DNA of 64,000 nt from an uncultured Fluviicola sp. Lineage in GTDB: Bacteria; Bacteroidota; Bacteroidia; Flavobacteriales_D; Crocinitomicaceae. Positions 1-64,000 of the stretch are shown here, in pieces. Within the stretch, counting starts at the first letter, position 1, and each line of letters begins with the position of its first letter. Below the pieces are notes generated by a model. It was not told where the DNA came from and did no database searches. It saw nothing but the letters and a program-made list of their open reading frames with translations. The translations under genes and the position numbers were made by a program. The stretch covers positions 62,001 through 126,000 of the forward strand of contig NZ_CABHOL010000034.1 of NCBI RefSeq assembly GCF_902168135.1, read 5' to 3'.

Positions 1-1438
1 CAGGTTGATTGATATAGGTAATACCAACCACTTCCCCGCTATCCATGTAAACTCTCAGGTCTGACGAATAAATCCGGTTTAATCCCATCCGTTTCACAAT
101 GACGGCTGTATCCGTTTTCTCTTCTTCTTCCGGGTAAAAAATGGTTTTTGCCTGACCTTTGACATCCGAGCGGACCAATTCATTGTTCTTGAAATAAGAC
201 CAAATCTCCTTGCCGGCAAGCTGGTTGTAATACCTTCCCGAATCCAACTCATTGGCGGCAAAAGCATGTGGGAACAAATGTGCTTTATCGATCAGGGTAT
301 CGTTCTTAATAAATACCCGGATCGTATCACCGATCAATTCTGAATTATAACTCCAAAAATGGGCATTCCCCCATAAATCCATGATACTGTCCTGCTTGCG
401 ATAATCCAACGAGTCAGCAACTCCCTGGATCTTATTCTGGAAAATGCGCACATCCCTCCCGCCACGGATCCTCAATGACTTCTCCAGGCTGTCGCGTACA
501 TGAATAAGTGTATCTGCTCTCAGGAAAAGCGTATCTTTCGACTTCATCATCCGGATCAGGGGATAATCTGTCAGCACATCTGTTAGGGTTTTACCATCAG
601 ACACAAAATGTCCGGCATTGAACTGTACCTGCTGAGCTGTATCGACCATCTGCACATTTCCAAGACCTTCCGCATATTTCTTTTTCGGAGCATAAAACAA
701 ACTATCTCCGGTTATAACTCTTGGTGCCTGTTCAATTTTCGCATTTTTCGTCAACAGGCCTTCCTCCGTTTGAACGTGGTACCAGCCTTTATCGCAATAG
801 AATTTGGAATCTTTCGTCGTTCCCACCGTCGGACCATAGAAAAAGACCTTATGCACAAGGTAATTGTAGTGCATCGTATCTGTAGTGAGTTTCAAATCGT
901 CGCTTTTATACACTACATTCCCTTTGAAAAAGCTCTCTTCCGTATCCGGGTAGAAATAACCGAATTGACTGGTCAATACTTCATTGGTGGTGATGTTCTC
1001 AATGCGCCCTTTGTTGCGGTAAATAGCTTTTGAACTCCTCGCATCATAATCCAGCGAATCAGTTGTCAATTTGTATTCCCGATCGCGGATCCGGACATGT
1101 CCCCAAAGTTTAGCCAGGCGGGTTTTCCCGTTGTAATACATGGAGTCACAAAACAAATTGAGCGTATCTGCTTTATTGATCTGTACTTTTCCGTAAGCCC
1201 AAACTTCCCCGGTACGCTCCTTATAATGTGCCGAATCACAGAACATCACATTCCCCTGGTATTTGAAGTTCAGAAAACCCGTCAGACGCTGTTTTCCGGT
1301 CCTTTCGTCATAAGAAAGCTTCTTGGCACCGGGCAATAGTTCCAGCCATGAACCCTGGCTGTAAGAAAATTGCGCACACACAAAAATTGCGCTTAAAAAA
1401 AGCGCAATTCGATAAAGATATGTGTTCAATAACTTCAA
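1..1438 (-). CDS. OstA/LptA-like organic solvent tolerance protein, partial (C-terminus beyond left edge)
   Basis: The frame stays open from 1438 to the left edge (about 479 codons). It starts with a hydrophobic signal peptide ending near SYSQ. The rest is a run of short beta-type units rich in the patterns D(S/T)xxY and GxVxxxxxD, as in OstA-like proteins of Bacteroidota (LptA/OstA fold, periplasmic lipopolysaccharide transport or outer membrane assembly). The only start that keeps the signal peptide is TTG at 1438-1436, which directly follows the TAA stop of purA in the same frame (TAATTG). It is the last visible gene of the rel-fur-STAS-purA cluster and is probably translated by reinitiation after purA. 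The family call rests on the repeat pattern and gene order. Confidence 0.75.
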   Translation of the reverse strand, partial: MKLLNTYLYRIALFLSAIFVCAQFSYSQGSWLELLPGAKKLSYDERTGKQRLTGFLNFKYQGNVMFCDSAHYKERTGEVWAYGKVQINKADTLNLFCDSMYYNGKTRLAKLWGHVRIRDREYKLTTDSLDYDARSSKAIYRNKGRIENITTNEVLTSQFGYFYPDTEESFFKGNVVYKSDDLKLTTDTMHYNYLVHKVFFYGPTVGTTKDSKFYCDKGWYHVQTEEGLLTKNAKIEQAPRVITGDSLFYAPKKKYAEGLGNVQMVDTAQQVQFNAGHFVSDGKTLTDVLTDYPLIRMMKSKDTLFLRADTLIHVRDSLEKSLRIRGGRDVRIFQNKIQGVADSLDYRKQDSIMDLWGNAHFWSYNSELIGDTIRVFIKNDTLIDKAHLFPHAFAANELDSGRYYNQLAGKEIWSYFKNNELVRSDVKGQAKTIFYPEEEEKTDTAVIVKRMGLNRIYSSDLRVYMDSGEVVGITYINQP

Positions 1439-2710
1439 TTATCTTGTTGCCAATGTTTGCTTACGATCCGGACCAACCGAAACAGTTGTTACGGGAACCT
1501 GCAAATGTTGTTCCAAATAGTTGACATAATTTTTCAACGCTTCCGGTGCATCTGCGAAAGAAGACAAACCAGTCAGGTCTTTATTCCATCCCGGGATATC
1601 TTCGTAAACCGGCTCGATGGTTACTCCGTCGATATCATACGGCATGTAATCCTGCTCTACTCCATCCACTTTGTATTTCGTACATGCACGGATTGTGTCA
1701 AAAGTATCCAGTACATCTGCTTTCATCATAGCCAATTCCGTAACACCGTTGATCATGATCGCATATTTCATTGCCGGAAGATCAATCCATCCGCAGCGGC
1801 GCGGTCTTCCGGTCGTAGAACCGAATTCCCTGCCTTCCTGGCGAATCTTCTCTCCTACTTCGTCTTCCAATTCCGTAGGGAAAGGTCCTGAACCAACACG
1901 TGTGCAGTATGCTTTAAAAATACCGATTACATCACCGATCTTTGAAGGTGCAATCCCCAATCCGGTACAGGTTCCAGCCGTAACAGTATTGGACGAAGTC
2001 ACAAACGGATAAGTCCCGAAATCGATATCCAGCATGGTTCCCTGAGCTCCTTCAGCAAGGATTTTCTTTCCGGATTTCATGGCTTCATTCAGGTATTGCT
2101 CACTGTCAACAGCAGTCAGTTCCTTCAGAATTTCAATGCCTTCCATCCACGGACCTTCCAACTCTGCTAAATTGTATTCGAAGTCTTCGTAATGCTTCAG
2201 CATATTCAAATGCTTTTCAACCAATGCATTGTATTTATCTTTGAAAGAAGGAAGGAAAATATCTCCTACACGCAACCCGTTTCTACCGGTTTTATCCATG
2301 TACGTAGGTCCGATTCCTTTCAGTGTACTTCCGATTTTGTTTTTTCCTTTGGAAGCTTCCGAAGCTGCATCCAATAATTTATGCGTCGGCAGGATCAAAT
2401 GCGCCTTTCTTGAAACGATCAAACGCTTCTTGATGTCAATATTGAAAGGTGCCAGTTTTTCCAGTTCTTTTTGGAACACAACCGGATCAATGACCACCCC
2501 GTTTCCGATCAGGTTAATCACATTTTCATGAAAAATCCCGGAAGGAATAGTATGAAGAACGTGTTTTACACCTTCAAACTCCAAGGTATGACCTGCATTC
2601 GGCCCTCCCTGGAAACGAGCAATAATATCATATTGCGGAGTAAGAACATCTACAATTTTTCCTTTTCCTTCATCTCCCCATTGTAATCCTAAAAGAACAT
2701 CTACTTTCAT
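1439..2710 (-). CDS. purA: Adenylosuccinate synthetase
   Basis: Converts IMP, aspartate and GTP to adenylosuccinate, the first committed step to AMP, in the cytoplasm. The 423-residue length is normal for the family. Visible signatures are the N-terminal P-loop GDEGKGK (residues 12-18), the GPNAGHT motif near residue 37, TTGRPRRCGW near residue 300 and a C-terminal VGPDR. The start ATG overlaps the stop of the upstream STAS gene as ATGA, and the stop abuts the OstA-like gene, so the three are almost certainly one transcript. No missing catalytic residues were noticed. Confidence 0.98.
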   Translation of the reverse strand: MKVDVLLGLQWGDEGKGKIVDVLTPQYDIIARFQGGPNAGHTLEFEGVKHVLHTIPSGIFHENVINLIGNGVVIDPVVFQKELEKLAPFNIDIKKRLIVSRKAHLILPTHKLLDAASEASKGKNKIGSTLKGIGPTYMDKTGRNGLRVGDIFLPSFKDKYNALVEKHLNMLKHYEDFEYNLAELEGPWMEGIEILKELTAVDSEQYLNEAMKSGKKILAEGAQGTMLDIDFGTYPFVTSSNTVTAGTCTGLGIAPSKIGDVIGIFKAYCTRVGSGPFPTELEDEVGEKIRQEGREFGSTTGRPRRCGWIDLPAMKYAIMINGVTELAMMKADVLDTFDTIRACTKYKVDGVEQDYMPYDIDGVTIEPVYEDIPGWNKDLTGLSSFADAPEALKNYVNYLEQHLQVPVTTVSVGPDRKQTLATR

Positions 2711-3060
2711 TTCACTTTATTAAATTTTGCTTCAACCTCATCTGTGGAATTGAAGCAGCTAAAAATTTCGTCTAACTTGGATATCTCGAAAAGCTTTTTG
2801 ACGGATGGCTGCAGGTTTACCAACACACAATCCAATCCAACTTTCCGTGATCTGGTCAAAATACGCACAAAGAAATTCAACCCGGTACTGTTGCAGTATT
2901 CCAACCTGGAACAATCGCACAGAACGGCTTTCAAATCAGCTGCTAACGATTTATCGATGGTATCAAGTGCATCTGCCAAACCTTCATCGGAAACAATTCT
3001 TCCTGAAATTTTGACCAATACAAAATTCGATGACTTCGTTATTTCAAACTGAGCGCTCAT
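2707..3060 (-). CDS. STAS-domain protein (anti-sigma factor antagonist-like)
   Basis: A 117-residue single-domain protein with the STAS layout: N-terminal strands, a segment ending CSRLEYCNSTGLNFFVRIL (about residues 49-67) and a helical C-terminus. In SpoIIAA/RsbV proteins the conserved phosphorylatable Ser lies in a D-S-(S/T)-G motif; here the matching stretch reads CNSTGL, so a Ser/Thr is present but the preceding Asp is replaced by Asn. It overlaps fur by one base (TAATG) and purA by four bases (ATGA), which implies translational coupling. No cognate anti-sigma kinase is seen in the window. The regulatory role is inferred from the fold only. Confidence 0.8.
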   Translation of the reverse strand: MSAQFEITKSSNFVLVKISGRIVSDEGLADALDTIDKSLAADLKAVLCDCSRLEYCNSTGLNFFVRILTRSRKVGLDCVLVNLQPSVKKLFEISKLDEIFSCFNSTDEVEAKFNKVK

Positions 3061-3515
3061 TATTGATTTTGTTCATTCTCTTCGTTTCTAACTCCATAGA
3101 AATAAAGGGAATGGTGTTGAATTTTAACCCCGAAGATTTCTTCGATGGTTGCTTTGATACTTTGAATACGCGGATCACAAAACTCGATTACCTCACCGGT
3201 ATCGGTAATGATAACATGGTCATGCTGTTTCGATCCGTGAGATTTTTCAAATTGTGCCAGATTTTTACCGAACTGATGCTTTCTAACAAGGTTGCAGGCC
3301 AGTAATAATTCGATCGTATTGTAGAGCGTAGCCCTGGAAACACGGTAATTTTGATTCTTCATCTTGATGTACAAAGATTCGATATCAAAATGCCCCTGAT
3401 AATTATAGATTTCAGCCAGGATTGCGAAGCGCTCAGGAGTTTTCCGGTGCCCGTTCTGCTCCAGGTATGCTGAAAAAATGTTCCTTACTGTTAACTGCAG
3501 ATCTTGTTGTTGCAT
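3060..3515 (-). CDS. Fur-family transcriptional regulator
   Basis: A winged-helix metal-responsive repressor of the Fur/PerR group, about 151 residues. Seen: [11 protein letters not shown] and the recognition-helix region [12 protein letters not shown], followed by the dimerisation part with [18 protein letters not shown]. The two-Cys pair that usually follows the HDH motif in zinc-structured Fur proteins is absent (IITDTG instead of CxxC), so it is a Cys-poor variant; which metal or signal it senses is unknown. I prefer the start at 3515 (MQQQDL) because a TAnnTTTG-type -7 box lies at 3534-3541, which would fall inside the longer ATG-3536 reading. It heads a short operon with STAS and purA. 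Confidence 0.88.
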
Positions 3516-3533
3516 CTGACAAAGTTGAAAGGG

Positions 3534-3541
3534 CAAAAGTA
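3534..3541 (-). promoter_or_regulatory. Promoter -7 box upstream of the fur-like gene
   Basis: On the minus strand the bases read TACTTTTG, matching the Bacteroidota -7 consensus TAnnTTTG. A TTG triplet 16 bases upstream (3558-3560) could serve as the -33 element. The predicted start of transcription falls between this box and the chosen start codon at 3515. Confidence 0.5.
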
Positions 3542-3680
3542 GTTATTTTTTTCGATTCAAGCACGATCGAACCGGTGCGGAAAGAGAAGTTTTCAACGAA
3601 AGAGGATGCTTTTTAACAGTTCTGCCAAAAAGCTTACTGTCACCGGGCAAATAGACAGATGGCTAAGTGTCTTTTATGGA

Positions 3681-5891
3681 TTAATCCTCCCTCGTATCGT
3701 AACGCTCTACTCTTTTAACTCCTTCTACCTGTTCGAATTTACGCATCAAGGTGTCCAAATGCTCCGTATCGTAGACCAATACGTGAATCTTACCTTCAAA
3801 CAATCCGTCATTCGCCTCAAACGAAATGGATTTCATATTTACATTCAATTCCTTAGAAATAACTTCCGTGATCTTGTTCACGATCCCCACATCGTCAATA
3901 CCGATCAAACGAATAGCTGCAACACGCGCTACCAAATCCTGGCTTCTCCAACGGGCCTTGATGCAGCGGTATGCCATTTTAGACTGCAGGTGTTCTGCAT
4001 TCGGGCAGCTGTTGCGGTGAATCTTAATCCCTTCCGAAATAGTAATGAACCCAAAGATCGGATCTCCCGGAATCGGATTACAGCAGCGGGCCATCTGGTA
4101 TTGGATGTTCTTAAAATCTTCCCCGATAATGATGGTGTCATCTTTCTTATTGATCTTCGGATAGACATCCAACTCGTGCTTATCCTTATTTACCGGCGCT
4201 TTCTTCTCGGGCTGAAGCAAACCGTTCATATTTTCCAATTCCCGCAGCCTGGAAAGATCCACTTTTCCTTTTGCGATCCGGATATATAAATCCGTTGCGG
4301 AAGAGAATCCGTAAAAACGCTCCAGTACTGTAATATTCTCCGATTTAAACTGGATATGCAGCTGCTTGAACTTGCGTTCCAGTATTTCACGACCGTCGGC
4401 AGCAATCTCTTTGCGTTCTTCGTTCAGTGCAGATTTGATCTTCTGACGGGCCCTTGCCGTTCCCGCCAGGCGCAGCCAGTCCTCGGAAGGTTTTTGTTTA
4501 GAGGATGTAATGATTTCCAGTTGATCGCCATTTTGCAGCTGATAGCTCAACGGTACGAGGCGGTTATTTACCTTCGCTCCGATACATTTATTCCCGATAT
4601 CGCTGTGGATATCGTACGCAAAGTCCAATATAGTTGCTCCGACAGGAAGTACACGCAAATCTCCTTTCGGGGTAAACACATAAATCTCATCGTGGAACAG
4701 GTTCATCTTAAACTCTTCCACGAAATCCATCGCATTCACATCCGGATTTTCCAACAAGTCCCGGATTTCAGAAATCCAGCGGTCGAATTTACTGTCATCT
4801 TTCTGGTTTTCCTTATAGCGATAGTGAGCTGCCAGTCCCTTCTCTGCAATTTCATCCATGCGCTTGGTACGGATTTGCACTTCTACCCATTTACCCTGCG
4901 GCGACATAACGGTTGTATGCAAAGATTCGTATCCGTTTGCCCGCGGAGTGGAAATCCAGTCCCTCAAACGATCCGGGCTCGGCTGATAGAAATCCGTCAC
5001 AATGGAATACACCCGCCAGCAATCTGCCTTTTCCATTTCAATCGGCGTGTCCAAAATAATCCGGACAGCAAACAAATCAAACACCTCTTCAAAAGGAAGG
5101 TCCTTGCTCTGCATTTTTCTCCAAATGGAAGAAATGGATTTGGTACGTGCTTTAATATCGAAATGATATCCTTCTTTATTCAAAGCTTCACGGATCGGGT
5201 TCACAAAACGGCGAATAAAACGGTTACGGACGTCTTCGGTAGATTTCAATTTCAGCTGAATATCCCGGTAAATCTCGGTTTCCGTATACTTCATTGCAAG
5301 ATCTTCCAATTCCGTTTTGATGGAATAAAGACCCAAACGGTGCGCCAAGGGAGCATACAGGAATTTGGTCTCAGAAGCAATTTTGATCTGCTTATCGGGC
5401 GACATGCTTTCCAGTGTGCGCATATTGTGCAGACGATCCGCCAATTTGATCAGGACAACCCGCAAATCATCCGAAATGGTCAGGATCATTTTACGAAAGT
5501 TCTCAGCCTGGATAGAGGTATTCTGATCAAAAACATCCGGAATTTTGGTCAATCCGTCAATAATTCTCCGGGCTTTTTCTCCGAAGAGATCTTCCACATC
5601 CTGCAAAGTGATGTGCGTATCTTCAACGGTATCATGCAAAAGCGCACAGGCAATGGAAGTTGCTCCCAATCCCATTTCTTCAACGCAGATGCGCGCCACG
5701 GCTATCGGGTGATAAATATAAGGCTCACCGGATTTTCTGCGCATGTCTTTATGCGCCTCAACGGCAACATCAAAGGCTTTTCGAATGTAGGCAGTATCCT
5801 GGCGGGTCCTGTTCTTTGTAGCTCTTAAAAGTCCTTTAAAAGCGCTTAATATTTCTAATCGTTCTTTTTCTAAATCTATCTGAGCTTCCAT
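3681..5891 (-). CDS. Bifunctional (p)ppGpp synthetase/hydrolase of the RelA/SpoT family
   Basis: Makes and degrades the stringent-response alarmone (p)ppGpp. The 736 residues show all domains in order: an HD hydrolase domain with ALLHDTVEDT near residue 85, a synthetase domain with RTKSISSIWRKM and RANGYESLHTT near residue 320, a TGS domain beginning VFTPKGDLRVLP near residue 400, and a C-terminal ACT domain with VARVAAIRLIGIDDVGIV. Both the HD residues and the synthetase signature look intact, so it should be bifunctional (Rel/SpoT type). It lies upstream of the fur-like gene on the same strand, separated by 165 bases that contain a fur promoter. Confidence 0.96.
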   Translation of the reverse strand: MEAQIDLEKERLEILSAFKGLLRATKNRTRQDTAYIRKAFDVAVEAHKDMRRKSGEPYIYHPIAVARICVEEMGLGATSIACALLHDTVEDTHITLQDVEDLFGEKARRIIDGLTKIPDVFDQNTSIQAENFRKMILTISDDLRVVLIKLADRLHNMRTLESMSPDKQIKIASETKFLYAPLAHRLGLYSIKTELEDLAMKYTETEIYRDIQLKLKSTEDVRNRFIRRFVNPIREALNKEGYHFDIKARTKSISSIWRKMQSKDLPFEEVFDLFAVRIILDTPIEMEKADCWRVYSIVTDFYQPSPDRLRDWISTPRANGYESLHTTVMSPQGKWVEVQIRTKRMDEIAEKGLAAHYRYKENQKDDSKFDRWISEIRDLLENPDVNAMDFVEEFKMNLFHDEIYVFTPKGDLRVLPVGATILDFAYDIHSDIGNKCIGAKVNNRLVPLSYQLQNGDQLEIITSSKQKPSEDWLRLAGTARARQKIKSALNEERKEIAADGREILERKFKQLHIQFKSENITVLERFYGFSSATDLYIRIAKGKVDLSRLRELENMNGLLQPEKKAPVNKDKHELDVYPKINKKDDTIIIGEDFKNIQYQMARCCNPIPGDPIFGFITISEGIKIHRNSCPNAEHLQSKMAYRCIKARWRSQDLVARVAAIRLIGIDDVGIVNKITEVISKELNVNMKSISFEANDGLFEGKIHVLVYDTEHLDTLMRKFEQVEGVKRVERYDTRED

Positions 5892-5919
5892 ACTCTTAGC
5901 GGAATCAATCTTTAAGATA

Positions 5920-5927
5920 CAAATTTA
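5920..5927 (-). promoter_or_regulatory. Promoter -7 box upstream of the RelA/SpoT gene
   Basis: Minus-strand TAAATTTG fits TAnnTTTG, with a TTG (5949-5951) 21 bases upstream as a plausible -33 element. It lies about 30 bases before the ATG at 5891. Confidence 0.5.
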
Positions 5928-5995
5928 GCCCAAAATAACCAGTCTTTTCAATTGGTTTTAGGAAGTGTTAACAGTGTTGCGTTAATTCCCATGAA

Positions 5996-6115
5996 GGTTC
6001 AAATTCCGATAGCTATCGGAATCAAAAAGTTCAATGGTTCAAAGTATCCAAATTTAAGAAATCCCGCACAGGAAACTCGTTGAACCTTTTTTGAACCTTT
6101 TAAACGCTTTAAACG
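5996..6115. repeat. Degenerate GTTCAA inverted repeat containing a CCGATA/TATCGG palindrome
   Basis: The left half carries several GGTTCAA units and the right half carries their complement (GTTGAACC, TTGAACC), giving a loose inverted repeat in the 224-base gap between the SIMPL and RelA/SpoT genes. A perfect 20-base palindrome sits in the left half at 6003-6022, exactly interrupting the run of GTTCAA units. Related GTTCAA tracts occur at 32504-32600, 43157-43240 and 51267-51360. Confidence 0.7.
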
Positions 6116-6847
6116 CTAGTTTACTTCGTACTTCAAGCGAATGGTAATATTGGCCGTTTTCTTCTTGGAGCTGGTATTGAAATTCCCGCCCCAGGAAAAT
6201 TGCTCGGAAGAATTCTCTCCTGTGATCTGGAACACACCCATATCAGCAGTTTTTAATTTACCCAAACTTCCGCCGGCGTTCAGGGCAATCTTTTCCGCGC
6301 GGTTCCTGGCATCTTTTGTTGCAGATTCTATCATCTTCACTTTCAGCTGCGCCAGTTTGGTATAATAGTATTCCGGTGGAAAGGAATTCAGCTCCACTCC
6401 CGCATCGATCAACTCTGTTACTTCGCGCGACACATTCTCAACCAGGTCTACATTTTTAGACTGGACTTTCAGGTTTTGGGTCAATTGGTACCCGTTGAAA
6501 ACCGTATTTCGCAATTGGCCGTTCTGATCGTAGTCATAGAAGAAATCCTTTTGAATATCGACCGCTTCAAAGATCAGCTCATCCGATTTGATTCCTTTTG
6601 AAGTGAGGTATTTGCGGATTGCCTGCTGGTCCTTGTTTAATTCGCTATAAGCCATTTTCAGGTCGTAATTCTTTTTGGAAAAACTTCCTCTCCACACGAT
6701 CAGATCACTGGTGAAATTTTCCTCTCCGGAACCCGTCACACTAATTGCATCAGCAGTTTTGGAACGGTTCTTATATCCATTTGCCAATAGAAATCCGGCA
6801 ATAATAACTGCCAAAGCAATAATAATCGTATTCAAATGCTGTTTCAT
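6116..6847 (-). CDS. SIMPL-domain (DUF541) protein, probably periplasmic/membrane-anchored
   Basis: About 243 residues. The N-terminus KQHLNTIIIALAVIIAGF is a signal anchor. It is followed by the SIMPL signature ISVTGSGEENFTSDL and the later segment ATKDARNRAEKIALNAGGSLGKL, both typical of the family (formerly DUF541). SIMPL proteins are exported and oligomeric; their biochemical role is poorly defined. I chose the ATG at 6847 because the 23-residue extension upstream precedes the membrane segment and overlaps the terminator of the preceding lipoprotein gene. The C-terminus is beta-rich. Confidence 0.88.
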   Translation of the reverse strand: MKQHLNTIIIALAVIIAGFLLANGYKNRSKTADAISVTGSGEENFTSDLIVWRGSFSKKNYDLKMAYSELNKDQQAIRKYLTSKGIKSDELIFEAVDIQKDFFYDYDQNGQLRNTVFNGYQLTQNLKVQSKNVDLVENVSREVTELIDAGVELNSFPPEYYYTKLAQLKVKMIESATKDARNRAEKIALNAGGSLGKLKTADMGVFQITGENSSEQFSWGGNFNTSSKKKTANITIRLKYEVN

Positions 6848-6874
6848 AACTACCTGGTTTTGATTTCGACTAAT

Positions 6875-6903
6875 ATAAAAAAAGTCCGGCAAAAACCGGA
6901 CTT
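6875..6903 (-). terminator. Rho-independent terminator of the lipoprotein gene
   Basis: AAGTCCGG (6882-6889) pairs with CCGGACTT (6896-6903) around a five-base loop. On the minus strand it is followed by a T-rich run, which is the right direction to end the gene at 6926-7357. Confidence 0.85.
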
Positions 6904-6925
6904 CCTGATTATACAAAGCAAAATA

Positions 6926-7357
6926 CTATTTCGACTTTTCAAAGGTCAGTGTATACACTTCTTTTTCCTCACCAAATTGGGTATTGATCTCGGTATATTC
7001 GATCTTCAAAGTCTTTTTTGACTCTTCTAAAATCTGCCAGACCGTTGTACCTCCCTCTGTCATTGACAACTGGGTATCTGTATTCGTCCATGTTCCGCTT
7101 GAAACATCTGTATTACCGTTTACAGCGAATGTCCATACGTATGTACCGTTTTCCTTGAACTCAATAAATCCGGCATTGGTATAGGTTGTTGCATCTTCCA
7201 AAGATCCATCCTGATAATACTTATATTCGTAAAGGGTATTGTTCCACTTTCCGCTTTTTGAATACAAATGTTTTTCAATTCTTTTCTCTTTCGAACAACT
7301 GCTGAAACCAACAGCAAAAACAGTCAATACAAGCAGTAATTTGGTTACGTTTTTCAT
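6926..7357 (-). CDS. Small lipoprotein, lipocalin-like, copy 1 of 3
   Basis: 143 residues with a type II signal peptide whose lipobox reads VGFSSC, followed by SKEKRIEKHL. The mature part is a short beta-rich domain (KWNNTLYEYKYY, FKENGTYVWTF, GTWTNTDTQLSMT, LKIEYTE) resembling lipocalin-like lipoproteins of Bacteroidota. Two paralogues lie just upstream (7467-7922 and 8047-8481), sharing the CSKE(K/Q)(R/K)IE start and the order FxxxxT...GTWxNxxxxxxxT. It has its own promoter and terminator, so the three seem to be independently transcribed. The function is unknown. Confidence 0.85.
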   Translation of the reverse strand: MKNVTKLLLVLTVFAVGFSSCSKEKRIEKHLYSKSGKWNNTLYEYKYYQDGSLEDATTYTNAGFIEFKENGTYVWTFAVNGNTDVSSGTWTNTDTQLSMTEGGTTVWQILEESKKTLKIEYTEINTQFGEEKEVYTLTFEKSK

Positions 7358-7377
7358 AAATCGATCTTATTTTTTGC

Positions 7378-7385
7378 CAAATCTA
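7378..7385 (-). promoter_or_regulatory. Promoter of lipoprotein copy 1
   Basis: Minus-strand TAGATTTG (-7) with TTG at 7404-7406, 18 bases upstream (-33). Spacing and sequence fit TTG-N17-23-TAnnTTTG. Confidence 0.55.
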
Positions 7386-7466
7386 CGCTAAAAATCGAAT
7401 AAACAAAAAGCCATTGTTTTAAGTCTCAAAATGAATACTTTTCAATTCACATTCATTGCAGTATCT

Positions 7467-7922
7467 TCAATGAGCTCTTTCCAAATAGTAATCGTACACA
7501 TATTTTGTAGTAGTATGAGATCCCGGACCTCCCCAACCCGTGAAGGTGGTTACGGTATAAGTCTCGTACAAAGTCATTTTATCCTTTTTGGGGTCTCTTG
7601 TAATATAAAAGACAGTCGTTTTTCCATCTGACCAGGTAACTGTGATTTTGTCTTCATCATTTATCCAGGTACCTGTTTCTGTAGTTGTTTTCGGCCAAAA
7701 ATTAAGAATTTTGACAATCGTCTTGTCTTTGTGAAACTCAAAACTTCCTGCATCCAGATATTCCCCGATATAATTGGAATTTGAAGATTTATTCAATTTT
7801 CTAATGTTCCACTTACCGGAACCCCGGACTAATTTATTTTCAATCTTCTGTTCTTTGGAACAAGCTGTTAACACCGAGGTGAAAACCACAAATAAGAACA
7901 GCAATTTGATGACACTTTTCAT
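7467..7922 (-). CDS. Small lipoprotein, lipocalin-like, copy 2 of 3
   Basis: 151 residues; lipobox VLTAC followed by SKEQKIENKL. It shares with its neighbours the pattern of a GKW segment near residue 35, FHKDKT, GTWINDEDKITVTW and a C-terminal T(L/M)xET segment, and ends in YYLERAH, almost the same as YYLERAD of copy 3. It is the most divergent member in the middle region. Likely an outer membrane or periplasm-facing lipoprotein of unknown function. Confidence 0.83.
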   Translation of the reverse strand: MKSVIKLLFLFVVFTSVLTACSKEQKIENKLVRGSGKWNIRKLNKSSNSNYIGEYLDAGSFEFHKDKTIVKILNFWPKTTTETGTWINDEDKITVTWSDGKTTVFYITRDPKKDKMTLYETYTVTTFTGWGGPGSHTTTKYVYDYYLERAH

Positions 7923-8046
7923 TTAGGATGATTTAATTCCTGCTAAAATTAAGACTTATACCCATCAATTCAAATAAAAGTTCACGACAAAAAAGCCATT
8001 CCTCCAGGAACAGCTTTTGAGTGAATCTATTTGGCAGTTAAGAATT

Positions 8047-8481
8047 TCAATCCGCTCTTTCGAGGTAATAGGTATACGTCTCTTTTTCTGCAGTATCGTT
8101 ATAATAATCCGTTTCTTCCAGGGTCATTTTTCCTTTTTTCGGACCGTCTGTGATTTTCATAACAGTCGTTTCACCATCTGCAGTGATGGTAATATTATCT
8201 TCCGAATTCGTCCAGGTTCCTGCACTTACTTCCGGTGATCCGCTCAATGTAATGGTAAGAATGCATGTCCCCTTCTTGTCAAATTCGATTGTCCCCGCAT
8301 TCGGATAATTTTCCGAATAGTTTAATTCATTATTTAAGTAATATTTGTAGTCGACGGAAGTGATTTTCCATTTACCGTCTTTTTTGATCAACTGTTTTTC
8401 AATACGCTTCTCTTTCGAACAAGAACTGAAACCGATTAAGAGAATAACGAACAGAGAAAGAATTTTAACGTGCATTTTCAT
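8047..8481 (-). CDS. Small lipoprotein, lipocalin-like, copy 3 of 3
   Basis: 144 residues; lipobox IGFSSC followed by SKEKRIEKQL, identical to copy 1 over most of this segment. It then has GKWKITSVDYKYY, FDKKGTCILTI, GTWTNSEDNITIT and a YYLERAD end. Close similarity in the N-terminal third to copy 1 and in the C-terminus to copy 2 indicates tandem duplication. Start could be M1 or M3; both retain the signal peptide. A clear promoter lies at 8505-8533. Confidence 0.85.
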   Translation of the reverse strand: MKMHVKILSLFVILLIGFSSCSKEKRIEKQLIKKDGKWKITSVDYKYYLNNELNYSENYPNAGTIEFDKKGTCILTITLSGSPEVSAGTWTNSEDNITITADGETTVMKITDGPKKGKMTLEETDYYNDTAEKETYTYYLERAD

Positions 8482-8504
8482 GGAACTGTGGATTAAATTT
8501 GGTA

Positions 8505-8533
8505 CAAAAGTAGCACATCGCCCCCATCAAAAA
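8505..8533 (-). promoter_or_regulatory. Promoter of lipoprotein copy 3
   Basis: On the minus strand TTTG (8530-8533), a 17-base spacer, then TACTTTTG (8505-8512). This is one of the cleanest TTG-N17-TAnnTTTG matches in the window. Confidence 0.6.
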
Positions 8534-8562
8534 ATCAACCTTTCGGTTGATATCAGGCACAA

Positions 8563-8591
8563 AAAAACCGCCAGCTCAACAGCCGGCGGTT
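8563..8591 (-). terminator. Rho-independent terminator of fumarylacetoacetase
   Basis: AACCGCC and GGCGGTT form a GC-rich stem; on the minus strand the hairpin is followed by a run of seven Ts. It lies 20 bases after the fahA-like stop codon. Confidence 0.85.
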
Positions 8592-8610
8592 CCCAATATT
8601 TTATTAATTA

Positions 8611-9891
8611 TCAGTTTTTAGCCGGAAGGATTTTCCCGGAAACTTCACCGAAACCAATGCGAACACCGTCTTTGGAAGAGAATCCGCGCATAATCACGTT
8701 ATCGCCGTCCTGGATGAATTTACGCTCCGTTCCGTCATTCATTTTCAAAGGCTTGGTACCTTTCCATGCCAGTTCCAGCATAGAACCGTAAGAATCAGGT
8801 GTTGGCCCTGAAATGGTTCCTGAGCCCAACAAATCTCCGCAGCGGATATTGCACCCGTTTACCGTATGATGCGCCAGCTGCTGCGCCATGTTCCAATACA
8901 TGTATTTGAAGTTGGAAGTACAGATCTTCGTTTCTTCCCCGTTTTCAGGTTCGATGAATACCTCTAATTGAATGTCATAGGATAATTGTCCTTCGTATTT
9001 CAAATAGGAAAGCACTTCCGGATCTTGTTTCGGTCCGTCCGTTTTAAATGGCTGCAATGCGTCCAAAGTAACAATCCATGGTGAAATCGACGATGCGAAA
9101 TTCTTAGCCAGGAATGGTCCGAGCGGAACGTATTCCCAGGTTTGGATATCGCGTGCCGACCAATCGTTAAACAACACCATACCGAAAATATAATCTTCTG
9201 CTTCTTCGGTAGAAATGGATTCACCCAGCGGCTTCCCGTCGAAAGTAATGAATGCCGTTTCCAACTCGAAATCCAGGTTGCGGCAAGGTGCAAAAATCGG
9301 CGGTTCTTCCGGATTCGGTTTGATTTGGCCTTTCGGTCGCGTTACCGGTTCTCCGGATATAATGATGGAACTCGCTCTTCCGTGATAACCAACAGGAAGC
9401 CACAACCAGTTCGGCAGCAAAGCATTTGCAGGATCGCGGAACATCATTCCGACGTTTGTAGCATGCTCGCGGCTCGAGTAAAAATCCGTGTAATCACCGA
9501 TCTGAACCGGCATACACATCTTCACGCTTTCAACAGGCATGAGCACCTGCTCTACATGCTGCTCGTTCTTTTGTAAATCCGGCTGATTTGCATCAAACAG
9601 TTTAGACAAGCGGTTTCTTAGATCACGAACTGCTTTTTTCCCTTTCTTCATCATCGGATTGAGTGAATCCGTATCAAAATCACTCAACTCGAAAGGCAGG
9701 TTCTCCAAATAACCCAATACGTGCAATGTTTTCAGATCGATCACTTTATCTCCGATCCGGGAAGCCACATGCGGCTTCAGGTTTTCATTTCTAACAACAC
9801 CAAAAGGCAGGTTTTGAATCGGGAAATCCGAATTGGAAGGAACTTCTATCCAGGATTTCAAAGCGGGATTATTTGCAGGTATTTGTGACAT
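8611..9891 (-). CDS. fahA: Fumarylacetoacetase
   Basis: Hydrolyses fumarylacetoacetate to fumarate and acetoacetate, the last step of tyrosine/homogentisate catabolism. About 426 residues, the usual length. Seen: an N-terminal SH3-like domain and the catalytic domain with DYTDFYSSREHATNVG (metal-binding Asp and catalytic His), ELETAFI (metal-binding Glu) and LFNDWSARDIQTWEY. The ATG at 9891 (MSQIPAN) is preferred over one eight codons earlier because the -7 box at 9913-9920 leaves too little room for the longer form. It is monocistronic. Other genes of the homogentisate route are not in the window. Confidence 0.96.
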   Translation of the reverse strand: MSQIPANNPALKSWIEVPSNSDFPIQNLPFGVVRNENLKPHVASRIGDKVIDLKTLHVLGYLENLPFELSDFDTDSLNPMMKKGKKAVRDLRNRLSKLFDANQPDLQKNEQHVEQVLMPVESVKMCMPVQIGDYTDFYSSREHATNVGMMFRDPANALLPNWLWLPVGYHGRASSIIISGEPVTRPKGQIKPNPEEPPIFAPCRNLDFELETAFITFDGKPLGESISTEEAEDYIFGMVLFNDWSARDIQTWEYVPLGPFLAKNFASSISPWIVTLDALQPFKTDGPKQDPEVLSYLKYEGQLSYDIQLEVFIEPENGEETKICTSNFKYMYWNMAQQLAHHTVNGCNIRCGDLLGSGTISGPTPDSYGSMLELAWKGTKPLKMNDGTERKFIQDGDNVIMRGFSSKDGVRIGFGEVSGKILPAKN

Positions 9892-9912
9892 TTCTTTGCT
9901 TTTTATTGGAAA

Positions 9913-9945
9913 CAAAGATAACGGTAATGATTAAATGAATAACAA
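9913..9945 (-). promoter_or_regulatory. Promoter of fahA
   Basis: Minus-strand TATCTTTG (9913-9920) with TTG at 9943-9945, 22 bases upstream. Fits the Bacteroidota -33/-7 pattern and supports the ATG at 9891. Confidence 0.55.
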
Positions 9946-9964
9946 GATTTGTTTTTGGTGGATC

Positions 9965-9996
9965 ATGTAGGGATGAAAAATTTTTCCTCCCTACAT
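9965..9996 (-). terminator. GTAGGG...CCCTAC palindrome after the SGNH hydrolase
   Basis: A 32-base near-perfect palindrome with ATGTAGGGA and TCCCTACAT arms around an A5/T5 centre. It lies in the gap between the SGNH hydrolase stop (10008) and fahA. It belongs to a family with copies at 10697, 41973, 48283 and 56644. Confidence 0.7.
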
Positions 9997-10007
9997 CCGA
10001 ATCATTT

Positions 10008-10664
10008 CTATTTCAACTTTTTCAAAATTTCCTTCACCCAAAGCGCATACATTTTCACACCGGGATGCAGCCCGTCTTCTGCTACCAAATCAGGCTCGTT
10101 CAATCCTCTACGAGAGATTTCCGTTACATTCACGTACTTCAATCCCAATGAATCGGCAATGCGCTTATTGGATACATTGAACAAATCGATCCGTTCCGAA
10201 ATGCGTTTTTGGTTCGGTTTTCCGTAAGGTGTAAAGCCGTAATCCGGAATGGAAAGAACAATAACCCGTTTCTTTTTATTTCCTGCGAGTTCAATGGACT
10301 TTCTACACAGCAGCTTAAAATCGTTTTCGTATTCGCCGATTGATCTTCCCTGGAATTCATTGTTCACACCAATCAGTAAGGTCACCAGGTCGTATTCATT
10401 TTTCAGATGAGCCGATTCGATGGCCTCGATGAGTTGATCAGTTCTCCAGCCGGTACGCGCAATAATCACAGGGCTTACATATTCTTTCCCGCTTTTACTG
10501 ATTGAATCCGCTAGTTGATAAGGAAAATTGGTGGTTGTGGGAACACTTTCCCCGATCGTATAGGAATCTCCCAAAGCCAGGTAAGACATGCTTTCTTTCG
10601 AACTTGAGCAGGCAGCTAACGATAAAACCATAGCGAATCCAATAGTATTTCTGGTCCATTTCAT
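10008..10664 (-). CDS. SGNH/GDSL-type hydrolase lipoprotein
   Basis: 218 residues with an N-terminal lipoprotein signal (lipobox LAAC followed by SSSKES). It has the esterase blocks in order: block I LALGDSYTIGE with the catalytic Ser, block III IGVNNEFQG, and block V EDGLHPGVKMY with the catalytic Asp and His. SGNH hydrolases cleave acyl esters of lipids, sugars or peptidoglycan; the substrate here is not evident. It is flanked on both sides by GTAGGG palindromes, so it is probably a single transcription unit on the cell surface or periplasmic side. Confidence 0.92.
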   Translation of the reverse strand: MKWTRNTIGFAMVLSLAACSSSKESMSYLALGDSYTIGESVPTTTNFPYQLADSISKSGKEYVSPVIIARTGWRTDQLIEAIESAHLKNEYDLVTLLIGVNNEFQGRSIGEYENDFKLLCRKSIELAGNKKKRVIVLSIPDYGFTPYGKPNQKRISERIDLFNVSNKRIADSLGLKYVNVTEISRRGLNEPDLVAEDGLHPGVKMYALWVKEILKKLK

Positions 10665-10696
10665 GGTTCATTTACGGCTTATGATGATTTTAGGAT

Positions 10697-10733
10697 TTCA
10701 GTAGGGTCGGAAAATTTTGCCCCTACTGAAATT
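10697..10733 (-). terminator. GTAGGG...CCCTAC palindrome after the dienelactone hydrolase
   Basis: TTTCAGTAGGG and CCCTACTGAAA form the arms around an AAAATTTT centre. It begins directly after the stop codon of the gene at 10732-11508, where it can act as a terminator. Confidence 0.7.
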
Positions 10734-11508
10734 ATTTCACCTTTGACTTCATGAATTTATTAAAATCGATCCAGCTTTGTTTATCTGCCGCTTCGTTGTA
10801 AGAAATCGGCATGGAAAATTTCTTTCCTACCTCCGTTGAATGCGGATTGGTAAACGCATGAGTTGCTTCCGGGTAGTCGATGAATTTCAGATCTGCACCG
10901 GCTTCCGTCATTTGTTTTTTGAATGCCTGGATACTTTCAGCAGACACAAATGAATCTGCGGCCCCATTGCAAACCAGGATTGCAGCTGTCAATTTGCTTT
11001 TATCTACCGGAATTCCGTCCAGGTTCCCGTGAAAACTCACTACCGCATCTACAGGCGCTCCTTTTTTAGCCGCATTCAAGACTACAGATCCGCCAAAGCA
11101 GTAACCGATTGCGGTCATTTTAGCCGGATTTACTCCCTGGATTTTCAAGGCTTCGTTGTAACCGGCCATAAATCTCGCGTAGGAAAATTCCGGATCGCGG
11201 TAAAACGGCATAGCAAGTGCCTGGGCGTCTTGCGGTATTTTTGCAATTTTCCCCTTGCCATACATATCGATGCAAAAACCGATATTCCCTTCTTTGGCGA
11301 TCTGAAGCGCTCTTTCTTTGGGATATTCGTTCAATCCCCACCATTCGTGGACGATCAAAACGGTCTTTGTTTTTTTGGTAATTTCCAGGGGCTTGGCATA
11401 AAATGCCGTGAATTGCTGTCCGTTGATGGAATAGTTAACAGAATCCAATACTTGTGAAAAGCCCGATCCGATTGCAAATAGAAATACGAAAGTAAAAATT
11501 GATCTCAT
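10732..11508 (-). CDS. Dienelactone hydrolase family protein, secreted
   Basis: About 258 residues from the ATG at 11508 (RSIFTFVFLFAIGSGFSQ is a signal peptide; a longer start adds 14 residues before it). It is an alpha/beta hydrolase of the dienelactone hydrolase type, with HEWWGLNEYPKERA near residue 57, the nucleophile elbow GYCFGGS with Cys in place of Ser, an Asp after the CNGAAD strand and the catalytic His in ATHAFTN. The family hydrolyses dienelactones and many other esters. The signal peptide implies an exported enzyme. The true substrate is unknown. Confidence 0.92.
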   Translation of the reverse strand: MRSIFTFVFLFAIGSGFSQVLDSVNYSINGQQFTAFYAKPLEITKKTKTVLIVHEWWGLNEYPKERALQIAKEGNIGFCIDMYGKGKIAKIPQDAQALAMPFYRDPEFSYARFMAGYNEALKIQGVNPAKMTAIGYCFGGSVVLNAAKKGAPVDAVVSFHGNLDGIPVDKSKLTAAILVCNGAADSFVSAESIQAFKKQMTEAGADLKFIDYPEATHAFTNPHSTEVGKKFSMPISYNEAADKQSWIDFNKFMKSKVK

Positions 11509-11636
11509 GACGAAAATTGTTTGTTCATCATAAAGATACTTCAAATCCAATTATCAATTTTCAATGATTTAATTATCAAGTGGGTCACTTATACTACTCT
11601 AATCCACTTGATAATTGATAATTACTCCATTGCTAA

Positions 11637-12677
11637 TCAAATCAATTCACGCTCCCTCTCCCGAAACTCTTTCTCAGACTCCAATGTTGCGGTTTTCGTT
11701 TCAAAATCCTCCCGCAGCGCTACTTTCGTATCGTAGGCTCCGGACGTCATAAACAATTTACTGATGATCGGGATCAATTCGAACAGGGTCAAAATCACCA
11801 TCAACAGGTAATACTGGTTTTGGAGTCCGTGTGTTTTGTCTTTGTCGAACAAGGATTGCAGGGCTTCTTTCTTGATCAGGAATCCTTTTCCATCTAGTGT
11901 TTTCTCAAAATCCGCCACGCTTTTGGTCACTTTGGTATTGATCTCGTCGAGTTCTTTGGTGATTTTTTCCAATTCGTTTTTGGAATCCTTTTGCGCTTTA
12001 TCCGATGCATCTCTGGCTATCTGGTAACCGTTCTGCTTGGCTTTCGCAATTCCTGCAATTCCGAATTTACCGGAACCTCCCGTGCCATCGATCTCTTTGA
12101 GGTATTCGTTCTGTTTTTCGATCGCCAGGTCACTCTTTTCCTTCAAATCTTCTTCCAGTTTCTTTTTATTGGCCAACAATTCATCTTTCCGGGATTGGTA
12201 CACCTGTTCTACTTCGATCTTTTTCTCTGCCAGCTTTTTATCCAGTAAGATCGGAATTTCGCGGTCAACATCGGAGCTGAAAATGAACAGGATGATAGGC
12301 TGGGCCAAAAATGCCCCGATACACAAAGCCATAATCACCCGCAGCCCGATTGCCACTATATTGGTGCGTTTCTTATTAATAGAAGAAACCAAAACACGGT
12401 CAATGGAAAGGACAAATCCGCCCATAAAAATTCCCAGTGTAACGAATAAGAAAGGAGAATCGGAGTTGGTGCTCCAGAAATATCCCCATGCCAGAGTGGC
12501 ATAAAGCCAGGTGAAGAGCATTGCAGATCCAAGGATCTTGTAGCGGTTTCGGTCTACAGTACAATCTGCGATCAATTCCTTGATTGCCGTAGAAAACCAC
12601 CAAAGCACTTCGGATAGTTGATCTTTTTCAGGTTCCGTTCCTTTTTGTTGTTTTGTTTCGATTGTATTTTCTGCCAT
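11637..12677 (-). CDS. DUF4407-domain membrane protein
   Basis: 346 residues. The N-terminal half has about four membrane segments (ILGSAMLFTWLYATLAWGYF, FLFVTLGIFMGGFVLS, IGLRVIMALCIGAFLAQPI and a late one YYLLMVILTLFELIPII). Between them lies a long charged helical region (about residues 130-265, EKKIEVEQVYQSRKDELLANKK onward) predicted to be coiled coil. This is the DUF4407 layout found widely in Bacteroidota. No function is established. The region upstream (12678-12854) is shared with the divergent T9SS gene. Confidence 0.88.
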   Translation of the reverse strand: MAENTIETKQQKGTEPEKDQLSEVLWWFSTAIKELIADCTVDRNRYKILGSAMLFTWLYATLAWGYFWSTNSDSPFLFVTLGIFMGGFVLSIDRVLVSSINKKRTNIVAIGLRVIMALCIGAFLAQPIILFIFSSDVDREIPILLDKKLAEKKIEVEQVYQSRKDELLANKKKLEEDLKEKSDLAIEKQNEYLKEIDGTGGSGKFGIAGIAKAKQNGYQIARDASDKAQKDSKNELEKITKELDEINTKVTKSVADFEKTLDGKGFLIKKEALQSLFDKDKTHGLQNQYYLLMVILTLFELIPIISKLFMTSGAYDTKVALREDFETKTATLESEKEFRERERELI

Positions 12678-12854
12678 ACCGCCGTTTATTCCGAATAAAG
12701 TCAGTAAACATAGTTCAGTTACAAAAGCGAAGAATTATTTTATGGAATTTTGGGAATTCACTGTTCCAAATTGATTCCTTAAGAAAACCATTTCAGGGGA
12801 GACACGAAAAATTTAACCTTAAAACAGTATTTTAGCGGCATTAAAAACAACTTT

Positions 12855-14180
12855 ATGAAATTTATTCTAACTTCTCTTGCGTGTATCTTCGGATACTTTT
12901 CTTATGCTCAGTGTACCGTGGGCTCGAGTACCAATTCAACGAACTCGGCATGCGGCGCAGCAACAGGCTCTGCATCAGCTATGCCTTTCAATGGCACACC
13001 ACCCTATACTTACTTGTGGAGTAACGGGGGGACCACTCAAACCATTACTAACATTTCTGTCGGAATTTACACCGTAACAATTACCGATGCCAACGGTTGC
13101 ACCGGAAGCAATACAGTAACTGTTGATAATCCCAATGCACCTTCTGTAACCATTAGTTCCCTCACAAATGTGGACTGTTTCGGAAATGCGACCGGTAGTG
13201 CATCCGTATCTTCAACAGGCGGAACAGCTCCTTACACTTACTTATGGAGTAACAGCATGACAGCTTCAGGGATCACAAATGCCGTGGCAGGATCTTACAG
13301 CGTTACTGTTACAGATGCAGCCGCTTGTGCCAAGCAAATAATGGTAACTATCACACAACCAGGTCAAATTTCTGCTACATCCAGCTCTACACCGGTAAGT
13401 TGTTATGGCTCGAGCGACGGTGCAATTACAGCTCAAGCCTCAGGTGGCACTGCTCCGTATTCCTATATCTGGTCTAATTCTGCAACAACCCAGGACATTT
13501 CTGACTTAGCGGCGGGAACTTACACCCTGGACATATACGATGCAAACAATTGCACCATCCAGATCACCGCAAACGTTACAGAACCTGATCTGATTCAGGA
13601 CACAATAAGCGCTTCTGCCTGCGGATCTTACTTTTGGGAGGGACAAGATTACACCACATCGGATTACTATGAACACATCTACACAGCAGCTAACGGGTGT
13701 GATTCGATTGTAACATTGAATTTAACCATTAATCCATTGCCGGACAATGCCATTACCAGCTCAGGAGCTACTTTTACCGCTACTGCGTCCGGTTTAACTT
13801 ATCAGTGGATTAACTGTTCGGACAACTCTGCAATTCAGGGGGCACAAGGCCAATCTTTTACAGCCACTCAAAATGGAAGTTACGCTGTGATTGTAAGCAA
13901 CGGAACATGCTCAGACACCAGCAACTGTATCACGCTTTCTGATTTAAGCTTGACGGACAACAACCAGGATTTGATTTCCATCACTCCAAACCCTACGAAA
14001 GGACAGGTTTCAATTTCGGTAACAGAAAATATGCAGGCTCGCTTAACAAATTTAGCAGGCGAAACGTTAAACACATTTTATTTAGGAGCCGGAGAAAACA
14101 GCATCGACATCAGTCAGGTGCCAGCCGGAACTTATCTGCTTGTTGTCGATAAATCCAGTTACCGCATTGTAAAATATTAA
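12855..14180 (+). CDS. SprB-repeat surface protein with type A T9SS sorting domain
   Basis: 441 residues. A signal peptide ends near SYAQ. Three or more SprB-type repeats follow (residues about 20-235), each with the pattern CxGxxxGxxxxxxxGGxxPYTYLWSN...GxYxVTVTDAxxC, then a CGSYFWEGQDYTTSDYYE segment and a linker. The last 75 residues (ITPNPTKGQVSISV, AGTYLLVVDKSSYRIVKY) are a T9SS type A sorting domain. It is predicted to be exported by the T9SS and attached to the surface; SprB-like repeats occur in gliding adhesins. A GC-rich hairpin at 14203-14229 ends it. Confidence 0.9.
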   Translation: MKFILTSLACIFGYFSYAQCTVGSSTNSTNSACGAATGSASAMPFNGTPPYTYLWSNGGTTQTITNISVGIYTVTITDANGCTGSNTVTVDNPNAPSVTISSLTNVDCFGNATGSASVSSTGGTAPYTYLWSNSMTASGITNAVAGSYSVTVTDAAACAKQIMVTITQPGQISATSSSTPVSCYGSSDGAITAQASGGTAPYSYIWSNSATTQDISDLAAGTYTLDIYDANNCTIQITANVTEPDLIQDTISASACGSYFWEGQDYTTSDYYEHIYTAANGCDSIVTLNLTINPLPDNAITSSGATFTATASGLTYQWINCSDNSAIQGAQGQSFTATQNGSYAVIVSNGTCSDTSNCITLSDLSLTDNNQDLISITPNPTKGQVSISVTENMQARLTNLAGETLNTFYLGAGENSIDISQVPAGTYLLVVDKSSYRIVKY

Positions 14181-14202
14181 TTCTCCGCTTAATTTATTTC
14201 TC

Positions 14203-14229
14203 AGCCCGGTTATGCAATATATCCGGGCT
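14203..14229. terminator. Bidirectional terminator
   Basis: AGCCCGG (14203-14209) pairs with CCGGGCT (14223-14229) between two convergent genes, with an AT-rich flank on each side. It can serve both the T9SS gene and the hydroxylase-like gene. Confidence 0.75.
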
Positions 14230-14235
14230 TATTAT

Positions 14236-14970
14236 TTATGAATCGAGCGCATTGCTCTGGTTTTTCAATTTGTCTTCCAGTTCGGAAACAATCGGGTGGC
14301 CGGCCATTTGCGGGTTGCTTCTAAGTTCTTCCAGCATGCGTCTGATCGTCTCCGGAGAAAGGTTTTCCTCCCGGTCTGCTTCAAAGCTCGATTCAGGGGC
14401 CTGGGCGAAAAAAAGTTCGTCTGTCCAGGCATTCCGCTCTCCGTCAATAACCAGGTGCACCCGGTCAACCGTTCCGCGATTCGCTACCGAATGCACGAAA
14501 TTTACATTGGTGTACCAGCATTCGCCGGGGAGCATGGTCAGGCGCTCGCCATCCAGGATAAATGCTACATCCGGGTTGGTAACAATGGGAATGTGCAGCC
14601 GGAACTGCCCGTCCTCATACCCCAATTCGTGATCGGTATGCGGTTTGATCTCCGCTCCCACTTCCAGCCGCAATAAACGGACCGAAAGAATGGGAAAGCT
14701 GAACGAATCCAGAACCTCTCTGAAATACGTGCATTCCTTCATCAAAGGAGTTTCGGAAACGGCGGAATTATCTGTGGAAAGCGCAAAAATATGCTGTGCA
14801 TTACCGTCTTTCGCATACAGCGATACTACGTTCCAATTCCCGGTATAGCCACCCGTATTGAAATGCGGTACCCATTGGGATTCCATGGCCCGCGAAAGGT
14901 CTTTCACCAAACGCTGTTCGTCGAACTGCATGGGAAATTTTAAGTATTTCGTGATCTCTTTTGTGCTCAT
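14236..14970 (-). CDS. Aspartyl/asparaginyl beta-hydroxylase-like protein
   Basis: About 244 residues from the ATG at 14970. A double-stranded beta-helix with an HxD...H iron site: KPHTDHELGYE (His and Asp, about residues 120-130) and FVHSVANRG (distal His), then RVHLVIDGERNAW. This resembles the aspartyl/asparaginyl beta-hydroxylase family, which uses Fe(II) and 2-oxoglutarate to hydroxylate a protein or small molecule. The start is fixed by an ATGA overlap with the stop of the upstream HEAGH gene, so the two are translationally coupled. The substrate is unknown. Confidence 0.83.
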   Translation of the reverse strand: MSTKEITKYLKFPMQFDEQRLVKDLSRAMESQWVPHFNTGGYTGNWNVVSLYAKDGNAQHIFALSTDNSAVSETPLMKECTYFREVLDSFSFPILSVRLLRLEVGAEIKPHTDHELGYEDGQFRLHIPIVTNPDVAFILDGERLTMLPGECWYTNVNFVHSVANRGTVDRVHLVIDGERNAWTDELFFAQAPESSFEADREENLSPETIRRMLEELRSNPQMAGHPIVSELEDKLKNQSNALDS

Positions 14971-15443
14971 CTCAACCATTTGATCATGTGTGGAAAAGGT
15001 TTTATACCTTCTTTTTCTGTTTGGCTGCAAAATCCCATCCACTCCAGCAGCGGAAGGCCGATGTAATTTTGATTCCCGAATTGTTCGATAAACCATTCGG
15101 ATTGTTCCTTGTACCCATGCGCGTGAAAAACAACCTCGGGAGATATTCCGATATGCCTAAGCGCGGCATAAGACCACAAAATGGAGGCTATTTCATCGCC
15201 GGGAGTCGGCCATTCGGGGTCCATATCTGCAGTGCCGATCAGCGGACGCAATGCTTCTTCTGTTACCGCTATGTGTCCGGCCTCATGCAGCAAATCTCCC
15301 GGGTATTTCATTTTTGCCGGATCCATTAAAATGGTATTTTTCTCAATGGCTAATCCGGGCAAAAAACAATCGTCCGGCAATTCGGTTTCTATGACCGGAA
15401 TCCCGATTTCTTCTAAAAAACAAATGATCTTTTCGCGTTCCAT
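14967..15443 (-). CDS. Uncharacterised protein with HEAGH zinc-metalloprotease-like motif
   Basis: 158 residues with no signal peptide. The motif LLHEAGHIAVTEEA (about residues 51-64) matches HExxH of zinc metallopeptidases (gluzincin or IrrE/ImmA-like minimal domains), followed by an acidic stretch with GDEIAS that could supply a third ligand. I do not recognise the family beyond the motif. Its gene overlaps the hydroxylase-like gene by four bases, and the pair stands alone between two T9SS genes, so the two products probably act together. Confidence 0.75.
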   Translation of the reverse strand: MEREKIICFLEEIGIPVIETELPDDCFLPGLAIEKNTILMDPAKMKYPGDLLHEAGHIAVTEEALRPLIGTADMDPEWPTPGDEIASILWSYAALRHIGISPEVVFHAHGYKEQSEWFIEQFGNQNYIGLPLLEWMGFCSQTEKEGIKPFPHMIKWLR

Positions 15444-15557
15444 GAAGTGAATAGTTTGTTTGATTGGGGTGAAAATACTAAATGTCCGTGAATCCGGTTT
15501 GGAATTCCCTGAAATGATCTGTATTTCCGGTTAACTAAACTACAGAAGAGCTATTTA

Positions 15558-15659
15558 CTAAATCGTTTAAGCGATTGATTTACAAACTATTTAAATGGGA
15601 ATTTAATGCTTATTTGACATGAATTTAATCTGCGAAGCGTATTCCCGGAGTACCTTTGC
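15558..15659 (+). promoter_or_regulatory. Upstream module shared by two T9SS surface genes, copy 1
   Basis: About 100 bases upstream of the gene at 15684 align closely with 18865-18965. Both begin CTAAATCG, contain ATTTAAT(A/G)CTTATTTGACA and end with the -7 box TACCTTTG. The distance from TTTGACA to TACCTTTG is 38 bases in both. This looks like a conserved promoter with an upstream operator. No good -33 TTG occurs at the usual spacing, which suggests an activator or alternative sigma factor. Confidence 0.65.
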
Positions 15660-15683
15660 AAAAAAAATAATTATCACTGCGTT

Positions 15684-18600
15684 ATGAGCTTTGTTTATTC
15701 CGCCTTCCACTTTTCAAGCTTCCGACTGTTCAAAGCATACACCAAACAGTTGCTTTTCAGCGCTTCACTGGTTTTCAGCAGCACAGTATGCGCACAGGTA
15801 ACTGTTGGATTTCAAGGCGGTGAACCGGGAGATCCCTGGGGATACACTTCCACGGGAGCAAGTGCGCTGTCCATATCCGAAGCAACGCAATCACCGAACA
15901 AGGTAACCGGAACTACTTCGCTCGTAGTGGGAGGAAACACGGGCGGAGGAAACTGCTTTGCCACCGGATCAGGAAACGGACCGAATACCGCACGTACTTT
16001 TACCTTTAATTCCCTGGACATTTCTACCAGCAACTCCTCCGTGCGCACTTTGACCTTCAACTGGGGAAACCGTTTTCCATCCTGTAACGGTACCGGCTGG
16101 GATTCGGGAGAGAACCTAACATTCAGAGCCTACCACGACGGTGTTCCGCAAACTTTAATTACACTGGCAACCGGAAACAACAACGCACAATTCAGCATCT
16201 CAACACACAGTTACAGCTGGACGATCCCCGCTTGTGTTTCCGAATTCTACTTCGTGGTAAGCGTTACCACCAATCGCGCAGATGAATTGTTGTTCATCGA
16301 CAATGTTCTTTTGACAGCACCCCAGTTAAACGGACCTCTAACCGTAAGTCCGATCTCGGGAAATACAACCGTTTGCCAGGGAAGTACCGAAAACTACAGC
16401 GTTACGCCTGAAACCGGAGTTTCTTACACCTGGGACGGATTACCTGCCGGGGCCTCTTTCACCACTCCTAACGGAACAACAGCATCCGCCAATATGACCA
16501 TCAACTGGGGAACTGCAGCACCAGGCACATACACTCTTTCAGTGACACCAAGCTCCACCGGCTGCGGAGGCGGAACGGGAAGCCCTCAAACCATTGTAAT
16601 TACCATCACGGCACCTTCCGTTCCGGTTACGATTTCAGGACCTGCTTCTATGTGTCCCGGAGAAACCATCACGCTTACTTCCAGTTATGCATCCGGGAAC
16701 ACCTGGTCTCCAAACGGAGAAACGACCCCATCCATTTCGGTCACAGCACCGGGAACCTACACTGTTTCAACAGCTACTTCCTGCGGAACTATTTCTGCCA
16801 CTCACACCGTAACACTTAATCCGGTTCCTGCTGTTCAATCCGTAACTCCGACCCCAATCAGCTGTTTTGGTGCTAACGACGGGGTGCTTACCATTTCCTC
16901 TACAGATTCCGGATTGGAATACTCACTGGACGGAACCAACTGGCAAGCTTCAAACGTTTTCAGTAACCTTACTCCCGGAACATATACCGTTCAGGTGCGT
17001 TTCGTAAACGGATGTTCCACAACCTTAGCTCCCGTAACGTTCACCGAACCCGCACAGGTTACAGCAACCGCGTCCAATACCGGGCCTTACTGCGAAGGCG
17101 GGAACGTTGTTTTGAACGGATCAACTCCTTTTAGCGGAACAACCACTTATTCCTGGACAGGTCCAAACGGTTTCACTTCTTCCCTGCAAAATCCAACATT
17201 TACCGCTCAAACCGGAACACATACTTACCAATTAACCGTTGCGGTAAACGGATGTCAGAGCACACCGGCAACCACTACCGTTAGTGTCAATGCGGTACCG
17301 ACCGTCAGTGTTTCCAATACCGGACCTTACTGCACCGGTTCGCCGATCAGCTTAAACAGCAACACCAATTCAACAGGAACAATTACTTATTCCTGGACCG
17401 GGCCCAACGGCTACACATCTACCGCTGTAAATCCTTCGGATGCCCTTGAAGCCGGAATGTACGAACTGGTAATCAGCTCCAACGGATGTCAAAGTACTTC
17501 TGCAAATACAACAGTCGTAATTAACCCAATACCGACAGCACAAGCAGATTATACCGCACCTTTCTGTACCGGAACAATGCTTCAGCTAAACGGATCAACG
17601 ACCTCATCGGGCGCCGTAACTTATTCCTGGAGCGGACCCAACGGGTACACATCCACGCTTCAAAACCCGGCAGACGGAACAGAAGCGGGAACTTACACAT
17701 TGCTTGTTACCGAGAACGGATGCACAAGCCCGCCCGCAACTGTAAACGTGATTTCACAAGTGCCATTTGTGTCTGCATCCAATGCCGGACCATATTGTGA
17801 AGGCACAGTGATCCAGCTTACCGGATTTACAACCGCTTCCGGAACTATCAGTTATTTGTGGAACGGACCGAACGGGTACACTTCCCAGGTGCAAAATCCG
17901 GCGGATATCACCGAAGCAGGAACCTATACCCTGACCGTTCAGGAGGGCAATTGCAGCAACAGTGCTTCCACGCAGGTTGTTGTGAAACCCAATCCTTCCG
18001 CTTCTTTTGTTTCTTCGGCACCCTGTATGAACGACAGCATGGTGTTTACATCCGCATGCTCCGTGCCTTCACCGGAGATTATTACCAACTGGCACTGGGA
18101 TTTCAACGACGGGTTCACTTCTTCGGAAGAACACCCGAAACATGTTTTCCAAACCACAGGCACGCATTCCGTATTGCTAAAAGTGACAACCAACTCCAAT
18201 TGCATTACTACTGTTTCCAAGGATGTGGAAGTGAAACCGGGTATTGACGCCAATTTTTACTTTTCCCCATCAACGATTTCTGCACTGGATCCCACCGTAC
18301 ATTTTGTAAATTCCAGTACCAACGCAGTAACTTACACCTGGAATTTCGGGGTTGACTCCGCCCAATCCACAGAAACATCTCCGAATTTTACTTTCCCGGC
18401 ACAACCGGGTTCTTATGCGGTGGAATTAATTGCCACCAATGACGACGGATGTATCGACAGCATTACGAAAGTGATTACTGTTCAGGATGAAATGACTTAT
18501 TACATTCCCAATGCATTTACACCGGACGGCGACGAGTTCAACCAAACATTCAAACCCATTTTTTCCAGCGGATTTGATCCCCAGAACTACACCCTGCTCC

Positions 18601-18776
18601 TGTTCAACAGATGGGGCGAAACGATCTTCGAATCGCACGATTCAGAAACGGGCTGGGACGGAACTTACCACGGAACGATGGTGCCAGAAGGAACTTATAT
18701 CTGGAACATACGGGTAAAACAACTTCACAGCGATGCTTTCGAAACATTTTCGGGACACGTTTCATTGGTGAGGTAA
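15684..18776 (+). CDS. Large multi-domain surface protein with type B T9SS (gliding motility) C-terminal domain
   Basis: 1030 residues. A signal peptide ends near VCAQ. The N-terminal region is a lectin-like or bulb domain (about residues 40-210). It is followed by a run of Ig-like units with GPYCEG/GPYCTG starts and YSWTGPNGxTS cores (at least four, about residues 455-760), then PKD-like domains with WHWDFNDGFTSSEEHP. The C-terminus, YIPNAFTPDGDEFN through FNRWGETIFES and YIWNIRVKQ, is the type B sorting domain. It is probably exported by the T9SS and retained at the surface. Its promoter module resembles that of the next large gene. Confidence 0.9.
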   Translation: MSFVYSAFHFSSFRLFKAYTKQLLFSASLVFSSTVCAQVTVGFQGGEPGDPWGYTSTGASALSISEATQSPNKVTGTTSLVVGGNTGGGNCFATGSGNGPNTARTFTFNSLDISTSNSSVRTLTFNWGNRFPSCNGTGWDSGENLTFRAYHDGVPQTLITLATGNNNAQFSISTHSYSWTIPACVSEFYFVVSVTTNRADELLFIDNVLLTAPQLNGPLTVSPISGNTTVCQGSTENYSVTPETGVSYTWDGLPAGASFTTPNGTTASANMTINWGTAAPGTYTLSVTPSSTGCGGGTGSPQTIVITITAPSVPVTISGPASMCPGETITLTSSYASGNTWSPNGETTPSISVTAPGTYTVSTATSCGTISATHTVTLNPVPAVQSVTPTPISCFGANDGVLTISSTDSGLEYSLDGTNWQASNVFSNLTPGTYTVQVRFVNGCSTTLAPVTFTEPAQVTATASNTGPYCEGGNVVLNGSTPFSGTTTYSWTGPNGFTSSLQNPTFTAQTGTHTYQLTVAVNGCQSTPATTTVSVNAVPTVSVSNTGPYCTGSPISLNSNTNSTGTITYSWTGPNGYTSTAVNPSDALEAGMYELVISSNGCQSTSANTTVVINPIPTAQADYTAPFCTGTMLQLNGSTTSSGAVTYSWSGPNGYTSTLQNPADGTEAGTYTLLVTENGCTSPPATVNVISQVPFVSASNAGPYCEGTVIQLTGFTTASGTISYLWNGPNGYTSQVQNPADITEAGTYTLTVQEGNCSNSASTQVVVKPNPSASFVSSAPCMNDSMVFTSACSVPSPEIITNWHWDFNDGFTSSEEHPKHVFQTTGTHSVLLKVTTNSNCITTVSKDVEVKPGIDANFYFSPSTISALDPTVHFVNSSTNAVTYTWNFGVDSAQSTETSPNFTFPAQPGSYAVELIATNDDGCIDSITKVITVQDEMTYYIPNAFTPDGDEFNQTFKPIFSSGFDPQNYTLLLFNRWGETIFESHDSETGWDGTYHGTMVPEGTYIWNIRVKQLHSDAFETFSGHVSLVR

Positions 18777-18803
18777 TCCAAAAAACAACCGATTCATTTT
18801 TTC

Positions 18804-18835
18804 AAAGGGACGCAGGATTTGTGTCCCTTTTTTTT
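18804..18835 (+). terminator. Rho-independent terminator
   Basis: AAAGGGAC (18804-18811) pairs with GTCCCTTT (18823-18830), followed by a run of Ts, 27 bases after the stop of the 1030-residue gene. Confidence 0.85.
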
Positions 18836-18864
18836 GACTAACACAAAGCATTGATTCTTAAAAG

Positions 18865-18965
18865 CTAAATCGATTTAACAAACTGATTTTTAACTCAATA
18901 AACGCGATTTAATACTTATTTGACACGAACTTAACCCTCCCCGAAAACACCCGGTCTACCTTTGT
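18865..18965 (+). promoter_or_regulatory. Upstream module shared by two T9SS surface genes, copy 2
   Basis: Homologous to 15558-15659, with the same CTAAATCG start, the ATTTAATACTTATTTGACA core and a TACCTTTG -7 box at 18957-18964. Copies of this length that keep both motifs and spacing point to common regulation of the two genes or to past recombination. Confidence 0.65.
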
Positions 18966-19056
18966 ACTAAACTTTAGCAAATTGAAATCTACAACAAGTG
19001 CGGCATCAAAGAATCGCACTGCAATACACCTTAACGAACAATCAATAATGTTTACC

Positions 19057-22000
19057 ATGAAAAAACAATTCATTTCAACAATCCGCATCTGTATGCTCTT
19101 CCTGGCACTTGGAGGCTGGCAGAACGGATTTTCACAAGTGAGTATTACCGCTCACAACACCGATTTCAACACCAACTTCAACGGCTGGAACGGAACACTT
19201 CCCGGCGGATTTACAAGATCGGGCGGGAATTACCAGAGTACAAGCGCCTCTACTACCGGCGGTGTTTATGCCATCTCCGGAGCAGGTTTCGGATATCAGC
19301 CAAGTTCTTCCGTTGCAAGCTGTTCCCTTACAGGGACCTTCCAAAACACCACCGGGTCAACAATTACTTCGTTAGAAATCAGTTACGATGCTTTCCAGAT
19401 TGTAAACCGCGTTTCAAGACTTCCAAACTGGACAGTAACTTCTTCACTGGGAAGTGTTTCGGGACTAAACTGGACTTTTGACAATACCACCAGTCCGGGG
19501 AATCCTGATCACCTCACTATTACGATCAATGGGCTTAACCTGGCCAACAATGCCACTTTCACACTTACATTTGCATCAAACCGCGGTTCGGGCTCAGGTT
19601 CTTCTCCATTGATCGGGTTGAACAATGTTAAAGTAAGATCCATAGCTACTATTTGTACCGATCCGACCAACCTTGCGGAAAACAACGTAACAGCAACAAG
19701 TGCCGATTTTAACTGGGACGCTGCCGGTTCAAACGACTTTGAATATGTATTGGATCAACTTGCAACAGATCCTGCCGGTGCGGGAACTCCTATCAATGGA
19801 TTAACAACCAGTACTGCTGCTTTATCACCTTCAACCACTTACTATTTCCACCTCCGCCGGAATTGTGGAAACGGAAGTTTCTCAAACTGGGTCTACGTCA
19901 ACTTCACTACTCCGGCAGCACCATGCAACGCGCCAACGGGATTGGCTGCCGCAAACACCACCCACAACTCCTCAGACCTAAGCTGGGATACACAGGGAAG
20001 CAACAGCTTTGAATATGTAGTAGACCAAGTAGCTGCAGATCCAACCGGGGCAGGAACTCCCACAGCAGGAACTACCTTCAACGCAACCGGATTGAATCCT
20101 TCTACGACTTATTACCTGCATGTGCGTACCGACTGCGGAAGCGGAAATTTCTCTCCGTGGACTGCCGTTCCATTTACCACCCTGATCGAACCATGCGACG
20201 CACCAACCGGATTGGCTGCTGCAAACGTGACACACAACTCCGCAGATTTAAGCTGGGATACGCAAGGCGCAAGCACTTACGAATACGTAGTGGACCAAAT
20301 CTCCACAGATCCGGCTTCCGGAACATCGACAACAGGAACTACTTTTAACCCAACGGGATTGAATCCGTTAACGACCTATTACTTACACGTACGCACCAAC
20401 TGCGTTCAGGGAAATACTTCCGCATGGACCACTATTTCTTTTACAACCCTAATCGAACCATGCAACGCTCCAAACGGATTGACTGCTGCAAACGTGACAC
20501 ACAACTCAGCTGATTTAAGCTGGGATACGCAAGGTGCTAGCACTTACGAATACGTAGTGGACCAAATCTCCACAGACCCGGCTTCCGGAACTTCAACAAC
20601 AGGAACTACTTTTAACCCAACGGGATTGAATCCGTTAACGACCTATTACTTACACGTCCGCACCAACTGCGTTCAGGGAAATACTTCCGCGTGGACAACC
20701 ATTTCTTTCACAACAGCAATCGAACCATGCAACGCTCCAACCGGATTGGCTGCAGCAAACGTGACACACAACTCCGCAGATTTAAGCTGGGATACACAAA
20801 ACGTGAGTACCTATGAATATGTAGTTGACCAGGTTTCCACAGATCCGGCTTCCGGAACTTTAACGGCAGGAACAACTTACCATGCAGCCGGATTGAATCA
20901 ATTGACCACTTATTACCTGCACGTTCGCACGAATTGTGTTCAGGGGAATACTTCTGCATGGACAACCATTTCTTTTACCACCACACTTACGCCCTGCATG
21001 GCACCAACCGGATTGGCTGCTGCAAACGTTACCCACAACTCCGCAAATCTATCCTGGAATGCGCAGGGAAGCAACACTTTTGAATACGTACTGGACCAAA
21101 CTGCCAGCGATCCGCTGATCCTGGGAATGCCCACTACTTTGACCACTTACAATCCAACAACGCTGAGTGCGTCTACGACCTATTACCTGCACGTTCGCAC
21201 CGATTGCAGCGGAGCAAATTTCTCTCCGTGGACAACCATTTCGTTCACCACTTCCATTGCGCCATGTGATGCACCGACCGGGTTAACCGCAGCAAACATC
21301 ACTCAAAATACGGCAGAACTTAGCTGGAACACCCAACCGGGAAGCACCTACGAATACGTGGTAGATCAAATTTCCACAGATCCGGCTTCCGGAACAGCTA
21401 CCACAGATACTTTCTACAACGCATCCGGATTGGACGCTGCAACGACTTACTACGTGCACGTACGCACCCATTGTGCACAGGGAAACACATCCGGATGGAC
21501 CACCATTCCGTTTACCACTTTGCCGGAACCATGCGATGCGCCAACGTGGTTAACGATTGCAAACACCACCCAAAACACTTCCGATCTTTCGTGGAACGTT
21601 CAGGGAGGAAACAGCTTTGAATACGTACTGAACCAAACGGCATCCAACCCGGCTTCCGGAACACCTGCAACAGCCAACAGTTACAGCGCCACAGGACTGA
21701 ATGCTTCTACGACTTACTACTTCCACGTGCGCACCAACTGCGGCAACGGAAACTTCTCCGACTGGACAACCGTTTCTTTCACAACCGATGACGCACCGTG
21801 TATTGCTCCGGCCGGACTGACCGTGTCCAACATTACAAGCAGCTCTGCAAACCTGAACTGGACCGCACAAGCCGGGAACACCTTCCAGTACGTTCTCGAC
21901 CAAACATCTACAAACCCGAATGCAGGTGGAACCGTGACTTCCAACAACACATTCGCGGCAGCTACTTTAAACAGTTCCAGCACCTACTACTTCCATGTAC

Positions 22001-22311
22001 GCACAGACTGTGGCAACGGGAATTTCTCCGACTGGAGCACCGTTTCCTTCACCACCGCATCTACCGTGGGATTGAACGAACAAGAAATCATCAGCCTCTC
22101 GGTATACCCGAATCCGGCTCATGATCTTGTAACTATTGCAGGACAAACCGAAGGAACTGCAACCCTGATCACCGTAAAAGGACAGGTATTGACAACCATC
22201 GACCTTGAAAAACAAAACAAACTGGACCTTTCCGGGTACGAAAGCGGGGTTTATTTCATCAAATACGTTTCTGAAAAAGGAACCGCAAATGTGACCGTGA
22301 TTAAAGAGTAA
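19057..22311 (+). CDS. FN3-like repeat surface protein with type A T9SS sorting domain
   Basis: About 1084 residues from the ATG at 19057; a longer frame begins with TTG at 18982 but precedes the signal peptide. After the signal (ending GFSQ) comes a roughly 190-residue N-terminal region, then nine FN3-like units of about 89 residues, each with C(D/N)APTGL at the start, a DLSWDTQ core and TTYYLHVRT(D/N)C near the end. The last 70 residues carry the type A sorting signal (SVYPNPAHDLVTI, GVYFIKYVSEKG). Three central units are 267 bases apart and two of them are nearly identical in DNA, a sign of recent duplication. Probable surface adhesin. Confidence 0.9.
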   Translation: MKKQFISTIRICMLFLALGGWQNGFSQVSITAHNTDFNTNFNGWNGTLPGGFTRSGGNYQSTSASTTGGVYAISGAGFGYQPSSSVASCSLTGTFQNTTGSTITSLEISYDAFQIVNRVSRLPNWTVTSSLGSVSGLNWTFDNTTSPGNPDHLTITINGLNLANNATFTLTFASNRGSGSGSSPLIGLNNVKVRSIATICTDPTNLAENNVTATSADFNWDAAGSNDFEYVLDQLATDPAGAGTPINGLTTSTAALSPSTTYYFHLRRNCGNGSFSNWVYVNFTTPAAPCNAPTGLAAANTTHNSSDLSWDTQGSNSFEYVVDQVAADPTGAGTPTAGTTFNATGLNPSTTYYLHVRTDCGSGNFSPWTAVPFTTLIEPCDAPTGLAAANVTHNSADLSWDTQGASTYEYVVDQISTDPASGTSTTGTTFNPTGLNPLTTYYLHVRTNCVQGNTSAWTTISFTTLIEPCNAPNGLTAANVTHNSADLSWDTQGASTYEYVVDQISTDPASGTSTTGTTFNPTGLNPLTTYYLHVRTNCVQGNTSAWTTISFTTAIEPCNAPTGLAAANVTHNSADLSWDTQNVSTYEYVVDQVSTDPASGTLTAGTTYHAAGLNQLTTYYLHVRTNCVQGNTSAWTTISFTTTLTPCMAPTGLAAANVTHNSANLSWNAQGSNTFEYVLDQTASDPLILGMPTTLTTYNPTTLSASTTYYLHVRTDCSGANFSPWTTISFTTSIAPCDAPTGLTAANITQNTAELSWNTQPGSTYEYVVDQISTDPASGTATTDTFYNASGLDAATTYYVHVRTHCAQGNTSGWTTIPFTTLPEPCDAPTWLTIANTTQNTSDLSWNVQGGNSFEYVLNQTASNPASGTPATANSYSATGLNASTTYYFHVRTNCGNGNFSDWTTVSFTTDDAPCIAPAGLTVSNITSSSANLNWTAQAGNTFQYVLDQTSTNPNAGGTVTSNNTFAAATLNSSSTYYFHVRTDCGNGNFSDWSTVSFTTASTVGLNEQEIISLSVYPNPAHDLVTIAGQTEGTATLITVKGQVLTTIDLEKQNKLDLSGYESGVYFIKYVSEKGTANVTVIKE
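20191..20991 (+). repeat. Three tandem 267-base coding repeats
   Basis: Units start at 20191, 20458 and 20725 with CCATGC(A/G)ACGC and each is 267 bases (89 codons). The first two are almost identical over their whole length, the third is close. Repeats in adhesins can change number by recombination and replication slippage. Confidence 0.85.
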
Positions 22312-22338
22312 GGAGCTTCTGCTCGCTAAAATATCTAT

Positions 22339-22372
22339 GGGCGGGCCGTCAGTCGACGGACTCGCCCTTTTT
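22339..22372 (+). terminator. Terminator of the FN3-like surface gene
   Basis: GGGCGGGCCGTC pairs imperfectly with GACGGACTCGCCC, followed by a T-rich stretch. It lies directly before element A. Confidence 0.7.
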
Positions 22373-22376
22373 CTTT

Positions 22377-22576
22377 ACCACAGATCCCGACGAAATCATT
22401 GTCGGGACAAATTGCACAGATAATTGGAGGCGCCTACCGGTCGCCTCTTTTTATGTTAATTTGATTTGAAGGGGGCGAAATGATGACACGTTCCGAAACC
22501 AGCACAAACATAAAATAGTTAAACAAAAATCAGCGCGACTGGTAAGCGCGCTTAACATCTGTGCATCTGTGGTAAA
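22377..22576. repeat. Inverted-repeat element A, with a palindrome inserted in its left arm
   Basis: Left arm: ACCACAGAT (22377-22385), a 28-base insert with a CCCGAC/GTCGGG palindrome (22386-22413), then GCACAGATAATTGG and GGCGCCTACCGGTCGCC. Right arm (from 22532): GCGCGACTGGTAAGCGCGC followed by AACATCTGTGCATCTGTGG, the complement of the left arm. The interior is about 85 bases and non-coding. In other copies ACCACAGAT and GCACAGATA are adjacent, so the palindrome arrived later. The 295 bases between genes at 22312 and 22606 hold only this element and a terminator. Confidence 0.8.
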
Positions 22577-22660
22577 CAAGTAGACATCTAGAAGTATTAT
22601 CCCGCGGTGAACGCACCAAGCGGATTTTCTGCGTACCTTAGCCGAAATTTTACAAACAAT

Positions 22661-23002
22661 ATGGAGCAGGCCGAATTCTTAGAAAAAAACGTATTTACCG
22701 ATTTGAAAAACCTGAACGACGGGTTCGACAAAAAGGAAAACCTCCATTTCAACGAGTGGGATTTCGCCATTGTACTGGACCGCGCGGAATACTACGGGCT
22801 TTCCATCTACGAGATCCAGGCGTGGCACGAAGGCGTGCTGTATGACACAGCCCACCACGAACCGGTCCGCAAGAAAGCCACCGATGCTGCCTGGTACAAA
22901 AAAGCATTGATGACCTTTTCAACCCGCCAGCCGGGAATGACATTTACAGCAAGCCTTAAAGTTTCCCCGAAGCTGTTGGCGAGGCAGATGAAGGGGGAAT
23001 AA
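22661..23002 (+). CDS. Uncharacterised small protein
   Basis: About 113 residues from the ATG at 22661 (MEQAEFLEK). Acidic N-terminus, then a mixed alpha/beta core with NEWDFAIVLDRAEYYG and AWHEGVLYD. No signal peptide or membrane segment. I do not recognise it. It sits between repeat elements A and B as the only gene of its module, and has base composition like the host. A longer start at 22607 (18 more residues) is possible but less likely. Confidence 0.55.
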   Translation: MEQAEFLEKNVFTDLKNLNDGFDKKENLHFNEWDFAIVLDRAEYYGLSIYEIQAWHEGVLYDTAHHEPVRKKATDAAWYKKALMTFSTRQPGMTFTASLKVSPKLLARQMKGE

Positions 23003-23035
23003 TCACCGTCCACCACAAAACAACCGCATTGTACA

Positions 23036-23265
23036 GCACTACAGGGCGCGAGTCGTCTTCGACAGCTGCACCTTTTCTCTTTCCACAGATGCACAGATAA
23101 ATGGAGGCGCCTACCGGTCGCCTCTTCTTTTTTGGTGTGATAGTTATCTTTAATAGTAGAGAGCCAATCGAATACTTATACAGATGTTTAGGAAACAAGC
23201 ATTCTGCAAATAGCAGGAAAATAAGGCGACCGGTAGGCGCCGCAGGACATCTGTGCATCTGTGGG
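23036..23265. repeat. Inverted-repeat element B
   Basis: Left arm includes CCACAGATGCACAGATAAATGG and GGCGCCTACCGGTCGCC (from 23083), after a short hairpin-like segment GTCGTCTTCGAC at 23052-23063. Right arm (23222-23265): GGCGACCGGTAGGCGCC then ACATCTGTGCATCTGTGG. The interior of about 90 bases shares a tail (AAGCAT...AGCA...AAATAAGGCGACC) with element D, in the same orientation. No coding capacity. The gap between 23003 and 23390 holds this element and nothing else I can support. Confidence 0.8.
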
Positions 23266-23390
23266 AAATATTAGCAGGCATCAACTTTCGGAAAACCACA
23301 TTTCCCCCATGTGGTAAATACTGAAAATCAATCCAAACGGATCAACTAACAGTTCTTTTCTTAGATTCGTAGCGAAACCTTTTTGTTACA

Positions 23391-24401
23391 ATGAAATTGA
23401 TCACTCTTGCGCTGCTGCTATTCGGTTCCTGTTTGGCCCATTCCCAGGAAGCCATAGACCTCATCGAATCCACATTAAAACTCGGCATTTCGGAAGAAAA
23501 AGAATTCTATTTCGGCTTTGCGGAAGGGGATCAGATTGTGTTGAATTTTGAGGTCATCAAGGGAAAATCCATCGGAGAAGTGGAAGTGACAGAATATCCC
23601 AGCTTCACCAAATTCACCGATTACGAGACCAGTGGAATAACCAATAAAAAACTTCCCGTTTCCAAGGATGGAATTTATAAATTCCGCATCAAAAACAAAG
23701 GCTTATCCGGAAAGATTTGCAAGATCCACATTCAGCGCATTCCGTTGAATGAATACACCAAAAACTTTAATTCGGAAGTTTATTGGAGAACTTTGTATGA
23801 TACCACATACTACTCTAAAAATGAGAACTATTTGATCAGAAGAGATACTACCATTGTGAATGTAATGGATCAAACAGCTAAAGTGCATTCCTTTGGGAAC
23901 GCGAATGGAAATAAAACGACTCTTAACTTCACGCTGCCTAAAAACACAAAAGCCTGGAGTTACTACATTGGGGTGAATCAGGAAGGGCAGCAAGCTTACC
24001 AGGATGCAGTGAATGATCTAAGCGAATTAGCTTCACCCATTGTAAAAGTTCTATCCAAAGGAAATCCGCTTGCAAGCCTGGCTCTTGGATTACCAAACTA
24101 CTTAGTTGTAGCTCAAAGAGGTGAAGATATCGATTACTACATCGTAACCAATGAAAATGTAAATCTATTTAGTTCCGGTCAACGATTCTATTACCTGAAA
24201 ATGGGAAAAGTAATTAATGCTTTCAACAGAATGGAACAGGTATCAAATGACAACTTCCATGTTTGTTTATCGAATGACAATGCAGTAACCGGGGTAATGG
24301 TTTTGGTGAAAGTGACTGCCATTGTTGTAAATGAACAATGGGGAAATAGATCGGTTCAAGTGCCGAGGGTGGGTGAGCGCAGGGAGGCTTATTTGAAATA
24401 G
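23391..24401 (+). CDS. Uncharacterised secreted protein
   Basis: 336 residues with a signal peptide (LITLALLLFGSCLAHSQ). The mature part starts with an extended beta-rich domain (EFYFGFAEGDQIVLNFEV, DGIYKFRIKNKGLSGKICKIHIQRIP) and continues with a mixed region containing NFTLPKNTKAWSYYIGV and VVNEQWGNRSVQV. No known domain was recognised. It is the first gene of the module between elements B and C. Base composition is intermediate between the host-like genes and the AT-rich pair downstream. Confidence 0.7.
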   Translation: MKLITLALLLFGSCLAHSQEAIDLIESTLKLGISEEKEFYFGFAEGDQIVLNFEVIKGKSIGEVEVTEYPSFTKFTDYETSGITNKKLPVSKDGIYKFRIKNKGLSGKICKIHIQRIPLNEYTKNFNSEVYWRTLYDTTYYSKNENYLIRRDTTIVNVMDQTAKVHSFGNANGNKTTLNFTLPKNTKAWSYYIGVNQEGQQAYQDAVNDLSELASPIVKVLSKGNPLASLALGLPNYLVVAQRGEDIDYYIVTNENVNLFSSGQRFYYLKMGKVINAFNRMEQVSNDNFHVCLSNDNAVTGVMVLVKVTAIVVNEQWGNRSVQVPRVGERREAYLK

Positions 24402-24516
24402 AAATAGATTAATTGCTAAAAGATTAGAATTTGAAAAGAAATGATAACGGTACAATTTAAATAATTAGCTAAGTATTTATATTAACATAACTACCGGCAA
24501 TATTAATAACAAGAAA

Positions 24517-25224
24517 ATGACAGCAGAGGAATATATTAAAAAAATAAACGAGCAGATTCAGGGTATTTTTGATTCTTCTTTGGATCAAAACAAAGATGTA
24601 ATTAATAATGGAATTGATTTTTCCAAATCGCTTCAAACATGGTTAGAAATAATACCTGAAGACAATTATAAAATTCTTCTAACAAACAGTATTCAATCTT
24701 TGGAACTTTCAATAATTTCTCAAACTTATTGTTTATATAGAAATGCTTTTAGTTCTTTAAGACTTTCTATGGAAATGTTATTTGGAGGTGTGTTTTTTAG
24801 CACTGCAACACTTGACTTTATTGAGTGGACAAAATCATCAAGAGACTTAAATTGGAGTACAATTAACGATCTAAACAATGGAGTGCTTTCACATCGTTTT
24901 TGCAACGCTTTTTTTTTAGAACTTAAAGATAAAAACGAGGAATACTATACAAAAGCAAAAGAATTGTATAGAGATTTATCAGAATATGTGCATGGTAACC
25001 ATCACACATGGATTACGGAAAGTGAAGCCTTGAAAATTGAAGAAAAAGAAATCATCTTATTCAATAAATCATTAAAATCATTTTTCGAAATTGCAAATTT
25101 TGTACTTTGTTTAAGATATTTGAAAACCCTAAAACAAAGTCAATTAGAACAGGTCGAACCAATCGTTATGCAAACATTAAATCATGTTGAACCAATTCTT
25201 CAGCATCTAACTTCATCTAAATAA
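24517..25224 (+). CDS. Uncharacterised all-alpha protein, upstream partner of an ORC/CDC6-like ATPase
   Basis: 235 residues, predicted almost entirely helical, clearly AT-rich compared with its flanks. A LYRDLSEYVHGNHHTW segment (about residues 150-165) is the most distinctive part; similar Y-x-x-L-S-x-(Y/F)-V-H-G motifs are found in several uncharacterised helical proteins, some near defence genes, but I cannot assign a family. It ends two bases before the start of the ATPase gene, so the pair is translationally coupled. No signal peptide or clear membrane segment. Function unknown; association with the ATPase is the main clue. Confidence 0.7.
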   Translation: MTAEEYIKKINEQIQGIFDSSLDQNKDVINNGIDFSKSLQTWLEIIPEDNYKILLTNSIQSLELSIISQTYCLYRNAFSSLRLSMEMLFGGVFFSTATLDFIEWTKSSRDLNWSTINDLNNGVLSHRFCNAFFLELKDKNEEYYTKAKELYRDLSEYVHGNHHTWITESEALKIEEKEIILFNKSLKSFFEIANFVLCLRYLKTLKQSQLEQVEPIVMQTLNHVEPILQHLTSSK

Positions 25225-25226
25225 AA

Positions 25227-26837
25227 ATGGCAGAGATATATTATAGAACTGAAAATATTCGTCCAGACGAGTTACCCAATATAATTGTAAAATCACAATT
25301 AGAAAATGAAATAATTGAATCGCTAAAATCAAACGCCAATTTAATACTCGAAGGCAGTAGAGGAACAGGTAAATCATTCTTAATGAAATATGCCTGTTAT
25401 CAATTAGAGCAAAACTTTGAGACAGAAAAAATACTACCGGTATACATTACGTTTATGGCTAGTACTTTAATCCACACTACTGATACATTTCAATTTAGAA
25501 ATTGGATGATAGCTCGTTCTTTACGTGAGCTAATAAAAAGTAGTCTCAAAAGAGGTTTGGTGTTCTCTAATTATGCATCAACGTTATTGAACACAGAAAC
25601 CAATTCTGAAACCAGTTCGCTTGATAATATAATAAAAGCATATGAAGATTCATATAAGAATCCAGGCACAGTGATAGATGCGACATCACTTCCTGAACTA
25701 AATGATATAATTGACGCATTAAATGACATATGTGAACAAAATCAAATCAAGGGTATATACTTTTTCTTTGATGAAGCGGCTCATATTTTCCGACCAGAAC
25801 AACAAAGACAATTTTTTACTCTATTTCGTGACTTTCGCTCACCATATGTTTCATCTAAAGCAGCTGTTTATCCTGGTGTAACTCATTTTGGCGATACCTT
25901 TGAAGGAATTCACGATTCAGTCTTTAAAAAATTAGATAGGAATATTCTAGACCCCGGATACTTAAGCTTCATGACAGAAATGGTTGAAAAGCAAGTTGAC
26001 CAAGGGAAATTGACAATGATAAACCAAAATAAAGAACTCTACAATACCGCTATCTTTTGTTCAAATGGTAACCCGAGAATTTTATTAAAAACGACTCAAG
26101 GGCTTCAAAGAATTAGTAGTTCTGAAATAGACACATTAATTCGTAATTTTTATCGTAATGAAATTTGGGCTGAACATACTTTACTAGGCGATAAATTTAA
26201 AGGACACAAAGTACTTATTGATTGGGGCAGGAAATTTCTAGAAGATACTGTAATACCAAGCTTAATAAAGAAAAATTTCAATGAAGACGGAACGATTAGG
26301 ACTGAAACAAGCATATATTTTTGGATTCACAAAGATTCCCCTATACAAATTCGTGAGGCTCTTAGACTTTTAACTTATACAGGTATAATTAGGAAAATTG
26401 ATGACGGTGTAAAGGGTACTAGATCATTAATTGGAACTCGTTATGAGGTAAACTATGGTGTATTTTTATCGCAAGTAAACAATCCCACAAGGAACTCAAG
26501 AGAATTAATTGCAAAACTTCAAATTAATAATTTTTCAGAGTACGGACAAAATCATGCTATTTATAGTGACCTAATCGACAAAAATATCATTCTAGAAAAT
26601 GATGAGATGCTGGTTGCATCAATAAATAACATTTTGGATAAATCCATTTCTAATCTCGACTTGTCTGACTGGCAAAAAAACAAATTAATTAATGATGCAG
26701 GCCTTTTAACCATAAATGACCTTATCAATACAAGTGAACAAGATTTAATCAACAAACTAGAACAAGTTGGAGTGAAAAGATCAAGACAAATGAAAAATGC
26801 TGCCTATGCAGAACTACTAGAATATATCTCAGGATAA
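25227..26837 (+). CDS. ORC/CDC6-like AAA ATPase with C-terminal helix-hairpin-helix-like region
   Basis: 536 residues. Walker A is GSRGTGKS (residues 43-50); Walker B is IYFFFDEAAHIF near residue 180. This is followed by a helical sensor/lid region with GNPRILLKTTQGLQRI and a winged-helix-like part. The C-terminus (about residues 485-530), with LLTINDLINTSEQDLINKLEQ, looks like a helix-hairpin-helix or SAM-like domain, which often binds DNA or protein. The combination resembles the ORC-CDC6-family ATPases of mobile and defence islands. AT-rich codon use differs from the flanking genes, a sign of transfer. It probably acts with the preceding helical protein; the reaction is unknown. Confidence 0.78.
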   Translation: MAEIYYRTENIRPDELPNIIVKSQLENEIIESLKSNANLILEGSRGTGKSFLMKYACYQLEQNFETEKILPVYITFMASTLIHTTDTFQFRNWMIARSLRELIKSSLKRGLVFSNYASTLLNTETNSETSSLDNIIKAYEDSYKNPGTVIDATSLPELNDIIDALNDICEQNQIKGIYFFFDEAAHIFRPEQQRQFFTLFRDFRSPYVSSKAAVYPGVTHFGDTFEGIHDSVFKKLDRNILDPGYLSFMTEMVEKQVDQGKLTMINQNKELYNTAIFCSNGNPRILLKTTQGLQRISSSEIDTLIRNFYRNEIWAEHTLLGDKFKGHKVLIDWGRKFLEDTVIPSLIKKNFNEDGTIRTETSIYFWIHKDSPIQIREALRLLTYTGIIRKIDDGVKGTRSLIGTRYEVNYGVFLSQVNNPTRNSRELIAKLQINNFSEYGQNHAIYSDLIDKNIILENDEMLVASINNILDKSISNLDLSDWQKNKLINDAGLLTINDLINTSEQDLINKLEQVGVKRSRQMKNAAYAELLEYISG

Positions 26838-26894
26838 AATAATCCTCCTCCTAGAAATAGGATTTTGCTTTAAAAGAAAAAAATAATTTAATTA

Positions 26895-27848
26895 ATGCCC
26901 CTCCATTTCTTCTCCCGCCTCCGACGCGATTCCAAATATGGCGGAGCGCCGCACAAGCCGGTGTTACTTCTCGCAATCCTGGAACTCGTGCGTAAAGGAG
27001 AAATCAGCAATAACCGCATTGCAATTACCCCGGAGCTGGTACTCGAATTCAAATCCATTTGGAGCAGGCTGGTGGTTACGCCACACATCCCGAACTTTGC
27101 TTTGCCGTTTTATCACATGAAGTCGGAGCCGTTTTGGAAACTGGTTACTTATGGCGGCATGGAAATCCCCGTTACCTCTTCCAACAGCATCCGCAGTTTG
27201 AATGCATTGAAGGAAACCGTGGCTTTTGCAGAATTAGACGCACAGGTATTCGCCCTCATGCAGGACCCGATTCAGCTGGCGGTTATGGAAGAAGCCCTAT
27301 TGGACCAATATTTCCCGGAAACCAAAAGCCGGTTCCATGTTCACGAGGCCGATCTGTTTACCCAACTGGAAGCAGAGATCCTGCGGGAAGACGCGGTTTT
27401 ATACCGCAAACGGATCGATGAATTGAAAGAAACGCTTTCGAAGGAAGAATTTGAAGAAGAAGTCTTTGTTCGCGGTGGCGTGTTCAAGCGTGAAGTGCCA
27501 AAAATCTACGGCTACCAATGCGCCATTTCGGAAATGCGGATCGAATCTTCTACCAACGCGCAAATGGTGGATGCCTGTCATCTCATTCCGTTCGCTATTT
27601 CAAAAGACGATACGATCACCAACGGCATTGCTCTTTCTCCCAATCTGCACCGGGCTTACGACCGCGGACTGATCACCATTACGGAAGATTACCGGGTGAA
27701 AATATCGAAAGCCATCTCGGAAAACCATTCGCCCTATTCCCTGGGACAATTTGACGGAAAAGAAATTTTATTGCCGCGCAACCCCGATTACTATCCCGCC
27801 ATTGAAAACCTGCGCTGGCACCACCGCGAGTGTTTTGTGGCTTCCTAA
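26895..27848 (+). CDS. HNH endonuclease, probable modification-dependent (type IV) restriction enzyme
   Basis: 317 residues. The N-terminal half begins with RRDSKYGGAPHKPVLLLAIL, a signature shared by McrA-type proteins with a DNA-modification-binding N-terminal domain (the sulfur-binding type comes to mind). The C-terminal half has an HNH nuclease: MVDACHLIPFAISKDDTITNGIALSPNLHRAYDRG (about residues 223-260) with the His of the first strand and Asn/His of the beta-beta-alpha metal fold. Its base composition is host-like, unlike the AT-rich pair upstream. It likely cleaves modified foreign DNA, but the recognised modification cannot be read from the sequence. The stop overlaps a small convergent gene by four bases. 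Confidence 0.82.
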   Translation: MPLHFFSRLRRDSKYGGAPHKPVLLLAILELVRKGEISNNRIAITPELVLEFKSIWSRLVVTPHIPNFALPFYHMKSEPFWKLVTYGGMEIPVTSSNSIRSLNALKETVAFAELDAQVFALMQDPIQLAVMEEALLDQYFPETKSRFHVHEADLFTQLEAEILREDAVLYRKRIDELKETLSKEEFEEEVFVRGGVFKREVPKIYGYQCAISEMRIESSTNAQMVDACHLIPFAISKDDTITNGIALSPNLHRAYDRGLITITEDYRVKISKAISENHSPYSLGQFDGKEILLPRNPDYYPAIENLRWHHRECFVAS

Positions 27849-28117
27849 ACCCTCTCCCCCAGCCTCCCATAAACCTCCTCCGCAAGTTTGCTTAAGGCTT
27901 CTGGTGTCCGGTATTTCTCCAAATCATCTGCCTGCTCGAGCAAAAGTTGATAAAACTCCTGGTTCTGCTCGGTGTTGCTGATTCCCATCAGCGAGAAGAT
28001 CACCGTTACATTTCCCAAATAATAGCTGCCGGCTGAAATATCCAGGTTTTCCAATACTCCGATCAGGCGGGAAATTTTGATGTCGTCTTGTATCAAGCTG
28101 AGGATGTTTGTTTTCAT
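27845..28117 (-). CDS. Uncharacterised small protein convergent with the HNH endonuclease
   Basis: About 90 residues from the ATG at 28117 (MKTNILSLIQDD); a longer frame to 28156 is possible. Helical with a segment SRLIGVLENLDISAGSYYLG and an acidic C-terminus. Its end overlaps the end of the HNH gene by four bases on the opposite strand. Not recognised. Its antisense position could let it influence expression of the nuclease, but nothing in the sequence proves that. Confidence 0.5.
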   Translation of the reverse strand: MKTNILSLIQDDIKISRLIGVLENLDISAGSYYLGNVTVIFSLMGISNTEQNQEFYQLLLEQADDLEKYRTPEALSKLAEEVYGRLGERV

Positions 28118-28156
28118 AAGAAGGAATTGCTTCATGCAATGATAGGAAAGCAGCAA

Positions 28157-28406
28157 TATTTAATCTGTATTCAACTGAATACAACACCTAACAATTTTCA
28201 ATACTCCGATTTTCCCCTTCTTTTATAAAGTATATTGATCAACCTTCCATCTTTAATAGATATACACAACTATCAACGCTTAGCGCTTGGTATATATGTA
28301 GATAACAAGGCGACCGGTAGGCGCCGTTAAACATCTGTGCATCTGTGGCAAAGAAAAGCACCGCAGGTGCAGGTGCCCGGCGCACTTACAACACTCCCGC
28401 AACCCC
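28157..28406. repeat. Right arm of an inverted-repeat element (C), no left arm found
   Basis: 28308-28350 matches the right arms of elements B and D: GGCGACCGGTAGGCGCC then AACATCTGTGCATCTGTGG, followed by GCACCGCAGGTGC. I found no left arm in the 150 bases before it, so this is a solo or truncated copy. The remaining part of this gap, up to 28406, is otherwise unremarkable apart from AT-rich stretches. Confidence 0.7.
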
Positions 28407-28672
28407 AATCAAAAGCCCGTACCTGTCAATCAAAGGCATGTGAACTTGAATCAAAAGCGTGTGCACGGGAAGCAAAGGCGCAGAACTGTCTCGCAAAACA
28501 AGCGGCAGCTCGAGCAAAGGAGTGTGAAGCTCAAACAAAGACGCGGAAACTTCGATCAAAAGCGCGTGAAGGTGAAGCAAAGGCATGTGATCGTTTAGCG
28601 AAAGCGTGTGAACGGAGCGCAAAGGCGCGTGAAGGTGAAACAAACGCGCAGGAAGGTCGATCAAAGGCGGCG
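28407..28672. repeat. 21-bp minisatellite, about 13 units in perfect register
   Basis: CAAA cores occur at 28410, 28431, 28452 and so on every 21 bases to 28662, with no insertions or deletions (the unit at 28599 reads CGAAA). Units are otherwise diverged. The plus frame reads as a heptad (S/A)KAxExx and the minus frame as PLLxLHT-like heptads; both are open for over 100 codons. The only plus-strand start is a GTG inside repeat arm C, so I treat it as a repeat and not a gene. Spacing equals two helical turns. Confidence 0.75.
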
Positions 28673-28818
28673 GTTGGATAATCCAAACCCGGCGAAAAAA
28701 AGTGCAGAAGGACATTTCAATCAATGAAACGGCTGATTAACAGCTCTTAACAATTCATTTTCAGCAGTTTGGCACGCATTTTTCAAAGCCTCTTTCATAA
28801 CTTTTAATACGGAAAGTC

Positions 28819-29496
28819 ATGAAAAAAAGCACCTTAAACAAGCGCAGTATGTTCGGGAGTGTACATACCGTGCTGGAAGAAAACCAACCAATCTGGATCA
28901 ACGTGCCGGCTTTTGCAACGGCTGTTGCGCAATTCGAAAACAAACTCACGATCCTGGATACGAAACTAAGCGAACAATCTACGGCAACCACCGGGGTAAC
29001 ACTGGAAAAACAAGCCCTGATCCGGGAGTTGTTCGACGAAATGGTCCTGGCACACCAGGCGCTCTACCTGTTTGGAAAAGACAGTGAAAATACCGCTTTG
29101 CGGGAACGGAATAAGGTTAGCAGATCCAAACTGAACCGCCTCACCATTGGGAAGGCAAAAGTGCATGCAAACGACCTGAAGAACGATTTGCTGGCTCAAG
29201 GCCCGGCACTGGATGCTTACGGAATCACCCCGGCGTTTGTCAGTGCGTTGATCGCAAAAATCGACCAGCTGCCCGACATGATTGAATCTACCCGCATGGC
29301 ATTGCTCCGAAGGAAGGGAATCACGAAGGCCATTAACGAGGTACAGTCGAAAATCACGGAGATCCTCCGCGACCGCATGGACCGGCTCATTAAGATCTTC
29401 CGGAAAGACCACCCGGATTTTGTGCTGATCTACCAGCATGCGCGGACAGTACTGCCGCATTCCTCCAGGGATCGGGACAATGGAACTACCGCATAA
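28819..29496 (+). CDS. Uncharacterised protein, repeated-helix type
   Basis: 225 residues, predicted mainly helical, without signal peptide. Distinctive segments are SVHTVLEENQPIWINVPAF, QSTATTGVTLEKQALIREL, RSKLNRLTIGKAKVHANDLK and TEILRDRMDRLIKIFRKDH. I do not recognise a catalytic motif, and it may belong to a family of small Bacteroidota proteins with no assigned role. It follows the 21-bp minisatellite and is followed closely by element D, so it forms a single-gene module. Base composition is host-like. Confidence 0.65.
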   Translation: MKKSTLNKRSMFGSVHTVLEENQPIWINVPAFATAVAQFENKLTILDTKLSEQSTATTGVTLEKQALIRELFDEMVLAHQALYLFGKDSENTALRERNKVSRSKLNRLTIGKAKVHANDLKNDLLAQGPALDAYGITPAFVSALIAKIDQLPDMIESTRMALLRRKGITKAINEVQSKITEILRDRMDRLIKIFRKDHPDFVLIYQHARTVLPHSSRDRDNGTTA

Positions 29497-29509
29497 CACA
29501 GTGTTACAG

Positions 29510-29757
29510 GGTGCGTGCCGTCTTCGACAGCCACACCTTTCCTTTTTACCACAGATGCACAGATAAATGGGAGGCGCCTACCGGTCGCCTCTTCTTTTTT
29601 GTGCCATGCTCACTTTCATAATATAAGAACGACTCAACTACCAATAAGAACATCTGGGTAATAAGCATCCTCCTAGCAGCATAAAATAAGGCGACCGGTA
29701 GGCGCCGTTGAACATCTGTGCATCTGCGGTAAAAGAAAAAGCACCGCAGGTGCCCGA
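29510..29757. repeat. Inverted-repeat element D
   Basis: Left arm from 29548: ACCACAGATGCACAGATAAATGGG, then GGCGCCTACCGGTCGCC. Right arm 29686-29730: AGGCGACCGGTAGGCGCCG then AACATCTGTGCATCTGCGGT, then AGAAAAAGCACCGCAGGTGC. It is the most complete copy, with arms of about 60 bases including the outer GC hairpins. The interior is about 85 bases and non-coding. The 474-base gap at 29497-29970 holds this element and, near 29790-29900, an unremarkable AT-rich stretch that I cannot assign. Confidence 0.85.
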
Positions 29758-29970
29758 AGTTTATGTAATCAATCTTTGGGTTCATGACACCAATTTCCCG
29801 TCTCGTGACAAAAAGCAATCCGCAGCACCAAAAATTAGTTACATTCGCTTTACACAATTCACTAAAAACTTTTCTGAAGGATGCGGCCGGTCCTGACGAA
29901 AAAATGATCGGATGGTGGGGCGGTTTCCGAAAAGCCTAAGAGTAGGAACGACACATTAAAACTATTCACT

Positions 29971-30375
29971 ATGTCAGCAGGTATTGCAAATTCGTCCGGA
30001 ACTCTTACAGTGGGTAACGGCGCACAATTCTGGGTGTATTTATCCCCACAAAACGACACTTCTAAAATGATCACAAAATGGCAGGTTACGTTCTCCCAGG
30101 GAAACTGGACCGGAATGATTTCCAGCGAAAACCCTACACAACAACTTCAAACTCCGAACCTTTCCGGTATTTTTGATATCAAGGTAGAAATGTGGAGCGG
30201 ATCTACCAATTCATGGCGCCAGATTCCACCACAACAAGGAAGTACGAACGAAATTGGCTGCAACAGCAATTGCGCATCCATGGTAGGAATTGTGGCAGAC
30301 AGCACCAACCCGCCGTTAGGAGCAATCAACGCGCATTTCTGGACAACCTGGGATGCATTCTGCTCAAGAGGTTAA
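29971..30375 (+). CDS. Uncharacterised small beta-rich protein
   Basis: 134 residues with no classical signal peptide. It is rich in Ser, Thr and Asn with NSSGTLTVGNGAQFWVYLS, ITKWQVTFSQGNWTG and WSGSTNSWRQIPP, consistent with a beta-sandwich or lectin-like fold. Two Cys pairs (EIGCNSNCA and the C-terminal FCSRG) may form disulfides. I do not recognise the family. It is the single gene of the module between elements D and E. Confidence 0.65.
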   Translation: MSAGIANSSGTLTVGNGAQFWVYLSPQNDTSKMITKWQVTFSQGNWTGMISSENPTQQLQTPNLSGIFDIKVEMWSGSTNSWRQIPPQQGSTNEIGCNSNCASMVGIVADSTNPPLGAINAHFWTTWDAFCSRG

Positions 30376-30412
30376 TCCGTTTATCATAGATTTCACAGGA
30401 AATAAAATAATC

Positions 30413-30444
30413 AGGGGTCCGCAGTTGCGGCCCCTTTCTTTTTT
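30413..30444 (+). terminator. Terminator of the small beta-rich gene
   Basis: AGGGGTCCGCA pairs with GCGGCCCCT around GTT, followed by a T-rich run ending at 30444 and directly abutting the left arm of element E. Confidence 0.8.
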
Positions 30445-31022
30445 ACCACAGATGCACAGATAAACGGAGGCGCCTACCGGTCGCCTCTTTTTCTTTGATT
30501 AAGACATAATTGATAGTTGGATAAACGATCTTTTTTCTTAAATTAAAGAGAATGGAAAACTATTTATTGGAAAAAGAGACCTATGAAATCATCGGTCGTT
30601 GTATGGAAGTTCATAACAAATTAGGATCAGGATTCTCTGAAATTGTTTACAAAGATGCTTTAGAGTACGAGTTTAGAAAGCATGGAATTTTATTTGAACG
30701 CGAGGTTAAATACCGGGTAAAATATAAAAACATTATTCTACCACACCAATTCTTTGCAGACTTTGTAGTCTTTGGTTCAATTATCTTAGAAGTGAAGACT
30801 GTATCTGATCTGATAGACCAACATTTCGAACAAACAATCAATTATTTGGCTGTATCCGGCAATGAAGTTGGTTTACTGGTAAATTTCCGGAAACCCAAGC
30901 TGCAATATAAAAGGATCATCCTTACAGAAGTATAATAATACTATTCTGAATAGAACATTAGCGCGACTGCCTGTCCCGACATATTCGGGGGTAAGCGTGC
31001 TTAACATCTGTGCATCTGTGGG
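30445..31022. repeat. Inverted-repeat element E, enclosing the GxxExxY gene
   Basis: Left arm (30445-30492): ACCACAGATGCACAGATAAACGG, GGCGCCTACCGGTCGCC, as in elements A, B and D. Right arm (30961-31022): GCGCGACT and GGTAAGCGTGC around a 21-base insert (30969-30989) with CCCGA/TCGGG, then AACATCTGTGCATCTGTGG. The arms lie 60 bases before the GxxExxY start and 25 bases after its stop, so the gene nearly fills the element. A solo right arm follows at 31091-31132 (GCGCGACCGGTAGGCGCGC). Confidence 0.8.
30552..30935 (+). CDS. GxxExxY-family protein (PD-(D/E)XK nuclease-like)
   Basis: 127 residues, the usual size. Defining motif GFSEIVY (residues 27-33) after EVHNKLGS. This is followed by the nuclease-like core: ADFVVFG (Asp in the strand) and IILEVKTV (E-x-K), typical of the PDDEXK superfamily to which GxxExxY proteins are assigned. 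Members are often present in many copies per genome and have no proven role. Here the gene lies inside element E, with inverted arms on both sides, so it could be the enzyme that moves or trims these repeats, or simply cargo; the sequence cannot decide. AT-rich compared with flanking arms. Confidence 0.85.
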   Translation: MENYLLEKETYEIIGRCMEVHNKLGSGFSEIVYKDALEYEFRKHGILFEREVKYRVKYKNIILPHQFFADFVVFGSIILEVKTVSDLIDQHFEQTINYLAVSGNEVGLLVNFRKPKLQYKRIILTEV

Positions 31023-31090
31023 AAAAGAAAAGCTGTGGCAAAAGGACAAAGCACCGCGGGTGCCGATAAAGGAATATTAATAACAAAATC

Positions 31091-31132
31091 AGCGCGACCG
31101 GTAGGCGCGCATAATATCTGTGCATCTGTGGG
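31091..31132. repeat. Solo right arm of the inverted-repeat family (F)
   Basis: GCGCGACCGGTAGGCGCGC followed by TATCTGTGCATCTGTGG. It is the same type as the right arm of element E 130 bases to the left, with the stem changed from GGCG/CGCC to GCGCG/CGCGC, a paired change that preserves the stem. No left arm is found next to it. Confidence 0.75.
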
Positions 31133-31151
31133 AAAAGAAGAAAAGCTATGG

Positions 31152-31190
31152 CAAAAAGGAAAGGGTGTCCCGGCAAAGCCGTGGACACCC
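31152..31190 (-). terminator. Terminator of glyA
   Basis: GGGTGTCC (31163-31170) pairs with GGACACCC (31183-31190) around CGGCAAAGCCGT; on the minus strand a T-rich tract follows. It is correctly placed after the glyA stop at 31213. Confidence 0.85.
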
Positions 31191-31212
31191 TCCCATTTAA
31201 TATCTATGAAGA

Positions 31213-32487
31213 TCACCATGTAAACAACGGGCGTGCGCTCATCAAAGCATTCACCTCCGAACGTACGGATTTGATCGTTTCTTCGTCACCGATGTTCATC
31301 AACACGCGGTCAATCAGTTTCACGATTGCAGGGATCTCTGTTTCTTTAATTCCGCGGGATGTAATTGCAGAAGTTCCTACGCGGATTCCGGAAGTAACGA
31401 ACGGCGATTCCGTATCAAACGGTACCATGTTCTTGTTTACCGTAATATCTGCCAATACCAGGTTGTTCTCAGCATCTTTACCCGTTACTCCTTTGGAGCG
31501 TAAATCGATCAGCATGCTGTGATTGTCCGTTCCGCCGGAAATAATCTTGTAGCCCAGTTTCGTGAATTCTTCCGCCATCAAAGCAGCGTTCTTCTTCACC
31601 TGGCCCATGTATGTTTTGTAGTTGTCAGACAATGCCTCACCGAATGCCACTGCTTTCGCTGCGATCACGTGCTCCAGCGGTCCGCCCTGGATTCCCGGGA
31701 ATACGGCTGCATCCAGCAATGCTCCCATGGATTTTGGATTTCCGTTGTTCCACTTCAGTCCGAATGGATTGTCGAAGTTATGACGCATCATGATCACCCC
31801 TCCGCGTGGTCCGCGCAATGTTTTGTGTGTTGTTGTTGTAACGATGTGGCAATGGTCCAGCGGATCGTTCAGCAAACCTGCTGCGATCAAACCTGCCGGG
31901 TGTGAAATATCTGCCAGGATCAAAGCACCTACTTCGTCAGCAATTTTGCGGATGCGTGCGTAATCCCAATCTCTGGAATAAGCGGATGCACCACAAATGA
32001 TCATTTTCGGTTTTTCGCGCTTGGCAACTTCTTCCATCATGTCGTAATCTACCAAACCTGTTTCCTGGCTCACACCGTAGAAATGCGGTTCGTATAATTT
32101 CCCGGAGAAGTTCACCGAAGAACCGTGTGTTAAGTGTCCACCGTGAGACAAATCAAAACCAAGGATCTTATCTCCCGGTTTCAAACAAGCCAGGAAAACA
32201 GCTGCATTTGCCTGTGCACCGGAATGCGGCTGCACGTTTGCCCAGGTTGCCCCGAATAATTTGCACAAACGGTCGATAGCCAACTGTTCTACTTTGTCCA
32301 CTACTTCACAACCACCGTAGTAACGCTTCCCGGGAAGTCCTTCTGCATATTTATTAGTCAATACGGAACCCATTGCTTCCATCACCTCATCGGAGACAAA
32401 GTTCTCAGAGGCAATTAATTCGATTCCATGTTCCTGACGCTGTCTTTCTGCAGCAATTAAGTCAAATACTTCCTGATCGCGTTTCAT
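31213..32487 (-). CDS. glyA: Serine hydroxymethyltransferase
   Basis: Interconverts serine and glycine with tetrahydrofolate, the main source of one-carbon units, in the cytoplasm. 424 residues, normal length. Seen: [16 protein letters not shown] near the N-terminus, [13 protein letters not shown], the PLP-lysine motif [15 protein letters not shown] and [21 protein letters not shown]. No missing motif was noticed. A -7 box candidate TATATTTG on the minus strand lies at 32617-32624, upstream of the repeat at 32504-32600, so the repeat would be in the 5' untranslated region. Confidence 0.98.
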
Positions 32488-32503
32488 GCTTATTCTTTAT
32501 TTA

Positions 32504-32600
32504 GTTCAAAAGTTTAAAGTCCCGATAGATATCGGGATCAAAGGGTTCAAAAAGTTTAGACGAATCAAAATTGAACTTTTGAACGATTGAACTTTTAAAC
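32504..32600. repeat. GTTCAA-type inverted repeat with CCCGATA/TATCGGG palindrome
   Basis: The left half carries GTTCAAAAGTTTAAAG and GGTTCAAAAAG; the right half carries TTGAACTTTTGAACG and GATTGAACTTTTAAACCC in inverted order. A palindrome, CCCGATAGATATCGGG (32521-32536), interrupts the left half. Similar to 5996-6115, where the palindrome interrupts a GTTCAA run in the same way. Confidence 0.7.
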
Positions 32601-32616
32601 CCAATGATTTCGGTGA

Positions 32617-32624
32617 CAAATATA
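32617..32624 (-). promoter_or_regulatory. Candidate -7 box for glyA
   Basis: Minus-strand TATATTTG fits TAnnTTTG. It would place the repeat at 32504-32600 in the glyA leader. No good -33 TTG is at standard spacing, so this is tentative. Confidence 0.35.
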
Positions 32625-32651
32625 ATCTGATTCTATAAACTATCATTGCTT

Positions 32652-33407
32652 TTAGAGCCTTTTGATAGAATGCAGTTTGTGCGAATGCACTTCGTCGATC
32701 TTGCGCGTAATTCCTTTGGAACTAAAGTCGTCGATCCGCACGTATCCGTGGGCATGAATGATCTCGTCTTTGTTGATCAGCAAACCTACATGGTGAATCT
32801 TTCCGGCATCGGAAACGAAGAAAGCCAAATCTCCCGGTTCGCGGTCCTCAAAGTCAATTTCCTGTCCCACTTCCTGCTGCTGGGAGGCATTGCGTGGAAG
32901 CTGGTAATTGAAAACACGGTGGATCTGCTGCATGAACCCGGAACAATCGATCCCGAACATGGTTTTTCCACCCCATAAATAAGGTGCATTCAAATAAGTC
33001 TGCGCAAAGTCGATCACAGAATACGGATCCGGATCATCTCCGTTCAAAAAGCGGTATTCGTATTTGCCGATACTAAAAGTTTCCTGGTCGTCTCCCGGAC
33101 GAAAGAATCCCTTAGGCAGAATTTGTTTTCCTTCCGGTCCTTCCACGATGCGAAATTCCGAATGTTCTACCACCAATCCGTCGAGCCAGCGGGAAACTTC
33201 TTTCTCCCGTAAGTCCTGCACCTGTTTGGAATCGATCCAGCCTTCATAACCATCCATAAACGAACGGATATAAAGCCATTGTTCCTTCACTTCTAATATC
33301 TCGACTACTTCTCCGAAAAGAAGTTGTGTCACTATTTCAGCTCGGTCGCTTGCATCTCCGCGAACGGGAGCAATGCTTGCTTTGCAAAAGGCGTGTATTC
33401 TGCTCAC
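32652..33407 (-). CDS. NlpC/P60 (C40) cysteine peptidase with N-terminal SH3-like domains
   Basis: 251 residues with the C-terminal peptidase domain: FGIDCSGFMQQIH (catalytic Cys), KIHHVGLL (His) and HAHGYVRI (polar third residue). The first 120 residues fit SH3-like binding domains (LYIRSFMDGYEGWID). C40 peptidases cleave peptide bonds in peptidoglycan stem peptides. There is no obvious signal peptide, so how it reaches its substrate is unclear. The start codon is GTG and overlaps the stop of the DinB-like gene as GTGA, giving coupled translation. Confidence 0.9.
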   Translation of the reverse strand: MSRIHAFCKASIAPVRGDASDRAEIVTQLLFGEVVEILEVKEQWLYIRSFMDGYEGWIDSKQVQDLREKEVSRWLDGLVVEHSEFRIVEGPEGKQILPKGFFRPGDDQETFSIGKYEYRFLNGDDPDPYSVIDFAQTYLNAPYLWGGKTMFGIDCSGFMQQIHRVFNYQLPRNASQQQEVGQEIDFEDREPGDLAFFVSDAGKIHHVGLLINKDEIIHAHGYVRIDDFSSKGITRKIDEVHSHKLHSIKRL

Positions 33408-33982
33408 TTTTTAGGGAATTGAGGATTTTTCGTCAGCTTGAGTGCCTGTTCCATGTGCCGGTCGTTGTGATAAGCCACAAACAACAGCGCATCTCCCAAA
33501 CGCAGGCGTACCAGTTTGGAAATCGAGATCGGAACTTTCACTTTTTTCAGGTTCACCGCCACCGATTTTTCAATAATTGCCAGGAAATCGTTTTGTCCCT
33601 GCAGCAAAGTCTTGATTTCTTCGCCGGTCACCAAAGCCTTGTTCACCAAAGGATTGTACTCGCCCGGTGCATTGAACTTTCGCTTCACATTGCGGGCATT
33701 CCCCAGTTTCATCGACATCCAGGCAGATTTCCCCAAAGGCGATGAAGTATAATTGATACGCGGAACACGGAAACGGGTCCGGTCGATGCGGTCATTTAAA
33801 GTGGAATGGTAAAACTTCGCGTAAGCATTCAGGTGGGCAAAAATTTCGGCTAAACTCCAGGTCGCAGGATTGGGTTTCCACGCTAATTGATTCTCAGAAT
33901 AAGTTGAAAATTTCGATTTTAATTGTTGGATATTTCTTTCAGTAATTGTTGCAACTTCGTTGAAGACCCATTGAGTTGTCAT
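33404..33982 (-). CDS. DinB-family protein
   Basis: 192 residues of mainly helical structure. An early ATWSLAEIFAHLNAYAKFYHS has the first metal-type His, and LFVAYHNDRHMEQALKL near the C-terminus has the two others, the pattern H...H-x3-H of DinB/YfiT metal-binding helical bundles. Many members are thiol transferases or remain uncharacterised. It is the first gene of a two-gene operon with the C40 peptidase and has its own promoter. Confidence 0.85.
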   Translation of the reverse strand: MTTQWVFNEVATITERNIQQLKSKFSTYSENQLAWKPNPATWSLAEIFAHLNAYAKFYHSTLNDRIDRTRFRVPRINYTSSPLGKSAWMSMKLGNARNVKRKFNAPGEYNPLVNKALVTGEEIKTLLQGQNDFLAIIEKSVAVNLKKVKVPISISKLVRLRLGDALLFVAYHNDRHMEQALKLTKNPQFPKK

Positions 33983-33998
33983 ATGCTCGAATTTATAT

Positions 33999-34028
33999 CA
34001 AATATAACCACAGCAATTTGATTGACAA
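33999..34028 (-). promoter_or_regulatory. Promoter of the DinB-like gene
   Basis: Minus-strand TATATTTG (33999-34006) with TTG at 34026-34028, a 19-base spacer. Good match to TTG-N17-23-TAnnTTTG; the start codon follows 17 bases later. Confidence 0.6.
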
Positions 34029-34079
34029 AAGTTACGCTTAAAAAAGCAACCTTTTTAAACATTTTCCTATCTTTCAGTT

Positions 34080-37000
34080 ATGAAGCCGATTTTTGGAATC
34101 TTTTGTGCCCTCGTTTTTTACGTGCAGTCTTATGCCCAGGAAATTAACCATGAGCACCCGTCGCATTACGCATTGGTTGAAAACAAAGGACAGTGGGACG
34201 AGAAAGTCTTGTTCCAATCCAGGTCACAGGGAAACAACATCTGGGTGCAGCAGCACGGTTTCTTGTATGACCTCCGGGATTATTCGCCGATGAAACGTGC
34301 CCATGCGGTAAATAATCCGGACACTTCCACAACGATTAAAAGCGCTTTATCCGCAGCTCATTTCATTGGTTCCAATGAAGTTTACGAAATTGTCAAAGAA
34401 CAGCCGCTTCCTTATTATTACAATTACTTTTTAGGAAATGATTCCTCCAGATGGACTTCTGAAGTAAGAAGTTTCCGGGAAGTAACGCTCAAGAATTTCT
34501 ACAACGGCATCGATCTGAAAATCTTTGACACCCCGGAAAAATTCAAATACGAATTGTGGTGTTCGCCGGGAAGCCCGATGGGGAATATCCAGGTCGACCT
34601 GAAAAATTTCCGGCAAATTTCCATCGCTAAGAACGGTGACCTGGTGCTTGAAACGAGTTTGGGAAAAATCATCGAACAAAAGCCCGTTGCATACCAACTT
34701 CTGAATGGAAAACTCACCGAGATTCCATGTGCGTTTAAACTGAACGGAACCATTTTGACATTTAAGCTTGGAAAGTACAATCCGCTCGCAAGCGTCATTA
34801 TTGACCCGGTTTTAGTATTCGCGACCTATTCCGGATCACCCTCGGATAATTTCGGAATGACAGCTACTTATGGCTACGATGGCTCCGCTTATTCTGCCGG
34901 AACCGTATTCGGAAATGCCTACCCGACACCGGATAATGCTGCATACGATATTACTTCTAATTTTACCCAAACAACGAATCCTACATACGGAATAACGGAT
35001 GTGTTTGTATCCAAATATTCACCGGACGGAGAAAACATGCTTTGGACAACCTTCCTGGGAGGTGGAAACACCACAGACGGAAGTGAAACTGCACATAGTT
35101 TAATCTGTGACCTAAACAACAATTTATACATCTACGGAGCCACTTCAAGCACCGATTTCCCAACTGTAAATGCTTATCAGGCTGCTCATGCCGGGGGTGT
35201 TAGCGGGGCAAACTTCAACAGTAACGGAGTATATTTCAATACGCAGGGAACAGATATCTACGTCTCAAAGATCAGTGCAAACGGGCACAATTTACTGGCC
35301 TCCACCTATGTGGGAGGATCTCAGAATGACGGGGTGAATATGAAAAGCGGTGTTCTTTCCTATGATTCTTTAACGACCAACTACGGAGATAACTTCCGGG
35401 GCGAGATCATGCTTGATTCCTTAGGAAATTGCCTGGTTGCATCATCTACACGCTCAACAGATTTCCCGGTAATGAATGCCTTTCAGCCCACCAAATCCGG
35501 TCAGCAGGACGGCGTTATTTTCAAACTGAGCAGTGACTTGAGCACGATGATGTGGTCGAGCTATTTCGGAGGAACAAACAACGATGCGTGTTATTCCGTA
35601 AAGATCGATTCCAGCTACAATGTTGTTTTTTCAGGAGGAACTTCCAGTACCGATATTCCCGGTACAACAGGCGGATTGAATCCGAACTACCTGGGTGGGA
35701 AAGCAGATGGTTTTGTAGGAAAACTGACTCCAAACGGTCAAATACTGACACAAAGTACTTACATCGGCGCAAATCAGTATGACCAGGCTTTCTTTGTGGA
35801 AATCAACCGGAATGACGAAATTTTTGTACTGGGGCAATCGGCAGGCGGAAATTTCCCGGTAATCAATTCGCAAAGCTACCCGAACAGCAGCCAGTTTATC
35901 GCAAAATTAAATCCATCCCTTACGTCCATCTTAAACAGCACTGTTTTTGGTAACGGAAGCCCGAATATCAACATTTCTCCGGCAGCATTCCTGGTTGATA
36001 TTTGCGGAAACATGTACGTTTCAGGCTGGGGTGCAAGTATTTTACAGACTACACCGCTAAGCGGAATGCCTATCAGTCCGGACGCGTATCAATCCAGCTC
36101 GGGCGACGGGTTCAACTTCTATTTATTCGTTTACAAGCGTGATTTTTCCGGTCTGCTTTACGGAAGCTACCTGGGAGGGGACGAGGCCCAGGAACACGTA
36201 GACGGCGGAACTTCGCGTTTCGATAAAAACGGAGTCGTTTATCAATCTGTATGTGGCGGTTGCGGAGGCAGCAGTGATTTTCCGACTACCCCCAACGCGT
36301 GGTCAAACACCAACCTAAGCACAAACTGCAACAATGTCGTCTTCAAATTCGATTTCCAGCTATTACCGAAAGCAGAGTTTACTCCAAGCAGCTTAGGTGG
36401 TTGCGAAGATTTCACGGTTACATTTACCAATACCAGTTCCCCTTCGGATTCTTATGAATGGGATTTGGGGAACGGAACAACTTCAACCGTATTCTCGCCA
36501 ACGGTGACTTACACCGAGCCTGGAACTTACACTGTTCAACTGCGGGTAACGGATTCGGTTTGTTTGCTGACAGATACGAATGAAATTACTATCAATGTTC
36601 TTCCGGATATCCAGCTGGCTGTTTCCAACGACACCATTTTGTGTTCTCCCCTGCCGTTGACATTTACAGCCAATTCATCCGGCAGTGCAGATTATTTTAT
36701 CTGGTCGTCAGACATCCTGTTTTCAGACACTTTAAATCCTTCTGTGGCAGATTCTGTGCTAAATATTACTCCCGGAGGAACAACCACTTACTATGTGAGG
36801 GCCGGAAATGCCTATTGTTCGAAAATAGACAGTGTCACCGTTTTCTTTATAGGCGGAAGTCTGACCATTACCGGCAGCGATTCGATTTGTCTCAATGAAC
36901 CGACTACATTGACAGCAAACATCAACGTTCCCAATGTAACATTCAGTTATGTTTGGAGCCCGACGAATATTTTAACAGCTACTCCGCAGCAAAACGTGGT

Positions 37001-37619
37001 GATTGCCAATCCGCCGGTCAGTCAATGGGTGTATGTGGATGCGAACGGATCAAACGGTTGCTTTGACCGTGATTCGATTTATGTCACCGTAGGAACTTTA
37101 TCCGGAACGGTCAGCGCACAGGCCAACCCGGAATACGTGGTTCCCGGAGGCAGCAGCACCTTAACAGCATCTCCTTCAGGATATTCTTACGTTTGGTTCC
37201 CGCAGGCAGGTTTGTCCAGTCCGTACAGCCAGATCACACAGGCAAGTCCGGAGCAAACAACCCTTTATACGGTGAGCATCACAGACGGAATCTGCACCAA
37301 ATCCGCTTCCGTAAAAGTAAACGTGCTCGAAGTAGTCTGCGACCGTACTTATGTATACGTTCCGAATGCTTTCTCTCCGAACGGAGATTTGGAAAACGAC
37401 GTACTTTATGTCAGAAGCGCCATTGCCACCAAGATCCTTTTCCGGATTTTTGACCGCTGGGGCGAAATGGTCTTTGAAACAACGGATCAAAACATTGGCT
37501 GGGACGGAACATTCAGAGACAAACTCCTGAAGCCGGACACCTATGATTACTACCTGGAAGCTACCTGCGTGCAGGGAGAGCAAAAAATCATTAAAGGAAA
37601 CGTGACGCTGATACGCTAA
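34080..37619 (+). CDS. Large surface protein with SBBP-type repeats, PKD domains and type B T9SS domain
   Basis: 1179 residues. The signal peptide ends VQSYAQ. The N-terminal region has LVENKGQWDEKVLFQ and VWVQQHGFLYDL-like motifs, as in DUF7948 surface proteins. A beta-propeller-like part of SBBP repeats follows (WTTFLGGG, LASTYVGGS, WSSYFGG, LTQSTYIGAN), about residues 300-770. Then come PKD-like domains (SYEWDLGNGTTSTVF) and, at the C-terminus, YVPNAFSPNGDLEND and FDRWGEMVFETTDQNIGWDG, the type B sorting domain. Predicted to be secreted by the T9SS and held at the surface. Confidence 0.9.
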   Translation: MKPIFGIFCALVFYVQSYAQEINHEHPSHYALVENKGQWDEKVLFQSRSQGNNIWVQQHGFLYDLRDYSPMKRAHAVNNPDTSTTIKSALSAAHFIGSNEVYEIVKEQPLPYYYNYFLGNDSSRWTSEVRSFREVTLKNFYNGIDLKIFDTPEKFKYELWCSPGSPMGNIQVDLKNFRQISIAKNGDLVLETSLGKIIEQKPVAYQLLNGKLTEIPCAFKLNGTILTFKLGKYNPLASVIIDPVLVFATYSGSPSDNFGMTATYGYDGSAYSAGTVFGNAYPTPDNAAYDITSNFTQTTNPTYGITDVFVSKYSPDGENMLWTTFLGGGNTTDGSETAHSLICDLNNNLYIYGATSSTDFPTVNAYQAAHAGGVSGANFNSNGVYFNTQGTDIYVSKISANGHNLLASTYVGGSQNDGVNMKSGVLSYDSLTTNYGDNFRGEIMLDSLGNCLVASSTRSTDFPVMNAFQPTKSGQQDGVIFKLSSDLSTMMWSSYFGGTNNDACYSVKIDSSYNVVFSGGTSSTDIPGTTGGLNPNYLGGKADGFVGKLTPNGQILTQSTYIGANQYDQAFFVEINRNDEIFVLGQSAGGNFPVINSQSYPNSSQFIAKLNPSLTSILNSTVFGNGSPNINISPAAFLVDICGNMYVSGWGASILQTTPLSGMPISPDAYQSSSGDGFNFYLFVYKRDFSGLLYGSYLGGDEAQEHVDGGTSRFDKNGVVYQSVCGGCGGSSDFPTTPNAWSNTNLSTNCNNVVFKFDFQLLPKAEFTPSSLGGCEDFTVTFTNTSSPSDSYEWDLGNGTTSTVFSPTVTYTEPGTYTVQLRVTDSVCLLTDTNEITINVLPDIQLAVSNDTILCSPLPLTFTANSSGSADYFIWSSDILFSDTLNPSVADSVLNITPGGTTTYYVRAGNAYCSKIDSVTVFFIGGSLTITGSDSICLNEPTTLTANINVPNVTFSYVWSPTNILTATPQQNVVIANPPVSQWVYVDANGSNGCFDRDSIYVTVGTLSGTVSAQANPEYVVPGGSSTLTASPSGYSYVWFPQAGLSSPYSQITQASPEQTTLYTVSITDGICTKSASVKVNVLEVVCDRTYVYVPNAFSPNGDLENDVLYVRSAIATKILFRIFDRWGEMVFETTDQNIGWDGTFRDKLLKPDTYDYYLEATCVQGEQKIIKGNVTLIR

Positions 37620-37646
37620 GAGAGGTGAAAATGTTTAAACAGTTTC

Positions 37647-37706
37647 ATTTGAACATTTGAACATTTGAACATTTGAACATTTGAACATTTGAACATTTGA
37701 ACATTT
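37647..37706. repeat. 8-base tandem array ATTTGAAC, seven copies plus a partial
   Basis: Perfect units run from 37647 to 37702 and continue partially to 37706. It lies 27 bases after the surface protein stop. An array of the complement (ATGTTCAA) lies at 43093-43156, in opposite orientation. Arrays of this type may vary in copy number by slippage. Confidence 0.9.
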
Positions 37707-37872
37707 AATCAATCCGAAAGCGGGGCGAAAAGCGTGTTTCGTTAACATCACCGATTTATTAACTCAAAGTATTGTTTTGTATACTCAAAACGTTAAAATG
37801 CTCGTTTCTAGCAATCTATATAAAAATTAGTTTTAAATTTAGCGCACAACTCATTACAACTTACTATAACTA

Positions 37873-38232
37873 ATGGTCAAAATTCTATCTATTACTCTTG
37901 CGTTCTTTGCGCTTCATTTTACTGCTTTTTCCCAACAGAGTGATCTGGAAGATTCCGAAAGATATATCAAAATCATTCTTGATTCCGAGATTACTCAGGA
38001 AGCTCAATCAGAAATTTCTCAAGCATTTAAACAAATTCCGGGGGTCAGGACTTCCAGAATGGACAATTCTACCGGAATTTATCTGGGTATTTATGCACCG
38101 AATGAAAATCTTTCAGACCAAACTTTTTTGAATTGGTTTGAAAATCATGGATATACTGTGAAATGTTATTATGATGCCGCTTATACAAATGGCGGCAAGA
38201 TGATTGAATTATCAAAAAACAACTGCCGCTGA
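37873..38232 (+). CDS. Uncharacterised small secreted protein
   Basis: 119 residues with signal peptide (VKILSITLAFFALHFTAFSQ). Mature part: acidic start, a helix (SEISQAFKQIPGVRTSRMD), then an HMA-like alpha/beta pattern ending NHGYTVKCYYDAAY. No metal-binding Cys pair. It ends two bases before the ATG of the next gene, so they are co-transcribed. Role unknown. Confidence 0.7.
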   Translation: MVKILSITLAFFALHFTAFSQQSDLEDSERYIKIILDSEITQEAQSEISQAFKQIPGVRTSRMDNSTGIYLGIYAPNENLSDQTFLNWFENHGYTVKCYYDAAYTNGGKMIELSKNNCR

Positions 38233-38234
38233 TC

Positions 38235-39821
38235 ATGAAAAATTTACTATTACTGCTTATTCTTTGTCAAATTACATCTGTTTTCGGACAATCAGACAAT
38301 TGTACCGGAACAGTCCCCACATTAACTGTAGGAGCAGCTTGTACACCAACAAATTATTCCATTCCGACATCCTATTTTGACAATTTCAGCACCGAACCGT
38401 CTTGCGGATGGGATGACGTAGATGGATTTTTTCAGTTTACAGCAACTTCAACCTACACAACCGTAACCGTTACAGACGCCACTGCGAACGGGCCCGATCC
38501 CGGGTTGATGATCGTATCGGGAACCTGCGGAGGAACCTTTACCCCACTTGGCTGCTCACAAACCGGAAACGGTGTTGATGAAAGCGTGAGCTTTGCTACG
38601 GTAGTGGGTCAAACCTACTTTGCCGTTATTTTTGCTACAAATGCTGCAAATACGGGACCTCCGAGTCAGGCAACCAATGGAACGATTTGCGCCGTACAAA
38701 GTACTTATTCGGGTCCTGTAGTTGCTTCGGAATGTGCAAACCACGTAAACATTTGCAGCAACGCAGGCTTCCAGATTGATCCGAACGGATACGGTGCTAT
38801 TGATGAAATACCAGTTTCAGGGTCACTGGGAAATCCCTATTATGATCCTTATTTTGGACCGGTGAGTCCCTGGGGCGGAGGAAATATGGGCTGTCTGCAA
38901 TCAGGGGAAAATAACAGTACCTGGATGGTTATCAATGTTTATACAGCCGGGAATTTAGAATTTTCATTCGGAGCGGGAGGTGCCCAGGCTGGCTTTTATG
39001 ACTGGATCATGTATCCTTATACCGGCACAGGGACCTGTGCAGCTATTTCCGGCAACACGCTTGCACCGGTGAGGTGTAACTGGAATGAGACAAACACTGG
39101 TGGAACCGGGTTGGCATCCACTTTACCTGCCGGGGGAAGCTGGGGAAATTATGAACCGCCTTTAGCAGTAACAGCTAATACACAATACATCATCTGCTTC
39201 TCCAATTATAGTTCAGTAGCTACAACGGTACCAATGGTTTTTGGCGGCACAGCAACCGTAGGCTGCTCGGCATTGAGTGCAAACATGAATAATTTCAGTG
39301 TCCAAACAGATTGTGAGACAAGCCTGGCATTTATCTCCTGGGATGCTCCGTTGGAAAGCAACAGTACCTATGAAGTACAAAGGAGCTATACCGGCGAATT
39401 CTGGGATATTATAGGAAGTGTAACAGAACCGTCCGGTTCTTCCGATTCTAAACAGTTCGTATTCAGAGACGATCTCGAAAAAGACAAAATGGTTTTCTAC
39501 CGACTAAAAGAAATTCATTCCTACGGTATATCTGATTATTCCGAGTTAAAATCAGTGACCTGCAAATCGGGCATTAGTCCAAATACCTTATCTCCAAACC
39601 CTTCATCAGAATTAACAAACCTAACGTATTATTCAAAACAGCCGGGAACATTGCATATTTTTGACGCAGTAGGAAGACTTATTGAACAAATACCTTTGGA
39701 GAATACGAAAAGTAAAATTGTTTTAAAACCGATCGATGTTTCCAACCTTCAAAATGGTGTTTACCGCTTTGTCCTGGATTTAGGGAACGAATCCTCTACT
39801 ATCCAGTTTGTTAAGAAATAA
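38235..39821 (+). CDS. Secreted protein with type A T9SS sorting domain
   Basis: 528 residues. Signal peptide ends SVFGQ. The N-terminal part has a CxGTVPTLTVGAACTP segment and a beta-rich domain with WDDVDGFFQFTATS and ESVSFATVVGQTYFAVIF, similar to pre-peptidase-like domains. A middle region with CSNAGFQIDPNGYGAID and IICFSNYSSV follows. The C-terminus, SPNPSSELTNLTYY and NGVYRFVLDLG, is a type A sorting domain. It follows the 119-residue gene by two bases. Confidence 0.85.
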   Translation: MKNLLLLLILCQITSVFGQSDNCTGTVPTLTVGAACTPTNYSIPTSYFDNFSTEPSCGWDDVDGFFQFTATSTYTTVTVTDATANGPDPGLMIVSGTCGGTFTPLGCSQTGNGVDESVSFATVVGQTYFAVIFATNAANTGPPSQATNGTICAVQSTYSGPVVASECANHVNICSNAGFQIDPNGYGAIDEIPVSGSLGNPYYDPYFGPVSPWGGGNMGCLQSGENNSTWMVINVYTAGNLEFSFGAGGAQAGFYDWIMYPYTGTGTCAAISGNTLAPVRCNWNETNTGGTGLASTLPAGGSWGNYEPPLAVTANTQYIICFSNYSSVATTVPMVFGGTATVGCSALSANMNNFSVQTDCETSLAFISWDAPLESNSTYEVQRSYTGEFWDIIGSVTEPSGSSDSKQFVFRDDLEKDKMVFYRLKEIHSYGISDYSELKSVTCKSGISPNTLSPNPSSELTNLTYYSKQPGTLHIFDAVGRLIEQIPLENTKSKIVLKPIDVSNLQNGVYRFVLDLGNESSTIQFVKK

Positions 39822-39918
39822 ATAAATCCTTTATAAGATTTCAATAATAAAAGAGATTAAGGAAACTACTGTCTGTTTTTCATTTAGTATATTTAGACAT
39901 ATTCTATACTCTTACTTT

Positions 39919-41958
39919 ATGAAAAAACAATTACTCACTCTTGGTTTCTTATCAAGTATTGCAGCATTTGGTCAGACTTTCACCGATAATTTTGACTCTT
40001 ATACCGCAGGACAAAAATTATGCCCGCAAAGTGGCGGCGCATGGACAACCTGGAGCAATGCTCCCGGGGGAAATGAGGACGTCCTGGTTTCCGGTGCGGA
40101 TGCAGTATCCGGAAGCAACTCGTTGTATTTCTCTACTTCTTCACAAAACGGCGGACCTGTGGACCTGGTGCGCAACTTCGGGGTTTTAAATACCGGACAG
40201 TTTGATATGGACTTCAATATCAAAGTTGAAACAGGCAAAGCCGGATATTTCAATTTTCAGCGCAATGCAACGATTGGCCAGGTTTGGGCAATGGACTGCT
40301 TCTTCAATGACAACGGAACCATTACGATCAACAATCAAAACGGATTGAACTTTACCGGGGCATCTTACCCGCAAAATACCTGGTTCAATTTCCACATTGC
40401 CATCAATTTCAACACGAACAACTGGGAAGTGTTTATTGACAATGTTTCCGTAGGTTCATTCTCGAACCCGATCAACCAGATCGCATCCATTGACATCTTC
40501 CCTACGGACCAAAATGCTCCGTACAGTTGCGGTTATTTCATCGATGACTTTCACACAGTAATTACACCATACACCCTTCCTTCGGTAAATGCCGCTGTCA
40601 ACGGTTTATCGTTCGACCAGGGAATGCTGGCAGGTAACGCTGTAACTCCGAAAGTAGTTGTCAGAAACCTGGGAACAACTCCGATCACTTCTTTCGAATT
40701 GGATGTTGACTACAATGGAAATAATATTCATCAGAGCGTTACAGGATTAAACCTGGCATCTCTTGCAACGACTACCGTTACCATGACCGGAACCCTGACA
40801 TTAACTGGCACAAGCATGCCGATGGTTGCAACTGTAAGCAATGTAAATAATGCCGGAGCTGATATGGATGCAAATGACGATGAACTTTCTATCGATCTGA
40901 GTCCGTTAACGCCTGCTGCCGGTAAAATGGTAGTTGGAGAAGAAGGAACAGGAACCTGGTGCCAATGGTGTCCGCGAGGTGCTGTTTTCATGGACATGAT
41001 GGAAGAAAAATACAGCAATTACTGGGCAGGAATTGCAGTTCATAACGGTGACCCCATGGTTGTAACAACTTATGATGACGGAATCGGAGGATTGGTTTCA
41101 GGTTATCCGTCTGCTTTGGTTGACCGCATGAGTGTTATTGATCCTTCCGAAATGGAAGCAGATTTCTTAACACGTGTTCAGGTAGCTCCGAAAGCATCCA
41201 TCGAAAACGGTGCAACATGGAATGCAACTACACGTGAATTAAAAGTATCTACATCCGCAACGTTCCTGTCTTCCGCAACTAATTCTTACAAATTAGGAAT
41301 CGTTCTGACAGAAGATGAGGTAACCGGAACCGGAAGCGGGTATAGTCAATCCAATGCATACGCTAATAACGCTGCCGGACCAATGGGCGGATTTGAATCC
41401 CTGCCGAACCCGGTGCCTGCTGCGCAAATGGTTTACGATCATGTTGCAAGAGCTATTGCACCTAGCTTTACAGGTGCTGCAAACAGTTTCCCTGCAACCG
41501 TAAATACAGGAGAAACACATACTATTACAGCTACGTTTATCATTCCCGCATCGTGGGATGAAACGAAAATCCACATCGTCGGGTTGTTGTTCAATCCTCA
41601 GGGAAAAATTGACAATGCCGGAAAAGCAACGATTACAGAAGCTGTAACAAACGGATTTGTAGCAGGAACAGACGTAACAGCAGGCTTGAATGATCTGGAT
41701 CAAATCGATGACCTGGTACAGGTTTATCCGAACCCTGCTACCACAACTGTTTCAGTTAGCCTGCAGATCAAGGAGCAAAGCGAAGTATCCGTTTCAGTTA
41801 CAGATATCGCAGGAAAAGAGATTTCCAGCAAAAATTACGGGCAGCTAAACGGAGCTTCTGTGATTACGATCAACACAAGCAACACCCCTGCGGGAGTTTA
41901 CTTTGTGAATGTGAAAATGAACAATGCGGTGACACAGAAAAAAGTAATTATTCAATAA
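39919..41958 (+). CDS. Omp28-like surface protein with type A T9SS sorting domain
   Basis: 679 residues. Signal peptide ends AAFGQ. The N-terminal domain (about residues 20-220) is concanavalin-like (FTDNFDSYTAG, WFNFHIAINFNTNNWEVFIDN). A middle part contains KMVVGEEGTGTWCQWCPRGA (CxxC, thioredoxin-like as in Omp28 proteins), followed by VQVAPKASIENGATW. The C-terminus, VYPNPATTTVSVSL and GVYFVNVKMNNA, is type A. The CxxC could be redox-active. Terminated by a perfect palindrome at 41973. Confidence 0.9.
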   Translation: MKKQLLTLGFLSSIAAFGQTFTDNFDSYTAGQKLCPQSGGAWTTWSNAPGGNEDVLVSGADAVSGSNSLYFSTSSQNGGPVDLVRNFGVLNTGQFDMDFNIKVETGKAGYFNFQRNATIGQVWAMDCFFNDNGTITINNQNGLNFTGASYPQNTWFNFHIAINFNTNNWEVFIDNVSVGSFSNPINQIASIDIFPTDQNAPYSCGYFIDDFHTVITPYTLPSVNAAVNGLSFDQGMLAGNAVTPKVVVRNLGTTPITSFELDVDYNGNNIHQSVTGLNLASLATTTVTMTGTLTLTGTSMPMVATVSNVNNAGADMDANDDELSIDLSPLTPAAGKMVVGEEGTGTWCQWCPRGAVFMDMMEEKYSNYWAGIAVHNGDPMVVTTYDDGIGGLVSGYPSALVDRMSVIDPSEMEADFLTRVQVAPKASIENGATWNATTRELKVSTSATFLSSATNSYKLGIVLTEDEVTGTGSGYSQSNAYANNAAGPMGGFESLPNPVPAAQMVYDHVARAIAPSFTGAANSFPATVNTGETHTITATFIIPASWDETKIHIVGLLFNPQGKIDNAGKATITEAVTNGFVAGTDVTAGLNDLDQIDDLVQVYPNPATTTVSVSLQIKEQSEVSVSVTDIAGKEISSKNYGQLNGASVITINTSNTPAGVYFVNVKMNNAVTQKKVIIQ

Positions 41959-41972
41959 TTAGATTGAACATA

Positions 41973-42012
41973 AAAAAAGTAGGGGCGCGATTAATCGCGC
42001 CCCTACTTTTTT
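41973..42012. terminator. 40-base perfect palindrome, GTAGGG/CCCTAC family
   Basis: A6-GTAGGGGCGCG-ATTAAT-CGCGCCCCTAC-T6, perfectly self-complementary, just after the Omp28-like stop. Bidirectional terminator by structure; also the most perfect member of the palindrome family together with 56644-56683. Confidence 0.9.
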
Positions 42013-42027
42013 CGGTAATTTTGTTTC

Positions 42028-42638
42028 ATGAAATGGATTGGAAACCGAATTAGTTATCTCGACGATCAGAATAAAACAACAGTTATTATTACTCCGGAGC
42101 AGGTTGGATTTATAAAAGCGCTGATGGGTGCCTGGTGTGTTTTATGTGGCTTGCAATCGGGGCAACTATTATTTGGGCCTGGTTATCCGGGAACATCTAT
42201 GGATTTGATGAAGTCAGCCGTAAATCCCTGGATGTGAAAGAACGCCAGCAATTGCTGATCATCACCATCATTTTCCTGTCGTTTTGGGCCTATTATTTTA
42301 TTCGTGTCGGCAGAACTTTTCTCTGGATCATGTACGGCCGTGAGTATATCAAAGTCGATAAAATTTCCATGACTATTAAAACCAGTATCGGGACCTACGG
42401 AAAAGCCAAAGAATACTATTTGGAAAACATCAAAAAAGTACGTGTTTCCGTTCCGAAAGCAAATTCTTTCCAGGCAGCCTGGGAAAATTCCCCGTGGATT
42501 CGCGGAGGAGAACGCATTGAGTTTGATTATTTAGGAAAGACTATCCGTTTCGGGAGAAAATTGAACCCGCAGGATTCAAAACTGCTTTTCCAGCTTTTAA
42601 CGAAACGTTTGGAAGACCAATTGAAGAAAAAGAAATAA
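42028..42638 (+). pseudogene. Frameshifted gene for a small two-membrane-segment protein
   Basis: The first frame (42028 onward) encodes KWIGNRISYLDDQNKTTVII and a membrane-like segment, then loses the expected pattern near 42130 (GCCTGGTGTGTTTTATG). Another frame from about 42135 continues with a membrane segment (LAIGATIIWAWLSG), a second one (IIFLSFWAYYFI) and a PH-like tail (YIKVDKISMTIKTSIGTYG, EYYLENIKKVRVS). One base lost or gained in the TGGTGTGTTTTA stretch joins them into one protein of about 200 residues. Either a real inactivation or a sequencing error. Confidence 0.7.
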
Positions 42639-42646
42639 TTACCGGA

Positions 42647-43069
42647 TCAGATCACAATCCGCAATACCTCTTCCCGATTCATTCCTTTTCTTAAGTGTTC
42701 CAAAATAATTGGAAATTTCTCATCGATGCGTTCCGGTGTAAATCCGAGTTCAAGCCCCAATCTTCTTACCAGCCTGGTCTCATTGGTATCCATATTCCCA
42801 TCTGCTCCCAAAAGCTGGATCAGTTGAATAAACCGCTCGTAACGTTCTTCCCTGGTAACCGGCGGAATGAATGGATAGTCATCCGGATTTTCGCAAATTT
42901 CAGCAACTTGTTCTTCTGTCAATGAAAGTTTGGTAGCAATTTTTTTCAGTAATTGGTTCTCTGCAAAACTGACGTTCCCGTCGATACGTGCCAGCATAAT
43001 GAGATTCCTGAAATGTCCTTTCTGACGTGCTTGTTCTCCCGAATCAAAAAAATGCGAAAATGAGCTCAT
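42647..43069 (-). CDS. TerB-like family protein
   Basis: 140 residues, all helical. Seen: MLARIDGNVSFAENQLLKKIA, then PPVTREERYERFIQLIQLLGADGNMDTNETRLVRRLGLELG, the acidic D-G-N-x-(D/S) pattern of TerB/TerB-like domains. TerB proteins were named for tellurite resistance but are broadly found in membrane-linked stress systems. No partner Ter gene is in the window, so the name is structural only. Downstream the gene ends 8 bases after the frameshifted gene on the opposite strand. Confidence 0.85.
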   Translation of the reverse strand: MSSFSHFFDSGEQARQKGHFRNLIMLARIDGNVSFAENQLLKKIATKLSLTEEQVAEICENPDDYPFIPPVTREERYERFIQLIQLLGADGNMDTNETRLVRRLGLELGFTPERIDEKFPIILEHLRKGMNREEVLRIVI

Positions 43070-43092
43070 GGTAGTTTATTTAACAGTTAAAA

Positions 43093-43156
43093 ATGTTCAA
43101 ATGTTCAAATGTTCAAATGTTCAAATGTTCAAATGTTCAAATGTTCAAATGTTCAA
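43093..43156. repeat. 8-base tandem array ATGTTCAA, eight copies
   Basis: Eight perfect units 43093-43156, in opposite orientation to the ATTTGAAC array at 37647-37706. Together they bracket a 5.4-kb block with genes from 37873 to 43069. More GTTCAA-like words follow to 43240. Confidence 0.9.
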
Positions 43157-43244
43157 ATAAAATTATTATTCCCTTGAACCCAATTGAACTTTTATACTCT
43201 TTTGAACCTTCGGAGCTCGAAGAGCGAAGAAGATTTGAACTTGT

Positions 43245-45020
43245 TTAGTTTCTGATCAAACTTAATGCCTTTATTTTTAATTTACGAACAATGATGTCTT
43301 TTTTACCCGGATTTTCAATATAAACCTGGATCTTGTCTTTTGCATGATTGATTCTCGGAAGATTGAACCTCACAAGCAGTGTATCTGTTTCACCTGCTCT
43401 TTTCTGTGTTGGCAGCGAATAAAACTTCCAGTCATAGGTATTGTACTTGCTAAATGCTTCGAACTTAATAGTACCCGGAAGCAAGCTGTCCTGATTCTGA
43501 TAAATAATCTCTGCCTCAAATCGTGTTTCATCTGTTTTCAGTGTTGGAAAATAGGGTTTCTTCACCAACAAGGTACTTGTTCCCGCCAGTGCTTTCCGGT
43601 TATTCACTTCACAGAAAATGAGTTGTTCCATCTTCCCGAATCCCAATTTTTCAGGCTGAATCTTTTCCGGCCAGGTTGTATTGGAACGATCAATCTCCAA
43701 CCGGTTTACCTGGTAATCAGGCATGGATAATTTCCCGAAAATGTACCAATAATGTGCTTTGGTCATACGGTCCGGATGTAAGTAACCTATTGAAAACTGT
43801 TCAGATTGAAAAACCGATAAAGCCAGGGTACAAACCACAAAAACGATTGTAGCAGCTTTTCTCATTCTTGCTTTTGTCAAATAAACCAAACCGAATCCCA
43901 AAGGCAAGACCAATAATGGATACAAATCCACCATTGCGCGCGAACCGAATGAAGCTGCAAACCACCAGCATTCCCAGGAAGCAAAAATCCAGATCAATAA
44001 AAGCACCGAACCAAAAACCGGCCAAAACAATGCTTTTCGCTGCCTGTAAAGCATTACAAAGCCGGGAATCAGCAGTAAAAACACCGGACTATAAAGCAGC
44101 CAGCCTTTCTTATAACTAAACAAGAAATCGAAAATATGCGGATCCACAACAATCACTTCTTCCACGTGCATGTTCAAAATGAACCAGTTCCCTCCCATTA
44201 CCTTCCAGTAGATCATTTGCGGAAGATTGAATAACAAGCCAGCCAGAGGAAACAACAGGATTGCTTTCCAATAAGCCCAATTCGTCGGGTAAACCTTCCG
44301 AAGCATTAGCAGCGGCAGAATCCCCAATAAAGCATGAGTGGGGCGAACGGAAGAAATAATTCCTAAAACCAACGCCGCAAAAATCAAATGCTTATTCTTT
44401 TTCGTTTCCCGGACCTTGAGTAAGTAATAAAAAAGTGCCGCGATCAAAGTGAACAGGTAAATATGCTGCAACTGGTAACCATGAACTGCTGTTACCCAAA
44501 AATTGGTCCCGAAATAAACAATCAGAAGAACCAGGGCACTAATATGCTCGACAAAGAATAAACGCAGTATTTTATTCAGGAAGTAAATTCCCAATAGAAT
44601 AAAGAGCAGGGCATTCAGCAAAAAAGCAATGTGATAGGGCTTACTAAAACCATCCTTTGGATAACCGCCGATCTTGGCAAACAAATGACCAACGGTATAA
44701 GCCGGCAATTCCAGGTAGGCCTGCCCCATGTGGTAAATATTCAGCGCATTCCCGTTTTCTACCGTGTGAAGCTGATAAATTAGAGCACCCTCGCAGTGCT
44801 TATCCTGTACAGCCTGAAGTTCGTTCTGTTTGAAATTCAGATTCCGGTACTGGAAGAATTGGGTCAGGTACATGTAATATCCGTATCCGTCATAAGCGCA
44901 CACGCAGGTAGATTCTCCCTCTACGACATCCTTTATTTTCCCGGAAAACGAAAGTGAAAATGCGCTAATAATGACCAGGAGCGTAATCCGTCGAATATTT
45001 CCTCTCAGAAACTCACGCAT
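43245..45020 (-). CDS. Multi-pass membrane protein, probable GT-C glycosyltransferase-like
   Basis: 591 residues. An N-terminal membrane anchor ([18 protein letters not shown]) is followed by about ten further hydrophobic segments (for example [48 protein letters not shown]). The loop [22 protein letters not shown] near the N-terminus has an acidic/Cys-rich pattern that may be an active site. The C-terminal 150 residues are soluble beta-rich. The layout is like GT-C glycosyltransferases, which add sugars at the periplasmic face. It overlaps the end of the SIS-domain gene by eight bases, suggesting work in surface polysaccharide synthesis. Confidence 0.75.
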
Positions 45021-45582
45021 TCAGTTGACGTTCAATAAAGTCTATCAGCGTATGAATTACTTTAATATGGATTTCCTGCGCCCTGTCGGCATAATTTGCA
45101 TGCGGGGCACGAATTTCCACGTCGCAAAGTCCGGCCATTTTCCCACCGTCTTTCCCGGTAAGACCAACGATCTTCATTCCTTTTGCTTTTGCCGCCTCAA
45201 TTGCTTTCAACACATTTTTGGAATTCCCGGAGGTTGAAATAGCCAAAAGCACGTCTCCAGGTTGTCCCAAAGCCTCCACATACCGCGAGAAAATAAAATC
45301 ATACCCGTAATCATTTCCCACACAGCTGATATGCGAGGGGTCTGAAATACTCAAAGCAGGAATCGCCTTCCTGTCATCACGGTATCTTCCTGTTAATTCT
45401 TCTGCAAAATGCATGGCGTCACACATAGAACCACCGTTCCCGCAAGAAATGATTTTCCCACCTGATTGAATGGCAGTAACCATTAAATTCCCGGCATCCC
45501 GGATCAATTGATGATTCGCTTCGGTGTTAAATTTTTGCAAAATCTCGAGCGCTTCGTTAAAATGGTCTGCTATTTGTTTCAT
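45013..45582 (-). CDS. gmhA: SIS-domain phosphosugar isomerase, GmhA-like
   Basis: About 189 residues from the ATG at 45582 (MKQIADHF). The upstream in-frame extension is unlikely because a -7 box lies at 45607-45614. Seen: [27 protein letters not shown] (sugar-phosphate site), [14 protein letters not shown] and [14 protein letters not shown]. Sedoheptulose-7-phosphate isomerase makes the precursor of heptose in LPS; the exact sugar cannot be read here. The gene overlaps the membrane protein gene, so the two form a polysaccharide operon. Confidence 0.87.
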
Positions 45583-45606
45583 GCCTCTACAAATGGGATT
45601 GTTTGT

Positions 45607-45614
45607 CAAAAATA
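45607..45614 (-). promoter_or_regulatory. Candidate -7 box for gmhA
   Basis: Minus-strand TATTTTTG, 25 bases before the ATG at 45582. No clear -33. It supports the short start. Confidence 0.4.
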
Positions 45615-45654
45615 AATAATTATTGAGTGCAGTTACCATTTTGGATAAACTTGT

Positions 45655-45662
45655 TATATTTG
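45655..45662 (+). promoter_or_regulatory. Candidate -7 box for the gene at 45698
   Basis: TATATTTG, 35 bases before the ATG at 45698. The only nearby TTG is too close to be a standard -33. Confidence 0.4.
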
Positions 45663-45697
45663 AAAATCGGAGTTGGCTCCTTAACACAAAAACAACT

Positions 45698-46120
45698 ATG
45701 AAAAATATTCTACTTGCCATTCTAGCCTTAACTTTAGGATATAGCGCATCAGCACAAGATGACTGTTTTAAAAAATTAGAAGAAGCCTTTTCGAAAAGAG
45801 GTTCCTACACAGTTGCTGATGATATGCACAGAAATGTTATCGTTAGTTTCTTTACTCCTGAGGGCACTGAATGTTTGACAGGTAAAGCACGCGTTGAGAA
45901 CGGATGCGTTGTTTCTGTTTTCCTTCAATACGAAGATGGAACTTACTACTTATTGGAAAAGAAGTTTTACAACGCAAAAAAGACAAATCCGGTAGTAACA
46001 AACGGTATCTCTGAAATGATCTTTACGGTTGACGGTGAAAAATTCAGAGTAGTATTCATTGATAAATTAAAACCGAAAGTAAAATCATACAAACAGGCAA
46101 ACTTACCGGATGATTTATAA
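45698..46120 (+). CDS. Uncharacterised small secreted protein
   Basis: About 140 residues. A clear signal peptide ([19 protein letters not shown]) is followed by a mature domain with two Cys ([32 protein letters not shown]) and a C-terminal [17 protein letters not shown]. Acidic/basic and probably periplasmic or exported. The long upstream frame (start at 45623) precedes the signal peptide and a promoter-like box lies inside it, so I use 45698. Not recognised. Confidence 0.75.
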
Positions 46121-46141
46121 TCGAATAAGAAATTGGAAAAG

Positions 46142-46171
46142 ATCCTGACATTTATCGTCAGGATTTTTTTT
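46142..46171 (+). terminator. Terminator between convergent genes
   Basis: ATCCTGAC pairs with GTCAGGAT around ATTTATC, followed by a T run, overlapping the stop of the histidine kinase gene on the other strand. Confidence 0.85.
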
Positions 46172-47414
46172 ATGCCAAAATATCTTTCTCTTCCAGGTTC
46201 AGGACTACAATGGAGTAAGTTGTTCCACTTGCTTCCCGTTGAATTTCCTTGCTCCCATCCAGCTGTTCAATCAATGTATCAATCAGGATCAGGCCAAAAG
46301 TGGAGTTTTCGACCTGGTGCTTCCATATCCCGTTATCGAAATACCTTATCCGCAGGCAATTCTCCCCTTCCTTTTGGATCTCAATCTCAATCCGGGCGTT
46401 ATCCAGGTCGTCAAAAGCATGCTTGAGTGAATTGGAAACAAGTTCATTGACTAAAAGTCCTACAGGAACTAATGTTTTCAAACCGATGTTCCCCACTTCA
46501 GTCTTTATTTCATACCTGACACTTTGTTCCGAAAAGCTCAAGCTCATAATTTCACGAATCAGGTCATCCAGATAATCGCCGATTTTAATCCTGCATAAAT
46601 TATCGTTTTGATATAATTTTTGATGGATCACTGACATGGCCATAATACGATTGATAGACTCCTGGAACAGCACCCGGAACTCCAGGTTATCTACTTCCTG
46701 GCTTTGCATGCGCAAAAGACTAACTACAATCTGCAGGTTATTTTTGACACGGTGATGGATTTCCTTTACAAGCGTCGTTTTTTCTTCATTCTGCTGCAGG
46801 ATTCTTGTATTCTGAGCCATTACCTGGGCATACGATTCCAATAATTTTCGCTCGGAATACCTATTCAGCTCCAGGAATAAATAAAACAAGTAAAAGTTTA
46901 ATATAAATGCTGCTATGATTTCAATTAACAGCGAGATCTTTTCATACAAGGTCAGTTTCCCCAAAGACAGGATCTGATTATCCAGGTGAAGAAAGATAAA
47001 CAGTCCGATTACAACGATAGCCAAAAATAATAACACATACCCCAACCTGCGTCCCAAAGTGAAAAATGCCAGGAATACAACGGTCATCAGCCACAAAACA
47101 TCCACTAAATGGATCCTGCTGTGATAAAACATCAAGGCAAAGGCCACAATCATGTAGCCGCATATCGAATAGATGTAAAAGACCAGTAAATAGTTCCTGT
47201 TATTTGATCGCATGAGGATCATACAGACCGCACTTATAACTGTAGCGACAGCCATCATGCTGAAGCTTTCAACCGATTCGAAATAGCGGGTATAGGAAAG
47301 AATGCTGAAGATGATTAAAAACAGCATGGTCATTCGAAAAGCAAGCTTCACCCGCAACTCTTCAAAGTAAGTTACGACTTCACCGGGAATAGAGTCAGAT
47401 TCTAATTTTTTCAA
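46170..47414 (-). CDS. Sensor histidine kinase with membrane-embedded N-terminal half (HWE/HisKA_2 type)
   Basis: 414 residues. About six hydrophobic segments in the first 180 residues, such as FRMTMLFLIIFSILSY and YLLVFYIYSICGYMIVAF. Then a phospho-acceptor EIHHRVKNNLQI near residue 217 (the two-His H-box typical of HWE/HisKA_2 kinases) and an ATP domain with LLVNELVSNSLKHAF and ENCLRIRYFDNG. No response regulator gene is adjacent. The N-terminal part could sense a membrane or redox signal; nothing more can be said. Confidence 0.88.
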   Translation of the reverse strand: MKKLESDSIPGEVVTYFEELRVKLAFRMTMLFLIIFSILSYTRYFESVESFSMMAVATVISAVCMILMRSNNRNYLLVFYIYSICGYMIVAFALMFYHSRIHLVDVLWLMTVVFLAFFTLGRRLGYVLLFLAIVVIGLFIFLHLDNQILSLGKLTLYEKISLLIEIIAAFILNFYLFYLFLELNRYSERKLLESYAQVMAQNTRILQQNEEKTTLVKEIHHRVKNNLQIVVSLLRMQSQEVDNLEFRVLFQESINRIMAMSVIHQKLYQNDNLCRIKIGDYLDDLIREIMSLSFSEQSVRYEIKTEVGNIGLKTLVPVGLLVNELVSNSLKHAFDDLDNARIEIEIQKEGENCLRIRYFDNGIWKHQVENSTFGLILIDTLIEQLDGSKEIQREASGTTYSIVVLNLEEKDILA

Positions 47415-47503
47415 TCGCTAGCAGTATGAGTCTAATATAGTTAATTTTCACAATTCACGCAGAAAATTGCAACTCAAATCTAAATATGTACTTTCGCATT
47501 ACA

Positions 47504-48286
47504 ATGAAACAAGTAGCATGGATCACAGGTGCTTCATCGGGAATCGGTGAAGAAATTTGCAGACAACTGGCAAAAAAGGGATTGAAACTGATCTTATCGA
47601 GCAGAAATGAAGAAAAGCTTTTGGAATTGAAAAACTCGCTTCCGAATGCAGACGAACACCTCATTGTTCCATTGGACCTGGAGCATTCCGACGATTTCCC
47701 GGAGGTCGTAAAACAAACACTTTCCGAAACCAAACGGATTGACTTTTTGTATAACTGCGGCGGTTTGAGTCAGCGTGCAGAAGCAAGTGAAACTTCCCTG
47801 GAAGTAGACCGCAGGATCATGGAGATCAATTATTTCGGGACCATTGCACTAACAAAGGCGGTTCTTCCATACATGCAGGAACAAAAATCCGGGCACATCA
47901 TTGCTATTTCGAGCATAGCCGGGAAGTTCGGTTTTTACCTGCGTTCCGCATACAGCGCCAGCAAACATGCTATCCAGGGATTTTTTGAAAGTCTTTTATT
48001 GGAAGAGGCCAAAAACAATATTTCCGTTACGATTGCTTTCCCCGGAAAGATCAACACCCCGATTTCCATGAGCGCACTCGGAAAAGACGGAAAAGCTCAC
48101 GGAGAAATGGACCACAATCAAAAGACCGGAATGCCTGTAGAGGAATGTGTTTCCATCTTGCTGAAAGCGGTTGAAAAGAAGAAAAAAGAAGTCCTGATCG
48201 GAAATAAAGAAATCAATGCAGTGACACTGAAACGTTTCTTCCCTCGATTATTCTGGAAGATTATTGCGAAGCAAAGCGCAACGTAG
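47504..48286 (+). CDS. Short-chain dehydrogenase/reductase
   Basis: About 260 residues from the ATG at 47504. NAD(P)-binding glycine motif TGASSGIG, then NCGGLS, the catalytic tetrad residues in ISSIAGKFG (Ser) and YSASKHA (Tyr and Lys). Classical SDR; substrate unknown. The last codon and the stop TAG are inside a GTAGGT palindrome at 48283-48310, so the gene's end is part of a dispersed repeat. Confidence 0.9.
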   Translation: MKQVAWITGASSGIGEEICRQLAKKGLKLILSSRNEEKLLELKNSLPNADEHLIVPLDLEHSDDFPEVVKQTLSETKRIDFLYNCGGLSQRAEASETSLEVDRRIMEINYFGTIALTKAVLPYMQEQKSGHIIAISSIAGKFGFYLRSAYSASKHAIQGFFESLLLEEAKNNISVTIAFPGKINTPISMSALGKDGKAHGEMDHNQKTGMPVEECVSILLKAVEKKKKEVLIGNKEINAVTLKRFFPRLFWKIIAKQSAT

Positions 48287-48310
48287 GTACGCGATTAATC
48301 GCATACCTAC
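48283..48310. terminator. GTAGG...CCTAC palindrome, overlapping a stop codon
   Basis: GTAGGTACGCGATTAATCGCATACCTAC with one mismatch. Located between the convergent SDR and purC genes; the SDR stop TAG lies within its left arm. Confidence 0.7.
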
Positions 48311-48315
48311 CGGTG

Positions 48316-49275
48316 CTAAATAATACCTTTTTCAGCTAAAAACACAGCAACATTGGTTTCAATGCGCTTGTTGATATTCGATGTATCGCTTTTTTCGAAG
48401 GAGTTCCCGGTGATTTTTTCGTAAAGTTCAATGTAACGCTCCGTAATTGTTTCCACAAATGAATCCGGCATATCCGGCATCACCTGCCCTTCCAATCCCT
48501 GAAAATCGTGTTCGATCAGCCATTGACGTACGAATTCTTTAGAAAGCTGGCGTTGGTTCTCCCCTTTTTCCTGGCGTTCTTCATAACCATCCGCATAGAA
48601 ATAACGGGAAGAATCCGGTGTGTGGATCTCATCGATCAGGATCACTTCCCCGTTCCGGATACCAAACTCATACTTCGTATCAACCAGGATTAAACCTCTT
48701 TCCGCAGCCATTTCAGTTCCTCTTTGGAACAAAGCACGTGTGTAGGCTTCCATTTTTTCGTAAATATCGGCCGGAACGATTCCATTTTTCAGAATGTCCT
48801 CTCTGGAAATGTCTTCGTCATGACCTTCGTCTGCCTTTGTTGCAGGAGTAATAATCGGTTCCGGGAAACGGTCATTTTCTTTCATTCCTTCCGGAAGGAC
48901 GACTCCGCAAAGCATTCTTTTGCCCAAAGCGTACTCACGGGCAGCATGCCCCGCCAAATAACCCCGGATAACCATTTCTACGCGCACAGGCTCACAGGCA
49001 TATCCCACTGCAACGGAAGGATCCGGTGTTCCGATCAACCAATTTGGAACGATATCGCGAGTAGCCTCCAGGAACATCGTTGCAACCTGGTTCAGCACCT
49101 GGCCTTTGAATGGAATTCCTTTCGGAAGAATGTGGTCGAAAGCTGAAATACGATCTGTTGCAACCATGACCATAATGTCGTTATCAATGGTGTAAACTTC
49201 ACGCACTTTTCCTCTGTAAACATTCGTTTGCTTCGGGAATTTAAAATTGGTACTCGTTATTGTTTCGTTCAACAT
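48316..49275 (-). CDS. purC: Phosphoribosylaminoimidazole-succinocarboxamide synthase
   Basis: Joins aspartate to CAIR in the purine pathway (SAICAR synthase). 319 residues, matching the longer form seen in Bacteroidota. Seen: [11 protein letters not shown] near the start, [30 protein letters not shown]-like [22 protein letters not shown] and [12 protein letters not shown]. It follows phoH by 20 bases on the same strand, so they are likely in one transcript. Its product step precedes that of PurA in AMP synthesis. Confidence 0.97.
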
Positions 49276-49295
49276 AAATTACAATTTGGAACTTG

Positions 49296-50306
49296 TTATT
49301 TTCTTCTTGATTTTGGTTTTGCTTCTTCCTCTTCAGACTCTTTCTCGAATTTCTTAGCCTTCTCAATTGCTTCTGCTTTATCGAATGCATCGATAATCCG
49401 TTTCACCAATGAATGGCGGATAACATCACTTTGTGTCAGCCGTATGATCTCAATTCCTTCCACATCGTTCAAAATATCCAGTGCATAAGCCAATCCGGAG
49501 CGCTGACGGTGAGGCAAATCGACCTGCGACATATCTCCCGTGATCACAAATTGTGCGGTCTGTCCCATACGCGTCAGGAACATCTTCATCTGCATCATAG
49601 TTGCATTTTGAGCTTCATCCAGTATAACAAAAGCTTTATCTAAGGTTCTACCGCGCATGAATGCCAAAGGTGCGATCTCAATAATACCGAATTCGATCAT
49701 GTCTGCCAGTTTTTCCGGCGGAATCATATCCCGCAAAGCATCATACAACGGCATTAAGTAAGGATCCAGCTTCTCTTTTAAATCTCCCGGAAGGAATCCC
49801 AGGTTTTCGCCGGCTTCCACTGCAGGTCGGGTTAAAACAATGCGTTTCACCTCTTTTGCTTTCAACGCACGGACAGCCAATGCAACCGCAGTATACGTTT
49901 TACCCGTTCCAGCCGGACCAACGGCAAAAACCATATCACTTTTGTTGACTGCCTGTACCAATTTGCGCTGATTGAGCGTTTTTGCCTTGATCTTTACTCC
50001 TCCGTTCCCGTGAACAAGTGTTTCCGTTCCGTCGGAAGAAAGCATGGCAGAACCATCGTCCAGCATCAGGTTGTCGATATTGTTCTCCGTTAAAATATTG
50101 TACTGGTGAAAATGCGCAAGGATCAATTCAAATTTGCGTTCGAATTCCTCCATAACTTCAGGGTCACCGACAATAGTCAGTTCATTTCCGCGCGAATTGA
50201 TCTTTAATTTTGGAAAAAAAGACCGGATATGCTTCAGGTTGGAATTGTTAACTCCAAATAGTTCAGCAACATTAGCGCCGGTAATTTCAATTTTCTTCTC
50301 TGTCAA
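49296..50306 (-). CDS. PhoH-family ATPase
   Basis: 336 residues. Walker A GPAGTGKT near residue 130 and Walker B FVILDEAQNAT near residue 230, with PAVEAGENLGFLPGDL between, as in PhoH/NYN-type proteins. An N-terminal KH-like part (LKINSRGNELTIVGDPEVM) and a charged tail follow. PhoH proteins are ATPases linked to RNA processing; the specific role here is unknown. The start codon is TTG at 50306; no ATG or GTG exists in frame before it. Confidence 0.92.
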   Translation of the reverse strand: MTEKKIEITGANVAELFGVNNSNLKHIRSFFPKLKINSRGNELTIVGDPEVMEEFERKFELILAHFHQYNILTENNIDNLMLDDGSAMLSSDGTETLVHGNGGVKIKAKTLNQRKLVQAVNKSDMVFAVGPAGTGKTYTAVALAVRALKAKEVKRIVLTRPAVEAGENLGFLPGDLKEKLDPYLMPLYDALRDMIPPEKLADMIEFGIIEIAPLAFMRGRTLDKAFVILDEAQNATMMQMKMFLTRMGQTAQFVITGDMSQVDLPHRQRSGLAYALDILNDVEGIEIIRLTQSDVIRHSLVKRIIDAFDKAEAIEKAKKFEKESEEEEAKPKSRRK

Positions 50307-50407
50307 TTTGAATAATTCTTTTGTTTGTAAGTTCCGGTTGTATTATAACCCTTATTTTTGAAAACAAATTTAATTATTTTTTCAACGGATACAGACCGAT
50401 TTATCAA

Positions 50408-51256
50408 ATGGGAATTATCACTTTGACAACTGATATGGGATTGACCGACTACTACGTAGCGGTTCTAAAGGGAAATTTATTCAAATTGGCCCCGCAGGTA
50501 TCCGTTGTAGACATTACCCACCAGGTCCGTCCGTTCGACATTGCAGACGCCAGTTATTACATCCAGGCCTCTTTCCGGGAATTTCCGGAAGGCACGATTC
50601 ACATTATCGGGGTTGACAGCGAACCGATCATCAATTCCAGCAATGGAGCCTATCCGAGCATCATGTTTTTCAAGGGACATTATTTCATTTCAAACGATAA
50701 CGGAATCTTCGCTTTAATCCTTCGGGATGAAAAGCCGGACGGTTTCTGGAGAATTGACAATGTGCTCTCCAATCCGAAAGGACTGCGGTTCCCGGTGAAA
50801 AACATCTTTGTACCGACAGCTGTGCGTATACTCTCCGGCGAAAAATTAGAAAACATCGGCTCGGAAGAAACTTCCTGGCGTGTTGCCCATACCGTGAATG
50901 CAGTTATTGAAGAAAACCTCATCAAGGGTTCTATTGTTCATATCGACCATTACGGAAATGCGATTACCAATATTACCCGGGAAATATTCGACCGGTTTGA
51001 AGATGCTCCGTTTACGATCCTTTTCCGCAAGCGGGAATATTACATCGATGAGATTTCAAGTACTTATAACGATGTAGCTCCGGGAGAACGGCTTGCCTTT
51101 TTCAACGACAACGGTTTACTCGAGATTGCTATCAACAAAGGAGCAACAGGAAATGGCGGCGGTGCAGACTCCTTGTTCGGATTACGGATCCATGATTTGG
51201 TCCGGGTAGAATTCACCCCTCGGGGATCTGCTAAAACTATCGACTCTTTGTTTTGA
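50408..51256 (+). CDS. SAM hydroxide adenosyltransferase / chlorinase-fluorinase family
   Basis: About 282 residues from the ATG at 50408. It begins ITLTTDMGLTDYYVAVLKG, the N-terminal signature of the SAM-dependent halogenase/hydroxide adenosyltransferase family, then GVDSEPIINSS, RFPVKNIFVPTAVRIL and VHIDHYGNAITNI. Members hydrolyse or substitute S-adenosylmethionine to give methionine plus adenosine or a halide derivative. Divergent from phoH and starting 100 bases away, with a shared intergenic region. Confidence 0.9.
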   Translation: MGIITLTTDMGLTDYYVAVLKGNLFKLAPQVSVVDITHQVRPFDIADASYYIQASFREFPEGTIHIIGVDSEPIINSSNGAYPSIMFFKGHYFISNDNGIFALILRDEKPDGFWRIDNVLSNPKGLRFPVKNIFVPTAVRILSGEKLENIGSEETSWRVAHTVNAVIEENLIKGSIVHIDHYGNAITNITREIFDRFEDAPFTILFRKREYYIDEISSTYNDVAPGERLAFFNDNGLLEIAINKGATGNGGGADSLFGLRIHDLVRVEFTPRGSAKTIDSLF

Positions 51257-51266
51257 TACCAAAACA

Positions 51267-51360
51267 AGTTCAAAAGGTTGAAAAAGTTTAAAGAGTTCAA
51301 TGGATAAAAATGTAAAAATGAACGGTTTGAACTATTGAACATTTTGAACTACTTAAACTT
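51267..51360. repeat. GTTCAA-type inverted repeat
   Basis: AAGTTCAAAAGGTTG on the left and TTGAACATTTTGAACTACTTAAAC on the right are complementary in a loose inverted repeat, as in 5996-6115 and 32504-32600, but no CCGATA palindrome is present in this copy. It fills the 110-base gap. Confidence 0.6.
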
Positions 51361-51366
51361 AATAAT

Positions 51367-51690
51367 ATGCTCACACGAATTGTTAAACTGACATTCCGGG
51401 AAGAAAAAACAGCAGATTTCCTGGCCTTTTTTGACACCATCAATACACGTGTCAGTACATTCGAAAATTGTTACGGCATGCGTTTGATGCAGGATATCCA
51501 TCATCCGAATATTATTTTCACTTATAGTAACTGGAAGGATGAAGCTGCGTTAAACAACTACCGGGATTCGGATTTATTCGGCGGAGTGTGGTCGACAATC
51601 AAACCCTGGTTTGGCGGAAAACCCGAAGCATGGAGTGTAAACACTTATTTTGAAGATGGTTCGTTTGAACCCAACCATCTTTCCGATTAA
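51367..51690 (+). CDS. Antibiotic biosynthesis monooxygenase (ABM)-like protein
   Basis: 107 residues, a single ferredoxin-like domain: TRIVKLTFREEKTADFLAFF, NPVVTN-free core with CYGMRLMQDIHHPNIIFTYSNWKDEAALNNYR, and WSTIKPWFGG near the end. Typical size and order for ABM-like domains, which form dimers and include heme-degrading and ring-cleaving enzymes. The exact activity cannot be read. Monocistronic. Confidence 0.8.
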   Translation: MLTRIVKLTFREEKTADFLAFFDTINTRVSTFENCYGMRLMQDIHHPNIIFTYSNWKDEAALNNYRDSDLFGGVWSTIKPWFGGKPEAWSVNTYFEDGSFEPNHLSD

Positions 51691-51771
51691 ACGTTTATAG
51701 CTACTCTAAATGGCTTCCGAAAACGATTCACGGAAGTGAATAGAATTTAAACAGATTCTCAATATTGTTCT

Positions 51772-51779
51772 TATTTTTG
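51772..51779 (+). promoter_or_regulatory. Candidate -7 box for gldF
   Basis: TATTTTTG, 17 bases before the ATG at 51796. The -33 region has no TTG at the usual distance. Confidence 0.4.
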
Positions 51780-51795
51780 CCGAAGTTAATTAGAT

Positions 51796-52551
51796 ATGAA
51801 AGCACTTTACTGGAAAGAGATCAGGAGTTTTTTAGGCTCAGTTATCGGATATATTTTCATTGTCATTTTCCTCGTGTTTACCGGAATAATGCTTTGGCTT
51901 GTGAGCGGGCCTTCCAATTTGATGGAGGGTGAAGAGGCTGATATGATCCCGTTTTTCAATGTTGCCCCTTATGTATTGTGCGTACTGATTCCGGCAATTA
52001 CCATGCGTATGATCGCGGAAGAACGAAAAACCGGGACCATTGAATTACTTTTTACCAGACCGATTACCGATTTCCAGATAATTGCCGCAAAATACCTTGC
52101 CGGTGTTACTTTATTATTGATCTCACTTCTTCCGACTTTGATTTATTACTACAGCATGGTAAGCCTGGGGGCAGATGCTTTTGACGAAGACGGAGTTGCA
52201 AAAACAGTTATCGATGAAGGAGCAACTTTCACTTCTTACCTGGGACTTATCCTACTTGGCTCTTGTTTAATCGCGATCGGCATCTTTTCCTCTGCAATTA
52301 CAAGTAACCAGATCGTGTCCTTCATTATTGCCATGTTCCTGTGCTGGCTTTTCTACGATGGTTTTGATCAGCTCGGATCATTCAACCTGATGGGTGATTT
52401 TGACATTGTATTCCAATATTTGGGACTCTGGTCTCATTATACGAGTATCAAAAAAGGTGTCATTGACACCAGCGATCTTATTTATTTTTTCGGGGTGATT
52501 GCAATCTTCCTGGCTGCAACCCTTACAGTTGTTAAATCTTTGAAACGTTAA
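51796..52551 (+). CDS. gldF: Gliding motility-associated ABC transporter permease GldF
   Basis: 251 residues with six membrane segments, including SFLGSVIGYIFIVIFLVFTGIM, VLCVLIPAITMRM, LAGVTLLLISLLPTLIYYYS and SNQIVSFIIAMFLCWLFY. The segment RMIAEERKTGTIELLFTRPIT is the family signature seen in GldF/NosY-like permeases. It is followed four bases later by gldG. No ATPase GldA is in the window. Required for gliding motility in Flavobacterium johnsoniae. Confidence 0.95.
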   Translation: MKALYWKEIRSFLGSVIGYIFIVIFLVFTGIMLWLVSGPSNLMEGEEADMIPFFNVAPYVLCVLIPAITMRMIAEERKTGTIELLFTRPITDFQIIAAKYLAGVTLLLISLLPTLIYYYSMVSLGADAFDEDGVAKTVIDEGATFTSYLGLILLGSCLIAIGIFSSAITSNQIVSFIIAMFLCWLFYDGFDQLGSFNLMGDFDIVFQYLGLWSHYTSIKKGVIDTSDLIYFFGVIAIFLAATLTVVKSLKR

Positions 52552-52555
52552 CCCG

Positions 52556-54364
52556 ATGGCTGAAAGCAGTAACAAAGTAAAAAAGTTCTACAACTGGATC
52601 GTATTGGGAATCATTGTAGGAGTTGTTGTATTCCTGAACATTATCGGGACATTCCTGTATTCGCGGATTGATATGACCGAAGATGAGCGATATTCACTTT
52701 CAGGAGGTTCTATCGAGTTCCTGGAAAAAATGAAAGAAGCAGGGAAGGATAACAACAAGGTCAACCGATTGTATTTAAAAATCTACCTGGAAGGAAAGCT
52801 TCCGGCAGAAATCAAACGCTTTAGAAATGCGGTCGAAGATAAATTAGCTGAGTTCAAAGAAATTGCCGGTGACCGTATCGAATATGAATTTATCGACCCG
52901 CTTGTTGGGACCGAAGCGGAGCAAAACAGTTTGTTCCAAATACTTTACAGCAAAGGAAAAGGAATCATTCCGTTGGAGATCGTTTACCAAAAAGACGGCT
53001 CTCAAACCCAAATGACTTTGTGGCCGGGAGCAGAAATCGAATACGAAGGATTTACCAAAAATTACATCCAATTATTACCAGGTTCACCACAGGGACAGCC
53101 TGCTCAATTGTCGAAAGAATTCTCGGAAACAACGATCCAGAACTCCATCAACAACCTGGAATACATGCTGATCTCGGCATTGAGAAGAACCATTCAGAAA
53201 CAAAAACCGCGAATTGCTTTTATTGGCGGACATGGAGAGCTTCGTTTTGCCGAAACACAACGCGTCCGTTCATTGTTGGAACCATACTACTCAGTAGAAG
53301 ATGTCGTAATGAAAGATTCACTGAGAGCCCTGGACGGATTTACGGGAGCAATTATTGCAAGACCAAGAACAGCCTATTCAGATAAAGACCTTTACATCAT
53401 TGATCAGTTTGTGATGCGCGGCGGAAGATTGATGTGTTTCTTCGACAAATTGACTTTCCCGCAGGATTCCCTGAACAGAACAGGAATGGTTAGCACCATA
53501 CGAACAGAACTTGGCCTGGACAAGCTGCTTTTTGATTACGGGATCAAGACCAACGACAATTATGTAATGGATGTTCGTTGTGCACCTATTCAGACGCCAT
53601 TTGCGAAACAAAGTTTACTGCCTTGGTTTTTCTACGTCGCAGCCACACCGACCAAGCATCCGATTGCACGGAATATCGAACCGGTTATGCTTCGTTATGC
53701 ATCCCAGATCCAATTAATCCCGAACGAAAAAAGATTGGTTTCCCCGGTATTAACCAGTTCAACAAACTCACGCGTAACCGGTATGGCACCTCTGATTAGT
53801 CTGGCTATGCCAATGAATTATGGAAAGGTCCCTATTTTGGCTGACAATCCGACATCTGAAAACAACAAGATTTGTCTTGCCGGAATAGCAGAAGGAAAAT
53901 TTGATTCACACTTCAAGAACCGTTTGACGGATGAATTTGCCAAAAACCCGGAATCAGGATTTCTGACAAGCAGCAGAGAAGAAGGAAAAGTCATGGTAGT
54001 CGGGAACGGTTCATTCATTGCGAATTACTACGATTCCATGCCAAGTAAAACCGGCAAAATGATGTATCGACCGATCTCATTCAACAACCTGCGCTATGAC
54101 GAAGTAATGGCCCAGATGCGCATGCAGCCGCTGATTTACGGAAACCAGGAGTTCTTCCAAAACCTGGTCGATTACATGATGGGAGATAACTCCGTACTGG
54201 ATATCCGAAGCAAGCAAATTGACATTCATCCTATTGATAAGGAAAAGATCAAAGACCAACGTACGAAGTACATGGTTATCAATGTCGTGCTTCCTTCATT
54301 CTTTATTATTTTATTAGCAATTTTATTATTCTACTTGCGTAAACGCCGTTACGCACGTTCTTAG
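52556..54364 (+). CDS. gldG: Gliding motility-associated ABC transporter substrate-binding protein GldG
   Basis: 602 residues. N-terminal membrane segment (WIVLGIIVGVVVFLNIIGTFL) and a C-terminal one (MVINVVLPSFFIILLAILLFYL), with a large extracytoplasmic part between, the GldG layout. Seen: RYSLSGGSIEFLEKMKE, GHGELRFAETQRV, FVMRGGRLMCFFDKL. It starts four bases after gldF. Co-operates with GldF and GldA in gliding motility. Confidence 0.95.
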   Translation: MAESSNKVKKFYNWIVLGIIVGVVVFLNIIGTFLYSRIDMTEDERYSLSGGSIEFLEKMKEAGKDNNKVNRLYLKIYLEGKLPAEIKRFRNAVEDKLAEFKEIAGDRIEYEFIDPLVGTEAEQNSLFQILYSKGKGIIPLEIVYQKDGSQTQMTLWPGAEIEYEGFTKNYIQLLPGSPQGQPAQLSKEFSETTIQNSINNLEYMLISALRRTIQKQKPRIAFIGGHGELRFAETQRVRSLLEPYYSVEDVVMKDSLRALDGFTGAIIARPRTAYSDKDLYIIDQFVMRGGRLMCFFDKLTFPQDSLNRTGMVSTIRTELGLDKLLFDYGIKTNDNYVMDVRCAPIQTPFAKQSLLPWFFYVAATPTKHPIARNIEPVMLRYASQIQLIPNEKRLVSPVLTSSTNSRVTGMAPLISLAMPMNYGKVPILADNPTSENNKICLAGIAEGKFDSHFKNRLTDEFAKNPESGFLTSSREEGKVMVVGNGSFIANYYDSMPSKTGKMMYRPISFNNLRYDEVMAQMRMQPLIYGNQEFFQNLVDYMMGDNSVLDIRSKQIDIHPIDKEKIKDQRTKYMVINVVLPSFFIILLAILLFYLRKRRYARS

Positions 54365-54368
54365 TCAT

Positions 54369-55406
54369 ATGAAAAGAATTATCATCGTTATTTTAGGAAT
54401 CGGATTATTGGTGGGATTAGGAATTTTCACTGCCCGATTAATCAGCAACAAAGGAAAATCCGACGGAAACCTTGCAGCTTTCAACTTTGAAATACAAGAT
54501 ACCGCATCCGTCAATAAAATTATTATTACAGAACCGAACGGGATGGAAATGACCCTGATCCGTAACGGGAATTCTTGGACAGATGATAAAGGGGAATGCG
54601 TTCAGCCGATACAGGTATTTAACATCCTTGAAGCGCTATACAATGTACGATTCAAAGGATATGTGCCTGAAAACTCGGTAAAAACCGTCATCAACCGCAT
54701 TTCAACACTTGGCATCAAAGTTCAGTATTTCCAGAACGATGAATGGAGCAAAACCTGGTATATCGGCGGGGCCACTTCCGACCATCACGGAACCTACATG
54801 CTGGTAGAATCGGAAGAAGCAGGAAAAAGCGACTTACCGGTAATTGCCGAGATCAAAGGAATGAAAGGAATTATTGAACCACGTTTCTTCGCCGACCCCA
54901 GAAAATGGCAGTGTTCCGGAATTTTTGCTTACCAGATGCAGGAAATTGCGGAAGTGAATGTGACCTTCACAGGAAGACCTGACAGAAGCTTTGAAGTCCG
55001 CAAAATCAAAAACGATTACCTGGTAAAATACGGAGGCAAGTACTTGACAAGTCTTGATACCAATATGGTTTACCGATACTTGTTAAACTACAAACGCATC
55101 AACTTCGAGAACCCGAATTACGAACTGAATGACAAGCAGTTGGATAGTTTAAAACGATCTACCCCATTCTGTGAATTGAAAGTTCGTACAACCAAGGGCG
55201 AAAAGAAAAAATTGCGCATGTTCCGCATCAAAGCAACCGGAGATGGTGAGGTAGATGATTTTGGAGACAAGGCAGACTATGATATTAACAGATTCTGGTG
55301 TGAACTTCCGGACGGACAGGTTGTTAAATGCCAGTATTTCGTCTTCAACCCTATAATTATGGGGCATGTTTACTTCAACCCGAATCGATACGGAACTATC
55401 CAATAA
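54369..55406 (+). CDS. Conserved hypothetical protein, DUF4340-like, between gldG and dnaN
   Basis: 345 residues with an N-terminal membrane anchor (RIIIVILGIGLLVGLGIFTARL) and a periplasmic beta-rich part with INKIIITEPNGMEMTL-like and WYIGGATSDHHGTYMLVE segments. In Flavobacteriia a gene of this kind lies between gldG and dnaN. It starts five bases after gldG, so it is in the same operon and may act with GldFG. Confidence 0.85.
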   Translation: MKRIIIVILGIGLLVGLGIFTARLISNKGKSDGNLAAFNFEIQDTASVNKIIITEPNGMEMTLIRNGNSWTDDKGECVQPIQVFNILEALYNVRFKGYVPENSVKTVINRISTLGIKVQYFQNDEWSKTWYIGGATSDHHGTYMLVESEEAGKSDLPVIAEIKGMKGIIEPRFFADPRKWQCSGIFAYQMQEIAEVNVTFTGRPDRSFEVRKIKNDYLVKYGGKYLTSLDTNMVYRYLLNYKRINFENPNYELNDKQLDSLKRSTPFCELKVRTTKGEKKKLRMFRIKATGDGEVDDFGDKADYDINRFWCELPDGQVVKCQYFVFNPIIMGHVYFNPNRYGTIQ

Positions 55407-55475
55407 GGTTAATATCTCGTTGAAAACTGTCGGGAAAGAGTTGGATTTTCAACCACTCATCCCTTGAATAATTGG

Positions 55476-55483
55476 TATATTTG
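55476..55483 (+). promoter_or_regulatory. Candidate -7 box for dnaN
   Basis: TATATTTG, 23 bases before the ATG at 55506. No standard -33 element; still the best box in the gap. Confidence 0.4.
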
Positions 55484-55505
55484 TTCTCGTAAATAACCAA
55501 TCAGT

Positions 55506-56624
55506 ATGAATTTTATCGTATCCAGTACGAATTTACTACGTCATCTTCAAAGCATCAGCGGTGTTTTAAGCACTAGTAATACTTTGCCGATCCTTGATAA
55601 CTTTTTGTTCAACATTTCGGACAGCCAATTGATCATTTCCGCTTCCGATTTGGAGACAACCATGCAGACAACCATGGAAGTTGAAGCAACCGATTCTGGC
55701 AAAGTGGCAATTCCCGCTAAAATGCTTTTGGATGTATTGAAGAACCTTCCGGATCAGCCGTGTACATTCAAGATCGATACAGCTTCTTTCGGGGTGGAGA
55801 TCGTTTACGACAACGGTAAATCAAAAATGGTCGGGTTCAACGGCGAAGAGTTCCCTAAAACTCCGGCTATTGAGAACAGCACCAGCATCCGCATTTCAGG
55901 TGAGATTATTTCCAGCGCGATTAACAAAACGCTTTTTGCTGCAGGAAATGATGATTTACGCCCGGTAATGAGCGGTATGTACTGCCAGTTCAGCCCTTCC
56001 GATATCACATTCGTTGCTACGGATGCTCATAAATTGGTTAGATACCGCAGAACAGACGGTCAGGCAACCGGAGGATCAGCATTCATTCTTCCGAAAAAAC
56101 CATTGAACTTGTTGAAGTCCAATTTACGCGGAGATGAAGAAGTTCAGGTAGAATACACGGATTCAAACGCAATTTTCACGTTCAACGATATTGTTTTAAT
56201 GTGCCGTTTGATCGATGGGAAATACCCGAATTATGAAGCAGTAATTCCGAAGGAAAATCCAAACATTCTAATCGTTGATCGTTTACAGTTCCTGGGAGCT
56301 ATCAAACGAGTTTCGATTTTTGCCAACAAAACTACACACCAGGTAAAATTAAAAATTGCCGGAAGTGAATTGAATATTTCTGCAGAAGACCTGGATTTCT
56401 CCAATGAAGCGAATGAGCGTCTGACTTGTAATTACGACGGAACGGATATTGAAATCGCATTCAACAGCCGATTCCTGATGGAAATGCTAAACAATATCGA
56501 TGCTCCGGAAGTTAAAATTGCCATGAGTGAACCAAGCAGAGCAGGTCTATTGATGCCGAATACTTCAGATAACGAGCACGAAGATATTTTAATGCTGGTA
56601 ATGCCGGTAATGATTAACAGGTAA
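55506..56624 (+). CDS. dnaN: DNA polymerase III subunit beta (sliding clamp)
   Basis: Ring-shaped clamp that keeps the replicative polymerase on DNA. 372 residues, the normal length, with three tandem clamp domains. Seen: LRHLQSISGVLSTSNTLPILDNFLF in the first, EFPKTPAIENSTS and LFAAGNDDLRPVMSGMYCQFS in the second, and NRFLMEMLNNIDAPEVKIAMSEPSRAGLLMP-like blocks in the third. The pairing of gldFG with dnaN is a conserved Flavobacteriia order; dnaA is not in the window. Confidence 0.98.
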   Translation: MNFIVSSTNLLRHLQSISGVLSTSNTLPILDNFLFNISDSQLIISASDLETTMQTTMEVEATDSGKVAIPAKMLLDVLKNLPDQPCTFKIDTASFGVEIVYDNGKSKMVGFNGEEFPKTPAIENSTSIRISGEIISSAINKTLFAAGNDDLRPVMSGMYCQFSPSDITFVATDAHKLVRYRRTDGQATGGSAFILPKKPLNLLKSNLRGDEEVQVEYTDSNAIFTFNDIVLMCRLIDGKYPNYEAVIPKENPNILIVDRLQFLGAIKRVSIFANKTTHQVKLKIAGSELNISAEDLDFSNEANERLTCNYDGTDIEIAFNSRFLMEMLNNIDAPEVKIAMSEPSRAGLLMPNTSDNEHEDILMLVMPVMINR

Positions 56625-56643
56625 TCAACTGATTTTCAATATT

Positions 56644-56683
56644 AAAAAAGTAGGGCTGTAAAATTTTACAGCCCTACTTTTTT
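56644..56683. terminator. 40-base perfect palindrome, GTAGGG/CCCTAC family
   Basis: A6-GTAGGGCTGTAAA-ATTTTACAGCCCTAC-T6, perfectly self-complementary, just after dnaN. Bidirectional terminator by structure. Confidence 0.9.
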
Positions 56684-56740
56684 AAATTCATTTTTTTTGG
56701 CACGAATTTTATTACTACATCAATTATAAAATTCAAAGTC

Positions 56741-57487
56741 ATGAAAAAGATCTACTTCACATTCGCACTAGTACTTTTAACCTGTACACTCGCACATGCT
56801 TCTGAATTAGTTTTGCGAGTTAACAGACAAGGTCAATTTATTGTCAGCGCTTCCAGCCAAACGCAAACAAATACTATCAATACGTATCAATTTTACAACC
56901 TGTATGCAGGAAACACTCAGGTAAAAGTTGTCGACAAAATGAACGGCCAGGTCGTTTTCAAGAACAACCTGAATATTCCTCACAACACTCAATTGGTAGC
57001 AGAACTGGATATGTATGGAACACTTACCATTGTTGCAAGCAATCCGATGGGATATACAAACGGTGGATGGAACGGAAACGGAAATGTAGGCAACGTAAAC
57101 TACGGTAACAACGGAAACGGTTATTACGGTGGAGGTTATCAAAACAACCACTGCGGAACCTATCCGAACTACCAGAGTGACGGTTATTATAACCAGGGGC
57201 AAACCACAAACAACCAGTATTTTAGCCAGTTTTTAAGCAGCCTGAGATCTGAGAGTTTTGACAGCAGCCGTTTGCAAAATGCAAAAGTATACGCTTCTAA
57301 GATGAATTTATCTGCAAGCCAGATCAAAGATATTGCTGCAACTTTCACTTTCGACAGCAATCGGTTAGACTGGGCAAAAGCAGCATATACGAGTTGTTAT
57401 GATAAAGGAAATTATTTCTTATTGAGAGAAACATTTACCTTCTCTTCCAACTACAGCGACCTGCAGGATTACATCAGCACTCTATAA
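56741..57487 (+). CDS. DUF4476-domain secreted protein
   Basis: 248 residues with a signal peptide (KKIYFTFALVLLTCTLAHA). N-terminal beta-sandwich (LRVNRQGQFIVSASSQ, VVFKNNLNIPHNTQ), a Gly/Asn/Tyr-rich linker (NGNGNVGNVNYGNNGNG and similar), and a C-terminal helical DUF4476 domain with DSSRLQNAKVYASKMNLSASQIKDI and NYFLLRETFTFSSNYSDL. The role is unknown; members occur widely in Bacteroidota and are exported. Confidence 0.88.
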   Translation: MKKIYFTFALVLLTCTLAHASELVLRVNRQGQFIVSASSQTQTNTINTYQFYNLYAGNTQVKVVDKMNGQVVFKNNLNIPHNTQLVAELDMYGTLTIVASNPMGYTNGGWNGNGNVGNVNYGNNGNGYYGGGYQNNHCGTYPNYQSDGYYNQGQTTNNQYFSQFLSSLRSESFDSSRLQNAKVYASKMNLSASQIKDIAATFTFDSNRLDWAKAAYTSCYDKGNYFLLRETFTFSSNYSDLQDYISTL

Positions 57488-57806
57488 AACAAACCCATTT
57501 TGATGCATACATCAAAATTTAGATCCAATACCAACAAAAAGAACGGGATGGTTACGAAAGTAATGATCCCGTTTTTTTTCCCTCTTCTCTAACACTCAAA
57601 CTCACTCCGCCCCGTTCTTTTCAGGGAAGAGTGTGTGTTTTGAGAGTGATTTAGATCTGAAGTAAACTTTTCAAATCGTCTATCAAACAGTTCAACATTT
57701 CTATTTCAATTAAAAACGATTTATTTACCTCATCCGCTAAAGTCACTTCAGAATGAAATTCGGATGAACGGCCTTTTAATATGTAGTGAAATTGTGTAAA
57801 ATTCAC
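57488..57806. other. Intergenic region with hairpin structures, no gene seen
   Basis: The region first holds a terminator (57542-57579) and then an imperfect inverted repeat between AACACTCAAACTCACTC (57591-57607) and GAGTGTGTGTTTTGAGAGTG (57630-57649). The rest is AT-rich without an open frame I can support. The paa promoter box lies at its right end. Confidence 0.5.
57542..57579 (+). terminator. Terminator of the DUF4476 gene
   Basis: AACGGGAT (57542-57549) pairs with ATCCCGTT (57566-57573), followed by Ts to 57579. Confidence 0.85.
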
Positions 57807-57814
57807 TATCTTTG
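57807..57814 (+). promoter_or_regulatory. Candidate -7 box for the paa operon
   Basis: TATCTTTG, 19 bases before the ATG at 57833. The only nearby TTG (57792-57794) is too close for a standard -33, so an activator may be needed. The box also excludes the longer paaA frame starting at 57812. Confidence 0.45.
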
Positions 57815-57832
57815 GGTCTCATAACTAGCTAT

Positions 57833-58780
57833 ATGAAAGAACAAAATTTAGCCGATTTAGAGGCTGCGTTTAATGAGAAACTAAAGCAGGATATTCGCAT
57901 TGAGCCTAAAGACTGGATGCCTGATGCTTATAGAAAGACATTAATCCGCCAAATCTCGCAGCATGCACATTCTGAAATTGTCGGGATGCTTCCGGAAGGA
58001 AACTGGATTACGCGTGCTCCGAATTTAAGGCGTAAAGCTGTTTTATTGGCTAAAGTTCAGGATGAAGCAGGTCACGGCCAATACCTGTATAGTGCTATGG
58101 AAACGCTGGGTGCCTCCCGGGAGGAAAGCATTGATGACATGCATTCAGGAAAAGCAAAATATTCTTCCATTTTCAACTATCCGACCTTAACCTGGGCTGA
58201 TATGGGTGCTGTGGGCTGGTTGGTTGACGGAGCTGCAATTATGAACCAGGTTCCGTTGTGCAGAACATCTTACGGTCCGTATGCACGTGCAATGGTGCGT
58301 ATCTGTAAAGAGGAATCTTTCCACCAACGCCAGGGATACGAGATTATGTGTACTTTGATGAAAGGATCCGAAGAACAAAAAGCAATGGCCCAGGATGCAT
58401 TAAATCGTTTTTGGTGGCCGGCATTGATGATGTTCGGACCAAGTGATGAAGCTTCCACACATACCCAGCAGTCTATCGATTGGAAGATCAAAAGACACAC
58501 CAACGATGAGCTGCGGCAGATGTTCATTGATGCTACCGTTCCACAGGCTGAATTAATTGGTTTGACCATTCCGGACAAAGACCTGAAATGGAATGAAGAA
58601 CGCGGACATTATGATTCCGGTGAAATTAACTGGGATGAGTTCTGGCAGGTTGTCAGCGGAAACGGACCATGTAATGCTGAACGTATCGCAGCACGTTTGA
58701 AAGCTAAAGAAGACGGAATGTGGGTCCGCGAGGCAGCAATGGCCCACGCAGAAAAGAAAAAAGCAAGAAAAGCATCTTAA
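57833..58780 (+). CDS. paaA: Phenylacetyl-CoA epoxidase subunit PaaA
   Basis: Catalytic subunit of the ring-epoxidising complex that converts phenylacetyl-CoA to the 1,2-epoxide. About 315 residues. Two-iron motifs: [17 protein letters not shown] near residue 90 (E-x2-H) and [15 protein letters not shown] near residue 165 (E-x2-H). The start at 57833 (MKEQNLA) is preferred because a -7 box lies at 57807-57814. First gene of a paaABCD cluster; a reductase gene paaE is not visible. Confidence 0.95.
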
Positions 58781-58792
58781 TATTATACAGCA

Positions 58793-59080
58793 ATGGCAGG
58801 AAAAGATTGGCCTTTATGGGAAGTTTTTATAAGAAGTAAAGTGGGGTTAAACCACAAACATGTTGGAAGCATTCACGCAGCAGACGCAGAAATGGCTGTT
58901 GAAAACGCCCGCGATGTTTATACCAGACGCAGTGAAGGAATCTCTATTTGGGTAGTTGAATCTTCCCAGGTATTTGCTTCGGACCCTGCGGATTCGGATG
59001 CATTGTTCGAACCGGCTAACAGCAAAATCTATCGTCATCCTACTTTTTACGAAGTACCGGATGGTGTAGGACACATGTAA
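58793..59080 (+). CDS. paaB: Phenylacetyl-CoA epoxidase subunit PaaB
   Basis: 95 residues, the usual size. Seen: WPLWEVFIRSKVGLNHKHVGSIHAADAEMAVENARDVYTRR, the family pattern. A small beta-rich structural subunit that binds PaaA/PaaC. It follows paaA by 12 bases. Confidence 0.95.
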   Translation: MAGKDWPLWEVFIRSKVGLNHKHVGSIHAADAEMAVENARDVYTRRSEGISIWVVESSQVFASDPADSDALFEPANSKIYRHPTFYEVPDGVGHM

Positions 59081-59170
59081 TTGGATTTTAAGACTTCAAG
59101 ACAGTAAGATTTCGGGACTTAATTTGTCCGGTCTTAACATCTTAAAGTCCTAATATCTTAAAATCAAAAT
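59081..59170. repeat. Inverted TTAAGA repeat inside the paa operon
   Basis: GATTTTAAGACTTCAAGAC (59085 onward) and GTCTTAACATCTTAAAGTC (59132 onward) to CTTAAAATC are complementary in a long imperfect inverted repeat around an AATT centre. It fills the 90-base gap between paaB and paaC and could form a transcript hairpin. Confidence 0.6.
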
Positions 59171-59919
59171 ATGAACAACTTATTTACATATACATTACGC
59201 ATAGCTGATGACAGCTTGATCTCGGCCAGAGACTTTCCGAATGGTGTGGTCACGGACCTATCATTGAGGAAGACATTGCGCTGACGAACATAGCGTTGGA
59301 TTTGATCGGGCAGGCTACCAGTTTACTGGAATATGCCGCTCAGGTTGAAGACAAAGGACGAAGTGCGGATGATCTTGCTTTTCTAAGGTTTGAAAATCAA
59401 TATTTTAACACACAATTAGTAGAACAGAAAAACGGAGATTTTGCAGTAACAATTGTTCGTCAATGGATCTTCGACACTTTCAGACTTCCTTTCTACGAAG
59501 CATTACAGCACTCGGCAGATAAACAGCTTGCAGCGATTGCGGAAAAATCTTTGAAAGAAACGAAATATCATTGGAAACATTCTTCCGAATGGATAATTCG
59601 TATGGGAGATGGAACCGAGGAATCGAACAAACGGGTAACCGATGCTTTGAACCTGCTTTGGAAATTCTCCGATGAGTTATTCTACATGGATGATGTGGAC
59701 AAGGAATTGATTTCCCAGGGAGTTGCAATTGACCTCGAAACTTTGCGCCCTGCATTTAACGAGCGTATTCAATACGTGTTACAGCAGGCAACCCTTCAGC
59801 TGCCCGATTCCAAGTGGAAACTAAACGGGGGGAGATTGGGAAGACATACTGAACATTTTGGTCATTTACTAGCGGAAATGCAATACATGCAGCGCGCATA
59901 TCCGAATATGGAATGGTAA
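59171..59919 (+). pseudogene. paaC: Phenylacetyl-CoA epoxidase subunit PaaC, with an internal frameshift
   Basis: From the ATG at 59171 the frame gives NNLFTYTLRIADDSLI and then leaves the expected pattern after CTCGG (59221-59225) and stops at 59284. In the next frame the family sequence goes on: GQRLSEWCGHGPIIEEDIALTNIALDLIGQATSLLEYAAQVE, then RQWIFDTFRLPFYEALQHS and LGRHTEHFGHLLAEMQ. One missing base, probably a G in CGG, explains the break. The rest (about 240 residues) is intact. Stop overlaps paaD by seven bases. Real mutation or sequencing error is not decidable here. Confidence 0.85.
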
Positions 59920-60401
59920 ATGAAACGACCATATGGAATTATTTAGAAGAAGTACCGGATCCTGAAGTTCCGGTACTTTCGGTTATTGATCTTGGGATTG
60001 TTCGTGCTGTAAAAGTGATTTCGGAAAAAGAAGTTGAGGTAACCATCACTCCTACCTATTCGGGATGTCCTGCAATGAATTACATCGAAAAAAATATCCG
60101 GGAATTGCTCACCGAAAAAGGCTTTGAAAAAATCACTTTCCACACTGTTCTTTCTCCGGCATGGACTACTGACTGGATGAGCGAAGCTGGTAAAGAAAAG
60201 CTATTGGCTTATGGAATAGCGCCTCCGGTAAATGAAGTCGATAAATTGATCTTGTTTGGTGATGCCCCTGTTGTAAGGTGTCCTCAATGTGGTTCCGAAA
60301 ACACAAAAATGCTCAGTCAATTCGGAAGCACTGCCTGCAAAGCGCTTTACCAATGCAACGATTGCCTGGAACCATTTGACTATTTCAAGTGCCTGAGATA
60401 A
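59913..60401 (+). CDS. paaD: Phenylacetyl-CoA epoxidase subunit PaaD (MIP18-like)
   Basis: 162 residues. N-terminal MIP18/DUF59 fold (DPEVPVLSVIDLGIVRAV, TPTYSGCPAMNYIEKNI), then a C-terminal zinc-type CPQCGSENTKMLSQFG...CKALYQCNDCLEPFDYFKC, the four-Cys pattern of PaaD. It is thought to help assemble the iron centre of the complex. It overlaps paaC by seven bases. The expected paaE reductase gene is not downstream. Confidence 0.93.
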   Translation: MVNETTIWNYLEEVPDPEVPVLSVIDLGIVRAVKVISEKEVEVTITPTYSGCPAMNYIEKNIRELLTEKGFEKITFHTVLSPAWTTDWMSEAGKEKLLAYGIAPPVNEVDKLILFGDAPVVRCPQCGSENTKMLSQFGSTACKALYQCNDCLEPFDYFKCLR

Positions 60402-60506
60402 GTTCAAAAATTAATAGGTTTTAACCAATGTGTTATTTGTGGGTTACGCTTCGTAACTGACAGTAATCAACTAGTGCATTATCAAATAATTATTCTGTTA
60501 AATACG

Positions 60507-60514
60507 TATATTTG
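60507..60514 (+). promoter_or_regulatory. Candidate promoter for the large adhesin transcript
   Basis: TATATTTG at a sensible distance before the small frame at 60543. Transcripts starting here would have a leader of about 160 bases before the adhesin ATG. Confidence 0.45.
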
Positions 60515-60542
60515 CGCCGATTGTTTAATCAACTGCACATTT

Positions 60543-60683
60543 ATGACGACGAAAGATACCTGTATTCAAGCTAACGATTTGCTTTTGAGTGAGTTATCTA
60601 AACACGCGCAATCATCGGCCGTAAATCGTTGTTCTAGAAAAATTTCCCATTCTTATTTCCGACTTAATTTTTTCATCCTATGA
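60543..60683 (+). CDS. Possible 46-residue leader/upstream small protein
   Basis: From ATG 60543: TTKDTCIQANDLLLSELS and a basic tail ending YFRLNFFIL. Its stop overlaps the start of the large adhesin gene as ATGA, as in coupled gene pairs elsewhere in this window. No signal peptide or known domain. It could be a regulatory leader or a chance frame; the longer ATG-60474 form would begin before the -7 box. Confidence 0.35.
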   Translation: MTTKDTCIQANDLLLSELSKHAQSSAVNRCSRKISHSYFRLNFFIL

Positions 60684-63600
60684 TCAGATTGAGTTTGTTA
60701 ATAGGTACTTTTTGTTTGCTGCTGAGCAGCTCAATTTTTGCCCAGGTTCCAGCTTCACCACCTACAGGAACGACTGTTACACTTAGTTCTGCCACTCCAT
60801 TTGCATACGCTTTAACAGGAGGGTTGAATTATTCCTTCACCAATTCTTCCTGGCCGGCGTTCAACACTAATTGCTACGGGTTCACTATCAATGACACCTT
60901 ATTCAGTGCAATAAATGGTTTCAATCCTACTCCGGCAGGCGGACCCTGCAGTGGAATGTCAAACCTGGTTTACAATGCAGGTATGTCGAACCTGGCAGCC
61001 GGAGTTATTGTTTATACGGGAAGAACAAGTTATCGCTACCAAAATACTTCAAGTGCATTTGTTGTGAATACTGCGGTTCCTGTGCGGGCAACCGTAACTT
61101 TCTCATCCCCCGTGATCTATTACCCGAATAATACTTTTGTGGTTCCTGTAACCGGGAACTTCTCTTATTCGGTTCTCATGGAGAGTTTTTCTCCGGCTGA
61201 TGCACAATATTTGAGCGGATCCGGAAATACATGGGTTCCCTCAAAGACCTTGTTCGATAACATGATTACAGCTTCCAACAACTCGATCTGTGTCAATTTT
61301 ACCCCCGGAAACTTTACACTCAACACTGTTGCAGCCAGTACCGCATCTACCGGTATTATTTGTCAGGGTGGAAATATTCAATTGACCGGTGGTGGAACGG
61401 GAAACAACTTAACTTTTAGCTGGACCGGCCCGAACAGTTTCACAAGTACCAATCCTAATGCAACAATCAACAGTGCAAATGCGGGTAATTCCGGAACGTA
61501 TTTTTTGACTGCAACGGATGATATAGGCTGTCCGAATACGGTACAATGTGCCATTACCGTACAGCAACCCCCTACTGCTACGGCAGGCGGAACTTCGGTA
61601 ATCTGCGTCAATAGTTCAGTTACAGTAAGCGGTGCCTCTTCATCAAACGGAACCATTTCATGGACACATAACGGCAGCGGGTCACTTACAAATACAACTA
61701 CTTTAACTCCCACTTATACTCCATCTTCTTTTGATGCCGGGCAAACAGTCGTTCTAACATTAACAACTACCAGTAATAATTCTTGCGCACCGGCCACTGC
61801 TCAGGCAACCTACAATATCATTGTGCAAGGGAACCCAATAGCAACCGATGGTGTAACGAATTCTATCTGCTCTTCAGGTAATTTCACAATTACTACTGCC
61901 AATGCTCAATTTGGAACAATTAGCTGGACACATAACGGAAACGGTACTTTGACGAACGCCAATACTGCATCGCCAACATATACGCCGAGTATTTTGGATA
62001 ATGGAAATACGATAATTCTAACGCTGACAGTCACGAGTACAAATGCTTGTGCTCCTGCCTCAGCCCAGGCATTCCATGTTTTAAATGTCACACCACTTCC
62101 TCTGGCTATTTCCGGTGGAATTGCAACTATTTGTGAAAACAGTTCGATAACAGTTTCCGGGGCTATGGCTACGAACGGAACTCTCAGCTGGAGCCATAAC
62201 GGGACCGGAACACTAACAAATCCGACGTTGATTAATCCCACTTATACACCAGGTCCCGGTGATGTGGGAAATATCGTAACTCTGACACTAACAGTTTCAA
62301 GTAACAGCTGTGGTACTGCCACTTCAACTGCTGATTTCTCTATTACAGTTCAAGGTTTGCCTACGGTATCTGTCACTAATTCGTCCACTATTTGTTCCAA
62401 CTCTTTTGCAACGGTTTCAGGGGTTTCAGCAGCAAACGGCATTATTTCCTGGACACATAATGGAAGTGGATTTATAACGAATTCAACCGGTTTAACACCA
62501 ACTTACACTCCTTCGATCTTAGATGCCGGGAATACTGTTTCTCTGACAATTAATGTGTCAAGCAATAACTCCTGCGCTCCGTCGTCGGTTTCTGCCGTTT
62601 ATTATGTAACCGTAGATCGTCTTCCTAAAGCAACTGTCGGGGGTAATGCTACTATCTGTGAAAGTAATCCGTACACGGTATCTGGGGCTTCTTTCAATTA
62701 TGGAACAGCCAACTGGACCCACAATGGTTCCGGAACAATTACCAATGGAAATACCGCATCCCCAACTTATACTCCGGCTCCTTCAGACGCGGGAAATGCC
62801 ATTACGTTAATTTTAAATGTAACCAGTAATAATGCCTGTGCTCCCAACGTAGCAAGTGCAACTATAAGTTTGATTGTTCAGCACGCTCCAATAGCAGTGG
62901 CAGGTGGGACAACTACTGTTTGCGTTACTTCTGATGCTCCTGTTACCGGAGCAACAGCAACCTATGGAACCATTAACTGGACACATAATGGTAATGGCAC
63001 CCTGGCTAACCCTACGGCATTGGGACCTATCTACACTCCTGTCCTATCTGACGGTGGGAATCCTGTCATACTTACTTTGACAGTAACCAGTATTAATGCT
63101 TGTGCTCCACAGACCGCTTCAGCAACCTATACTATTTATATCGATCCGCTTCCTTTAGCTTTAGCCGGCGGATCTGATACCATCTGCGCAAGTGGAAGTG
63201 GAACGGTTTCAGGTGTAACTGCATTAGCCGGATCAATATTCTGGAGCAGTAATGGTCTTGGTTCAATTTCTGACCCTACAAGCGCAACACCGACCTATTT
63301 TCCCTCTGCTACTGAGAGTGGAAATACTGTAACTTTAAGTATGGAATTACTGAGTAATAACACTTGTTTTCCGGAAACAAGTTACGCAACCTATACTTTT
63401 TTTATTGATGCTCCACCTTCTATTCAAATAACAGATCCTACAGATACACTTTGTCCGGGAGCAACCAAGCAAATCCAGGGAGTCACTATAACAAATGGCA
63501 CTCCTTCCTGGACTCATAATGGTACAGGAACACTTATAGATGCAAATACAAATTCCCCCACTTATACAGCCGGCCCCGGAGATTTAGGAACTGTTGTTAC

Positions 63601-64000
63601 GTTAACGCTCACTGTTACAGGTGATAATGGGTGTTCACTTCAAACTACCGCTTCAGCAGTAGAAGTCTACGTCAAGGCGAGTGCCAATATTCCAAATATT
63701 AATTTGGCCAATCTGACTCATGTACGCTGTTATGGTGATCTCACGGGAAGTGTTATTTTAAATGTTAGCGGTGGTGCTCCGCCATATACCTATCAATGGA
63801 GTTCCGGATCTACCGGTCAAAATCTTGCGAATGTTGGTGAAGGCATTTATTACGTGGATATTACAGATAAATTTGGTTGTGTTGCTACAGACACGTTCAA
63901 AATTAATCAGCCGCCACAATTAATCAGTACTCCGGTAATTGTTCCGGTAGACTGCTCCGGAATCAATGAATCAAGCATCAGTGTTTCCGCATCAGGAGGT
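60680..64000 (+). CDS. Very large repeat-rich surface protein, partial (C-terminus beyond right edge)
   Basis: Open from ATG 60680 to the window end (over 1100 residues). A signal peptide ends SSIFAQ. It is followed by an N-terminal region, an Ig-like part with FSWTGPNSFTS, and then at least nine units of about 88 residues with SWTHNGxGxLTN and xPTYTPSxxDxGNxVxLTLTVTS(N/T)N(A/S)CAP, a repeat pattern of giant T9SS adhesins. Near the right edge are SprB-type units (HVRCYGDLTGSVILNVSGG, PPYTYQWSSGSTG). The sorting domain must lie beyond the window. Probably a motility or adhesion protein of the SprB class. Confidence 0.85.
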   Translation, partial: MIRLSLLIGTFCLLLSSSIFAQVPASPPTGTTVTLSSATPFAYALTGGLNYSFTNSSWPAFNTNCYGFTINDTLFSAINGFNPTPAGGPCSGMSNLVYNAGMSNLAAGVIVYTGRTSYRYQNTSSAFVVNTAVPVRATVTFSSPVIYYPNNTFVVPVTGNFSYSVLMESFSPADAQYLSGSGNTWVPSKTLFDNMITASNNSICVNFTPGNFTLNTVAASTASTGIICQGGNIQLTGGGTGNNLTFSWTGPNSFTSTNPNATINSANAGNSGTYFLTATDDIGCPNTVQCAITVQQPPTATAGGTSVICVNSSVTVSGASSSNGTISWTHNGSGSLTNTTTLTPTYTPSSFDAGQTVVLTLTTTSNNSCAPATAQATYNIIVQGNPIATDGVTNSICSSGNFTITTANAQFGTISWTHNGNGTLTNANTASPTYTPSILDNGNTIILTLTVTSTNACAPASAQAFHVLNVTPLPLAISGGIATICENSSITVSGAMATNGTLSWSHNGTGTLTNPTLINPTYTPGPGDVGNIVTLTLTVSSNSCGTATSTADFSITVQGLPTVSVTNSSTICSNSFATVSGVSAANGIISWTHNGSGFITNSTGLTPTYTPSILDAGNTVSLTINVSSNNSCAPSSVSAVYYVTVDRLPKATVGGNATICESNPYTVSGASFNYGTANWTHNGSGTITNGNTASPTYTPAPSDAGNAITLILNVTSNNACAPNVASATISLIVQHAPIAVAGGTTTVCVTSDAPVTGATATYGTINWTHNGNGTLANPTALGPIYTPVLSDGGNPVILTLTVTSINACAPQTASATYTIYIDPLPLALAGGSDTICASGSGTVSGVTALAGSIFWSSNGLGSISDPTSATPTYFPSATESGNTVTLSMELLSNNTCFPETSYATYTFFIDAPPSIQITDPTDTLCPGATKQIQGVTITNGTPSWTHNGTGTLIDANTNSPTYTAGPGDLGTVVTLTLTVTGDNGCSLQTTASAVEVYVKASANIPNINLANLTHVRCYGDLTGSVILNVSGGAPPYTYQWSSGSTGQNLANVGEGIYYVDITDKFGCVATDTFKINQPPQLISTPVIVPVDCSGINESSISVSASGG

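Follow-up and report, generated by a model that had tools for sequence, protein, structure and literature searches.

Results

A GxxExxY gene between inverted arms shared with gene-less elements

The window analysed here, a 64,000-nucleotide stretch from the genome of an uncultured Fluviicola sp. (G000), contains a GxxExxY gene that lies, as part of an element designated E, between inverted arms that also occur in the gene-less elements A, B and D (Table 1). Sequence matching confirmed this arrangement, which the first-pass annotation had described, and the left arms of E are exact copies, but the right side proved untidier than had been reported, with a split inner arm and a second right end. 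The outer-arm sequence ACCACAGATGCACAGAT has nine matches in the window (at most three mismatches) and the inner-arm sequence GGCGCCTACCGGTCGCC has eight, compared to means of 0.10 and 0.02, respectively, in shuffled sequence. Near-copies of the outer arm CCACAGATGCACAGAT (at most two mismatches) number 17 in the 4.38 Mb genome, nine of them within this window. Moreover, the left 139 bp of element B align with the left end of a GxxExxY-bearing element of the sister species G002.

Table 1. Positions of element E, its arms and the related elements in the window.
Feature	Position	Strand	Match or remark
Left outer arm of E, two CACAGAT units (ACCACAGATGCACAGAT)	30445-30461	+	exact match
Left inner arm of E (GGCGCCTACCGGTCGCC)	30469-30485	+	exact match
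GxxExxY gene, 127 aa, PD-(D/E)XK nuclease-like; E30, D70, E80-x-K82, Q94xxxY98	30552-30935	+	
Right inner arm of E, split by a ~20-nt palindromic insert (about 30970-30989)	30961-31000	-	read by eye; unsplit form in element A
Right outer arm of E	31006-31022	-	1 mismatch
Second right end, without a left partner of its own	31093-31132	-	inner 31093-31109 (2 mismatches), outer 31116-31132 (1 mismatch)
Gene-less element A	22377-22573	-	one outer arm broken by a palindromic insert
Gene-less element B	23082-23265	+	outer and inner arms at both ends; also at the same site in G002
C, solitary right end	28309-28349	-	
Gene-less element D	29548-29730	+	outer and inner arms at each end

Tiny palindromes of ~15-25 nt inside arms (22386-22412 and about 30970-30989; L229, L230, L235, L237) form, as judged by eye, a nested second class of small repeats. 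At the site of D, G002 carries a different inverted repeat, a CTCCCCCTTTGGAGGGGG element, instead (L141, about 17785-17970). A scan of 22000-31500 for Rfam RNAs gave a miRNA model over B as the sole match to an element, and a known Rfam RNA as the identity of the elements was rejected on the basis that this match lies far under the gathering score (32.9 versus 140 bits). A DUF805b cis-regulatory RNA motif at 29917-29948, upstream of the gene at 29971, scored just under its gathering threshold (34.1 versus 35.6 bits). The 26895-27848 protein has an HNH domain like that of phosphorothioated-DNA-binding restriction endonucleases, below the cut-off of that model. Perfect arrays of the octamer CATTTGAA lie 5.4 kb apart, with 7.6 copies at 37646-37706 and 8.5 copies of the reverse complement at 43091-43158, and the octamer is also present in the sister contigs G002:C31 and G002:C269.

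The gene product is a PD-(D/E)XK nuclease-like protein

The 30552-30935 product matched the GxxExxY model TIGR04256 with 135.4 bits (cut-off 35) and PDDEXK_3 (PF13366) with 122.8 bits (cut-off 22, E 1.2e-35), and the gene between the arms had no other Pfam match. Members of the PD-(D/E)XK nuclease superfamily have a fold with conserved E, D and ExK residues, and the membership of GxxExxY proteins, stated in the first-pass annotation, was borne out by both the predicted fold and these residues; all four active-site residues are retained in 170/171 proteins. The predicted fold is nearest to that of Cas4/RecB-like nucleases, and one relative gave a weak match to a Cas4 profile. No solved structure is close by sequence (a single match, E 0.95), and PHROGs has no family for the two proteins queried. 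GxxExxY proteins are patchily distributed, being present in 101/198 genomes of the phylum. L006 and L089, which occupy equivalent sites in a pair of species, are under purifying selection (dS 0.60, dN/dS 0.06), which may equally reflect a host function.

GxxExxY genes are flanked by inverted arms across phyla

To score the arms of a gene, we aligned the 300 bp on its left locally with the reverse-complemented 300 bp on its right and took the best match, using as controls same-size intervals shifted elsewhere within the same loci. A first pass over 33 loci had also included mismatched pairs (median 20, 95% value 29, maximum 580), the high values of which came from closely related loci. Among relatives, 58/71 loci scored above the 95th percentile of the controls (n = 123) and 54/71 above their maximum. 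This set comprised 93 rows, 19 of which were unused (fragments, overlapping pieces, weak matches and L050); L057 was dropped as a duplicate of L026, and 73 loci were kept, 71 of them scored. Similarly, for the 29 new phylum loci scored among the matches listed, 24 exceeded the control 95th percentile and 20 the maximum (n = 115). A collection scan over many phyla returned 587 relatives, and of the best 80, 77 were scored, with 58 above the control 95th percentile and 35 above the maximum (n = 272). The loci at or below the 95% control value thus number 13/71, 5/29 (among those listed) and 19/77 (among the best), respectively. To judge by record titles, 20 of the 77 best collection loci come from groups other than Bacteroidota, Ignavibacteria and Chlorobi, and 15 of them exceed the 95th percentile, including loci from Chloroflexota, Cyanobacteria, Acidobacteriota, Planctomycetota, KSB1, Calditrichaceae, Kiritimatiellae and a Thiotrichaceae bin, and the five that do not are from two Acidobacteriota, one Lentisphaerales bin and two Verrucomicrobia-type bins.

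In G000 itself, arms are seen by eye at all seven GxxExxY genes (one of them broken), built of CACAGAT, CGCAAAT, CACATAG (two loci), CGCAGAG, CGCAAAG and CGCAGAT units; the score threshold detects five of them and misses L001 and L002, whose arms are visible by eye only. Of 57 ORFs of 90-260 aa scored in the window and in three sister contigs, 10 had scores above 23 and six had scores above 26, the latter being three GxxExxY genes and three other genes located between neighbouring elements.

At the level of whole genomes, CACAGAG arrays occurred in 48/100 phylum genomes with a GxxExxY match versus 4/97 without (p 1e-4 when the presence of the gene is shuffled within taxonomic families), in a test that leaves out G000, which has the gene and no CACAGAG array. 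Part of this association is due to the gene's own arms; in G222, none of the 17 CACAGAG-array matches lies near its single GxxExxY gene, as read by eye. The number of genes and the number of arms are correlated (Spearman 0.62, p 0.019, n = 14), with clade membership assigned by eye. GxxExxY genes are thus mostly armed, and the two outcomes that the first-pass annotation had named as counter-evidence, GxxExxY genes generally lacking arms and arms being equally common at unrelated genes, were not encountered within the material searched. The gene-arm association is real and general across phyla.

Arms are arrays of short units that co-vary with the protein lineage

We dissected the arms of 117 loci with a score above 26 and an intact ORF (234 arms). 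At least two C(A/G)CN(A/G)AG units are present in 132/234 arms, with two to four units in CACAGAG-type arms, and the spacing between C(A/G)CN(A/G)AG units is 9-11 bp in 183/249 cases. Four-unit arms show a 10-11-10 pattern in 19/37 and a 10-12-10 pattern in 7/37 instances. With roughly one CACAGAG-type unit per helical turn, a duplex-binding protein is suggested over an RNA hairpin, and from its sequence the array of the CACAGAG lineage looks like a candidate cooperative binding site on duplex DNA. Such one-turn phasing is not universal, because in the lineage of the window most spacings between ..AT units are 8 bp (31/46, in 41 arms).

The first-pass annotation had proposed that arm subfamilies be compared with GxxExxY subfamilies, and the two indeed co-vary: the mean cosine between arms of different loci rises from 0.05 at 30-40% protein identity to 0.39 above 75%, and a Mantel test of arm similarity against protein identity gave a rho of 0.37 that was reached in 0/1000 permutations, a result that would also arise if gene and arms were simply inherited together. 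Within single elements, the free base N of the unit is identical between both arms in 19/20 cases in G011 and in only 10/19, no more than chance, in G009.

Four-helix-bundle genes show a parallel layout

Genes for four-helix-bundle proteins (23S IVP, PF05635) in the same genome set also have inverted arms, with scores above the control 95th percentile at 30/33 loci and above the maximum at 18/33, the set consisting of three own loci and 30 among the matches listed (L054-L056, L145-L174). By eye, their arms are built of ~7 nt units that differ between loci. Since these genes show it too, the tandem-unit arm layout is not unique to GxxExxY, a parallel that weakens a GxxExxY-specific account and strengthens the view of a general style of small element.

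Gene-less elements are numerous and dispersed

The arm word CCACRRATNCACRRAT occurs 0 to 117 times per genome in 14 members of the genus, compared to zero occurrences of the reversed control word. When the first 100 of the 117 matches in G011 are paired over distances of up to 1500 bp, 30 convergent pairs result and no divergent ones, with 40 matches left solitary. The convergent pairs measure 59-142 bp in 29 cases, and the remaining pair, at 535 bp, encloses a GxxExxY gene, such that gene-less copies are far more numerous than gene copies in this genome. Twenty of the 29 gene-less pairs were retrieved and share a common layout: an outer arm, a GC-rich inner motif that is mostly close to CCTAACGG, a variable centre, the inverted inner motif and an outer arm. 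Their contexts are mostly unrelated (a 14-mer is common to 11/1485 pairs of outward flanks). No clear target-site duplication was detected in these 20 elements, the longest direct repeat near the ends averaging 2.9 versus 2.6 in mismatched pairs, and matches of 3-4 bp near the ends showed small excesses only at offsets 5-7 (e.g. 6 versus 2.8).

Some gene-less elements are internal-deletion derivatives. Compared to the L004 gene, L187 (G008) still has the final ~60 bp, enclosed by CACATAG arms, and L128 (G007) has another portion; B retains the end described above. This origin was seen for these three elements, a set separate from the gene-less copies of G011.

Arm words throughout G009 are mostly CACAGAT, the type found at its two resident genes of this lineage, and those of G011 and G004 are mostly CACGAAT, with CACGAAT resident genes; two further residents of G011 are of the CACAGAT type, as is a minority of its words. 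Over seven of the 14 genomes, with resident arms copied by hand, the L061 arm completed from a partial view and the G000 words taken from the genome-wide matches to the outer arm, the match between gene-less and resident arm types is weak (p 0.043). It is contradicted by G003, which has 20 arm words of the CACAGAT/CACAAAT type versus CACGAAT arms at its only GxxExxY gene, and G013 fits it poorly.

Orthologous sites differ in element content and arm type

Site comparisons were read by eye from sequence stretches. The gene next to E (31213-32487), which we take to encode serine hydroxymethyltransferase, is adjoined in G000, G002 and G001 by a GxxExxY gene with CACAGAT-type arms, in reversed orientation in the latter two. 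The same gap contains a CACATAG-type element with a partly deleted gene in G007 and a gene for a Y1 (RAYT-like) transposase in G012 (L129, 922-1446); no arms were found within the kilobase inspected in G008 and G013. ORFs resembling the Y1 gene are also present in G003 and G005. A clean inversion of E between G000 and G002 was rejected, as the gene is reversed at the same site and the opposite half differs.

The L004 site is occupied by a full element in G000, by a deletion derivative in G008, by a short gene-less element in G007 and by a gene-less element with other arms in G002; no element is present there in G012, G001 and G013. Ten sites were queried between G011 and G009, and eight were read. 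In G009, three of the eight lack arms (one with a possible remnant), one is decayed and one has the same type as in G011. The other three hold elements in both species that differ in arm type at both ends, CACGAAT in G011 versus CACAGAT in G009, and whose interiors are not alignable by eye. No base-exact empty site was found among these comparisons; the armless sites in G009 and, at the L004 site, in G012, G001 and G013 also differ by other small insertions.

Discussion

We consider it probable (roughly 0.6) that, within a family of small inverted-repeat elements, E is the one that carries a gene, the sole gene being that of a Cas4/RecB-like PD-(D/E)XK nuclease, and that this nuclease drives the spread of the family. 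By analogy, the element is best read as one that would work like REP/RAYT or MITE systems. MITEs accompany parent DDE transposons and have terminal inverted repeats, gene-less internal-deletion derivatives and dispersed copies. The gene-less elements described here likewise end in inverted repeats, lack coding sequence, are dispersed in many copies and include some internal-deletion derivatives, but the partner gene encodes no DDE transposase, the 20 G011 elements have no clear target-site duplication and the arm type differs at orthologous sites. The anatomy (shared arms and some internal-deletion derivatives) favours the view of the first-pass annotation that E is autonomous and A, B and D are its non-autonomous relatives, whereas a simple pairing of this kind is at odds with the arm mismatch in G003, the lack of clear duplications and the four-helix-bundle genes with the same architecture.

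Integron attC sites carry RYYYAAC/GTTRRRY boxes and reside in cassette arrays with an integrase. The inner motifs of G011 (GCCTAAC/GTTAGGC) resemble these boxes, but the elements are dispersed and the inner arms in the window read CCTACCGG. Cas4/RecB-like nucleases share the predicted fold, the active-site layout and, for one relative, the weak Cas4 profile match, whereas GxxExxY genes are bounded by arms of their own. The enzyme groups of REP/RAYT (TnpA-REP) REPtrons are reported to have co-evolved with their repeats (PMC8266576, PMC3733652), and REPtrons are alike in having a single small enzyme gene between repeats and many short, gene-less palindromic relatives that lie mostly outside genes. 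By contrast, the GxxExxY enzyme is a PD-(D/E)XK Cas4/RecB-like nuclease and not an HUH transposase, its arms are arrays of a 7-8 nt unit, and the gene-less elements measure about 60-200 bp versus 20-40 bp for REPs; because the enzyme between the arms is not of the HUH (Y1) type, the GxxExxY element is not a REPtron. The intervening sequence (IVS) of C. burnetii is called a selfish element inside 23S rRNA in one report (PMC4990558), and 23S IVS/four-helix-bundle (S23) genes also form small single-ORF units bounded by inverted repeats, with tandem-unit arms in the members scored. They differ in their unrelated protein, in their arm units and in location, GxxExxY elements being intergenic.

Phages and plasmids as the main vehicle were rejected on the basis of 0/50,697 phage records and 8/72,556 plasmid records matched (one protein query each) and of no relative in IMG/VR (two query proteins). 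A GxxExxY protein is recorded for an algal virus (PMC12085832). In the open-access literature searched, we found no prior report of the gene-arm association, and six arm strings were likewise absent.

How might such a nuclease spread its arms? From the sequences we infer that the enzyme moves or copies them: the GxxExxY protein would recognise the paired arms, or a cruciform formed by them, and cut there, and repair would then copy the element, with or without its gene, into the cut site or occasionally into a new intergenic site. Cutting and copying of this kind would disperse short gene-less derivatives, keep the paired arms of an element matched and allow the arm type of an existing site to be displaced by another; it would also account for shared sites that differ in arm type and for the absence of any clear target-site duplication.

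It is unlikely, though deserving the most weight among the alternatives, that the arm-bounded elements are spread by another enzyme (a RAYT-type transposase, a reverse transcriptase or host recombination) and that GxxExxY and four-helix-bundle genes are captured cargo. Such capture would fit the analogous arms of four-helix-bundle genes (30/33 loci), the great excess of gene-less over gene copies in G011 (first 100 of 117 matches), the gene-less arms of G003 that are unlike those of its resident gene and the Y1 transposase gene in the gap next to 31213-32487 in G012. Yet arm type tracks the GxxExxY lineage, arm arrays are concentrated in gene-bearing genomes, the active site is kept in nearly all proteins (170/171), and the only long armed interval among the G011 matches listed encloses GxxExxY. 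We regard as somewhat less probable still a host role, in which the arms would be bidirectional terminators, RNA hairpins or an operator of the nuclease gene, GxxExxY a conserved nuclease of the repair or Holliday-junction type, and dispersal incidental; the gene-less copies, which are dispersed by the tens and lie mostly in unrelated contexts, the absence of elements at several orthologous sites and the patchy distribution in the phylum (101/198 genomes) argue against it.

Because the window is rich in arms (9/17 of the genome's copies), the bracketing of E alone could have been chance, the gene having fallen between members of an unrelated local cluster of repeats, and three other ORFs are indeed bracketed in the window and sister contigs. 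Loci in other genomes show arms too, which removes this doubt for E: independent loci from different phyla repeat the pattern with arm sequences of their own, and together with the test of CACAGAG arrays against gene presence this led us to reject chance bracketing, to which we give practically no weight.

Nuclease-driven spread of E and its relatives would place a Cas4-like nuclease among the few enzyme types known to drive small repeat families; the GxxExxY type is not known to drive such mobile or self-spreading elements. A broader and more tentative proposal, to which we give somewhat less than even odds, is that GxxExxY is the sole enzyme of widespread minimal selfish elements in which the DNA specificity of the nuclease co-evolves with the arms, a changed specificity converting existing sites to a new arm type. 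If so, the G009/G011 pair would show such a switch at three of eight sites (CACAGAT versus CACGAAT), and the four-helix-bundle genes would be a parallel class that follows the same logic. Many bacterial genomes are annotated with GxxExxY proteins to which no function is assigned, and their cognate inverted arms turn this into a testable enzyme-substrate problem. The tie between gene and arms also suggests where a class of short intergenic repeats may come from, and the lineage-specific arms form a ready-made panel for working out how a very small nuclease attains its specificity.
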